Source of the DNA: Candidatus Woesearchaeota archaeon
Lineage (GTDB): Archaea; Nanobdellota; Nanobdellia; SCGC-AAA011-G17; JACPNG01
DNA length: 41,921 nucleotides
Reading direction: 5' to 3'
Assembly: GCA_018303365.1 (NCBI GenBank)
Contig: JAGVYI010000009.1
Coordinates: 1 to 41,921, forward strand
Made by a program: the position numbers and the translations under genes. Below are positions 1-41,921 of this stretch, one piece after another. The notes under the pieces are model-generated. The model made no database searches, had not been told where the DNA came from, and saw only the letters and a program-made list of their open reading frames with translations. The first letter of the stretch is position 1, and the number at the start of each line of letters is the position of its first letter.

Positions 1-3000
1 GAAAGGCTAATAGAATAATTAGAAGTAGTATTTGAATTACCTGCATTATCTATGCACCGTACAGCCCACAAATGGTCACCATTGTTACTACTAGTAAAAC
101 TCTTGCTAAAAGACTGCGAAGTGTTTACACTAATGGAATTATCAGTTTGGTCTAAAGAACCATCAAAATAAAGGCTGCAGTTTGAAAGGGCAGTATCTGT
201 AACATTATAAGAAAATCCAACAGATGTACTTGTCGAGTTTGTACCATTTACCGGAGACTCAAGATAAACAATTGGAACAATAGAGTCTAAAGAAAATGAT
301 ACAGAAGTTCTGTTTTGCTGCAAAATAGTGTCATTTGCATAAAGAAAAACTATATGGGGCCCATCGCCGCTTAAAGCAAATGTTGTATTGCCTAAAAGGG
401 TAATGTTTGTACCAGCGTCCACACCAAACCAGCGAACAGATAAGTGAGGGTCAATAGCGCTAAAGTTAAATGAAAGGTTGCTGACATCTGCATAAGTAAT
501 GTTTTGCGGATGGGAAATAAATAACGATGGTGGATTGGAATCAACTCTTATTGTATAATTACTTTCGTTAAACGCTGTCCTTCCGGCTTTGTCAAGGCAC
601 TGTACATTCCAGATGTAATCAGCATCAGGAAGCGAAATATTGGAAAAAGAGGTGAGCACCACTGAAGAAGCACCGATTGTTTCTGTATCGTTACTGCTAA
701 AACCACCTGTAAAGTTGCCATAAAGGGTACAGGTGTTTATGTTCGTATCATTGACTGTGAAATTAAACTGGACAGTTGTATTTGAAAAAGCGTTATTTAG
801 GGGTGTAGACAAATAAACAACAGGGTCAGTAGCATCAACAGTCAAAATTCTCGTTTCAGTTGTTGTTGTAGTTGTTGTATCATTGCAGGCAACATTCCAG
901 CTATGTTGCTCCTCAGATACATTTAAGTTAAAAGAATCAAGTGCGCCCACAACCACAGAGGTATGAGTTTGATTAAGAACACCATTGAGAGTAAGACTAC
1001 AATTAACAGTTGAGTCAGGAGTATCAACAATAGTATAATTAATAGAAACATTAAGACTTGTAAAGAACGTATCATTTAAAGGAAGGAGATTATTGAATTT
1101 AGGAGGACCAGTGAGACCACCAGAAATAACAAGAGAAAAGGTCTGCGGACCATTTGGAATATTCTGACCCGTAACATTAACAAGGTATGTTCCATTATCT
1201 GGAGTGGGCAAAATAACCTGCTCTACATTGTTCAAAGTATCTAATGTATCGTTATGCGGGCTTGTGAAATCATTTCCATAAAAAAGAGTACCATTAGGTG
1301 AAGTAACGCGCAAGTCAAGGTTGTTTACAAGATTAATCGAAGCAGAAGCGGTACTTGGATAATCAGTCCATACAAGGGTTGCTTTAAGTTCAACAGTATT
1401 ATTTACAACAGTATAATTAAATATTGTAGAGTTTCCAGTTGAACTAAGGCTAACGTTATCTTGATACACTATAGTGCGGGGTGAAACAGGAAAAACAGAA
1501 TTGGTGATGTTAATACGTCCCCAACCAACCTGATTACTTGGAATACCATAACCAACGTCCTGTGCACCATTAATAAGAGACGCCTTAATCAAAGAGGCAG
1601 TAGGTGTGATGCTTTGGTTTTCAACATAATACTGACGAACAAGGGCGGCAGCACCAGCAGCAAGAGGGGTTGCCATTGAAGTACCAGAACAATAAGAGTA
1701 ATTCGTATTACTAGCAAAATCAGCGTTACAAGAGCCAATACCACTAATGGTAGATTGTGTTGAAACAACATTAGTTCCAGGAGCAGCCAAGTCAGGCTTT
1801 ATCCTCCCATCATCAGTCAGACCACGACTGCTAAAAGAAGCAACTTGGTTGATATTATCAGAAGCAGCACCTTGATCCGGATGATTGTCTTCAGTTGCTG
1901 CAACACTCAAAATATTTTTTGCAGTAGCTGGGCACTGGACAGTATTTAATGTGCCACCAGTTCCATCATCGTTCCCTCCCCCAGTGTTTCCTCCAGCAAA
2001 GAGGATAAGAAAATCTGTGTTGTTAAATGCATAATCATCGACTTCAACAGAATCTGAGCTATAAGAACCGCCACAACTACCCCCCCAACTATTGCTATGA
2101 ATACGAGAACCATTTCCGTAAGCAGGAGCAAATAAGTTATGAAGATCTAAAGGAGGATAAACACTACCATTTCCTTTATCATTTCCGATAGCTTGAAAAA
2201 AAAGATTAGCACCAAAAGCGGTGCCGCGAAATTGCCCAAAACTCAAATCTCCATCACCAACAGCAGAACCAGCAACATGCGTTCCATGACCCAAATCATC
2301 ATCAGGAGAAGTGCAACTCTCGCCATAAGCAGTGCAGTCAATATTTGTAATAGTAGTCCTATTCCAAAAATCACGAAGAATTGTAGCAACATCACCAGTA
2401 TCAAGACCGCTATCAGCAATAGCAATAGTCTGACCGCTTCCATTAAGGCCATAAGTAAATGAAGTGTAGTTCGCTCCGATAATAAGCCCTCCTTGGTCAT
2501 TCAAAACAGAATAAGTAGGACGAAGAGTAACCCACTCAACAAAAGAAAGAGAAGCAATTTTTTCAATATTATCTGAAGACGTATGGAGCGCTGCAACACC
2601 ATCAGAAAAAGAAGGAAATAAAATTCCTGCCTTATCAGCCTCTAAAAGAGCCTCTGAAACATCAGTTTCTGGAAAAATACGAACCTCAAGAAAAACATCT
2701 TCATTAGAAGAAGCAACATCATTAAGAAGAGAAGGGTCAATTTTGTAAGAAGCAGCATAAGAAGAGACCCCTTCAACAAAAGAAAGACCGCGAACAGAAT
2801 CAAGCTGTGAAGAATCCAAAACAGCAAGGTAAGCATAATCCGGAAGATAACGGGAAAGAGAAACACCAAGAACCTTCAATTCATCCTTCCATAAGTCTTC
2901 AATAGGACCGCTAAGGTGAATGATGTAAGGCCTTCTCCCAGAAAAAGAAACAGAAGATGCTACCAAAAAAACCGAAGGTGTTACCGTACCTGCCTTAAGA

Positions 3001-3098
3001 TGAACTTCTGGAATTGAAGGCGGGGCATCAGCAAATCCAGGAACAATAAGGACTGCAAAAATGAGTAGAAAAAAAAGCATAATGCTACTTTTTCTCAT
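1..3098 (-). CDS. Secreted subtilisin-family (S8) serine protease with Ig-like repeats, C-terminus outside window
   Basis: Open reading frame from ATG at 3098 to the window edge without a stop, at least 1032 residues. Residues 1-22 form a signal peptide, and a propeptide-like region follows to about residue 190. The catalytic triad is visible: Asp229 in IADSG, His271 in GHGTHVAGS and Ser474 in SGTSMATP, with an oxyanion Asn in SNSWGG. After about residue 560 come tandem beta-sandwich modules with the recurring pattern VYLxSPxN...CxLYxxG, rich in N-x-S/T sequons, as in archaeal cell-surface proteins. It is probably exported and works on or outside the cell. A TATA-like TTATAAA at about 3120-3127 sits about 25 bases before the ATG, so the mRNA is probably leaderless. 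The substrate is unknown, and the C-terminal anchor lies beyond the window. Confidence 0.9.
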   Translation of the reverse strand, partial: MRKSSIMLFFLLIFAVLIVPGFADAPPSIPEVHLKAGTVTPSVFLVASSVSFSGRRPYIIHLSGPIEDLWKDELKVLGVSLSRYLPDYAYLAVLDSSQLDSVRGLSFVEGVSSYAASYKIDPSLLNDVASSNEDVFLEVRIFPETDVSEALLEADKAGILFPSFSDGVAALHTSSDNIEKIASLSFVEWVTLRPTYSVLNDQGGLIIGANYTSFTYGLNGSGQTIAIADSGLDTGDVATILRDFWNRTTITNIDCTAYGESCTSPDDDLGHGTHVAGSAVGDGDLSFGQFRGTAFGANLFFQAIGNDKGNGSVYPPLDLHNLFAPAYGNGSRIHSNSWGGSCGGSYSSDSVEVDDYAFNNTDFLILFAGGNTGGGNDDGTGGTLNTVQCPATAKNILSVAATEDNHPDQGAASDNINQVASFSSRGLTDDGRIKPDLAAPGTNVVSTQSTISGIGSCNADFASNTNYSYCSGTSMATPLAAGAAALVRQYYVENQSITPTASLIKASLINGAQDVGYGIPSNQVGWGRINITNSVFPVSPRTIVYQDNVSLSSTGNSTIFNYTVVNNTVELKATLVWTDYPSTASASINLVNNLDLRVTSPNGTLFYGNDFTSPHNDTLDTLNNVEQVILPTPDNGTYLVNVTGQNIPNGPQTFSLVISGGLTGPPKFNNLLPLNDTFFTSLNVSINYTIVDTPDSTVNCSLTLNGVLNQTHTSVVVGALDSFNLNVSEEQHSWNVACNDTTTTTTTETRILTVDATDPVVYLSTPLNNAFSNTTVQFNFTVNDTNINTCTLYGNFTGGFSSNDTETIGASSVVLTSFSNISLPDADYIWNVQCLDKAGRTAFNESNYTIRVDSNPPSLFISHPQNITYADVSNLSFNFSAIDPHLSVRWFGVDAGTNITLLGNTTFALSGDGPHIVFLYANDTILQQNRTSVSFSLDSIVPIVYLESPVNGTNSTSTSVGFSYNVTDTALSNCSLYFDGSLDQTDNSISVNTSQSFSKSFTSSNNGDHLWAVRCIDNAGNSNTTSNYSISL

Positions 3099-3145
3099 GG
3101 GAAAAACAAGATAAGGAGAATTTATAAGGATTTAGCTAGAAAAAC

Positions 3146-3718
3146 TTAACCAATGCGACGAACACCTTTACTAAAAGAACGCTCTTCTAAAAGTTTAGAG
3201 CCATATTGCAAAGAAGAGCGGGCTTCAAGGGGGGTCATCCCAAGAACTTGGGCAAAGTTCAAAAGATCATGTGCGGGTCTCATTTCATAATGGGTTCTGG
3301 CAAAGCTTGCAAAAATCATCGGAACCTTGTATTTGCGGCATAAAAGAATATTCTGGTGCATTCTGCCCATAAAAACAAAGCGAGAAGAACTATCAGCAAG
3401 GAGAAGCGAAGAAAAGCTAAAACCAATAGCAATATGGTTTTTGACAGCAAGCTTGCAAAGAACCTGATTCAGACCAGAATTTCGATGATGAAGAAAGTCT
3501 CCTTGAGATGATTTTTCAGGGCACAAAAGAATAGAGACATTTGGTTGCTCAAGGATCTCACGATTAAACTTCCCGCCCTCAGCAACAACAAAAGATTGTG
3601 AACTACTTACGCGGCGAACATCAGATACATTTTGAAAATTGATTTGCTTAACAGGATACACCTTTGAAAAACCAAAGGGATTAGGGGGATTATCAAAAAG
3701 AACAAAGTCAACAAACAT
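3146..3718 (-). CDS. rnp3: Ribonuclease P protein component 3 (Rpp30 family)
   Basis: 190 residues, the usual length for archaeal Rpp30, a TIM-barrel-like subunit of the RNase P holoenzyme that matures tRNA 5' ends. Family segments visible are GGKFNREILEQPNVSILL, then SGLNQVLCKLAVKNHIAIGFS, the KYKVPMIFAS strand, and the C-terminal LLNFAQVLGMTPLEA helix. The RNA subunit of the same enzyme is encoded at 11318-11633. A TATA-like GTTTAAAAATA lies about 27 bases before the ATG, so a leaderless mRNA is likely. The acidic and basic surface residues of better-studied homologues could not be compared here. Confidence 0.9.
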   Translation of the reverse strand: MFVDFVLFDNPPNPFGFSKVYPVKQINFQNVSDVRRVSSSQSFVVAEGGKFNREILEQPNVSILLCPEKSSQGDFLHHRNSGLNQVLCKLAVKNHIAIGFSFSSLLLADSSSRFVFMGRMHQNILLCRKYKVPMIFASFARTHYEMRPAHDLLNFAQVLGMTPLEARSSLQYGSKLLEERSFSKGVRRIG

Positions 3719-3755
3719 AAAATAAGCACAATAAAAGATATTTTTAAACCTTTAG

Positions 3756-4055
3756 CTAATCAGAAGGCTGCATATAATGTCCAAAAAAAGTATATTTGAG
3801 TCCAAGAGGTCCTGCAACTCCATGAAAGCAACTTTCAGGAGAATCCCCTGATGAATTTGTACCAACAAGTATACTCAAAGGAATACCATTATGGTAACTA
3901 TTAGTGAATAAAAGATAACCTTGGTTAGTAAGACCATCAAGAAGTCTTCTTCCAACTTCAGGATTTAGTTTTATCTTTTCACCACCAGAACTAACCATGC
4001 CTTCTAAATTAAGATCAAATCTATAAAGATAAAGATTTTGAAATAGACCGGCCAT
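3756..4055 (-). CDS. Hypothetical protein, 99 aa, behind a hairpin leader
   Basis: I do not recognise this family. The product is soluble, with Gly-rich turns, alternating strand-like stretches (YLLFTNSY, PLSILVGT) and an aromatic C-terminus (KYTFFGHYMQP). No metal-binding or nucleotide-binding motif is visible. ATG at 4055 follows a terminator-like hairpin and U-tract (4067-4108); the nearest TATA-like sequence on this strand, GCTATATAAACCC, is at 4146-4158. The mRNA would therefore carry a structured leader of about 70 nt, unlike most genes here. It ends about 37 bases before the rnp3 start, but rnp3 has its own promoter. Coding status rests on an uninterrupted frame and plausible composition. 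Confidence 0.55.
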   Translation of the reverse strand: MAGLFQNLYLYRFDLNLEGMVSSGGEKIKLNPEVGRRLLDGLTNQGYLLFTNSYHNGIPLSILVGTNSSGDSPESCFHGVAGPLGLKYTFFGHYMQPSD

Positions 4056-4066
4056 CGTAAATCAGT

Positions 4067-4108
4067 AAAAAACCCTGGCAAGCTCTTCCGAAGAAGAGCC
4101 TGCTGGGG
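4067..4108 (-). promoter_or_regulatory. Stable hairpin with UUCG tetraloop followed by U6 (attenuator or sRNA terminator)
   Basis: On the minus strand GCTCTTC, loop TTCG and GAAGAGC form a 7-bp stem closed by a cUUCGg tetraloop, extended by GCA/TGC and CCC/GGG pairs across small symmetric internal loops (4073-4108). Six T residues follow directly (4072-4067). The U-run ends 12 bases before the ATG at 4055. The layout matches an intrinsic terminator placed in a 5' leader, so it could end a short RNA of about 60 nt or attenuate the gene behind it. Function is inference. Confidence 0.5.
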
Positions 4109-4175
4109 AAAAAAGAGGTGATACATTTTTCAAGAAATATGGGTTTATATAGCTTTCGGTTGTAGCAACTTTAAG

Positions 4176-4202
4176 GTAGTTACAAATAGAAAAATTTATA
4201 AA
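4176..4202 (+). promoter_or_regulatory. Promoter with shared 14-base upstream element plus TATA box
   Basis: GTAGTTACAAATAG, five purines, then TTTATAAA. The same 27-base arrangement recurs at 17268-17294 with only three A/G differences. The TATA position predicts a start near 4225, well ahead of scpA, which has its own TATA (CTTTAAATAG around 4269). The element could give scpA a longer leader or start a short RNA across 4225-4290. Confidence 0.5.
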
Positions 4203-4294
4203 GCATTTGGGAGAATAGCAAAAAACAAGGGGATATGCCCTTAAGAAGAAACCAGATAAACAACCTTTAAATAGCTACAAAAAAACAAGCCTAG

Positions 4295-4928
4295 ATGCAC
4301 GACAGAATTTACGATCTTCTCATAAAACAGGACGAAATAACCTGGCAAAACATCATTCTGGAGTTAATCAGAACAGAGCAGATGAACCCCTGGGATGTTG
4401 ATATCAGCCTGCTTGCAAAAAAATATTTGGAAACAGTAAGAAAGCTTCAGGAAGCAAACTTTTTTGTTTCTGGAAAAGTGCTTCTTGCACCCACCCTCAG
4501 AACAGGTATCTGAGGAGTTTGAAGAGATTGAAGAATTCAGGGATATTATTGAAATCCCGAAACTTGCAATAAAAACCCCTCAGACAAGAAAGAGAAAAGT
4601 GTCCGTCAACGACCTTCTTCTTGCACTCCATAAGGCTCTTGAGACAAGTCATAAGAAGGTCATGAAGAAAATGGAGGAAAGAAACTATGAGCACCCGGAG
4701 ATACCTCAAAAAAAGATAGACATAACAGAGCTCATAGATAATGTATACAAAAAATTGCTTGCCTATTTTGAAAGTCGGCAGAAAGTAACCTTTAGCAGAC
4801 TTGTTCAGTCAGAAAAAAGAGAGGATAAAATCCTGACATTTGTACCACTTCTCCACCTTGACAACCAATTGAAAATTAATTTAGAGCAAAAAGAGCACTT
4901 TGGTGAAATAGATATATATAAAATATAA
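4295..4928 (+). pseudogene. scpA: Segregation and condensation protein A (ScpA), reading frame broken
   Basis: ScpA is the kleisin that bridges SMC heads in chromosome condensation. Frame one (4295-4513) has the N-terminal SMC-binding region: ILELIRTEQMNPWDVDI, KYLETVRKLQEANF and the SGKVLLA helix. It then runs into PTLRTGI and a stop. The rest continues in another frame from about 4490 to 4928 (SEQVSEEFEEIEE, KVSVNDLLLAL, winged-helix-like FSRLVQSEKREDKILTFVPLLHL). The LLR(M/I)K(S/A) segment expected at the junction is missing, so a short deletion fits better than a one-base error. TATA CTTTAAATAG lies 26 bases before the ATG. No smc gene is in the window. It may be a natural pseudogene, a split gene or an assembly fault. 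Confidence 0.75.
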
Positions 4929-4940
4929 AAAAAGAAGATA

Positions 4941-5147
4941 TTACTTGCGTTTATGGTCAATAGCAGCCCGGCAACCTGGACAATTGTGTTGGGCAAAAGA
5001 AATTACCCCAATAAGGACAAAAAGGACTGTCCACCAAGAAAGGTTGAAAAAATTCCAGACGCCAAAATCAACAAGCAAAAACAAGATGCCAAAGAGGAGA
5101 AAAAGAATTCCTCCAATTTTCATGCATTTTGCACAACCATGGATCAT
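4941..5147 (-). CDS. Small membrane protein with N- and C-terminal CxxC pairs
   Basis: 68 residues from ATG at 5147. An earlier ATG at 5213 would add an AT-rich, implausible N-terminus, and a TATA-like CTTATAGATG about 25 bases upstream favours 5147. The order is MIHG-CAKC, a hydrophobic segment (about residues 10-24), WNFFNLSWW, a second hydrophobic segment (about 33-46), then CPGC and a basic tail. The two Cys pairs flank a membrane hairpin and could bind one zinc on the cytoplasmic side. I recall similar short proteins in DPANN genomes but know no function. It ends the block behind hisS. Confidence 0.65.
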   Translation of the reverse strand: MIHGCAKCMKIGGILFLLFGILFLLVDFGVWNFFNLSWWTVLFVLIGVISFAQHNCPGCRAAIDHKRK

Positions 5148-5228
5148 AAAAAAGATAAGTAAAACATCTATAAGAAGCTTGTGTAAATATAGGATTTGTG
5201 TAGAAAGTAGCAAATATTCATCTTCTCT

Positions 5229-6491
5229 TTACTTCTTCTTCAAAAAAGAGCCAAGAGACTCTAAAGACAAAAGCCGCTCCTTGCCGCTTTGCATATCCCG
5301 AAGTTTATACTTCTTTGAAGAAATCTCTTTCTCACCAACAAAAACAACATAAGGAATATTCATTTTATGGGCATAATCTAAATTCTTGCTCACTCCCCGG
5401 CCAATTAAATCAATTGAAGTGGAAATGCCGCAATCTCTAAGCTTTTGTGCAATAAAAAAGGATTTCTTTTGTGTGTGAATCGGAACAATATAGACAAGAG
5501 GAAGATTTAATTGCGTTTTCTGCTTTTTAGAAAGCACAGTAATAATTGGCTCAACACCAAAGGAAATCCCCACAGCAGAAACAGCGCCTTTTCCAGCATA
5601 AAGACCAATCATATTATCATAACGGCCGCCACCACAAACCGAAGAAGTCATCTCACCCTTGGTCAGAAACCCCTCAAAAACAGTACCCGTATAATACGCA
5701 AGCCCACGTGCTAAAGATAGGTTCAGCTTGACTTTTCTGCGCACAGAAGAATCAAGATAAGAAAAAAGCTCTTCAAGCTCCTTTACACCCTCCTGATTAA
5801 TATTCATCTTCTTAAGCTGAGGCAGTGTTGCAGTAGAGAAAAGAGATAAAATCTCATCAGCGGTTGAACCTGAAATCCCAATAGAGGATAATTCACCGCG
5901 GAATTCCTTTGGTGAGAGCTTCTTCAGCTTGTCAATTATGATAATCGCTTCTTCTTTTTTTGCAATACCAAAAGAATCAAGAAGAGCGTTCATAAGCTTG
6001 CGGTTATTAACCTCAATTCTGGCAGAAAGCCCCAAGCTTGAAAATACATCAATGGCAAGGCAGATAAGCTCGGCCTCACAAAGCATAGAGGAAGAACCGA
6101 CAGTATCGCAGTCACACTGGTAAAACTCACGAACCCTTCCAAGCCTTATAGGACCATCCCGGTAAACTCGTCCTATCTGGGAGCGTTTAAACGGAAACTT
6201 AAGTTCAGGGTGCATAGCAACATAGCGCGAAAGAGGAACTGTAAGATCAAAACGAAGCCCAAGCTGTCGCCCTCCCCGGTCTTTGAACTTGAAAATCTCT
6301 TTCATGACATCAGAGCCCTCTCCTGCAGCAAATTTTGCAGAAAGAATATCATATCTTTCAACCTGGGGGGTATCAAGAGGCAAGAAGCCGTAGCAGACAA
6401 AGTGCTTTTGTAGAAGCTGGAAAATAGAATCCCTGAAAAAAGTCTCCTGAACTGAAAAATCTCGCATACCACGCGGGGTCAATATATCCAT
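5229..6491 (-). CDS. hisS: Histidyl-tRNA synthetase
   Basis: 420 residues from ATG at 6491 (MDILTPRGMRDF); the longer frame from 6539 adds 16 residues unlike the family. Class II signatures are present: motif 1 around the LDTPQVERYDIL strand, motif 2 FDLTVPLSRYVA followed by RIGRVYRDGPIRLGRVREFYQ, the His-specific RGLAYYTGTVFE segment, and motif 3 VCGGGRYDNMIGLY. The C-terminal 90 residues form the anticodon-binding domain (VYIVPIHTQ, SIDLIGRGVSKNLDYA). It charges tRNA-His, whose gene lies nearby at 7796-7870. A TATA-like CTTAATAAAC is about 25 bases before the chosen start, giving a leaderless mRNA. Confidence 0.95.
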   Translation of the reverse strand: MDILTPRGMRDFSVQETFFRDSIFQLLQKHFVCYGFLPLDTPQVERYDILSAKFAAGEGSDVMKEIFKFKDRGGRQLGLRFDLTVPLSRYVAMHPELKFPFKRSQIGRVYRDGPIRLGRVREFYQCDCDTVGSSSMLCEAELICLAIDVFSSLGLSARIEVNNRKLMNALLDSFGIAKKEEAIIIIDKLKKLSPKEFRGELSSIGISGSTADEILSLFSTATLPQLKKMNINQEGVKELEELFSYLDSSVRRKVKLNLSLARGLAYYTGTVFEGFLTKGEMTSSVCGGGRYDNMIGLYAGKGAVSAVGISFGVEPIITVLSKKQKTQLNLPLVYIVPIHTQKKSFFIAQKLRDCGISTSIDLIGRGVSKNLDYAHKMNIPYVVFVGEKEISSKKYKLRDMQSGKERLLSLESLGSFLKKK

Positions 6492-6563
6492 AAGAAGAAA
6501 AGAACACAAATGGTTTATTAAGGTTGTGACAGTAAACAAAAATATCCCTATCTGTTAGACAAC

Positions 6564-7763
6564 CTAAACATGGTGCCTGTGGTATGATTGAAAAAGAATA
6601 AATCCAAAAGAAACAGATAAAAGCGCAAGAGAAGAAAAAGCCAGAAAGAGAAAAGCGCTCGGGTAACTGCCTTGTGTTATTATATAACCCAGAATAAAAC
6701 CGAAAACAGCAGCTACAATGCTGGAAAGCAGGGACTCTATTGAGAGGATTGTAGCTTTGAAATTACTCCTCTCAATTATGTCAAGAAGATAATGATTCTT
6801 AGTTTCCTTAAAACTCCAGTTAAAAGCTGAGGCAAAAATAAGAAGTGGTACAATAACAAAAGGGATTGGAAAAAGACCCAAACCAAATAAGATAGCTAAA
6901 GAAAAAAGAAGTTTAAGACCTAAAAACTGATGAAAAGAAAGATATGTTTTTACCTTGTCGTTAATAAGGAGCAAAAGGGAAACAAGAACCCTAGAAGTGG
7001 CCCAAAAAATACCATAATATATTATTGGAACGCCTAAAAAAGCCTGGTAAACATCTTTATATCCTGAAACAGAAAGAATAAGACCCATCACAAGAGATAA
7101 AAAAACCGCGTACTTGAAAAATCCAAAACGGTAACATTCCCTTACAACAGCCCAGAAGTTATGCACACCAATCTCTTTTATTTCTTCTTTTGTTCTTTCT
7201 GGAACAACCAAGAAAATAGCAGAAACAAGACCAAGGATATCTAAAAGAGCAACAACAGCAAACGGTACTCTAAAACTAATGCTTACAAGAAAAGGTATAA
7301 GGACAATAAGGGCAATAGGGATAGCAAAACCAATTGAGCTAACCCTCCCCATAACCTTTGAATATTCCTTCTCACGACCTAGTCCCCTGAGGGTCTCGTG
7401 CATAAAAGCTGTACCAGTGCCACTATGAAAAGAGATAGCAAAGTTCAGAAAAACAGCACCGACAACAAAATAAGATACACTGGTTCCAAAAAGGTATAAA
7501 AGAGTTGATATAAGCAGGGATATTTTAGAAAAGACAAGTGCTTGTTTATGTCCTATCTTATCAGCAATGTACCCGCTTGGAATCTCAAAAAAGAATCCGG
7601 CAAGATACCCTGCTAGAAGGGTAAGCCCGATACTTTTAGGAGTAGCGCCTGGAAGGGTCAAAAGATAAACCCCAAAAATAGACATAAACGGCCGTTTATG
7701 GGTAATAAGGAAAACAGTATATTTCCAGATGTTAGAAGCAAGATTTGTAGGCTGATTAGTCAC
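6564..7763 (-). CDS. Major facilitator superfamily transporter
   Basis: About 399 residues with some 11-12 hydrophobic segments. The loop after the second helix carries the MFS motif A as GYIADKIGHKQA. A central cytoplasmic loop (VPERTKEEIKEIGVHNF) separates two six-helix halves. The substrate cannot be told from sequence. GTG at 7763 is preceded by GGAGGG at a normal distance of 9 bases; a TTG at 7769 is possible but too close to the SD site. The start lies only about 30 bases past the 3' end of tRNA-His, so the transporter may share the tRNA promoter and be released by tRNA processing. It ends about 70 bases before the hisS promoter. Confidence 0.9.
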   Translation of the reverse strand: MTNQPTNLASNIWKYTVFLITHKRPFMSIFGVYLLTLPGATPKSIGLTLLAGYLAGFFFEIPSGYIADKIGHKQALVFSKISLLISTLLYLFGTSVSYFVVGAVFLNFAISFHSGTGTAFMHETLRGLGREKEYSKVMGRVSSIGFAIPIALIVLIPFLVSISFRVPFAVVALLDILGLVSAIFLVVPERTKEEIKEIGVHNFWAVVRECYRFGFFKYAVFLSLVMGLILSVSGYKDVYQAFLGVPIIYYGIFWATSRVLVSLLLLINDKVKTYLSFHQFLGLKLLFSLAILFGLGLFPIPFVIVPLLIFASAFNWSFKETKNHYLLDIIERSNFKATILSIESLLSSIVAAVFGFILGYIITQGSYPSAFLFLAFSSLALLSVSFGFILFQSYHRHHV

Positions 7764-7795
7764 ACTCAATTGCCCTCCAAAAGAGGAGTATAATA

Positions 7796-7870
7796 TGGGG
7801 TGGTATAGGGGAATCGAACCCCTGTCTCGGGATCCACAGTCCCGCGTTCTACCACTGAACTAATACCACC
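7796..7870 (-). tRNA. tRNA-His (GTG), G-1 and CCA encoded
   Basis: The minus strand folds into a full cloverleaf: acceptor GTGGTAT/ATACCAC, D-arm GTTC/GAAC, anticodon stem CGGGA/TCCCG with loop CTGTGGA (anticodon GTG), and T-arm AGGGG/CCCCT with TTCGATT. The His-specific extra G-1 is encoded at 7870 opposite discriminator C73 (7799). The genome also supplies CCA (7798-7796), whereas tRNA-Ala and tRNA-Pro in this window lack it. There is no intron. TATA CTTATAAATT lies about 28 bases upstream. Confidence 0.95.
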
Positions 7871-7941
7871 ATCATAAAACAGAAAGCAGGAAGAGAATTT
7901 ATAAGCGTTTTTATAATGTTAAAAGAACCTCCACAGTATAA

Positions 7942-8478
7942 CTAAGACTTAAGAACAGAAGACATAAGTCCCCTGCTGTCAGAAACAGCAAAAACAGGAG
8001 CATTAAGGACAGCACGGGCAGAAGATAAAGAGCACCCCTTGCCAAAAAGAACAGTGCCAAGAACAGAAAGACCATTCTTGCGACAGGAAGAAATAATCCT
8101 GGACGCCTCGCGCAAAGAAGAGGCATGACCATCACAGAAAATAATAAATTCATCAACTACTTTAGGAAGAGAGGAAAAAGAATTGGCATCTTCGCGGCTC
8201 ACATCAACAAATACAAGGTCATAGTGGCTATGCACATGGGAAAGAAAGCCGGAAAAGTCAGAAAAAACAACAGAGGAAGGAACAACGCTAAGACCAGTGT
8301 CGTGAGCATAGTGAGAACCAGGATAAAGTGATAATTCAAGAAGTGGAGAAGTAAAATTAGCATCAACAACAAGAACAGTCTTTCCTGCGCCGAAAAATAA
8401 AGACCCAAACCCCAAGGAAAAAAGAGAAGAGACAGACTCACCTTTTTTTGCACATAGAACACCAATATAGCGGGTCAT
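7942..8478 (-). CDS. ParA/MinD-like protein with degenerate Walker A
   Basis: 178 residues. The start MTRYIGVLCAKKGESVSSLF aligns in pattern with the beta-1/P-loop of ParA/MinD ATPases (KGGVGKTT), but the GK(S/T) core is absent. The next strand, KTVLVVDANFTSP, matches the VLLIDxDxxxP strand, and YDLVFVDVSRED matches the Walker B strand YDxIIIDxP. Later strands (DEFIIFCDGHASSLREA, GLSVLGTVLF) follow the deviant-Walker fold. ATP binding is therefore probably lost, leaving a scaffold or partner-binding role. It is the last gene of an operon: it starts 6 bases after the gene at 8485-8925. An orphan of this shape suggests a structural partner for the two helical proteins upstream. Confidence 0.7.
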   Translation of the reverse strand: MTRYIGVLCAKKGESVSSLFSLGFGSLFFGAGKTVLVVDANFTSPLLELSLYPGSHYAHDTGLSVVPSSVVFSDFSGFLSHVHSHYDLVFVDVSREDANSFSSLPKVVDEFIIFCDGHASSLREASRIISSCRKNGLSVLGTVLFGKGCSLSSARAVLNAPVFAVSDSRGLMSSVLKS

Positions 8479-8484
8479 AGGACA

Positions 8485-8925
8485 TCAACGGACGTAGTTA
8501 TATGCAAAGCGAACAAAGTCCTTTGTTTTCATGTAATAAAGGTGAAGTAAATCAACAGTCACCTTATAATCTCCAACAACCAAAGCAACGTTTTTATGAT
8601 ACTCATCTTGTGTCTTAAAAGGAGAACGATGAATTTTCTTAAGAAGGTGGTAAAAAGAAATATAGTCTAAGATAGCCCTTTCGCTTTTAAGCACAGAAGG
8701 AAGCATTTCAACAACCATCATTGGGTTGCTTGGAATATGCTTGACCCTACCATGTTCACGAGCAGAATGCATAATATCAGATGCAGCATACTCAATAGCT
8801 GCAATAAGGCGCTGTATGGTGTTACGAATAACATCTCCAGTTCTGGTATATTTTAAACTCACATGAAGAAGATGGTCAGCACGTTGTATTTCTAGCCTTG
8901 CACCCTCCTCATATTCATCAAGCAT
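8485..8925 (-). CDS. Conserved helical protein B (paralogue of its upstream neighbour)
   Basis: 146 residues, almost entirely predicted alpha-helical, with no signal peptide or membrane segment. The N-terminal RADHLLHVSLKYTRT...VIRNTIQRLIAAIEYA resembles TADHLAYVTYPALRET...LLSIAENLYLSMVKA in the upstream gene product, so the two are probably diverged paralogues. I have an impression of similar ADHL-x-(Y/H)V-(S/T) proteins in DPANN archaea, without known function. A HEPN-like four-helix fold is conceivable but a clear HEPN catalytic motif is not seen. Its ATG overlaps the upstream gene by 8 bases, indicating translational coupling. Confidence 0.65.
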   Translation of the reverse strand: MLDEYEEGARLEIQRADHLLHVSLKYTRTGDVIRNTIQRLIAAIEYAASDIMHSAREHGRVKHIPSNPMMVVEMLPSVLKSERAILDYISFYHLLKKIHRSPFKTQDEYHKNVALVVGDYKVTVDLLHLYYMKTKDFVRFAYNYVR

Positions 8926-9391
8926 TATTATCCACCACCTTTGTAATTTTTATTAGGAGAGGTCTTGCCCTTGTAAGGTAAGAGCGCATCTTCTCAATGC
9001 TCAAAGTTTGCATTTGATAGTTTGCATCACAAATAACAAGACGGTCACGCCTAGTAAACTCAACAGGACTCTCTTTGTGCTGGGTAAGAACACCGCGAAG
9101 GTCGTCTAGAAGCACAACAAAATCCCGGTCAATACTATAACGCGGGGCACACTTGTTTTTAAAGACTTCAAAACGGGAATCAAAGTTATCCGGAAGTGGA
9201 CGAATGCGCCTATACATTCTGTCGTATTGGAGTACACTCTCCATTGCCTTGACCATAGACAAATATAAGTTTTCTGCAATAGATAGCAAAAGCTTTGTCT
9301 CGCGAAGTGCAGGGTAAGTCACATAAGCAAGATGGTCCGCAGTGGTGTAAAACTTTTGAATCTCAGAGGATAGTTGTTTTAGTGGGGGCAT
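8918..9391 (-). CDS. Conserved helical protein A, first gene of ParA-like operon
   Basis: 157 residues, helical throughout, soluble. It shares the ADHL-x-YV-T motif and following helix with the downstream gene product (8485-8925). The second half is basic (RRIRPLPDNFDSRFEVFKNKC, TRRDRLVICDANYQMQ). A TATA-like CTTTATTAATT about 27 bases before the ATG at 9391 gives a leaderless mRNA and makes this the promoter-proximal gene of a three-gene operon ending with the P-loop-less ParA-like gene. Function unknown; the operon suggests all three act together. Confidence 0.65.
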   Translation of the reverse strand: MPPLKQLSSEIQKFYTTADHLAYVTYPALRETKLLLSIAENLYLSMVKAMESVLQYDRMYRRIRPLPDNFDSRFEVFKNKCAPRYSIDRDFVVLLDDLRGVLTQHKESPVEFTRRDRLVICDANYQMQTLSIEKMRSYLTRARPLLIKITKVVDNNA

Positions 9392-9425
9392 AAGAAAAAT
9401 AGAAAGACCTGCAAATTAATAAAGG

Positions 9426-9764
9426 TTATTGTTGCAACCGCAAAATGGCAGCAGCAATATCACCTTGCTCTGCTTCAAGAGCTTCACGTGCTTCTTCAAG
9501 AGTACAATTTGTTTGCTCAGCAACAGTACTAATATCTTCATCTGAAAAAAGAGAAATTGGTCTCTCATGAATATCACCAACAACCTGAATGCTTTCCTGA
9601 CCCATCATATTAACACGGGAAACTTGTGGATTGGAAATAACAAGCTCTTTGTCCCTTGTACGAATAACAACCTCAACAGCATCAATTGGCTCTTCTTTAA
9701 TGCCAAACCTTTTCATAGCCTGCTTCATTGCTCTGGGATCCATGCCAGGAAACAAGAAAATCAC
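9426..9764 (-). CDS. nac: Nascent polypeptide-associated complex protein (NAC)
   Basis: About 112 residues. The N-terminus FPGMDPRAMKQAMKRFGI is the archaeal NAC start; the NAC domain follows (VVIRTRDKELVISNPQVSRVNMMGQESIQVVGD), and the C-terminus is a UBA domain (DISTVAEQTNCTLEEAREALEAEQGDIAAAILRL). Archaeal NAC homodimers bind nascent chains at the ribosome exit tunnel. The start is GTG at 9764, overlapping the TGA stop of secG as GTGA; no upstream ATG exists in frame. It is co-transcribed with secG, so a chaperone and a translocon subunit are made from one mRNA. Confidence 0.93.
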   Translation of the reverse strand: MIFLFPGMDPRAMKQAMKRFGIKEEPIDAVEVVIRTRDKELVISNPQVSRVNMMGQESIQVVGDIHERPISLFSDEDISTVAEQTNCTLEEAREALEAEQGDIAAAILRLQQ

Positions 9765-9916
9765 CCACCCGCACGAAGAATAAGTTCGATAATAATAACA
9801 GCAACAGCAAAGCCAACAACAACATAGGGACTAAACTCCAGTTTACTCTTTGAACTATCGCTATATCTAAGAACACCCCCGCCAGAAGATGGAAGGGTAA
9901 TGCGATCATGCGCCAT
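9761..9916 (-). CDS. secG: Preprotein translocase subunit SecG (Sec61-beta type)
   Basis: 51 residues from ATG at 9916. The longer frame from 9964 would add 16 residues unlike the family. It begins MAHDRITLPSSGGGVLRYSD, the archaeal Sec61-beta signature, and ends with one membrane segment (about residues 30-47, YVVVGFAVAVIIIELIL). This tail-anchored subunit sits beside SecYE in the translocon. TATA GTTTTTATAC lies about 27 bases upstream, giving a leaderless mRNA. The stop overlaps the nac start by four bases. Confidence 0.88.
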   Translation of the reverse strand: MAHDRITLPSSGGGVLRYSDSSKSKLEFSPYVVVGFAVAVIIIELILRAGG

Positions 9917-9982
9917 CAAATAAAAAGGAAAAGAGAGTATAAAAACATTGTGGTAAGCATGCATTTTTCAATTATTAAAATT

Positions 9983-10213
9983 CTAGGCTCTCAGCACGAC
10001 ATACAAAACAAACAAGATTATGAGGGATGTAAATATATGATATGCTGCAATGAGATTCGCATAAATCCCAATGAAGTCCCTGTACTCTTTGCTCCCGACT
10101 ATTGTAGATTTCCCTATCACCTGTCTTTTTATTCTTTTAAAATAAGAAACAAGCCCAACAACAGGGATAAAATCTCCAGGCTTTAGTTTATAGTCCTCCT
10201 TTCGTAGTTTCAT
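9983..10213 (-). CDS. Small membrane protein, unknown
   Basis: 76 residues: a basic soluble N-terminus (MKLRKEDYKLKPGDFIPVVG, then KRIKRQVIGKS) and one strong C-terminal membrane helix (about residues 53-75, YHIFTSLIILFVLYVVLRA). A second weak segment precedes it (FIGIYANLIAAY). TATA TTAATAAGAT sits about 26 bases before the ATG, so a leaderless mRNA is likely. It lies just upstream of secG/nac on the same strand but has its own promoter. I cannot assign a family. Confidence 0.55.
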   Translation of the reverse strand: MKLRKEDYKLKPGDFIPVVGLVSYFKRIKRQVIGKSTIVGSKEYRDFIGIYANLIAAYHIFTSLIILFVLYVVLRA

Positions 10214-10304
10214 AGGAGTTAGAACGTCTAATCATCTTATTAAATACTTTTATATTAGCCAAAGACACAAAAGAATTTAAATAAAAAAGAAATGAAGATT
10301 CTAA

Positions 10305-11069
10305 ATGAATGTAGGGATCATGGGTTTTGGAGAGGTAGGAAGTTCCCTTACAAAGGTAATTCAGGAAAAACACAATATCTACATTCATGACAAAAAAGAA
10401 GTAAGTCACGAAGAAAAACTTAAAGAAGGCCAGAAAATAGACATTTTGCATATCTGCATACCTTATACAGATGATTTTCTGGATGAAGTGACAAGACTGG
10501 CAAAAAAAACAAATCCCAATCTGATTATAGTAAATGCATCAGTCCCATTAGGAACTACAAGAAAAATAGAAGAATTAACGAAAATAGATACCGTTCATAT
10601 TCCAATAAGAGGGATCCATCCCCGGTTAGCAGAATCAATTAAAACATTTACAGTATATATCGGAGCATCCTCAGACAGGGCAGGAAAAAAAGCAGTAGAC
10701 TATCTTAAGGAATTTAAATTAAATATAGTGAAAGCAAATAATCCAGAAGAAACAGAACTCGCAAAACTTCTAAGCACAACATACTATGCATGGAATATTG
10801 TTTTCTGCAAGGAAGTAAAAAAACTCTGTGACAGTTACAATCTTGACTTTGAAACAGTATATACAGATTTTAATAAAACCTACAACAAAAAAATGAACAA
10901 GAAAGAGGTTGTAAGGCCAGTGCTAAAACCAGTTCCAGGACCGATAGGCGGACACTGCCTTATTCCTAATGCAAAAATACTAAAAAGTATGGAAAAAAGA
11001 GACAATATAGCCCAAAGATTGGCAGCGCTCATACTTGAATGGAATAAGGAGTATAAAAATGAGAATTGA
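10305..11069 (+). CDS. NAD-binding, UDP-sugar dehydrogenase-like protein
   Basis: 254 residues. The N-terminal Rossmann motif GIMGFGEVGSSL binds NAD(P). Strands with VNASVPLGTTRKIEE and HPRLAESIKTFTVYIG follow, then an all-helical second domain (ETELAKLLSTTYYAWNIVFCKEV) and near the end GPIGGHCLIPN, resembling the GxxxGGxCxPxD loop of UDP-glucose/GDP-mannose dehydrogenases. It is shorter than those enzymes (about 420 residues) and lacks the third domain, so the substrate is uncertain. TATA GAATTTAAATA lies 27 bases upstream. The next gene overlaps its end by 11 bases. Confidence 0.75.
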   Translation: MNVGIMGFGEVGSSLTKVIQEKHNIYIHDKKEVSHEEKLKEGQKIDILHICIPYTDDFLDEVTRLAKKTNPNLIIVNASVPLGTTRKIEELTKIDTVHIPIRGIHPRLAESIKTFTVYIGASSDRAGKKAVDYLKEFKLNIVKANNPEETELAKLLSTTYYAWNIVFCKEVKKLCDSYNLDFETVYTDFNKTYNKKMNKKEVVRPVLKPVPGPIGGHCLIPNAKILKSMEKRDNIAQRLAALILEWNKEYKNEN

Positions 11070-11322
11070 AAAGAAAATATGGCCTGAATCTTTCCAAAAA
11101 GTATTGTCTGGAGAAAAAACATTTGAAGTAAGGCTTGCAGATTTCAAGTGCAATCCAGAAGATATCTTAGTATTAAAAGAATGGAATCCTAAAACAGGAA
11201 AGTATACTGGAAGGGCCATTGAAAAAAGGGTCAGTTACGTCATAAAAACAAAAGACATAAAGTTCTGGCCAAAAGAGGAAATAGAAAAATACGGGTTTCA
11301 GGTAATAGGATTAAAAGGGTAG
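11059..11322 (+). CDS. DUF3850/ASCH-like domain protein
   Basis: 87 residues from ATG at 11059 inside the end of the preceding gene. The pattern KIWPESFQKVLSGEKTFEVRLADFKCNPEDILVLKEWNP followed by a short beta region ending GFQVIGLK matches DUF3850-type ASCH domains, PUA-related folds thought to bind RNA or modified nucleotides. The KxxEVR-type segment (KTFEVRLAD) is the most diagnostic part. It is translationally coupled to the dehydrogenase-like gene. Its stop codon overlaps the 3' end of the RNase P RNA gene on the other strand. Confidence 0.7.
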   Translation: MRIEKKIWPESFQKVLSGEKTFEVRLADFKCNPEDILVLKEWNPKTGKYTGRAIEKRVSYVIKTKDIKFWPKEEIEKYGFQVIGLKG

Positions 11323-11633
11323 GAAAGGTATAAGCCATCTTCTGTAAAACCCTCAACTCAAAATGAGTCTCATTGAAGGTTTTGCTACCATTCAACTAAG
11401 CGTCAAAACTGACTTGCACCGGTTGGGGCTCGCCGTTTCACCGAAACCCTTTGCCTATTCAGCCAAAAAGCCACATCTTTAAAGCAGCAAAAGGCCGTCT
11501 CGTTTCTGTTGCGGTTGCCTTCCGTTTCCGAAACTTGGGTTTCCCCAAGCAACCCATAAAAGACGAGTCAAAGACCCGTAGTGGACGGACTTTCCTCAGC
11601 CAAAATGACCGACGGGTAGCTGCCTTTCCTACC
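11318..11633 (-). ncRNA. rnpB: RNase P RNA
   Basis: The minus strand contains the conserved core: GAGGAAAGTCCGTCC (CR-I, 5' P4) near the start, a GGCAACCGCAACAGAAACGA-like specificity-domain stretch, the GTGAAACGGCGAGCC segment, and ACAGAAGATGGCTTA (CR-V) near the end. An 11-bp P1 stem closes the molecule: GGTAGGAAAGG (11633-11623) with CCTTTCCTACC (11328-11318), defining both ends at about 316 nt. TATA TTTTAAAT lies about 25 bases upstream. The 75-codon plus-strand frame inside it (11451-11678) is a shadow. Confidence 0.93.
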
Positions 11634-11674
11634 AAAGAAAAGATAGATAAAAATGATTTAAAAGCCTTGTGGAA

Positions 11675-12469
11675 TTAAATGTAAGTCTGATCCCTTAGTT
11701 GTACACCCCTCAAAATAAAAGAGGTATTTTTTAGTAAATTTAACCAGCATTTAAAATAAAGTGTAAATAAGCTACCATGATATTTATGGGGTTCGTAACG
11801 GTACTTTTTACATAAATCATAGATAGCCATATCATAATCCAATAATAAAGGATTTATTTTTTTACCTGTTTTAAATTCAGTATAGGAAACGATATTGTCT
11901 ACAGAATACTTTATTGCTTTAAAACACCATATCCTAAAGCTATTTCTGTCATGACAAAGTACAGGCAGTACAAGAAGAATAAAATATGACAAAGGGAAAG
12001 TTAAAATCCTATCTACAAGAGATAAGTCGCCAATTTTAAGTTTGGATACTAAATCATGGCCATAAATTACCTCATAATTCCTTTTAAGATTGAATAAAAA
12101 CAACTCTTTACTAGTAAGAATTGAAGTAAATATTTTTAATCTCAGACTTTTTAAATTAAATCTGGCATCAAATTCATCTTCTGAGAAAATAATTAAATGC
12201 AATCCAGTAAGATCAGTTGCACCAAAGAAATTTCTTTGAATAAAATCGGATTTTGCTGAATGAGACTTACCGAAAACTTCAGATTCATGTCTCCTAAAGG
12301 TTTTCATAACTTTTGAAATAGATTTCTTTGATCTAGAAACAATAATTAAATCAATATCACCAAACCTAGGGTGTTCTAAACCAATTTTAGAACCAAATCT
12401 TACGATAGTTTTAATATCAGACCCGACCTCTTTCAATACCAAAGAAATTAATTTATCAAATTTTTCCAT
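11675..12469 (-). CDS. Nucleotidyltransferase-fold protein
   Basis: About 264 residues. The N-terminus has the pol-beta nucleotidyltransferase motif: RFGSKIGLEHPRFGDIDLIIV, that is GS, ten residues, then D-h-D. The rest is basic and helical with LHLIIFSEDEF and a hydrophobic stretch (ILTFPLSYFILLVLPVL) that may pack against a substrate. It could transfer a nucleotide to a small molecule or protein, or be an inactive antitoxin-like relative. The chosen ATG at 12469 is 26 bases from a TATA-like CTTTATTT; an in-frame ATG at 12490 is possible. It is the last gene of the minus-strand cluster 14546-11675 but probably has its own promoter. Confidence 0.65.
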   Translation of the reverse strand: MEKFDKLISLVLKEVGSDIKTIVRFGSKIGLEHPRFGDIDLIIVSRSKKSISKVMKTFRRHESEVFGKSHSAKSDFIQRNFFGATDLTGLHLIIFSEDEFDARFNLKSLRLKIFTSILTSKELFLFNLKRNYEVIYGHDLVSKLKIGDLSLVDRILTFPLSYFILLVLPVLCHDRNSFRIWCFKAIKYSVDNIVSYTEFKTGKKINPLLLDYDMAIYDLCKKYRYEPHKYHGSLFTLYFKCWLNLLKNTSFILRGVQLRDQTYI

Positions 12470-12601
12470 ATATGGTTTATTTCCTACCAAATAAAGATGA
12501 AAAAACGTGTTTAAAAGAATTTCTGTTAGCTATCCCTCAAACATATTGTCCATACAAAACAAATCAACTTACAAATAATCCTCAAATACAGTTTTTTATA
12601 T

Positions 12602-13063
12602 CTAAGGACCAATATCTAGAATTTCAATTTTTTTTTCATCACTACCAAAATTAGTTTCAACAACATCCCCTATATCATGACCAAGGATAGCTCTCGCAAG
12701 AGGAGAAGAGTATAAAATTTTATTATTATCTGGATCTTCTTCACCCATCGCAACAATCTTAAAGCTTCCCTTTCTACCGTTTACTGAAACAGAAACATTA
12801 CATCCGAGTGCTACCCGGTCGTACGAAGAAGGACATTCTACTATTTTAGCTTGATTTAGTTGCTCATACAGCTCATTTATTCTCCTATCGTAAACACGTA
12901 CCTCATCAGTCAACATCTCATATCCAGCATTATCGTGCCAATCATCGCCCCCTGTTTCAGCTACTTCTTGTACTTGAAGTTGCAAAGCTCTCAACTTAGT
13001 TTCTAGTTCACCTATCCTCTCTTTAAATAAATTATAACCCTTACTCGTAAAATAGATTACCAT
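12602..13063 (-). CDS. greA: GreA/GreB-type transcript cleavage factor
   Basis: 153 residues, close to bacterial GreA (about 158). A long coiled coil (about residues 8-75) carries at its tip GDDWHDNAGYEM, matching GreA GDLSENAEY with both metal-coordinating acids kept (Asp, Asp for Asp41/Glu44). The C-terminal FKBP-like domain ends with SSPLARAILGHDIGDVVE, the Gre signature. Gre factors enter the RNA polymerase secondary channel and stimulate cleavage of backtracked RNA. Archaea normally use TFS, so this is probably a transferred gene. ATG at 13063 has GAGGTG upstream as SD; the longer frame would start inside the preceding gene. Confidence 0.85.
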   Translation of the reverse strand: MVIYFTSKGYNLFKERIGELETKLRALQLQVQEVAETGGDDWHDNAGYEMLTDEVRVYDRRINELYEQLNQAKIVECPSSYDRVALGCNVSVSVNGRKGSFKIVAMGEEDPDNNKILYSSPLARAILGHDIGDVVETNFGSDEKKIEILDIGP

Positions 13064-13076
13064 CCTTAAAAACACC

Positions 13077-13655
13077 TCACAAAACATTCATAATTTCAAA
13101 GAGGGTATCGTCAATAGCCTTAGTTGAGGTATCAACTACTAACCAATCTTCCCTCTCAGCTATTTCAAGATACATATTATTTATCATTCTCCTAAATGAA
13201 CTCTGATTATAAGAAAGTGTATCACTGCCAGTCATAATCTCACCATTTCTCTCGTAAATTCTCCTTAATTGTTCCCCTTCTTGCACAGTAAGAAGAATGG
13301 TGTGGTTAGGAATTTCCAACCCGTCCATAATAAACTGAAACTCCCTCTTAATATCCCAAACCCCCCGTTGTGAATAAACAGAATACCCAACCAACGAGCT
13401 CCATATATAACGATCGCACACCACCGGACCATCTCTTAAAACCGCTGCAACCAAATCAGAAGCATATTTCACAGATGAAAGATAATACAAAAATTTTGCA
13501 AGAGGTTGAGCTTCACCCTCTACCAGACTCCTTATTGGACTATGTATTTCACCAGGAGTTTTTATTAACATGGCTTCAATTCTTTCTGATAAATGCTCAC
13601 AAATTGTACTCTTCCCTACTCCATCTCCCCCTTCTAATACAATAAACTTATTCAT
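13077..13655 (-). CDS. tmk: Thymidylate kinase-like P-loop kinase
   Basis: 192 residues. EGGDGVGKST is the P-loop in the dTMP-kinase form, VCDRYIWSSLVGYSV the DR(Y/W)xxSxxAY substrate motif, and RIYERNGE the lid region. It would phosphorylate dTMP or a related nucleotide. A second, longer relative lies at 24387-25139 in the dTMP pathway block, so this copy may serve another substrate. ATG at 13655 is preceded by GGGGGG as SD; an ATG at 13670 is also in frame. It is followed directly by greA and preceded by a decayed CYTH gene. Confidence 0.8.
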   Translation of the reverse strand: MNKFIVLEGGDGVGKSTICEHLSERIEAMLIKTPGEIHSPIRSLVEGEAQPLAKFLYYLSSVKYASDLVAAVLRDGPVVCDRYIWSSLVGYSVYSQRGVWDIKREFQFIMDGLEIPNHTILLTVQEGEQLRRIYERNGEIMTGSDTLSYNQSSFRRMINNMYLEIAEREDWLVVDTSTKAIDDTLFEIMNVL

Positions 13656-13860
13656 TAAATAACCCCCCATTTTTCATTACAATGTTCCTATAATTCATTG
13701 CAACAACAACATCTTCATCAAACCCAATTCCCTCAACAACCGCCACAGCTCATTTTTCGAAGTAATTGGGTCTTTTCTTTAAACACAAAACCTCTCTCTT
13801 TTAGATTACCTCTTAAATTAGCTATATCATTCACTTTTAGCTTAATCTCTACTTCCCCCT
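13648..13860 (-). pseudogene. Remnant of a CYTH (CyaB/thiamine triphosphatase-like) domain gene
   Basis: Between the methyltransferase and the dTMP kinase-like gene the minus strand codes VEIKLKVNDIANLRGNLKER followed by GFVFKEKTQ (13852-13766), resembling the first strand and helix of CYTH domains, where the ExExK motif reads EIKLK. After one frame change NELWRLLRELG and, after another, FDEDVVVAMNYRNIVMKNGG (to 13648) resemble the middle CYTH segment. The remaining part of a roughly 170-residue domain is absent and no good start codon exists. CYTH enzymes act on triphosphates. A decayed gene is the simplest reading, though assembly error cannot be excluded. Confidence 0.45.
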
Positions 13861-14546
13861 TTTACCCCATAAGCCACAAAATAAACTCCTTTATAAGTAT
13901 TAACTTCATCTACTCCAACCCTTCTTAACCCCGCATCAATAAAATGCCGCTTAATCTCCTCAGTACTAAGAAAATGATGTTCTTCTTCATCGAGTATTAA
14001 TCTGTGTTTGAGAGCGTGCCAAAACTTTCCTTTCATATTATTTCTTACAGGGTCATAAACATCAGCGCAAAACACCCTCCCACCAAGACTCAAAAGATTC
14101 ATTTTTGCTCTCAAAAAAGAGATCCTTGCTTCCTTCCTTAATACAGGGTTAGGATCATCAACATGATGTATAACACATTTTGACAGAACTACATCAAAAG
14201 ACGCATTTCTAAAAGGATAAAAAACATTGTCACACACAAGACTTTGCACTCCGCTATCTCGAGTCTTCGATAGTTGTCTCTCAGAAATATCGGACCTAAG
14301 ATATCTAACAAAAGGATTTCCTCTAAGAACAAATTTATAAAAATCATCATCACCAGCCCCAACCTCCAAAACAGAAGTTGGATGTCCCAAATTGATTAAC
14401 TCACTTAACCTTATTTTCTCGTAAGGAGTCGGCCTAAAAATAAACTTATATGATGCGCTAACCACATCCCCAATTATTTTCCTAATAGGGGACTTACCAT
14501 TCTGGTAATCTCTCTCCTGAACGCAAGATAACTTACTCTCTAGCAC
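13842..14546 (-). CDS. Class I SAM-dependent methyltransferase
   Basis: 234 residues. Motif I is VLEVGAGDDDFYKF, the acidic residue after the second strand is in LRSDISERQL, and the post-motif region is NASFDVVLSKCVIHHVDDP, typical of methyltransferase type 11 proteins. The C-terminal part (HHFLSTEEIKRHFIDAGLRRVGVDE) fits the last strands of the fold. The acceptor is unknown. The start is GTG at 14546, about 26 bases from TATA TTAATAAAA. An ATG two bases upstream is out of frame and hits TAG at once. It heads the minus-strand cluster, followed by the CYTH remnant, tmk-like and greA genes. Confidence 0.85.
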   Translation of the reverse strand: MLESKLSCVQERDYQNGKSPIRKIIGDVVSASYKFIFRPTPYEKIRLSELINLGHPTSVLEVGAGDDDFYKFVLRGNPFVRYLRSDISERQLSKTRDSGVQSLVCDNVFYPFRNASFDVVLSKCVIHHVDDPNPVLRKEARISFLRAKMNLLSLGGRVFCADVYDPVRNNMKGKFWHALKHRLILDEEEHHFLSTEEIKRHFIDAGLRRVGVDEVNTYKGVYFVAYGVKGGSRD

Positions 14547-14604
14547 ATAACCTAACTCAATGATAAGTTTTATTAACCCTCCTATCCATAAAATAAGGAT
14601 AGAA

Positions 14605-14673
14605 CTTATAAGGGTGGAAAGCTGGTCAAGATTTAGATGGTAAGGGTGATAAGCTCGTAATTGAGAAGGAGGA
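14605..14673 (+). promoter_or_regulatory. TATA box, possible 7-codon uORF and SD before a zinc-ribbon gene
   Basis: CTTATAAG (14605-14612) predicts a transcript start near 14634. ATG at 14637 opens a 7-codon frame (MVRVISS, stop 14658-14660) that would be read as a leaderless start. AAGGAGGA (14666-14673) follows, about 10 bases ahead of the real gene at 14683. Most genes here have either a leaderless start or an SD site, not this double arrangement. Confidence 0.4.
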
Positions 14674-14682
14674 CGATTAGAA

Positions 14683-14859
14683 ATGAGTATTTGTAAAAAT
14701 TGTGGGAAACAAGCAGAATATGAGATTGAAACGATTTCAGCAGGTATTGCTCAAAAGGTTTGGAGACAAGGCAACTGGATTTTAAAAGAAGAAACTAAAT
14801 ACAATAAAACTCTAAAAAACAGCATTTTCGGTTGTGAAAACTGTATGGGAAGAAATTAA
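14683..14859 (+). CDS. Zinc-ribbon microprotein, 58 aa
   Basis: 58 residues with an N-terminal CKNC and C-terminal CENC pair, which together form a typical four-Cys zinc ribbon; the 40 residues between include a helix-like stretch (GIAQKVWRQGNWILKEETK). An SD (AAGGAGGA) lies 10 bases before the ATG. Small zinc ribbons of this sort may bind nucleic acid or partner proteins. The family is not recognised. It diverges from the methyltransferase gene. Confidence 0.6.
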   Translation: MSICKNCGKQAEYEIETISAGIAQKVWRQGNWILKEETKYNKTLKNSIFGCENCMGRN

Positions 14860-14930
14860 TTTTTTTATGAATACCAAACGTAAACCTTACAGCTCAAGAA
14901 TTAAATGCAAATATTGATTTATTCAAGAAA

Positions 14931-15173
14931 ATGACTTACACAACCGTAATCCGATCTGGAAATGTAGCAGAAGGTAATCTTGAATCAAACAGTCTCTTAA
15001 GATTCGCATACAATCAAGCTGGAAAAAACCTATTAGAAGGAATCGCTGGAACATTTGATGGTCCAAATATCCCGTTCTCAGGAATTGTAAACTTAATGCA
15101 GGCAACAACAACCCCCTTAGTATTCCTATATTACCTAACAACAGGACCATTTCTTTACAAAAAGAGAATTTAA
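14931..15173 (+). CDS. Hypothetical small protein with C-terminal hydrophobic segment
   Basis: 80 residues from ATG at 14931. The frame stays open upstream to about 14870 without an ATG, and a TATA-like GAATTAAATG about 26 bases before 14931 supports this start. The first half is polar (RSGNVAEGNLESNSLLRFAYN), the second contains amphipathic and hydrophobic stretches (IPFSGIVNLM, TTPLVFLYYLTTGPFLY), suggesting membrane association. No family recognised. It converges with the HtrA-like gene, ending 18 bases from it. Confidence 0.5.
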   Translation: MTYTTVIRSGNVAEGNLESNSLLRFAYNQAGKNLLEGIAGTFDGPNIPFSGIVNLMQATTTPLVFLYYLTTGPFLYKKRI

Positions 15174-15190
15174 AGAATAGACAAAATACC

Positions 15191-16240
15191 CTAAGACTCT
15201 GGCCTCTCAGCAAGTTTTACAACAAAATCTCTTCTTGTCTCATTGCGAAGCACAGTAACAAGAACCCCGTCCCCTGGAGAAATAAGTGCAACAACATTGC
15301 GAAGAGTATTGGAACTGTCAATAGTCTCGTTATTCAAATCAATTATAAGGTCTCCAATTTTAAGACCAGCCTTGGAAGAAGGTCCATCCTCTAAAAGACC
15401 AGTAACCAAAGAACCATTAAGAATATGCCCATTTCCGTTCTCATCAAAACGAATATCGTCGCGAACCTGCACTCCCAAATAACCCCTGACAACCTTCCCA
15501 TCATTAAGAAGACGTTCAATAATTTCCTGGAACAAATTAGAAGGAATAGCAAAGCCAAGCTCACCAGCAACCTGTGAAGAAACAATAAATGTATTCAGGC
15601 CAACAACCTCTCCTTTAAGATTGACAAGAGGCCCACCAGAATTTCCAGGATTTATTGATGCATCAACCTGTAGGTAATCCCTGTATTCGGTAGGACCAGC
15701 ATTACGGTGCTTTGCGCTGATAACTCCTGTAGTAACAGTAGAGGTAAACCCAAATGGACTACCAATGGCAACAATAGGTTCACCAACACGAAGAGCATCA
15801 GAATCACCAAACTGTGCAACAGGAAGGTCTGTGGCATTCACGCGCAAAAGAGCAACATCTGTAAGTTGGTCTGTTCCAATCACCTCAGCCCTGAAAATGC
15901 GCTTATCAGGCAAAGTAACACGAATGGGAGCACGGGTATTATTTGCGTTGTTAATCACATGAAAGTTTGTTAAGATAATACCATCATCCCTATAAACAAT
16001 CCCGCTCCCTTGGCTATCCCCGGCTTCAATAGCAACAACTGAAGGAGTCACCTTTGAAGCAACTCTCTCAAAAGCCGCAGAATCAACCAAGCCAGTAAAC
16101 TCTGGACGAACAACCTCTTGATGATTCAATGAAGAAAAGCGCTCTTCAAAAGAATAAAATACATAGGCATTAAAGGCAAAGCTAAAGGCAAGCACTACAG
16201 AAAATACAATAAGAAGATGCTGTAAGGTTCGGCGTCGCAT
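15191..16240 (-). CDS. HtrA/DegP-like serine protease with PDZ domain
   Basis: 349 residues from ATG at 16240. A basic start and one membrane helix (about residues 8-30) anchor it with the protease outside. The triad is His94 in TNFHV, Asp128 in TDVALL and Ser201 in GNSGGPL. One PDZ domain follows (about 255-345, GYLGVQV... GLKIGDLIIDLNNETI). HtrA proteases degrade or refold damaged exported proteins. TATA TTTATAAAC lies 27 bases before the ATG, so the in-frame TTG at 16246 is not needed. The single PDZ and short linker give a compact DegS-like architecture. Confidence 0.92.
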   Translation of the reverse strand: MRRRTLQHLLIVFSVVLAFSFAFNAYVFYSFEERFSSLNHQEVVRPEFTGLVDSAAFERVASKVTPSVVAIEAGDSQGSGIVYRDDGIILTNFHVINNANNTRAPIRVTLPDKRIFRAEVIGTDQLTDVALLRVNATDLPVAQFGDSDALRVGEPIVAIGSPFGFTSTVTTGVISAKHRNAGPTEYRDYLQVDASINPGNSGGPLVNLKGEVVGLNTFIVSSQVAGELGFAIPSNLFQEIIERLLNDGKVVRGYLGVQVRDDIRFDENGNGHILNGSLVTGLLEDGPSSKAGLKIGDLIIDLNNETIDSSNTLRNVVALISPGDGVLVTVLRNETRRDFVVKLAERPES

Positions 16241-16446
16241 AAGCAAAACAATGAAAAGTCTGTTTATAAAAATTGCCTTATAGGTAAAAATAAGGTCTTA
16301 ATAGTTGTAAAAGCCTAAATGTTGCACTAAGTTTGGGAGATGGTGTTCGCGTTAATATAAAGCCAAGATTTTGATTTAAACCAGATGCTTTTATAGAACA
16401 GGTAAAATCCAACAAACCTTATATACCTCCCTAAATAATTTATTAT

Positions 16447-17067
16447 ATGCCTTATCAATGTTCTAAGTGTAAAAGAGAAATAACAAAAAAAGAACATGAT
16501 TATTCTATGAAAAATTTTAATTCTGCACTTTGTAGAACACATCAAGAAAACAATGATTCTACTTCCCAAACAAAAGGATTATCTAAAAGAGAAAGCAGTT
16601 ACAAAGAGGGCATGATAAAAGGTAGGATTGCTGAAACTTTAATCGAAGAATTATTTTTATCGTTAGATTATAATGTTTTTAGATACGGAATGGAAAATAC
16701 AGTTCCTGGAATAATGGAGTTGCTAAAGGGTGTTCGTAGCGATGTTGCAACAAACATTAGAAGAATGCCAGATTATGTAATTCAGCATAGAAGAACCAAA
16801 GAAGTATTTTTTATTGAAATTAAATTTAGAGCAAGTGAAGAATTTAAAAAATCAGATTTACCAAAAGATTATCCTTATGAAAATTGCTATTTTATAATCG
16901 TTTCAAAAAAACATATTAAATGTATAACTTATGCCGAATTAATAGAGGGGAAAGAAGTAACCCCAACATCTAAAAACTATTTGGGAAGTAGAAAAGAATT
17001 TGACCTTGATAAAGATGTGATTATTGATTTCTGTGATTTTGCCGTAAAATTCTTTAGTGAAGTTTAA
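16447..17067 (+). CDS. Zinc-finger plus PD-(D/E)XK nuclease-like protein
   Basis: 206 residues. The N-terminus has CSKC and, 24 residues later, CRTH, forming a CxxC/CxxH zinc finger. The second half has the nuclease-fold signature: RMPDYVIQHRRTKEVFFIEIKFR, where the Asp of MPD and the E-x-K of IEIK form the PD-(D/E)XK core, preceded by a helix with a conserved Glu (GRIAETLIEELF). It may cut or bind DNA, for example as a restriction-like or repair enzyme. TATA CTTATATAC lies 25 bases before the ATG. The neighbours (IS110 remnant, S1-type protease) point to an accessory region. Confidence 0.7.
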   Translation: MPYQCSKCKREITKKEHDYSMKNFNSALCRTHQENNDSTSQTKGLSKRESSYKEGMIKGRIAETLIEELFLSLDYNVFRYGMENTVPGIMELLKGVRSDVATNIRRMPDYVIQHRRTKEVFFIEIKFRASEEFKKSDLPKDYPYENCYFIIVSKKHIKCITYAELIEGKEVTPTSKNYLGSRKEFDLDKDVIIDFCDFAVKFFSEV

Positions 17068-17097
17068 AGAGTATAACTAGAATCAACATTATAAAAA

Positions 17098-17199
17098 ATG
17101 AGAAAATCTATAAAAAGTAAAGGTAAAATAAATATTAGACACGCACTTTATTTATCAATATCTACGAAGCAGACTAAATTTAAGGAGTTTCCATCTTAA
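17098..17199 (+). pseudogene. Fragment of IS110-family transposase
   Basis: A 33-codon frame reads KSIKSKGKINIRHALYLSI followed by STKQTKFKEF. This matches the pattern of the C-terminal Transposase_20 region of IS110/IS116/IS902 proteins, with S-x-x-G-x-x-x-(I/L)R-x-ALY. The catalytic DEDD domain and element ends are absent, so only a scar of an insertion remains. The call rests on a short match. Confidence 0.45.
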
Positions 17200-17267
17200 A
17201 AGGCGAAGCCCAATCAAACAAGTACAACAAGAGAAGGTAACCCTTTAACCGATTTTGTCTTTTAGAA

Positions 17268-17294
17268 GTAGTTACAAATAGGAAGGTTTATAAA
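17268..17294 (+). promoter_or_regulatory. Promoter with shared upstream element plus TATA box
   Basis: GTAGTTACAAATAG, five purines and TTTATAAA, 24 of 27 bases identical to 4176-4202. The TATA centre is about 26 bases before the ATG of the protease at 17317, so it should drive a leaderless mRNA. The conserved part extends well beyond a normal BRE, suggesting a bound regulator or a spread promoter unit. Confidence 0.55.
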
Positions 17295-17316
17295 TTGATT
17301 ATTTATTTCTTTAATT

Positions 17317-18234
17317 ATGTCAAAATTAGTTAATATTGTAAGAGCAACCGGAATAATCGCAGGAACAGGATTAGCTACATATGGCGGTATTGAATTAGGA
17401 GATAAATTAGGAAATTACCTGCCACAAGCTTATATGCTTCCTGAAATCACACAAGGAGTTACTGCTTTTCTAGTTGGAACAATTGGCAATAGAGTCTCTA
17501 GAAGCATTTTGGGAAAACGAAGAATATCGGAATCTGAAGCATATTCTATTGCTGCATTAAATGCTTTTGCAAATACAGTTAATGATTCAAGAAATCTGAG
17601 TACAAAAAAATCTTTAGAACAGATAAGCGACAATCTTGTTGAAATTATGGTAGATAACAATGGGAGAAGGTCACTTGGTTCTGGTTTGATGATAACAACA
17701 GATGGATATGTTATTACTGCCCACCATGTTATTGATAAGATAGGTGATGGTGGTCAAGCAAGAGTAAAAACTCAAGGTGGAATTACCTATCAAGTATCAA
17801 AAAAGAATGTGTGGTATAATGAAAATACTGATATTGCGGTTGTTAAAGCCACAAAACCATCTGGACATTCTGAACCAATAAGAGTGAAAGTTAATCAAGA
17901 TTGTAGATTAAGCAGAGGCGATGAAGTTAGGATTCTTGGATTTTGTGATGGACAAAAATATAATACTATAGGCGTAGTTACAGATCCAAGTCATACATGG
18001 AGACAAGACGATGGAAAGGTAGTTCAGGATTTATTTCAAACAGATGCTCGAGGTAAGCAAGGGCAAAGTGGCGGAGTTATTGCGAATGGCAATGGAGAAT
18101 TAATTGGCATAGTTGTCTATTCCTCAAGAAAAGATGGAGAAGATATTGGAACAATTGGTGGAGCAAAACTTTCAAACGCCTTAAATTATATTAATCAAAT
18201 TGCTGCAAAGAAATCAGCTAAGATGTTTAAGTAA
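17317..18234 (+). CDS. Membrane-associated trypsin-like (S1C) serine protease
   Basis: 305 residues. Two hydrophobic stretches lie in the first 60 residues (TGIIAGTGLATYGG, GVTAFLVGTIG), then a linker, then a chymotrypsin-fold domain: His137 in ITAHHVID, Asp172 in NTDIAVV, Ser251 in GKQGQSGGVI. There is no PDZ domain, unlike the HtrA-like protein at 15191-16240. It probably processes or cleaves specific proteins at the membrane. The promoter is the element at 17268-17294. It converges with the rRNA operon. Confidence 0.82.
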   Translation: MSKLVNIVRATGIIAGTGLATYGGIELGDKLGNYLPQAYMLPEITQGVTAFLVGTIGNRVSRSILGKRRISESEAYSIAALNAFANTVNDSRNLSTKKSLEQISDNLVEIMVDNNGRRSLGSGLMITTDGYVITAHHVIDKIGDGGQARVKTQGGITYQVSKKNVWYNENTDIAVVKATKPSGHSEPIRVKVNQDCRLSRGDEVRILGFCDGQKYNTIGVVTDPSHTWRQDDGKVVQDLFQTDARGKQGQSGGVIANGNGELIGIVVYSSRKDGEDIGTIGGAKLSNALNYINQIAAKKSAKMFK

Positions 18235-18391
18235 TTCTAAGTTCCCCTTCCATTTCTAAAAATTAGGAACCCTTTATTCTTAAAGTAAAAATTCGATAAC
18301 CGAAATGATGTTATGCTCCATTCATTAAAAGGTTTTCACATATGGATCAAATTTCTTATAACCACTAAAAGCAATTATAAAAAATAAAAAA

Positions 18392-18413
18392 CCATGCACA
18401 AGTAAGATATATC
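18392..18413 (-). repeat. 3' arm of the 23S rRNA processing stem
   Basis: On the minus strand this reads GATATATCTTACTTGTGCATGG and pairs with the 5' arm at 21305-21326 over 22 bp without a mismatch, counting three G-U pairs. Such stems flank archaeal pre-23S rRNA and are cut by the splicing endonuclease. Confidence 0.8.
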
Positions 18414-18419
18414 ATAACG

Positions 18420-21300
<2,881 letters not shown>

Positions 21301-21304
21301 GTGG

Positions 21305-21326
21305 GATATATCTTACCTATGCACGG
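21305..21326 (-). repeat. 5' arm of the 23S rRNA processing stem
   Basis: On the minus strand CCGTGCATAGGTAAGATATATC, the partner of 18392-18413. Three pairs are G-U wobbles, so the helix is kept although the sequence differs, which supports selection for structure. Confidence 0.8.
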
Positions 21327-21419
21327 TCATGAAAAAAAATCATAACCCTTAACCCGCAACATTATGTTAGCGAGCCGCAGAGTGTCACAACAAATAATGT
21401 GATAAAAATGACAATGATA

Positions 21420-21527
21420 TGGACCCGTCGGGACTCTTCGATAAGCCACTAAAAAGGATGGCATTATTTTCGAACCCGAGGCCTCTGCCTTGCAAGGGCA
21501 GCGCTCTACCAACTGAGCTACGGGCCC
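21420..21527 (-). tRNA. tRNA-Ala (TGC) with intron in the T-loop
   Basis: Lies in the 16S-23S spacer. Acceptor GGGCCCG/CGGGTCC includes the G3-U70 pair that identifies alanine tRNA; D-arm GCTC/GAGC, anticodon stem CTGCC/GGCAG with loop CTTGCAA (anticodon TGC), and T-stem TCGGG/CCCGA follow. The T-loop starts TTCGAA and is then interrupted by 35 bases before T and the 3' T-stem strand. Removing 21434-21468 gives a perfect 73-nt tRNA with loop TTCGAAT. Discriminator A73 is at 21420; CCA is not encoded. Confidence 0.95.
21434..21468 (-). other. tRNA intron at position 59/60 with bulge-helix-bulge
   Basis: At the exon-intron borders TTCG (21474-21471) pairs with CGAA (21440-21437) as the 4-bp central helix. 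AAA on one side and GAG on the other form 3-base bulges. Inside, ATAA-GCCA pairs with TGGC-TTAT around a short loop, and outside lies the T-stem. This is the substrate of the archaeal tRNA splicing endonuclease. The exact cut can shift by one base; the stated borders restore the consensus T-loop. Confidence 0.88.
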
Positions 21528-21556
21528 ATAAAAAGAGTACGTGAACATCTACAGGA

Positions 21557-21566
21557 TTGGTAGAGA
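21557..21566 (-). repeat. 3' arm of the 16S rRNA processing stem
   Basis: The plus strand reads TTGGTAGAGA here and its exact reverse complement TCTCTACCAA at 23074-23083, bracketing the 16S gene 7 and 28 bases outside its ends. This is the expected pre-16S processing helix. Confidence 0.7.
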
Positions 21567-21573
21567 AAAATAT

Positions 21574-23045
<1,472 letters not shown>

Positions 23046-23073
23046 TAAAATTGGTCGCAAAAAAGGAAAAAAA

Positions 23074-23083
23074 TCTCTACCAA
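23074..23083 (-). repeat. 5' arm of the 16S rRNA processing stem
   Basis: TCTCTACCAA on the plus strand, exact reverse complement of 21557-21566; lies in the pre-16S leader. Confidence 0.7.
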
Positions 23084-23174
23084 AAAAACTGCTGGTCACG
23101 TACTCCATCATACTTAATATGGGTGCATTAAGTACTCACTAAATAACTGTTATATGCCATAAAGACATATTTTT
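23084..23174 (-). promoter_or_regulatory. rRNA operon promoter/leader region, shared with a divergent microgene
   Basis: A TATA-like core GTTATATGCC/GGCATATAAC (23149-23158) can be read in both directions: toward the rRNA (start near 23125-23130) and toward the 56-codon ORF at 23175. Inside lies a perfect inverted repeat TACTTAAT - 8 bases - ATTAAGTA (23111-23134), either an operator or an RNA hairpin at the start of the rRNA transcript. Assignment is by position only; no experimental start is known. Confidence 0.5.
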
Positions 23175-23345
23175 ATGAAAAAGGTAAAAATTCACTCAAA
23201 AAGACGCCTTTGCATCTTTCATCATTCGCGCACAAGAAAAACCAATTTGCGGTTTAAAAAGTTTATGGTGCCAGAAGCAATTGATAAGACCACTTGGGGT
23301 AAACAACAGAAACCCCTAAGCAAAAAAACTCAATCAAAAGAATAA
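23175..23345 (+). CDS. Basic 56-aa protein divergent from the rRNA operon
   Basis: ATG at 23175 to TAA at 23343-23345. The product is strongly basic (MKKVKIHSKRRLCIFHHSRT, then RKTNLRFKKF, and a Lys-rich tail) with a short central acidic patch (VPEAIDKTTWG). Size and composition fit a ribosomal or nucleic-acid-binding microprotein, but I recognise no family. The TATA-like GTTATATGCC is about 22 bases before the ATG, as for leaderless genes here. It overlaps the end of the convergent dCMP deaminase gene by 16 bases. The frame could be chance, since it is short. Confidence 0.5.
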   Translation: MKKVKIHSKRRLCIFHHSRTRKTNLRFKKFMVPEAIDKTTWGKQQKPLSKKTQSKE

Positions 23346-24340
23346 AATTGAAGCTCAACACCAGCCTCTTCAAGCATCTTTTTTGCAGTCTCCCCTAAAG
23401 GATAATTTGTGTTATATATCACCTTTCCAATACCCGAGTTGATAACCATTTTTGCGCACCAAAGACAAGGAGAAAAAGTAGTATACAAAACAGACCCGTT
23501 TATATTTACGCCATGATACGCTGCCTGCACAATAGCATTCTCCTCGCCATGAGAACACAGGCACTCATCAAGTTTTGTTCCGCCTTCAGCATACCCGTTG
23601 CAACGCGGACAACCACCTTCGTTGCAGTTTTTAACCCCGCGCGGAGTACCGTTATAACCAGTAGATATTATGCGCCGGTCCTTAACAATAATGGCTGCGA
23701 CATTTCGTTTCATACAATTGCTTCTAAGAGAAACTTGCTGGGCAATACCCATAAAATAAGCATCCCAGCTCGGCCTGGCAGGAGTCTGACCACACTGGCG
23801 CAAGATAACATCAACTTTCTTGTGCAAAGAAGAAAAATCTGAATCATTGACCGCGGTATAGTCTGCAAGTGCTATGCAAGAAGAAATTTGCTGTGCACTA
23901 GGATCGAAAGAGTTCTCACGCTCTTCGTACTTTCGAAAATCATCTACATTCGATACGCCTTCACCAAGCCTGCTGCGAGAAAGCAAACGCTTGTAGCGGA
24001 TCTCCAAAGGAGCGTCAACAGCAACAAGAACAAAACCCTTGTGTCGGCGTAAAGAAGAAACTTCAGCTGGATTGCGAATAGAACTGACAACAAAATGAAC
24101 ATACCCTTTTGTAGAGTTAATCTTCTCAAGAGTAAATTCTGCAAGGACAGATGGGCCATGTTCTTGGCGAAGCTTGTTTCCAATAGCAATAAGGTTTTCA
24201 CGGCTTGATTCCCTGCCTTCTTGGGTAAGACGGTCTCGCAAAATATCAGAAAGAGAATAATGGCGAAAGCTCTTCTGTTCAAGATACGAAGCAACACTGT
24301 CCTTACCAGAAGCGTTTGTGCCAGTAAGACCAATAATCAT
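23330..24340 (-). CDS. P-loop kinase-like domain fused to dCMP deaminase
   Basis: 336 residues from ATG at 24340 (MIIGLTGTNASGKDS). Residues 1-180 are a nucleotide-kinase-like domain with P-loop GTNASGKDS and a lid (RYKRLLSRSRLGEG). Residues 190-336 are a cytidine/deoxycytidylate deaminase: zinc site His264-x-Glu266 in CSHGEENAI and PCLWC (Cys292, Cys295), with an extra Cys cluster (NCNEGGCPRC) like that of dCMP deaminases. It would turn dCMP into dUMP for ThyA. Yeast Dcd1 has a comparable two-domain plan. A TATA-like TTATTAAAAA lies about 27 bases upstream. It follows tmk and thyA on the same strand. Confidence 0.85.
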   Translation of the reverse strand: MIIGLTGTNASGKDSVASYLEQKSFRHYSLSDILRDRLTQEGRESSRENLIAIGNKLRQEHGPSVLAEFTLEKINSTKGYVHFVVSSIRNPAEVSSLRRHKGFVLVAVDAPLEIRYKRLLSRSRLGEGVSNVDDFRKYEERENSFDPSAQQISSCIALADYTAVNDSDFSSLHKKVDVILRQCGQTPARPSWDAYFMGIAQQVSLRSNCMKRNVAAIIVKDRRIISTGYNGTPRGVKNCNEGGCPRCNGYAEGGTKLDECLCSHGEENAIVQAAYHGVNINGSVLYTTFSPCLWCAKMVINSGIGKVIYNTNYPLGETAKKMLEEAGVELQFYSFD

Positions 24341-24386
24341 AAGAAAAGTAAAAAGAAGCATTTTTTAATAATATTGCTCTTAAAAG

Positions 24387-25139
24387 TTATAGGTTAAAAT
24401 AGCTACGAACAGCTTCTTGGGCAAGTCTCTTTGTCTCTACCGGACCACTTGTCTTAGTAGTATCAAGATAAGAAATAGTAGTGCCTTTGCCTTCAAAAAA
24501 AAACCGAAGCCCTGAAGAGAGGTAAGCTTCAGTCACCGAACGCAAAAAGTCAACCTTCTCGAACATACTCTTGTCAACCTTTTCAGTACGGGCTCTCTTG
24601 CGCTCCAAAAGAACTTCAGCATCAGAAGTAACAATCAAAAGAAGGCCTGGAGGGTGCTCTAAAGCAAACCTATTTCCAGGCAAAGATAAGAGAAAAGAGT
24701 AAGTCTCATCTCTTGGAATGCCTTTTCTAAGAAAAGTATCAAGAGGTTGGTACGTCAAAGAACTTACGACCCCCCTTTCTTGAATTACTATTTTACCTGC
24801 ATCAAGAGCAGGCAAAATCACACGACGGTATAATAAAGAGCGGTCAGCTGAGAAATGCTCTGCAATCTCATGAGGATGAAAATGACGGTCATTCTCATAC
24901 GTAGATTCGCCCCGGATAGCAGCGCCAATCCAGGCATGAGTTGGCTCACCAGATAAAAGCACATCAAAAGATGCAAAGTCTGAGAATTCAGGAAGGCGAT
25001 GATTTTCTTTGGAAAATAAGCGGACATCAAAGATGGTCTTGCCAAGAGAAGCAAAATAATCCCGCACACCATCAGCAGCAGTGCCTTTTCCAGAACAGTC
25101 AGGACCTTCAATCATAACGAAGTTTTCAAGGAGAGCCAT
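24387..25139 (-). CDS. tmk: Thymidylate kinase (long form)
   Basis: 250 residues, longer than the usual 205-215. P-loop GPDCSGKGT, substrate motif QERGVVSSLTYQ, and a lid region with basic residues (LLERKRARTEKVDKS). The extra length is in an insert near residues 45-90 (PEFSDFASFDVLLSGEPTHAW). It converts dTMP to dTDP. ATG at 25139 overlaps the thyA stop as TAATG, so translation is coupled. The order thyA - tmk - dCMP deaminase is a complete dCMP-to-dTDP route. Confidence 0.85.
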   Translation of the reverse strand: MALLENFVMIEGPDCSGKGTAADGVRDYFASLGKTIFDVRLFSKENHRLPEFSDFASFDVLLSGEPTHAWIGAAIRGESTYENDRHFHPHEIAEHFSADRSLLYRRVILPALDAGKIVIQERGVVSSLTYQPLDTFLRKGIPRDETYSFLLSLPGNRFALEHPPGLLLIVTSDAEVLLERKRARTEKVDKSMFEKVDFLRSVTEAYLSSGLRFFFEGKGTTISYLDTTKTSGPVETKRLAQEAVRSYFNL

Positions 25140-26596
25140 TATGAAAACTCCAAAGCTTTATCTTGAATATAAGGGATATTTTTTATAAGGGCGATCTCAG
25201 CTTTTTGCAGCTCACAACCAATATCAAAAGCGTGAGATAGCTCAGAAACAACATGACCACTGCAAAGTTCTCTATAAAGTATAGCAGCCTTTGTACCCTC
25301 ATAAATTGCTAAAGGAGAACCTTCAGGACTTAGGTGGCGGACCTGGATTTTACCATCTTGAAGACGAATAATAAGGTTTCCCCTTGGGTCACCTTCAAAG
25401 CGAAGAGGAAAAGAATGTTTATCAAGAAGCTCTTTAGCAGCCTGCCAATTGCGCTCATATATATGTGCGCTACATGAAACCACACTAAGTGACCCCAAAG
25501 CAATGCCTGCTCCTTCAGAAATAAAAGATTGCAAGCGTCGAAGTGCAAAAATATTGCGTGGCCATGCATCAAACATATCATGACTTCTAAAATAAACAGT
25601 CATAAAAAGTTTATCATCTTCAACAAGGCACTGAAGTAAATCAAGGCACGGAGCATTGCTATTGGTAGCATCGTGAAGAATATCCCACGTAACAGCAACA
25701 GCGCGCCGGGTATAAGAAGAATCCTTGAGTTTATCAATAATTCCCTGAATTTGATTAAGATTTTTAAAATTAAATAAACGCTGACCATATGTATATTCTA
25801 CATTATCGAACCTGCGGTCTGATAAAACCTGGGGGTAATAGTCTTCAAGATCCTGCCTGGTAAAAGGAAAAAATTCATACCACTTAGGAGAATTGCCATC
25901 TTCATGTTCAATAACTGCAACAATGTTAAGTACCTCGCGTTGGTCCTCAGAATATTGGCTTTTTTTTACAACCCCAAAGCGCATAATAGTATCAAGAACA
26001 GAAAGCCAGACCTCTCCAACAAAATTACCGCGAACCTTAAAGCCAGAGTAGTCAGTGGGAAAACGTTCAGGAAGGGAAATTTCAGGGTCTGGAAAGGATT
26101 CAGGTTCGCCATAAGGCCCATCTGATGAAAGCTGTGAAACATATTGGGCAACTTCTGAAAAATCACGAACATCTCTTAAGTCATGGATATTAACATTGGA
26201 GCGGAAGCGCTCAACAGCATCGCATGGAATCTCTTTATCAAGTTTCGCAAAAGGGACGCCATTAATATTGCCTTCATCATCAATTCCTTTCTTAAATAAA
26301 TTAACAAGGGCCTGACCGCTCTGGTTTATGTCAGTACCAGTCACAACAATGTGGCGGATGTTCTTATTTAAAAGACAGTTTCTAACAAGGGCGCTAATGC
26401 CCTCTTGCCTGGAGTAAAGTTGGGAAAGGATTGTATAATCATCCAAAGGCACCTTGGAAGCAACAACATCCTTTAAAGTCCATAAAGTAACGATACCCAC
26501 CCCTTTTTCAGGATTGCCTAGAAGGAGGTTATCATTAAAATAAACCGGCCAATCAGCCAAAAAACCACCCCCATAATAAGGACAAAACAAAACCAA
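25139..26596 (-). CDS. thyA: Thymidylate synthase (ThyA) with archaeal N-terminal domain
   Basis: About 485 residues, far longer than bacterial ThyA. Residues 1-165 form an extension (ADWPVYFNDNLLLGNPEKGV, VVTGTDINQSGQALVNLF) like the DUF4346 domain of archaeal ThyA. The catalytic part has Cys317 in NAPCLDLLQ, the RSHDMFDAWPRNIFAL dUMP-binding segment and SCSAHIYERNW. It methylates dUMP to dTMP. No ATG occurs in frame near the start: TTG at 26596, 26590 or 26560 is possible, and an ATG at 26574 is out of frame, so a one-base error there is possible. The stop overlaps the tmk start. Confidence 0.88.
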   Translation of the reverse strand: MVLFCPYYGGGFLADWPVYFNDNLLLGNPEKGVGIVTLWTLKDVVASKVPLDDYTILSQLYSRQEGISALVRNCLLNKNIRHIVVTGTDINQSGQALVNLFKKGIDDEGNINGVPFAKLDKEIPCDAVERFRSNVNIHDLRDVRDFSEVAQYVSQLSSDGPYGEPESFPDPEISLPERFPTDYSGFKVRGNFVGEVWLSVLDTIMRFGVVKKSQYSEDQREVLNIVAVIEHEDGNSPKWYEFFPFTRQDLEDYYPQVLSDRRFDNVEYTYGQRLFNFKNLNQIQGIIDKLKDSSYTRRAVAVTWDILHDATNSNAPCLDLLQCLVEDDKLFMTVYFRSHDMFDAWPRNIFALRRLQSFISEGAGIALGSLSVVSCSAHIYERNWQAAKELLDKHSFPLRFEGDPRGNLIIRLQDGKIQVRHLSPEGSPLAIYEGTKAAILYRELCSGHVVSELSHAFDIGCELQKAEIALIKNIPYIQDKALEFS

Positions 26597-26629
26597 TTTA
26601 TATAGATTTAGCCAACAAAATAACTAAAA

Positions 26630-27187
26630 GTGAAAATAACCATTACAGGGCAGCCCGGGTCAGGAAAGAGCACAGTTGCAAAGCTTCTTGCAGAAAGACT
26701 AGGCTGGAAACACTATAATATGGGTAAGATAAGAAGAGAATACGCAAGAAAACAAAAGATTACTATTGATGAATTAAATAAAATTGCTGAAAAAGACCCA
26801 ACATCTGACTTTTTAGTAGATAACTACTTAGAAAGCCTCGCAAACAAGAAAGAAGACGCAATCCTTGAAGGAAGGACAGCATTTTTCTTTATACCAAAGA
26901 GCATTAAAATATACCTTGACGTTGAAAAAAAAGAAGCAGCAAGAAGAATTTTTGAAGAAGAAATGAAGAACAAAGAAAGCAGAAATGAAAAAAGAGGAGG
27001 GACAATTGAACAAACAAGAAAGACAATCCAAGAAAGGATAGAATCTGATAAGTATAGGTATAAGAAACTTTATAATATTAACCCATACGCAAAAGAAAAT
27101 TATGATCTGCTTATAGATACATCAAGAATGAAAAAAGAGGAAGTTGTAAAAAAGATAATAAATATATTGAAAGAAAAAATAAAATGA
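26630..27187 (+). CDS. cmk: Cytidylate kinase (archaeal type)
   Basis: 185 residues. P-loop ITGQPGSGKSTVAK, the GWKHYNMGKIRREYA segment of archaeal CMP kinases, and ILEGRTAFFFIP followed by a DVEKKEAARRI lid. It phosphorylates CMP/dCMP. The start is GTG at 26630, 3 bases after the start predicted from TATA TTTATATAG, so leaderless. It diverges from thyA across a shared TATA, so two branches of pyrimidine nucleotide supply meet at one intergenic region. It overlaps the next gene as ATGA. Confidence 0.9.
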   Translation: MKITITGQPGSGKSTVAKLLAERLGWKHYNMGKIRREYARKQKITIDELNKIAEKDPTSDFLVDNYLESLANKKEDAILEGRTAFFFIPKSIKIYLDVEKKEAARRIFEEEMKNKESRNEKRGGTIEQTRKTIQERIESDKYRYKKLYNINPYAKENYDLLIDTSRMKKEEVVKKIINILKEKIK

Positions 27188-27576
27188 ACCTTGTCGGGCT
27201 GTCGTATAGTTTGTTTCTTGGAGAAGAAGACCGAGGTCTAACAGAAGGCGACCTCGAAAGAGTAATTAAGATCTCTGATGGATTAAAAAATGCAAGAGAA
27301 AGCATCAAAGAGGAATATCCGGAAACAGGAGTCACAGTAGTCTTTGTTAAAAGTAAAGGCGGAGAGTATCTTGTGTACTTAAGAGGAGAAGAAACAGAAC
27401 TAAGATCTGCAGCAGAAACATTAATAGAAATGGCAGGAATACCAGATAGGGTCTATAGGGGGTGTGACCTCATTGGGAATATACTTGGCCAATATGGCAG
27501 GAAAATAAGAAGAAATATCTTTGGTCTGTTTCTTGGAAATAAAGTAGTAAAAATACCAAGAAAGACACAAAGATGA
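27184..27576 (+). CDS. Hypothetical protein coupled to cmk
   Basis: 130 residues, alpha/beta, soluble. A helix (GDLERVIKISDGLKNARESI) is followed by GVTVVFVKSKGGEYLVYLRG, giving a beta hairpin, another helix (TELRSAAETLIEM) and a basic C-terminus (GRKIRRNIFG, KIPRKTQR). I do not recognise the family. It starts by ATGA overlap with cmk and so is co-translated with it. The basic tail hints at RNA or membrane contact. Confidence 0.6.
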   Translation: MNLVGLSYSLFLGEEDRGLTEGDLERVIKISDGLKNARESIKEEYPETGVTVVFVKSKGGEYLVYLRGEETELRSAAETLIEMAGIPDRVYRGCDLIGNILGQYGRKIRRNIFGLFLGNKVVKIPRKTQR

Positions 27577-27613
27577 AAAGCCTAATGCCCTCTTACATGG
27601 CTATTGAAATAGG

Positions 27614-27904
27614 TCAAAAACCAGAAAACGCCTTGGATATTTCTCTTCTATATATAACTAGTTCAAAAATGGCAAGCCCGATATACACCCAAATCAAAAG
27701 AGGACGTGGAGAAACCCACAAAAATTGAACAAGCCAGAGTATGAAAAGACTGATTGCCTCAAAACAGGTAAAACGAAGCTTAAGAAGAAAAGTTGCTGCA
27801 TCAAAAGAAGTGAAATAAATATTTATTATAAAATTTTTTATAAATTCAAGAATAGCAAGATATAAACAAAAGTTATATAAAGAAAAGTAATAAAAATAGG
27901 ACAA
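27614..27904 (-). CDS. Possible small membrane protein in the 27577-27903 gap, start unclear
   Basis: The C-terminal 65 residues look like a real membrane protein: AISLFILWLVQFLWVSP, a short loop, LLIWVYIGLAIFELVIY and a basic end (RREISKAFSGF). The N-terminal part runs through AT-rich promoter sequence with only a TTG at the edge, so the true start is further in or the frame is broken. An ATG at 27801 with a well-placed TATA (TTATAATAAAT) is in another frame. Apart from this and the trxB promoter I see nothing in the gap. Confidence 0.3.
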   Translation of the reverse strand: MSYFYYFSLYNFCLYLAILEFIKNFIINIYFTSFDAATFLLKLRFTCFEAISLFILWLVQFLWVSPRPLLIWVYIGLAIFELVIYRREISKAFSGF

Positions 27905-28836
27905 TGTACGATTTAATTATCATTGGCGGCGGTGTAACAGGCCTTGGTGCAGCAGTATACGCAGCACGTTTTAATCTAAAAACCCTTATTCTGGCAAAAA
28001 GAAAAGGAGGTCTTATTCAAGACACACACCTTGTAGAAAATTATCCCGGGATTAAAAGGATGTCTGGCCTTGAAATGGTGCAAAAGTTTGAAGAGCATGT
28101 TAAGGACTATGAAGTAGAATATTTAGAAGATGCAGTGGTAAAAGCAAAAATAAAGGGTGAAAAAGACAAATGCACCTACCTTGTTAAGACAGAAAACGGA
28201 AAAGAATATGAATCAAAGACTCTTCTCTTTGCAACAGGAACAAAAAGAAAAAAACTAGATATTCCGGGTGAAAAAGAATTCACAAATAAGGGTGTAAGTT
28301 ACTGTGCAACCTGTGATGCCCCACTTTTCAAAAACAAGGTCGTGGGGGTTGTAGGTGGCTCTGATTCTGCAGCAAAAGAAGCTTTACTCCTAGCAGAATA
28401 TGCAAGAGAAGTGTATATCATCTACCGTGGAGAAAAAATACGTGCAGAACCAATTAACTTGAAACGGGTAGAACAAAATCGCAAAATAAAAGTGATTACA
28501 AACACAAATGTTACTGAAGTCAAAGGAGAAACAATGCTAAAAAAAGCAATTTTTGACAAGAAGTACAATGGAAAAAAAGAACTTGAACTTGAGGGGCTAT
28601 TCATTGAAATCGGCCATATCGTAGAATCAGAAATAGCAAAGACTCTCAATGTAAAAGTCAATGAAAAAAATGAAATAATTATTGATACAGATTCAAAGAC
28701 AAACGTCAAAGGAGTCTATGCAGCAGGAGATGTAACTAACAGGGAATTCAAACAAGCAATCACAGGAGTGGCTGAAGGAGTAATTGCTGCCTTCTCAGCA
28801 TATACATACATCAAAAGTGGTGAATGTCCCTATTAA
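27904..28836 (+). CDS. trxB: Thioredoxin reductase
   Basis: 310 residues. FAD-binding IIGGGVTGLGAAVYAAR, the redox pair Cys134-Ala-Thr-Cys137 in SYCATCDAP, the NADPH domain GVVGGSDSAAKEA, and the C-terminal FAD motif GVYAAGDVTN. It passes electrons to thioredoxins; the thioredoxin-like genes at 30842-33113 are likely indirect clients through CcdA. TATA GTTATATAAAG lies about 28 bases upstream, giving a leaderless mRNA. Length and domain order are standard. Confidence 0.95.
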   Translation: MYDLIIIGGGVTGLGAAVYAARFNLKTLILAKRKGGLIQDTHLVENYPGIKRMSGLEMVQKFEEHVKDYEVEYLEDAVVKAKIKGEKDKCTYLVKTENGKEYESKTLLFATGTKRKKLDIPGEKEFTNKGVSYCATCDAPLFKNKVVGVVGGSDSAAKEALLLAEYAREVYIIYRGEKIRAEPINLKRVEQNRKIKVITNTNVTEVKGETMLKKAIFDKKYNGKKELELEGLFIEIGHIVESEIAKTLNVKVNEKNEIIIDTDSKTNVKGVYAAGDVTNREFKQAITGVAEGVIAAFSAYTYIKSGECPY

Positions 28837-28841
28837 AAGAA

Positions 28842-30671
28842 TCATAATCCAAAGATACCGCCATCTCCAGCAGAACCCTTCTTACGTCTTTCCCGCTCTT
28901 CTGTCTTGTTAATCTCTTCAAGAACGCGGCGCTTGAAATCCTTTACTTCATCTTCACGATTGCCAAAAGAAAAGCGAAATGGCCTACGAGGGGGCTTCTT
29001 TGAATCACCGGTAGAAGGTTTGTGGTATATATGCGCCACTTTATCAGGACGTGGCAGATGGGGCTTCTTGTGAGAAGAAGGGGTCTTAAATTTATATTTC
29101 TTCATGCCAAAAAAGTATATCAAAAAGGCAACAAGAAGTGCTAAGAAGAAAAGGAAGATACCGACAGCGTGTTGGGAAGGAACACTCACAACCTTCACAT
29201 TTTTAAATCGCTCTACAGTATCCCCGACAGTTATGACCACATCGTACTCGCCTGGAGGACCAACATCATAAAGTGGAACAGATATCACCTCTTCAGGAAC
29301 AACAGCTACCTTTCTAACAGCAACATACTGGTCATCATTAAGGCTTATTTTAATTGGCTTTCGAAGCTCAACATTACCTGTATTCTGAATATATGCTGTC
29401 TCATTATCAAGCCAGATAGACACACTTGAAACACCCCCAACAACAAAGGTCTCCTTTGAAGATATATCTGGAATTGAAACCTTTACTGTATAGATACCGG
29501 GGTCGGCAAATTTAGGAATAGTGTATGAAACATCTTCATTTGTTTTGGCAACATCAACAAAGAGTTTTTTACTGCGGTGATCAAGAATTTCAATAGATAA
29601 GTCGTCCTCAACAAGTTGGTCTGCTTGGTCATAGAGAAGGGGAGTTACAACAACACTATCGCCTGGTTTGAATGATTTACCGGAAAGGGTAGCAGTAAGA
29701 CGGCTTAATTTTGGCTCAACAAAAAACTCAGCAGTAGTGCTCCCGCGGTTACCAAATAAATCTGTCACGCGGACAATAACAGTTTGCCTTCCAGAATTAA
29801 TGGTAGATGGAAGGTTAAAAGTATAGGAAAATACCCCATCTTCAAGAGAAGTTGTATGGACAGCTTTTCCGATCTCCATACGAACAGCACCATCTCTTAT
29901 TTTTTCTCCAAGAAGAGTTTCAGCGCTGCCACTTATAGTCAGCTCTTGACTAGGAAAAGCAGTAACGCGGTCAACACGAGCGCCCACAACAATATCATCA
30001 ACAAGGTCAAATGTTGCAATCTGCTCAAAGAGCTGTTGGTTCCCGCCAGTGTCGATAACCGAAATATCAATACTGTAAGTCCCAGGAAGGCCTGCCTTCG
30101 TTGAGTGAGTATATCTTAACCTGCCATCAACAATGCTAATAACATTCACAAGGTATCGACCACCACCTCCATCAAAAAAAAGTTCTGCAGAGCCAGCAAC
30201 GTTCTGACCATTTTGCTTAAAGACAGTTCCTGTAATGGTAAGATTATCTCCCACCTGTAGGCGGTCGGCATCTATGTCAAAATTGCCATGAAGGGATTTT
30301 GTAATGCGAAATGAACTTGAGACAGCAGAATCAACAACAACATCATTCTCAATAAAATCCGCAACAATGCGACAATCACCTGTTAAGGAAATTGGAGCAA
30401 TAGTACGGGGGACGGAAAACTCGGAAGGGAATTGTTTTTTATCTCCACCTTCAACGCCAAGAGCAACGCTTGGTAAACGGGAAGTTTGTGTATCACACTC
30501 AAAGGAAAGTCGGAATAACCCATTTGTAGTGCGGTTCTCAAGTATATATCCTGAAAGGACAATTTCATCACCAACATTATAGATGTCTCTGTCAGGGCCA
30601 TCTAACGATACAGTTGCATAAACACTTGGAAGAATAAATACAAAAAAGAAAAGCATCAACCCCTTTTTCAT
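28842..30671 (-). CDS. Type I membrane protein with tandem Ig-like domains
   Basis: 609 residues. Signal peptide (about 1-19, ends SVYA), then five or so beta-sandwich modules with repeated entry motifs such as YNVGDEIVLSGYI, LQVGDNLTITGTV, FPSQELTISGSA and FKPGDSVVVTPL. A membrane helix follows (about 508-530, AVGIFLFFLALLVAFLIYFFG), then a basic, Pro-rich cytoplasmic tail of about 80 residues with a charged helix (EVKDFKRRVLEEINKTEERERR). It is probably a surface or envelope protein contacting the cytoplasm. It converges with trxB with a 5-base gap. Confidence 0.8.
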   Translation of the reverse strand: MKKGLMLFFFVFILPSVYATVSLDGPDRDIYNVGDEIVLSGYILENRTTNGLFRLSFECDTQTSRLPSVALGVEGGDKKQFPSEFSVPRTIAPISLTGDCRIVADFIENDVVVDSAVSSSFRITKSLHGNFDIDADRLQVGDNLTITGTVFKQNGQNVAGSAELFFDGGGGRYLVNVISIVDGRLRYTHSTKAGLPGTYSIDISVIDTGGNQQLFEQIATFDLVDDIVVGARVDRVTAFPSQELTISGSAETLLGEKIRDGAVRMEIGKAVHTTSLEDGVFSYTFNLPSTINSGRQTVIVRVTDLFGNRGSTTAEFFVEPKLSRLTATLSGKSFKPGDSVVVTPLLYDQADQLVEDDLSIEILDHRSKKLFVDVAKTNEDVSYTIPKFADPGIYTVKVSIPDISSKETFVVGGVSSVSIWLDNETAYIQNTGNVELRKPIKISLNDDQYVAVRKVAVVPEEVISVPLYDVGPPGEYDVVITVGDTVERFKNVKVVSVPSQHAVGIFLFFLALLVAFLIYFFGMKKYKFKTPSSHKKPHLPRPDKVAHIYHKPSTGDSKKPPRRPFRFSFGNREDEVKDFKRRVLEEINKTEERERRKKGSAGDGGIFGL

Positions 30672-30841
30672 AGTAGTAAAATGGATTAGTAATATAAAAA
30701 GGTTGCGATGAAACTGTGTATCTTTGCCTTGTTGTATACTTTGGTTAAAGACACTCGATGTGAAGAAAGTTGTTGGGTTCGCAAATTTAGCTTCTTACAT
30801 TAAAGAGAGGATTTAAATAAGAAAGGGCAATAAAAGATAAT

Positions 30842-31327
30842 ATGAGAAAAGCAGCGTTCATGCTTGTAATGGTCGGGTTAGCTATACTTAGCGCCTGCTC
30901 TGGAGCTGCAAATCAAAACACAAATGAGGGAAAAGCAATTGAAGGATACCAAGGGAAGGTGCTTGCAGGAACAACAACCCCCTACATTGCCTTTACAGAC
31001 GAAGACTTTCAAAAAGCCCAAAATGAAGGAAAAACAATTTTTATCAACTTCTATGCAAATTGGTGTCCGACCTGTAAAAGAGAGCAAGTAGACATTTTCA
31101 GGGCTTTTGATGAACTAGAAGAATCAAATGTAGTTGGATTTAGAGTAAATTTTAGGGATAGTGACACAGACAATATCGAAAAAGAATTAGCAACACGTTT
31201 TAATGCAGCTTACCAGCATACAAAAGTTATCCTAGACAAGAATGCCAGTGAAAAATTCAACGCGCTCCAAGTCATGAATAAAGAAGAGATTAAAGCCTTG
31301 ATAACCCAGATGGCAAATAGGGCGTAA
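30842..31327 (+). CDS. Thioredoxin-fold lipoprotein
   Basis: 161 residues. A signal peptide ends in the lipobox LSAC (Cys19). After a linker comes a thioredoxin domain with WCPTC (Cys75, Cys78). The Pro loop is replaced by HTKVILDKN, so the cis-Pro of classic thioredoxins is not obvious. It would act outside the membrane, reduced by CcdA, the next gene, which starts 2 bases after its stop. TATA GGATTTAAATA lies 26 bases upstream and drives the three-gene set. Confidence 0.85.
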   Translation: MRKAAFMLVMVGLAILSACSGAANQNTNEGKAIEGYQGKVLAGTTTPYIAFTDEDFQKAQNEGKTIFINFYANWCPTCKREQVDIFRAFDELEESNVVGFRVNFRDSDTDNIEKELATRFNAAYQHTKVILDKNASEKFNALQVMNKEEIKALITQMANRA

Positions 31328-31329
31328 AT

Positions 31330-32055
31330 ATGACAGAAGCAACCATTGCAATAGCTTTTATTGCGGGCCTCATCTCATTTCTTTCACCCTGCATACTGCC
31401 ACTCATACCAGCATTTCTAAGTTATCTTTCAGGAAGCAGCCTTGAAGAGATAAGAAAAGGACAAGCAAGAAAGCTTCCAATTATACTAAACACGGTTTTT
31501 TTCGTCTTGGGGTTCTCTATCATCTTCGCAGCAATCGGGGTGCTGTTAAATACAATATTCAAAAACGTATCTGTAAATGTGCTCGACATACTAGGAAAGG
31601 TAGGTGGAATCATAATCATCTTGTTTGGGTTGTACGTAATCGGCCTTCTTCCAAAATTGTCTTTTCTTGAAAGAGAGCACAAGATACGTGTGAGAGCGGT
31701 AAACATTAAGTATCTCAACTCATTTGTATTTGGTGCAGCCTTTGCAATAGGCTGGACTCCATGCGTTGGAGCGGTTCTTGCAGGAATACTTACACTAGCA
31801 ATCACGCAGCCAGCAAGTGCATTCTCTCTACTAATTTCGTACTCACTTGGGCTGACAGTTCCATTTTTACTTACAGGAGTATTTCTGTCCCAGGCAACAG
31901 GCTTTATAGGAAAGCACAAAAAAGCATTAAAATATTTCAACATTGCAGCAGGAATAATTCTTATAACTCTGGGAATACTGGTCTTCACAGACAACTTGGT
32001 TAGAATATCAAACTTCGCTGGACCGCTAAACAACTTATTTTTGGATTTAGAGTGA
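31330..32055 (+). CDS. ccdA: CcdA-type transmembrane thiol-disulfide carrier
   Basis: 241 residues, six membrane helices, about the usual CcdA size. The two redox cysteines are in the expected positions: Cys21 in LSPCILP (helix 1) and Cys145 in GWTPCVG (helix 4). CcdA takes electrons from cytoplasmic thioredoxin and passes them to extracytoplasmic thioredoxin-fold proteins. Here both neighbours are such proteins. Its stop overlaps the next start by four bases. Confidence 0.93.
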   Translation: MTEATIAIAFIAGLISFLSPCILPLIPAFLSYLSGSSLEEIRKGQARKLPIILNTVFFVLGFSIIFAAIGVLLNTIFKNVSVNVLDILGKVGGIIIILFGLYVIGLLPKLSFLEREHKIRVRAVNIKYLNSFVFGAAFAIGWTPCVGAVLAGILTLAITQPASAFSLLISYSLGLTVPFLLTGVFLSQATGFIGKHKKALKYFNIAAGIILITLGILVFTDNLVRISNFAGPLNNLFLDLE

Positions 32056-33113
32056 AAACGAAAAAAAACCATAAGAAATACATCCTACTTACATTGGTAA
32101 TCATTGCAATAATTGGAAGTATTAGATACCTTGAAAAAGCAAACGGAGATAATCAAAATATGAAAAAAGGGGCACCCGAATTTATTGGGATAGAGAACTG
32201 GTTGAATAGCGACCCAATAACATTGGAAGAGCTAAAAGGAAAGGTTGTCTTAGTTGATTTCTGGACATACTCTTGTATTAATTGTATCAGAACCCTTCCT
32301 TATATCACAGCATGGGATGAAAAGTACAGGGAAAGCGGTTTGGTGGTTGTAGGCATACACACACCAGAGTTTGATTTTGAGAAAAAGCCTGAAAATGTAG
32401 GGAAAGCAATAGAAAAATACAATATAAGATATCCAGTAGGGCAAGATAACAGTTATGCAACATGGAATGCGTTCCACAACAGATACTGGCCACGAAAGTA
32501 TCTTATAAACTACAAAGGTGAGATAGTCTATGACCACATAGGGGAAGGCGGATACGAAGAAACAGAAAAGAAAATCCAAGAATTTCTCCAGGAAAGAGCA
32601 AAATCCCTAAAAGAAAAAATCGAGGTTGAAAAAAAGACCATTAACAGAACAATAGACATTGATCCAAGACAGATAGGAACACCAGAAATATACCTTGGAT
32701 ACCAGTTTACTAGGGGTAATTTTGGAAACAAAGAAGGATTAAGACCTGAACAGACAATTGAATATACAATCCAAAAAGAAGTTGTTCCCAACAATGTATA
32801 TCTGCAAGGGAAATGGAAAAATAATAAAGACAATGTAGAACTCATAAGCAATACAGGAAAAATACTTCTCATCTATCAGGCAAAAGACCTCAACATTGTT
32901 GCAGAAAGTAATGAAAACACGCCAGCAGAGGTTCTGCTAAATACAAAGCCAGTCAAGGAAGAAAAAGGAAAAGACATAACAAAGGGGGGCATAGCAATTA
33001 TTAATGAATCAAGGCTTTACAATCTTGTAGAAGCAAAAGATTACAAAATAAGAGCGATAGAAATTAACTTCAAAAATAGCGGTGTTAAAGTGTATACATT
33101 CACCTTTGGATAA
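32052..33113 (+). CDS. DipZ-like membrane-anchored thioredoxin
   Basis: 353 residues. One N-terminal membrane helix (about 10-24), then a thioredoxin/TlpA domain with WTYSCINCIRTLPY (Cys75-Ile-Asn-Cys78), the exact active-site style of DipZ. The cis-Pro region is NRYWPRKYLI. The last 140 residues form the beta-rich domain found at the DipZ C-terminus (TPEIYLGYQFTRGNFGN, VELISNTGKILLIYQAKDLNIV). In bacterial DipZ this is fused to the CcdA part; here they are separate, overlapping genes. Confidence 0.88.
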   Translation: MKTKKNHKKYILLTLVIIAIIGSIRYLEKANGDNQNMKKGAPEFIGIENWLNSDPITLEELKGKVVLVDFWTYSCINCIRTLPYITAWDEKYRESGLVVVGIHTPEFDFEKKPENVGKAIEKYNIRYPVGQDNSYATWNAFHNRYWPRKYLINYKGEIVYDHIGEGGYEETEKKIQEFLQERAKSLKEKIEVEKKTINRTIDIDPRQIGTPEIYLGYQFTRGNFGNKEGLRPEQTIEYTIQKEVVPNNVYLQGKWKNNKDNVELISNTGKILLIYQAKDLNIVAESNENTPAEVLLNTKPVKEEKGKDITKGGIAIINESRLYNLVEAKDYKIRAIEINFKNSGVKVYTFTFG

Positions 33114-33145
33114 TTATTTATAGAAGACAATAGCAGCCAAGATAA

Positions 33146-33571
33146 ATGGAACTCACACAAAACCAGAGAAGTTATGTCATATGGCAGGCATATTACAGTA
33201 CCAAGACTGTTCAAGAAATACTTGAAACAGAATTTCCAACAGCAGATCTCGCGCTTATAAGAAGTTACGACCGGCATGAACAAATACCCTGCACCTTAGG
33301 GGCATTCTTAAGTGAAGACGAAGCAGAACTAGCCCTAGCTGGGCTGTCTTCAAATGGAGTATGTAACCTGCTTATATTATATAGCGATAGGAAAGAAAGG
33401 ATAATAAAACTAAGTTTGGAAAAGAAAATAGATGGCAGTCCGTATATTATTAAAACAACTGTAGAAAAGCTGGCTAGAGGCAGGATAGTAGATAAGTATA
33501 CAGGAACCAAGCTAGATGAAAGGGACGGGAAGGTAGCCTACCTCTTGCTTGAGAGCACGCTTTGCGAATAA
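33146..33571 (+). CDS. Hypothetical protein, 141 aa
   Basis: No recognised family. The N-terminal 60 residues are helical (QRSYVIWQAYYSTKTVQEIL) and the rest is mixed, with a strand-rich middle (VCNLLILYSDRKERIIKLSL) and a charged turn (DKYTGTKLDERDGK). Soluble, no signal. TATA ATTATTTATAG about 27 bases upstream overlaps the end of the preceding gene, so it has its own leaderless mRNA. Confidence 0.55.
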   Translation: MELTQNQRSYVIWQAYYSTKTVQEILETEFPTADLALIRSYDRHEQIPCTLGAFLSEDEAELALAGLSSNGVCNLLILYSDRKERIIKLSLEKKIDGSPYIIKTTVEKLARGRIVDKYTGTKLDERDGKVAYLLLESTLCE

Positions 33572-33628
33572 AATTAATGTAAAAAAGCCAAAAGTTTATA
33601 TAATTCGCAGGAAATTCTATAACTTAGA

Positions 33629-34135
33629 ATGAATTTCAAAGAAGCACTCGTAAATCTTAGAAAGTCAAGAGAGTATAAAATATTTAAAGAAAAAAACAAA
33701 GAAGCATATTTGACAGCGGGGTTTATAGTTATAGAAAAGGGAAAACAAGAACCATGGCAGATAGATTTTTATGACCAAAAAAAAGACAACATAACAAGCT
33801 TTAACTTAAAAGAAAAGATAGAAGAGAAAACAGACAAGGTATTCAGAAAGGGGGATGAGAAAGTAGACAAACTTAAAGAGCAGGATGTTAAAATCACACT
33901 AAAAGAGGCGTTAAAAAAAGTAGATGAGCTGAAAGAAAGAGAATATAAAGAAGGGAAGTGTGAAAAGACTATAGCAATCATCCAAAGCATTAATAAAAAA
34001 ACATTATGGAACATAACTGAAATAACAAACAACTTTAACATTCTTAACATAAAAATAACAGCAACAGACGGCAAAGTAATACATCACGCCTGTGAGCCAG
34101 TTTTCAAGTTCAAGACTCCTGAAAAAAAGAAGTAA
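33629..34135 (+). CDS. Hypothetical protein, first gene of the repair operon
   Basis: 168 residues, highly charged. A beta-rich N-terminus (AYLTAGFIVIEKGKQEPWQIDFYD), a central acidic/basic helix, then a C-terminal beta repeat (TLWNITEITNNFNILNIKITATDGKVIH) that resembles a PepSY-like unit. No signal peptide. TATA GTTTATATAA lies about 28 bases upstream. nth follows after 2 bases, then the YgfZ-like and phosphoesterase genes, so it may belong to the same process. Confidence 0.6.
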   Translation: MNFKEALVNLRKSREYKIFKEKNKEAYLTAGFIVIEKGKQEPWQIDFYDQKKDNITSFNLKEKIEEKTDKVFRKGDEKVDKLKEQDVKITLKEALKKVDELKEREYKEGKCEKTIAIIQSINKKTLWNITEITNNFNILNIKITATDGKVIHHACEPVFKFKTPEKKK

Positions 34136-34137
34136 AT

Positions 34138-34776
34138 ATGGAAAAAAGAATAGAAAAGATATTCAGCATTCTAAAAGAAGAATACCTGAATACAAAGGGT
34201 GCTCTGAATTTTTCAAATCCGCTCCAGATACTCATAGCAACAATTCTCTCAGCACAGTGCACAGACGAGAGGGTAAACAAAGTAACAAAGAACCTTTTCA
34301 AAAAGTACAGGATCACGGAAGACTATGCAAAAGCAAACATAAAAGAGCTTGAAAAAGACATTCATTCAACAGGATTCTACAAAAACAAGGCAAAAGCAAT
34401 AAAGGGGGCAGCGACGCTTATCATAAAAAAATACAAAGGCAATGTGCCAAGGACAATGGAAGAGCTTATCACTCTTCCGGGGGTTGCAAGAAAAACAGCG
34501 AACATTGTCCTAGGAAATGCCTACGGCATTGTGGAAGGGATAGCTGTAGATACACATGTAAAAAGGCTCTCGCAAAGGCTCGGATTGAGTAAAGAAAAAG
34601 ACCCGCAGAAAATTGAAAATAACTTGATGGGAATATTGCCAAAAAAGCAATGGTTTGAGACAACTTATTTGCTTATTGAACATGGAAGAAAAGTGTGTAA
34701 GGCACCGACCCCCATCTGTAGTACATGTAAAATAAGCTTATACTGCCCCAGAATAGGCGTAACAAAAAGCAAATAA
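34138..34776 (+). CDS. nth: Endonuclease III
   Basis: 212 residues, standard length. Helix-hairpin-helix LPGVARKTANIVLG with catalytic Lys119, catalytic Asp138 in VDTHVKRL, and an intact 4Fe-4S loop Cys187-x6-Cys194-x2-Cys197-x5-Cys203. It removes oxidised pyrimidines and cuts the abasic site, leaving a 3' blocking end. A 3'-phosphoesterase three genes later could clean such ends. It lies in a tight operon, 2 bases after the preceding gene and 1 base before the next. Confidence 0.95.
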   Translation: MEKRIEKIFSILKEEYLNTKGALNFSNPLQILIATILSAQCTDERVNKVTKNLFKKYRITEDYAKANIKELEKDIHSTGFYKNKAKAIKGAATLIIKKYKGNVPRTMEELITLPGVARKTANIVLGNAYGIVEGIAVDTHVKRLSQRLGLSKEKDPQKIENNLMGILPKKQWFETTYLLIEHGRKVCKAPTPICSTCKISLYCPRIGVTKSK

Positions 34777-34777
34777 G

Positions 34778-35509
34778 ATGAAATTATACATTCAAAAAGA
34801 TGCAAAAATCTATGAGCTAAAAGGAGAAGGAAGCGAAGATTTACTCCAGAACACATCTACAAACGACATAAAAAATCTAAAAGAAGGCCAAAGCTGTAAA
34901 ACACTCTTTCTTGATAGGTTTGGTAAAATAAAATCTATTGCAACTGTGCAAAAAGAAAAGGAACATTTCCTTCTTGCATTCCAGAAAGAAGCAGACAAAG
35001 CTTTCAAAGAACTTCTGGAAATGAGTATAAGGTTAATGCAATGCGAACTTGAAGAAAAAATGGGGTATGAAGAAGCAGTATACATTGATGGAAGAGAACA
35101 CACACAAAGTATAAGACCAAAGAAAAAAGAAGAAAGCATAACAGCAGGCGAATTCATAAAATGGCGAATTATCTACAAAGTTCCTGAATGGCAAAGAGAA
35201 CTGGATGATACAATAATCCCTCTTGAGGCAAATCTCAAAGAATACATTGACAGTACAAAGGGATGTTACACCGGCCAGGAAATCGTCGCAAGGATGCTCT
35301 CAAGAAACGCAGAACCCGCAAAGATGCTCACAAGGTTCAAAATAAGAGGAAAAGCAAAAGAAAAAGAAGAATTCTATAAAAAACAAAAAGAAGCAGGATA
35401 CCTTACAACAGTTTTAAAAGAAGATGCCCTTGGATTCTTGAGAAGGGAATATAAAAAAGAAAAAACATTCAGTACAAAAAAGGGGGCAATACTGGAAATT
35501 GAAGCTTGA
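34778..35509 (+). CDS. YgfZ/GcvT-like folate-binding protein
   Basis: 243 residues. The YgfZ signature [13 protein letters not shown] is intact, with the Cys. The N-terminal [19 protein letters not shown] and [13 protein letters not shown] segments match the GcvT/YgfZ fold. YgfZ assists repair or assembly of Fe-S clusters using folate. Its place directly after the Fe-S enzyme endonuclease III is suggestive. It is shorter than E. coli YgfZ (about 326) and lacks much of the last barrel. Confidence 0.88.
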
Positions 35510-35990
35510 AGAATATAAAGATAAAAGGAATTTTAGAAAAACGCCTGAGCCGCCTGCAGAACTCTCTGAAGATTTCTGTAAAGAGGTAATAACAAAATAT
35601 AAGGGAAAAACCCTAAAGCACCCAGTCTATGTAATTCAAAAACACCAAGCCTCAAGGCTTCACTATGATCTTAGACTAGAAGAAAGCAACACCCTTACAA
35701 GCTGGGCAATACCAAAAGAGCCGTCAGAAAACCCAAAGGAAAAAAGGCTCGCTGTCCAGACAGAAGACCACCCGATAGAATACGCAAATTTCAAAGGAAC
35801 AATACCTGAGGGAAATTACGGCGCCGGAAAAGTTGAGATTTGGGACAAAGGAACTTTCGAGGCTATAGAAAGAACAGAAAATAAATTTATTGTAAATTTA
35901 AAAGGAAAGAAACTAAAAGGTGTATATTGTCTTATAAAGCTAAGGCCAAAAGAAGACAGTAAAAACTGGCTGTTCTTTAAGAAAAAATAA
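35499..35990 (+). CDS. Stand-alone LigD-type 3'-phosphoesterase
   Basis: 163 residues, a single PE domain of the LigD family: [18 protein letters not shown] with the catalytic His-x5-His-x-Asp arrangement, [28 protein letters not shown], and the Gly loop [15 protein letters not shown]. It removes 3' phosphates and 3' ribonucleotides from DNA ends. There is no ligase or polymerase domain. The start is TTG at 35499, inside the end of the YgfZ-like gene; no ATG exists nearby in frame. Comparable stand-alone PE proteins are known from archaea. Confidence 0.92.
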
Positions 35991-36007
35991 AATAGCTTTA
36001 CAAAAAT

Positions 36008-37438
36008 TTATCCTTTCGCCTTGGAATAATAAGTCACGCGATTCGAATAAACAGTATAAAGCTTGTGAGCCTTTCGAAATTGAACAATAGCATTAGGTAA
36101 GGTGAGTTTGCCAATGATTCTCATCTTTGAATGAACCATATAGGAGACGACACGCTCTTCTCCAGGTTCAAGAGTTGCAAGCTCCCAAGTCAAGCGTATT
36201 CCGTGAACCCCACGCTGGATATTATCAGGGCTAAGGGTACCAAATTCTTTTGAAGGAGTTACAAGTTCTGGCAGAATATCCATAATTTTAACATGCTCAA
36301 CCCTTTTGCTTCTATTCTTAACATGAAGCATAACCTTAAGGTTGGAAACACCCTGATCGTCTTCTTTTACAGTAAAAATGGATTTACTTATCGTTACTTT
36401 GCGTGTTGCAAAGTAATAAAGTATAACCCCAGCAAAGACAAGGACCAGGAACAAAACAAAAAGAGACCGGTAGTCTTTTACAGCAACCAGATTGAAAGAT
36501 TCTCCGGGAGCAAGCTCAAATACCCACACCCACGAATCCTCTCTCTTTTCTGTAGGAGGGACGCTCGCCCGTGTAAAAGGTTTTGAAAGACTGCTGACAG
36601 GTAAAGAAAACCGTTCTTCGACAATATAATTTCCATTATTTGTTTTAGTGACAACAAATCTGTCTTGGAGAAAGCCATCAAGCTGTTCAAGGCTTTCGTG
36701 AATATTTGGGTTTTTTACTATTTCAAACTCCTGGGATGACTGGCCCCGAAGAGTGTTGCTTTCAAAAACAACAACATCAAGAGCATAAATCCCCGGAGAT
36801 GTAGAAGAGAGTACATCAAACTTAATTGGAATTGTAAGTTCCTGATATGGGAAAATCTTAACCGTTCTCTGCTCTTCAAAAAGCTCGCTGGAGATAATAA
36901 CAGTAGCGCTATCTAATATTGTGTTTATTGTGTTTCTAAGTTTTACATCAAAAGTAAGCCCTTTCCCAGGAATAACCCGCTCAGGCAGGGTGGTCTCAAC
37001 AGAGATAAGGTCTTTAGGAGAAACAACTGTGACTACAAGAGGCTCTTCTTGTTCAACACTTAAAGCCTCAGAGCGGACTATAAGTGAAGTCCTGTAGGTC
37101 TTGCCTGGAACAACACTCGAAAGCATGCGTACAAAGACAGGGATTTTAACAGTACTGTTAGGCCCGACCTGAACAGAGGTATCGTCAATAACAATAGATT
37201 CAATAATATCTGAAAAAGGAAGCGCGGCAAAGGGGTCTGATTCAATAACAAAATTATCCAGCTTTGAAAGGTCGTTATGTATTTCAAGTAAATACGCTGC
37301 AGTCTCGCCTGGAGCAACCTTATTAGTGACCTCAGAATGCTCAACGCTAAATGCAAATACGGACGATGAAAAAAGAAAGAAAAGGGTAAACAAGGATAAG
37401 AAAAAGACAAAATTGAATCTGGCTAAATTCCTCATCAT
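36008..37438 (-). CDS. Membrane protein with extracellular beta domains and a cytoplasmic beta domain
   Basis: About 476 residues from ATG at 37438, preceded by GAGGTTT as a close SD site. Signal peptide (about 8-29, ends VFAF), then three beta-sandwich modules (VAPGETAAYLLEIHND, VIPGKGLTFDVKLRN), a membrane helix near residue 335 (LFVLFLVLVFAGVILYYFA), and a C-terminal beta domain (LKVMLHVKNRSKRVEHVKI, WELATLEPGEERVVSYMV) resembling DUF11. An envelope or surface role is likely. TATA TATTTATATAT lies about 35 bases upstream, so this gene has a short leader. Confidence 0.75.
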   Translation of the reverse strand: MMRNLARFNFVFFLSLFTLFFLFSSSVFAFSVEHSEVTNKVAPGETAAYLLEIHNDLSKLDNFVIESDPFAALPFSDIIESIVIDDTSVQVGPNSTVKIPVFVRMLSSVVPGKTYRTSLIVRSEALSVEQEEPLVVTVVSPKDLISVETTLPERVIPGKGLTFDVKLRNTINTILDSATVIISSELFEEQRTVKIFPYQELTIPIKFDVLSSTSPGIYALDVVVFESNTLRGQSSQEFEIVKNPNIHESLEQLDGFLQDRFVVTKTNNGNYIVEERFSLPVSSLSKPFTRASVPPTEKREDSWVWVFELAPGESFNLVAVKDYRSLFVLFLVLVFAGVILYYFATRKVTISKSIFTVKEDDQGVSNLKVMLHVKNRSKRVEHVKIMDILPELVTPSKEFGTLSPDNIQRGVHGIRLTWELATLEPGEERVVSYMVHSKMRIIGKLTLPNAIVQFRKAHKLYTVYSNRVTYYSKAKG

Positions 37439-37492
37439 AAACCTCTTTTCAAGCAAAAAGATAGGTAGGATATATAAATATTATGGATAAAA

Positions 37493-37568
37493 TGGGGTGG
37501 GCAGGATTCGAACCTGCGATCTCCAACACCCCAAGCTGGAATCCTAGACCAAACTAGACCACCACCCC
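37493..37568 (-). tRNA. tRNA-Pro (GGG)
   Basis: Cloverleaf on the minus strand with acceptor GGGGTGG/CCACCCC, anticodon stem CCAGC/GTTGG around loop TTGGGGT (anticodon GGG), and T-arm GCAGG/CCTGC with TTCGAAT. Discriminator A73; no CCA encoded; no intron. TATA AATATAAACC lies about 30 bases upstream. Confidence 0.93.
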
Positions 37569-37765
37569 GGATGAAAATGAAAAAGAAAGGGGGTTTATAT
37601 TGATTTATCCATTAATGTACTTACAGTTTAATTTATGCAGAACAGGCATTGTTAGACTTAGTTTGGTTATATCCTCAACCTACAAATACAATGCTACTAT
37701 CCAATAGTAAATCTTATAAGCACCAAGCCGAGAATATTACACATGAACGCAGGTTAAGTAAACAA

Positions 37766-38281
37766 TCACCCAATAAATTCATCCAAGTTTAAAAATTCAA
37801 TCTCTTCTCTTGTAGCTTTCAGGTCTTTAAAGGTAAATTCTTGCGTTTCATCATCAAAAGACACACAACAGTCTTTGATAACTTTAATCTCAAAATTCCT
37901 ATCATAAGCATCTTGAACAAGGCTTCTTACACAAAGATTGGTCAAAATCCCGCAAATCACAATTTTATTTATGCCTCTCAATACCTTGTCTAAATTAGTT
38001 TTATAAAATGGACTGATTTTGTTTTTAGTAATAAGCACGTCGGAATTTTGCTTATGCAATTCTTTGATTATTTCAACATTCTTTGTATTTGGAGCAAAAG
38101 CAGAATTAGAATCTTTTTCGACGTGTAGAGTAAAGATTATTTTGTAACCTTTTTTTCTACAAAAATCGATAAGTTTGTTAGTTTTTTCTATTAAATCAGA
38201 AACATTACCAACAAAATAATCTGAACTTTTATCAGTCCATTCGTTTTCAAAATCTACACAGATAAGGGCTTTTGATGTCAT
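37766..38281 (-). CDS. Isochorismatase-family cysteine hydrolase
   Basis: 171 residues. The triad is recognisable: Asp10 in ICVDFENEW, Lys88 in TKNKISPF and the nucleophile Cys117 in ICGILTNLCVRSLVQDAYDR. Such enzymes hydrolyse nicotinamide, N-carbamoyl compounds or isochorismate; nicotinamidase is one option, but the substrate cannot be told. TATA AAATTTAATC lies about 26 bases upstream. Neighbours (tRNA-Pro, Nudix) give no pathway clue. Confidence 0.85.
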   Translation of the reverse strand: MTSKALICVDFENEWTDKSSDYFVGNVSDLIEKTNKLIDFCRKKGYKIIFTLHVEKDSNSAFAPNTKNVEIIKELHKQNSDVLITKNKISPFYKTNLDKVLRGINKIVICGILTNLCVRSLVQDAYDRNFEIKVIKDCCVSFDDETQEFTFKDLKATREEIEFLNLDEFIG

Positions 38282-38404
38282 AATACTATTGATTAAATTT
38301 GAATGATTATAAATTTATCTGTACGAATATAGATTGTCACAAGACAATGTCAACTTGATAGTTAAGAAAAGCCCAAAGTGCCCATAAACAATTCATTTAG
38401 CAAA

Positions 38405-38839
38405 CTAAAGGCTTTTTGTATAGCAGAGGTCTAGAAAGCTCTCAAATACCAAAGGCAAATTTTCAACCAAATCATAATTCTTATAGTCTTTTGGGTTAAT
38501 CCAAACATACCCTTCATGGTCCTCGCTTAGGGTAACTTTATCTGAATAACTAAAACATTCAAAAAAAGTTCCGACAATTTGCCACTGTTCACCTCTAACA
38601 TTTGGTCTCCACTCATCTACAAAGAATGGCCTTCCAATTGTTACATTCAACCCGGTTTCTTCTTTGATTTCTCTTAAAAGACTCTCGTCAAATCGTTGTC
38701 CCTGTTCAACGCGACCACCAACCACGTCAAATTTTCCAGCGTTTGACCCATCAGAATATTTTGAAGATTCTCTAAGTAAAAGGACTTTTCCGCTGTGAAC
38801 TATGAAAGCCTTCATAGCAACAAATATTTTATCTACCAT
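38405..38839 (-). CDS. Nudix hydrolase
   Basis: 144 residues. Nudix box near residues 42-64: GRVEQGQRFDESLLREIKEE with TGL. The REUxEE metal-binding core is intact, but the first conserved Glu of GX5E is Gln48. It could clean oxidised or excess nucleoside diphosphate derivatives. TATA AATTATATAAC lies 25 bases before the ATG. No operon partner. Confidence 0.88.
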   Translation of the reverse strand: MVDKIFVAMKAFIVHSGKVLLLRESSKYSDGSNAGKFDVVGGRVEQGQRFDESLLREIKEETGLNVTIGRPFFVDEWRPNVRGEQWQIVGTFFECFSYSDKVTLSEDHEGYVWINPKDYKNYDLVENLPLVFESFLDLCYTKSL

Positions 38840-38863
38840 ACTAACCTGAAGATTACTAGTGAG

Positions 38864-38980
38864 TTATATAATTTTTGATTCAAACAATATTTTGACGTTA
38901 AGTCCACCCAAATCATTTAAGTTTTGGAGGTATTGTTCATCATAAGTTTTTGAAACCCCCGCTTCAAGAACAAAGCCTAA
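38864..38980 (-). pseudogene. Possible gene fragment upstream of the Nudix gene
   Basis: The minus strand reads LGFVLEAGVSKTYDEQYLQN followed by LNDLGGLNVKILFESKII and a stop, 38 codons with protein-like composition and no start codon; a stop precedes it directly. It may be the tail of a decayed gene. Nothing else is seen between 38840 and 39041. Confidence 0.25.
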
Positions 38981-39041
38981 TTAAGCAAACACCCAAGAAT
39001 GGATGATAAAGATTAAATAAGACGAATTGGTCATGGTTTTA

Positions 39042-39818
39042 ATGATTTTAATCTATATTTTGTTGGGGTTAATTGGTGGATTGCATAGGGCATCCTATGG
39101 GGCTTACAAAGATTCTCCTTATGAGAATTTTTATATTGGCAGATTTTTAAGAGATTTAATAATCGGCGTCTTGGCTGCAATAATCTTTTTCAATTTCGGA
39201 TGGGGTAAAAATGAACCATTACTAATATTGGCTCTTACTTTCTTTAGCATCTCTTACATTATAGTAGAAGTTTGGAAAGTGTTTATTAGATATAAAGATG
39301 AAAGTGATTATAGAATACCAGTAAGAATGCACATTGGTGGTAAGGCAGTTGAATCCCATCTAATAAGGGCATTGTTTGCATTAATCTTTATAGGTGTAAT
39401 TTATGGAATCTATAAGATAGGAATTTTATTGCCTGAAAGCATCGACATAATCTATAAGGGGATGATTATGGGTTTCTTAATAACTTTATTTGAAGCCATT
39501 GGTGGTGGTTATAAAGATGGAACTATTGAGGGATTTAAATTAATCACTTTTTTAAGAAGTCCTATGTTGGGCATAATTGGTGGTTTTCTAATGGCTTTGT
39601 TAACAAAAAATTTAGCTTTAATCCTTCTAGGTCTACTCGCTTTTGAAAGAATCATAATTGAGACAAGAAAATTTTTCAAAGGGGGGTACATGCCTGGAAA
39701 ATTCATACAAGGTAAGGTCGTTTATCAAGAGTGGATGAAAAAAAGATGGATCTTCTTAATCCCATATACCTCGACTTGGATAGGGTTTATTGTGTTATTG
39801 ATTCTTTATTTTTATTAG
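39042..39818 (+). CDS. Multi-pass membrane protein, unknown
   Basis: 258 residues with about seven membrane helices, for example ILIYILLGLIGGLH, LIIGVLAAIIFFNFGW, LIRALFALIFIGVIYGIY, MIMGFLITLFEAIGGGY, ALILLGLLAF and the last WIGFIVLLILYFY. Polar loops carry RASYGAYKDSPYENFYIGRF and GGGYKDGTIEGF. No transporter motif is recognised. ATG at 39042 is 26 bases from TATA GATTAAATAAG; ATG at 39033 is also in frame but too close to it. Confidence 0.6.
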   Translation: MILIYILLGLIGGLHRASYGAYKDSPYENFYIGRFLRDLIIGVLAAIIFFNFGWGKNEPLLILALTFFSISYIIVEVWKVFIRYKDESDYRIPVRMHIGGKAVESHLIRALFALIFIGVIYGIYKIGILLPESIDIIYKGMIMGFLITLFEAIGGGYKDGTIEGFKLITFLRSPMLGIIGGFLMALLTKNLALILLGLLAFERIIIETRKFFKGGYMPGKFIQGKVVYQEWMKKRWIFLIPYTSTWIGFIVLLILYFY

Positions 39819-39917
39819 TTTCCTAGTTTTTTACTGGATTTGGTGAGATTAGCTTTGCCAGAATATAAGTAATTGTATCAATGTTTAAATTTTTTGCCCT
39901 CAAGGCACTGTAGAAAG

Positions 39918-39948
39918 TTTTATATACTATAGTTAATTATAGTTTACT
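39918..39948 (+). promoter_or_regulatory. relBE promoter with overlapping palindromic operator
   Basis: TATA TTTATATA (39918-39925) is followed by ACTATAGTTAATTATAGT (39926-39943), an 18-base palindrome with one mismatched pair, ending 5 bases before the antitoxin ATG. The position fits repression by the antitoxin or antitoxin-toxin complex. Confidence 0.6.
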
Positions 39949-40167
39949 ATGGCAACAACAATACAAATATCAGAAAGGCTCCAACATGAGCTTGCAAAAA
40001 AGAAATTATTTGATAAAGAAACCTACGAGGAAGTAATCTGGGATCTTATGGAAGATACAATGGAACTTTCTGAAGAAACAAAAAGGCATATTGCTCAAGC
40101 CGAAAAGGACATCAAAGAAGGACGTGTGTATACACACGAACAAGTCAAAAAGAGACTAAGTCTTTAA
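39949..40167 (+). CDS. RelB-like antitoxin
   Basis: 72 residues. A short N-terminal DNA-binding region (ATTIQISERLQHELAKKK), a helix (ETYEEVIWDLMEDTMEL) and a C-terminal helix (EETKRHIAQAEKDIKEGRVYTHEQVKKRL) that would wrap the toxin. This is the archaeal RelB/DUF-type antitoxin seen before RelE toxins. The stop is followed at once by the toxin ATG. The leaderless promoter carries a palindrome for autoregulation. Confidence 0.85.
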   Translation: MATTIQISERLQHELAKKKLFDKETYEEVIWDLMEDTMELSEETKRHIAQAEKDIKEGRVYTHEQVKKRLSL

Positions 40168-40416
40168 ATGTTTGAGTTGCTGTATTCTAACCAAGCACTA
40201 AAACAGCTTGAAAAGCTTGAAAAATCAGTTAAGGAAAGGATTATTAGAACACTTGAAAGAATCAGAATACGACCTGTTTCTCATGTTAAGAAATTAGTTT
40301 CATCTCCTTATTTCAGATTACGTGTTGGTGATTACCGTGTTATTCTTAATATTAAAAATGATGAGATGATTATTCTCGTCATTGAAGTTGGCCATAGAAG
40401 AAATGTGTATAAATAG
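40168..40416 (+). CDS. RelE-family toxin
   Basis: 82 residues, the usual length. The pattern YSNQALKQLEKLEKSVKERI, PVSHVKKLVSSPYFRLRVGDYRVIL and VGHRRNVYK is the RelE/ParE fold, with the conserved basic residues Arg in YFRLRVGDYR and the C-terminal HRR..Y used by mRNA-cutting RelE toxins. It is translated directly after its antitoxin. Confidence 0.92.
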   Translation: MFELLYSNQALKQLEKLEKSVKERIIRTLERIRIRPVSHVKKLVSSPYFRLRVGDYRVILNIKNDEMIILVIEVGHRRNVYK

Positions 40417-40497
40417 GCGCAGTGTGGTGCGAAACGAAGTGGAGACGAGTTGCGAGATAGCGTTAACTTTAATAATATGTTAGGTTTTTTGATAAAT

Positions 40498-40905
40498 ATG
40501 AGCATAAAAGAATATCCCATTTGTTATGATAGCCTCGGAGATGATGGGGATCAGCTACATAGAAGATGGGAATTAAATGTTATGGGTACTGGTTTACTGT
40601 TTGAACGTTATGGAAGTATGTGCGGTTGGAGTCAACTTAAACTGAAAAAGAATGGGGCAGAAGTTTACCGAATTGTAAAACCTTGGGGTAGTGAAGAAAG
40701 AACAGAATTCTTTTTCAATCAACCAACAAGAACCTATATGTGCAATCAATTAAGTTTTGTTGAGTACCTCATATCAGTCGCAGAACAAGAAAGGATTCCT
40801 GAAGCCCAAGAATTTGTTCAAGCTGGTTTAGACGCCGAAGTAGAAAAACAGTACAGGAAACATCTTCAAAAAATCATTGATACAAAAACGCCATTGAGCA
40901 ATTGA
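40498..40905 (+). CDS. Hypothetical protein, 135 aa
   Basis: Not recognised. From ATG at 40498: MSIKEYPICYDSLGDDGDQL, then a mixed beta region with several aromatic residues (GTGLLFERYGSMCGWSQLKL, VYRIVKPWGSEERTEFFF), and a C-terminal helix rich in Glu (VAEQERIPEAQEFVQAGLDAEVEK). In-frame ATGs at 40450 and 40477 would add an unlikely N-terminus. The 80-base gap before it is richer in G than its surroundings. A hairpin follows at 40926-40951. Confidence 0.5.
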   Translation: MSIKEYPICYDSLGDDGDQLHRRWELNVMGTGLLFERYGSMCGWSQLKLKKNGAEVYRIVKPWGSEERTEFFFNQPTRTYMCNQLSFVEYLISVAEQERIPEAQEFVQAGLDAEVEKQYRKHLQKIIDTKTPLSN

Positions 40906-40925
40906 ACATAACCCTTGTTAAGTTC

Positions 40926-40951
40926 TTTTCCCGCTACGCAGTTCGGGAAAA
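40926..40951 (+). terminator. Hairpin after the gene at 40498-40905
   Basis: TTTTCCCG and CGGGAAAA form a perfect 8-bp stem around a 10-base loop; TTTCG follows. It could end the upstream transcript, although the T-run is short. The rest of 40952-41081 shows no gene. Confidence 0.4.
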
Positions 40952-41081
40952 TTTCGACCGAAAAGTAATTTTTAGTGGCTCGTGTTCAATCCAGCGAACA
41001 AAGTGAGCAATTAAGAACAATCGTTAAGGGGGACATTTCGTTTCAGTCGTTTCGTTTTCGTAGGGGGCGGGGCGTATCAAA

Positions 41082-41666
41082 TCAAGATTTATTGTGTACA
41101 ATTCTATTTCTTTCTCTAATCAACTTTTGGAACGTTTCCTTAAATAAAAGTTCAGTTTTTTTTGATGGCTCTTTACTCTTAAGGTTTTCAAATTCTTTCA
41201 ATATATCAGTAGGGGTTAGTATTTTAATTCCTTTTAAATTTCGCTTCATTCCATGGAAGTCTCTTGTATTCCAAGTAATGAAATAGTCTAGTTCATTTAG
41301 GGCAAAAGTATGTGCATGTACAGTATCTCCTGTTGGCGTCTTAAATTTAATAGTTGTTTCTATGAGGTTATCTATGAGAGTTGTAAACGAGGTTCCCCTT
41401 TCCATAGGTGGTAATGGATTGATAAATTTCTTCCACGAATTTTTTACTCTATACAAAAGAGAATAAGTTTTGTCTTTATTTTTTGTTCTACGTATCATTG
41501 CAGAGGCTAATTCAAGAAAAGTAAATATTGAAGTAAAAAATTCTATATCTTTATCCTTAGTTTTTAAAACATAATCCATAAATTTCTTTGATTCTACATG
41601 GTTTTGCTCGCCTTTTATTTCGGATGCAACCATTACGTCAGAATCAATATACACATTTAAGCTCAT
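41082..41666 (-). CDS. PIN-domain ribonuclease (toxin)
   Basis: 194 residues. PIN acids are visible: Asp in NVYIDSDVMVA, Glu in FTFLELASAMI, Asp in TGDTVHAHTFALNELDYFITWNTRDF. The last 40 residues are a charged extension (LKSKEPSKKTELLFKETFQK, then RERNRIVHN) beyond a typical PIN toxin. It probably cuts RNA. A small basic gene lies 13 bases upstream on the same strand and is the likely antitoxin. Confidence 0.85.
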   Translation of the reverse strand: MSLNVYIDSDVMVASEIKGEQNHVESKKFMDYVLKTKDKDIEFFTSIFTFLELASAMIRRTKNKDKTYSLLYRVKNSWKKFINPLPPMERGTSFTTLIDNLIETTIKFKTPTGDTVHAHTFALNELDYFITWNTRDFHGMKRNLKGIKILTPTDILKEFENLKSKEPSKKTELLFKETFQKLIRERNRIVHNKS

Positions 41667-41679
41667 TTTATCTTCCAGC

Positions 41680-41808
41680 CTAAAATTTAACCCTCTTTCT
41701 GCGTTTTGCAGGAACTTTTGCTATAAAAGAGATTCTTTGCCCTCCGGAAGTAAAAGATACCCTTTTTCTCACCTTCCTTCTTGCTAAAAAACTAATTCGT
41801 CTTGCCAT
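41680..41808 (-). CDS. Small basic protein with repeated KRVxF motif, putative antitoxin of the PIN toxin
   Basis: 42 residues from ATG at 41808: MARRISFLARRKVRKRVSFT, then SGGQRISFIAKVPAKRRKRV and KF. The unit (K/R)R(I/V)(S/K)F occurs four times. The frame is open upstream to ATG 41898 and 41859, but a TATA-like CTTAAATATC 26 bases before 41808 suggests a leaderless short form. A promoter GTATATAAATC (about 41870-41880) would instead give a longer leader. The gap to the PIN gene is 13 bases. The antitoxin role is inferred from position and size. Confidence 0.5.
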   Translation of the reverse strand: MARRISFLARRKVRKRVSFTSGGQRISFIAKVPAKRRKRVKF

Positions 41809-41921
41809 ATGGTTAATAACTCTGCTTTGATATTTAAGATTTTGTAAACCACTGGACATACATGCGTAAGATTTATATACTTCCTCATTTACATACATTT
41901 GTATTCATTTGAGGGGATTAT

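Follow-up and report, generated by a model that had tools for sequence, protein, structure and literature searches.

Background

One archaeal MinD, that of Haloferax (MinD2), has already been altered at the ATP site (PMC11588486). Its Walker A mutant, K16A, retains full motility function, and a Walker B mutant, D117A, does not. The Walker A mutant raises the question of what a MinD can do independently of nucleotide.

HEPN domains form a large superfamily, and a survey of it places the catalytic motif Rx4-6H at the end of helix 3 (PMC3710099). The superfamily also includes members that do not have this motif. The same survey describes one bacterial family, MAE_18760, in an operon with ParA/Soj, and gives no link to MinD or to NAC.

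A 2019 survey of archaeal dark matter (PMC6393860) lists two protein clusters that are relevant here. One, cls.004340 (NEQ484), is alpha-helical, occurs only in DPANN archaea, has a housekeeping context and is left unexplained. The other, cls.004259 (NEQ050), is specific to DPANN and consists of MNT fused to HEPN, again in a housekeeping context.

The locus described here was found in a window, by which we mean the whole analysed stretch of 41,921 nucleotides, from a Candidatus Woesearchaeota genome. An earlier note on this DNA had pointed to two overlapping genes for paralogous helical proteins, here called P1 and P2. These were said to be followed after 6 bases by a ParA-fold protein, P3, which has AKKGESVSSLF where KGGxGKT is expected. 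The translations and the comparisons below agree with this description. The conserved P1-P2 pair beside the genes for NAC and Sec61beta is the more general finding, compared to the missing P-loop. A search of open-access papers on HEPN in combination with DPANN, and on NAC in combination with MinD, gave no description of a Sec61beta-NAC-P1-P2-MinD cluster.

Gene layout

The open reading frames of P1, P2 and P3 were confirmed at the positions in Table 1, and all are on the minus strand. Read along that strand, the order is Sec61beta, NAC, P1, P2, P3 and tRNA-His. The Sec61beta and NAC genes overlap by 4 nt and P1 and P2 by 8 nt, and there are 6 nt between the stop of P2 and the start of P3. NAC is present as a single copy in the window's own genome. 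Phage records included nothing that matched the region.

Table 1. Positions of the features of the locus and of one further protein within the window.
Feature	Position	Strand	Basis or remark
Sec61-beta translocon subunit, 51 aa	9761..9916	-	PF03911 at 34.9 bits, above the cut-off of 27; first gene of the conserved cluster
Archaeal NAC, NAC domain and UBA-like C-terminus	9426..9764	-	TIGR00264 at 110.9 bits, above the cut-off of 80; PF01849 at E 5e-13
P1, predicted helical HEPN-like protein, 157 aa, unnamed family	8918..9391	-	AF2 model and fold matches
P2, paralogue of P1, 146 aa	8485..8925	-	near-universal in the class
P3, MinD orthologue without P-loop, 178 aa	7942..8478	-	MinD profile, alignment
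Remnant Walker A region of P3, AKKGESVSSLF, residues 10-20	8419..8451	-	sequence, translation, alignment
tRNA-His	7796-7869	-	downstream of P3
271 aa protein	11675..12490	-	

The tRNA-His gene lies near hisS downstream of P3, with an MFS transporter gene in between (window 5229-7869). In many relatives, hisS is also found near P2 or MinD.

The 271 aa protein of Table 1 has a nucleotidyltransferase-like stretch, VRFGSKIGLEHPRFGDIDLIIVS, and a C-terminal half that looks helical. It has no Pfam match at 0.01, and could belong to the MNT-HEPN fusion family cls.004259.

Distribution and gene order

P2 is present in 54 of 60 relatives, and in 250 of the 279 genomes of a phylum sample, all of these from one class. 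The P1 profile has matches in 94 of the 110 genomes that are at least 90% complete, in some of them through P2 only. Loci with a name come from Woesearchaeota, Nanoarchaeota and Candidatus Nanoarchaeia; some are simply called 'archaeon', and one is labelled Aenigmatarchaeota. P1 and P2 are near-universal genes of this DPANN class, without an assigned function.

Gene order was counted in 82 distinct loci that have enough upstream sequence, all from the window's taxonomic order. In 68 of these, P2 is directly preceded by P1. Within 2.5 kb, 72 have NAC and 58 have Sec61beta. MinD is found at most 2.3 kb downstream of P2 in 55 of 89 loci from the same order, a count that is possibly a few loci high, since the ORF profile took some ParA-like proteins that are not MinD (L118 and L138, for example) as MinD. 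In the class as a whole, P2 and MinD were both mapped in 55 genomes; in 46 of these MinD follows P2 on the same strand at 0-2.5 kb, and in 40 of the 46 at no more than 200 bp. Among relatives, P2 and MinD commonly overlap by 4 nt.

The order Sec61beta-NAC-P1-P2-MinD recurs in other families, and has been conserved throughout the class of DPANN archaea around Woesearchaeota. The earlier note had proposed that the gene order would be conserved in DPANN genomes, and it is, beyond the three genes, as Sec61beta and NAC precede them. The idea that the trio is a unit survives in that P1-P2-MinD order is conserved; as a unit it was incomplete, with Sec61beta and NAC left out.

MinD is the less constant member. 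Of the 110 genomes that are at least 90% complete, 23 have no detected MinD, and most of these 23 retain P2. Among 36 good relatives, MinD went undetected in 7. P1/P2 with no detected MinD is seen, for example, in G016, G024, G040, G041, G046 and G051, which all reach 90% completeness. Another 12 genomes of that completeness have P2 and no MinD at 1e-20 (G065, G075, G084, G090, G091, G098, G106, G107, G110, G111, G112 and G116), and these represent repeated loss of MinD in the class. Since P1 and P2 persist in good genomes without MinD, MinD is accessory and dispensable.

Shared operons do not have to mean shared work. P1-P2, NAC, Sec61beta and MinD might be housekeeping genes that sit together in a compact genome and do not cooperate, which we think rather unlikely. 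Such an arrangement would explain why P1 and P2 persist without MinD, and why MinD is near P2 in only some two thirds of the loci of the window's taxonomic order. The linkage of NAC and Sec61beta can likewise be ribosome or translocon housekeeping. However, the linkage outlasts the change of other neighbours across many families of the class, and there are start-stop overlaps between P1, P2 and MinD. In addition, local loss of P1 is associated with absence of MinD: 43 loci have both, 22 have P1 only, 3 have MinD only and 10 have neither (Fisher p 0.006). This association is suggestive, given that the loci are related and not independent.

The paralogous pair

The P1 and P2 of the window are only marginally similar in a pairwise BLAST (E 0.001, 20% identity). 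The earlier note had connected them through a shared helix pattern, ADHL-x-(Y/H)V-(S/T), and this pattern is indeed there, as ADHLAYVT in P1 and ADHLLHVS in P2. It had also suggested an HMM-HMM search of all three proteins. Profiles of the two families, with 46 members each, align with an hhalign probability of 98.2% and E 3e-14 over 148 columns. The P1 profile also returns P2 genes as second matches in many genomes. Judged by sequence, P1 and P2 are true paralogues, with a homology that extends beyond the shared motif.

Neither protein belongs to a named family in Pfam, NCBIfam or PHROGs. Pfam scans of the 46 P1 and 46 P2 members found no HEPN family by sequence, and a profile search of solved structures returned weak and scattered matches only. 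The best of these for P2, TAF1 (E 0.003 over 50 residues), conflicts with the fold search and was taken as chance.

AF2 gave confident models, with a mean pLDDT of 94.0 for P1 and 85.6 for P2. Both are helical, as the earlier note had said: a pair of long helices is followed by a shorter helical insert, then by a third long helix, by short strands and by a closing helix. This is a four-helix up-down fold with an insert between helices 2 and 3, and both AF2 and Foldseek find it in P1 and in P2. When searched against the PDB with Foldseek, the top matches of both are mostly HEPN proteins (HepT of MntA-HepT, HEPN-MNT, ST0689, 2q00). The best of these have probabilities of 0.97-1.00 and TM scores of 0.5-0.67, and the lowest E values are 0.066 for P1 and 0.15 for P2. 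Because no match is below E 0.06, the predicted fold is called HEPN-like, short of proven HEPN.

The P1 of the window carries the Rx4-6H motif, as R99-x5-H105. Within the P1 family the motif is not conserved, with K/R at position 99 in 60% and His at position 105 in 48%. It is absent from P2. This matters for the suggestion that P1 and P2 would be a pair of HEPN RNase toxins and P3 their antitoxin-like partner. The top fold matches are to HepT and HEPN-MNT toxins, which is what such a pair would predict. Yet the motif is not kept in either family, and the near-universal, syntenic distribution is unlike that of patchy toxin-antitoxin systems. The cluster also has no MNT partner; its conserved neighbours are NAC, Sec61beta and MinD. 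A toxin-antitoxin role was rejected on motif and distribution, and seems very improbable.

What P2 does conserve lies elsewhere. Over the 130 sequences, H18 and K25 are invariant, R15, Y26, T27, T29, D31, E108 and R110 are nearly so, and D17 and R39 are also conserved. These residues map to helices 1 and 2, to the loop between them and to the hairpin that comes after helix 3. In an up-down bundle, this loop and this hairpin should be at the same pole. At position 110, 97% of the 130 relatives carry Arg; the P2 of the window departs from them with His, and its branch is the second longest of 54. The earlier note had thought of a positioning, division or RNA-linked complex. Positioning or division would be conjecture, and any RNA link of P1/P2 would have as its sole basis the predicted HEPN-like fold, without the catalytic motif.

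A variant of P2 is found in three loci of one family (L059, L062 and L063). It is 209 aa long, of which about 60 residues form a C-terminal tail that is basic and rich in lysine. Tails of this type are often seen on proteins bound to ribosomes or RNA.

P3 and its P-loop

P3 reads MTRYIGVLCAKKGESVSSLF, and has AKKGESVSSLF at the position of the KGGxGKT of MinD. Aligned residue by residue, the KGGVGKTT of the family corresponds to KKGESVSS in P3. This means that the signature lysine and the middle glycine are kept, the P-loop lysine has become valine, and the first and last glycines are gone. P3 does not have the deviant Walker A motif KGGxGKT with its P-loop lysine, as found in ParA and MinD.

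The rest of the protein is still recognizable. P3 matches a profile of the adjacent MinDs with E 2.3e-44, over positions 1-209 of 256, which covers the Rossmann core; the profile has 22 rows, and P3 itself is one of them. In single-sequence searches, P3 matches the neighbouring MinDs of relatives, with E values down to 4.5e-8. Against TIGR01969 of NCBIfam it scores 13.7 bits, under the cut-off of 201.75. Retained are the N-terminus, the VDANFTSP strand, a Walker B-type Asp and, as far as profile position 209, the pattern of strands. By gene position and profile, P3 is the MinD orthologue.

P3 is also short, by about 80 residues. Part of the central region is missing, as are some 50 C-terminal residues. 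P3 ends before the C-terminal amphipathic membrane helix, where most relatives have an ending of the FFsrLFkk type.

The orthologues of P3 at the same gene position are ordinary MinDs of around 250-260 aa with KGGxGKT, and mostly with the C-terminal amphipathic stretch. The loss of the P-loop is therefore a change in this lineage and not a family trait; P-loop loss as the defining trait of a family is ruled out by the intact P-loops of the other MinDs. The earlier note had stated that its proposal would fail if homologues of the third protein had a normal P-loop and unrelated neighbours. Normal P-loops is what they turned out to have, and the neighbours are the same ones.

Among 69 distinct MinD-family proteins from these loci, 68 have the P-loop lysine. 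The exception is on a Woesearchaeota contig (L136:1901-2626), where a MinD beside P2 has KGGTGVT, a second loss of this lysine at the MinD gene position. In six more MinDs, otherwise normal, Ser or Ala replaces the last P-loop glycine: KGGVSKT in L021, L025 and L106, KGGVAKT in L051 and L058, and KGGAAKT in L054. These six variants may mean that constraint on the ATP site is weaker here than it usually is.

The window's genome is a draft of 22 contigs, and a damaged copy of an intact minD, through misassembly or a frameshift, would be one way to obtain a sequence like P3. The reading frame has no stops however, and the MinD profile follows one frame throughout. Long alternative ORFs in the region do not contain KGGxGKT. 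There are about 70 bases between P3 and tRNA-His, so no C-terminal part is hidden downstream. Such an error was rejected on the open frame and the single-frame match, and is hardly credible. In the genome of P3, which is 90.9% complete, nothing else matches the MinD profile.

Maintained gene or relic

P3 has changed a great deal. In protein trees its branch has length 2.18 against a median of 0.27, the longest of 37. The branches of P1, P2 and NAC from the window rank 10, 2 and 4, with an excess far smaller than that of P3. So the lineage is fast-evolving in general, and P3 far more. P3 has around 26% identity to the MinDs of the family, which share 66% among themselves, and 18.5% of its residues are serine, against a mean of 6.5%.

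Such numbers, together with the genomes and good relatives in which MinD went undetected, are what one would see if P3 were a decaying relic, caught at a late stage of the repeated loss of MinD, with its ATP site and membrane helix already lost and without a remaining role. We regard this as a real, if doubtful, possibility. Against it stand the start of P3 and its spacing to P2, which are retained, and several statistics of the sequence that exceed neutral expectation. The in-frame codon score of P3 is 0.43 bits per codon, compared to 0.45 for NAC, and its other forward frames score negative. When minD genes of relatives were mutated randomly and neutrally, none of 3000 remained free of stops at an identity of 50% or less, and 0.6% did at 60%. 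The hydropathy of P3 correlates with that of the family at 0.646, versus 0.44 ± 0.064 for neutral sequences of similar identity, where the maximum among 180 simulations was 0.647.

The open frame, the codon bias and a hydropathy beyond neutral therefore support that P3 was constrained during much of its divergence. This constraint is a past one, and does not imply constraint at present, nor that the constrained divergence all followed the loss of the P-loop. P3 is known from one genome, and among the 12 genomes of the family that were searched there was no second one from the genus.

Proposed explanation

The locus is probably a local form of an operon, Sec61beta-NAC-P1-P2-MinD, that is ancestral in DPANN. 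The paralogous and HEPN-like P1 and P2 most likely act as a pair. From their gene position, they would be the core of a module at the nascent-chain or Sec side of the cell. MinD would normally be its ATP-driven, membrane-binding partner, as its adjacency and the overlapping start and stop codons suggest. In the lineage of the window, the only MinD found has, by its sequence, lost its nucleotide site and its membrane anchor. It appears to have been kept as a protein during much of its divergence, as coding and fold statistics support, and most likely it survives as a partner that binds P1-P2 independently of nucleotide. As a whole, this ancestral operon with a P1-P2 core, a MinD partner and a nucleotide-independent P3 is given a barely better than even chance of being right.

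For MinD itself, the best reading is that of a frequent but dispensable partner, with P3 either a nucleotide-free partner or on its way out. The latter is also possible because several P1/P2 relatives have no MinD. A nucleotide-free partner has a precedent in the K16A mutant of Haloferax MinD2 (PMC11588486), and the MinD of L136, without its P-loop lysine, also counts in favour of one. The earlier note had taken loss of the ATP site with the fold kept as the sign of a scaffold. A scaffold role for P3 is possible and fits the signs of selection; the missing P-loop as such is not a property of the system.

A bolder version is that P1-P2 forms an undescribed, HEPN-derived heterodimer at the interface of ribosome and translocon in DPANN, with MinD positioning or switching it at the membrane. 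In the lineage of the window, this switch would then have turned into a constitutive pseudo-ATPase subunit. This is speculative, and we consider it unlikely.

Nearly all members of a class with tiny genomes have P1 and P2, so that these probably have a basic role, for which the operon offers NAC, Sec61beta and MinD as leads. A MinD that survives without its ATP site would be a natural test of functions that do not depend on nucleotide. If the role of P1-P2 is co-translational, MinD gains one outside of division, motility and chromosome positioning.

Comparison with known systems

P1 or P2 may be the cls.004340 (NEQ484) of the dark matter survey, whose description they would fit. The main text of that survey mentions neither MinD nor NAC (PMC6393860).

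Within the HEPN superfamily (HepT, PaREP1/8, ST0689, AbiV, Csx1), the models of P1 and P2 share the four long helices and the extra helix between helices 2 and 3. They also have a beta-hairpin after helix 3, as described for Csx1 (PMC3710099). They differ in that Rx4-6H is not conserved, and that the conserved residues lie instead in the first helix, the loop that follows it and the hairpin.

In the MinD2-HVO_0596 pair of Haloferax volcanii, a MinD likewise shares its operon with a conserved protein that has no known function. Its genomic setting is a different one, and the accessible text describes no linkage to NAC or Sec61beta (PMC11588486).

Compared to archaeal MinD (TIGR01969) among the SIMIBI ATPases, P3 is alike in its orthologous gene position and in the strands of the Rossmann core. 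It differs in the loss of the P-loop lysine and two P-loop glycines, and in the missing central part and C-terminal helix. Set beside the Haloferax mutants, P3 is without the Walker A Lys and keeps the Walker B-type Asp.
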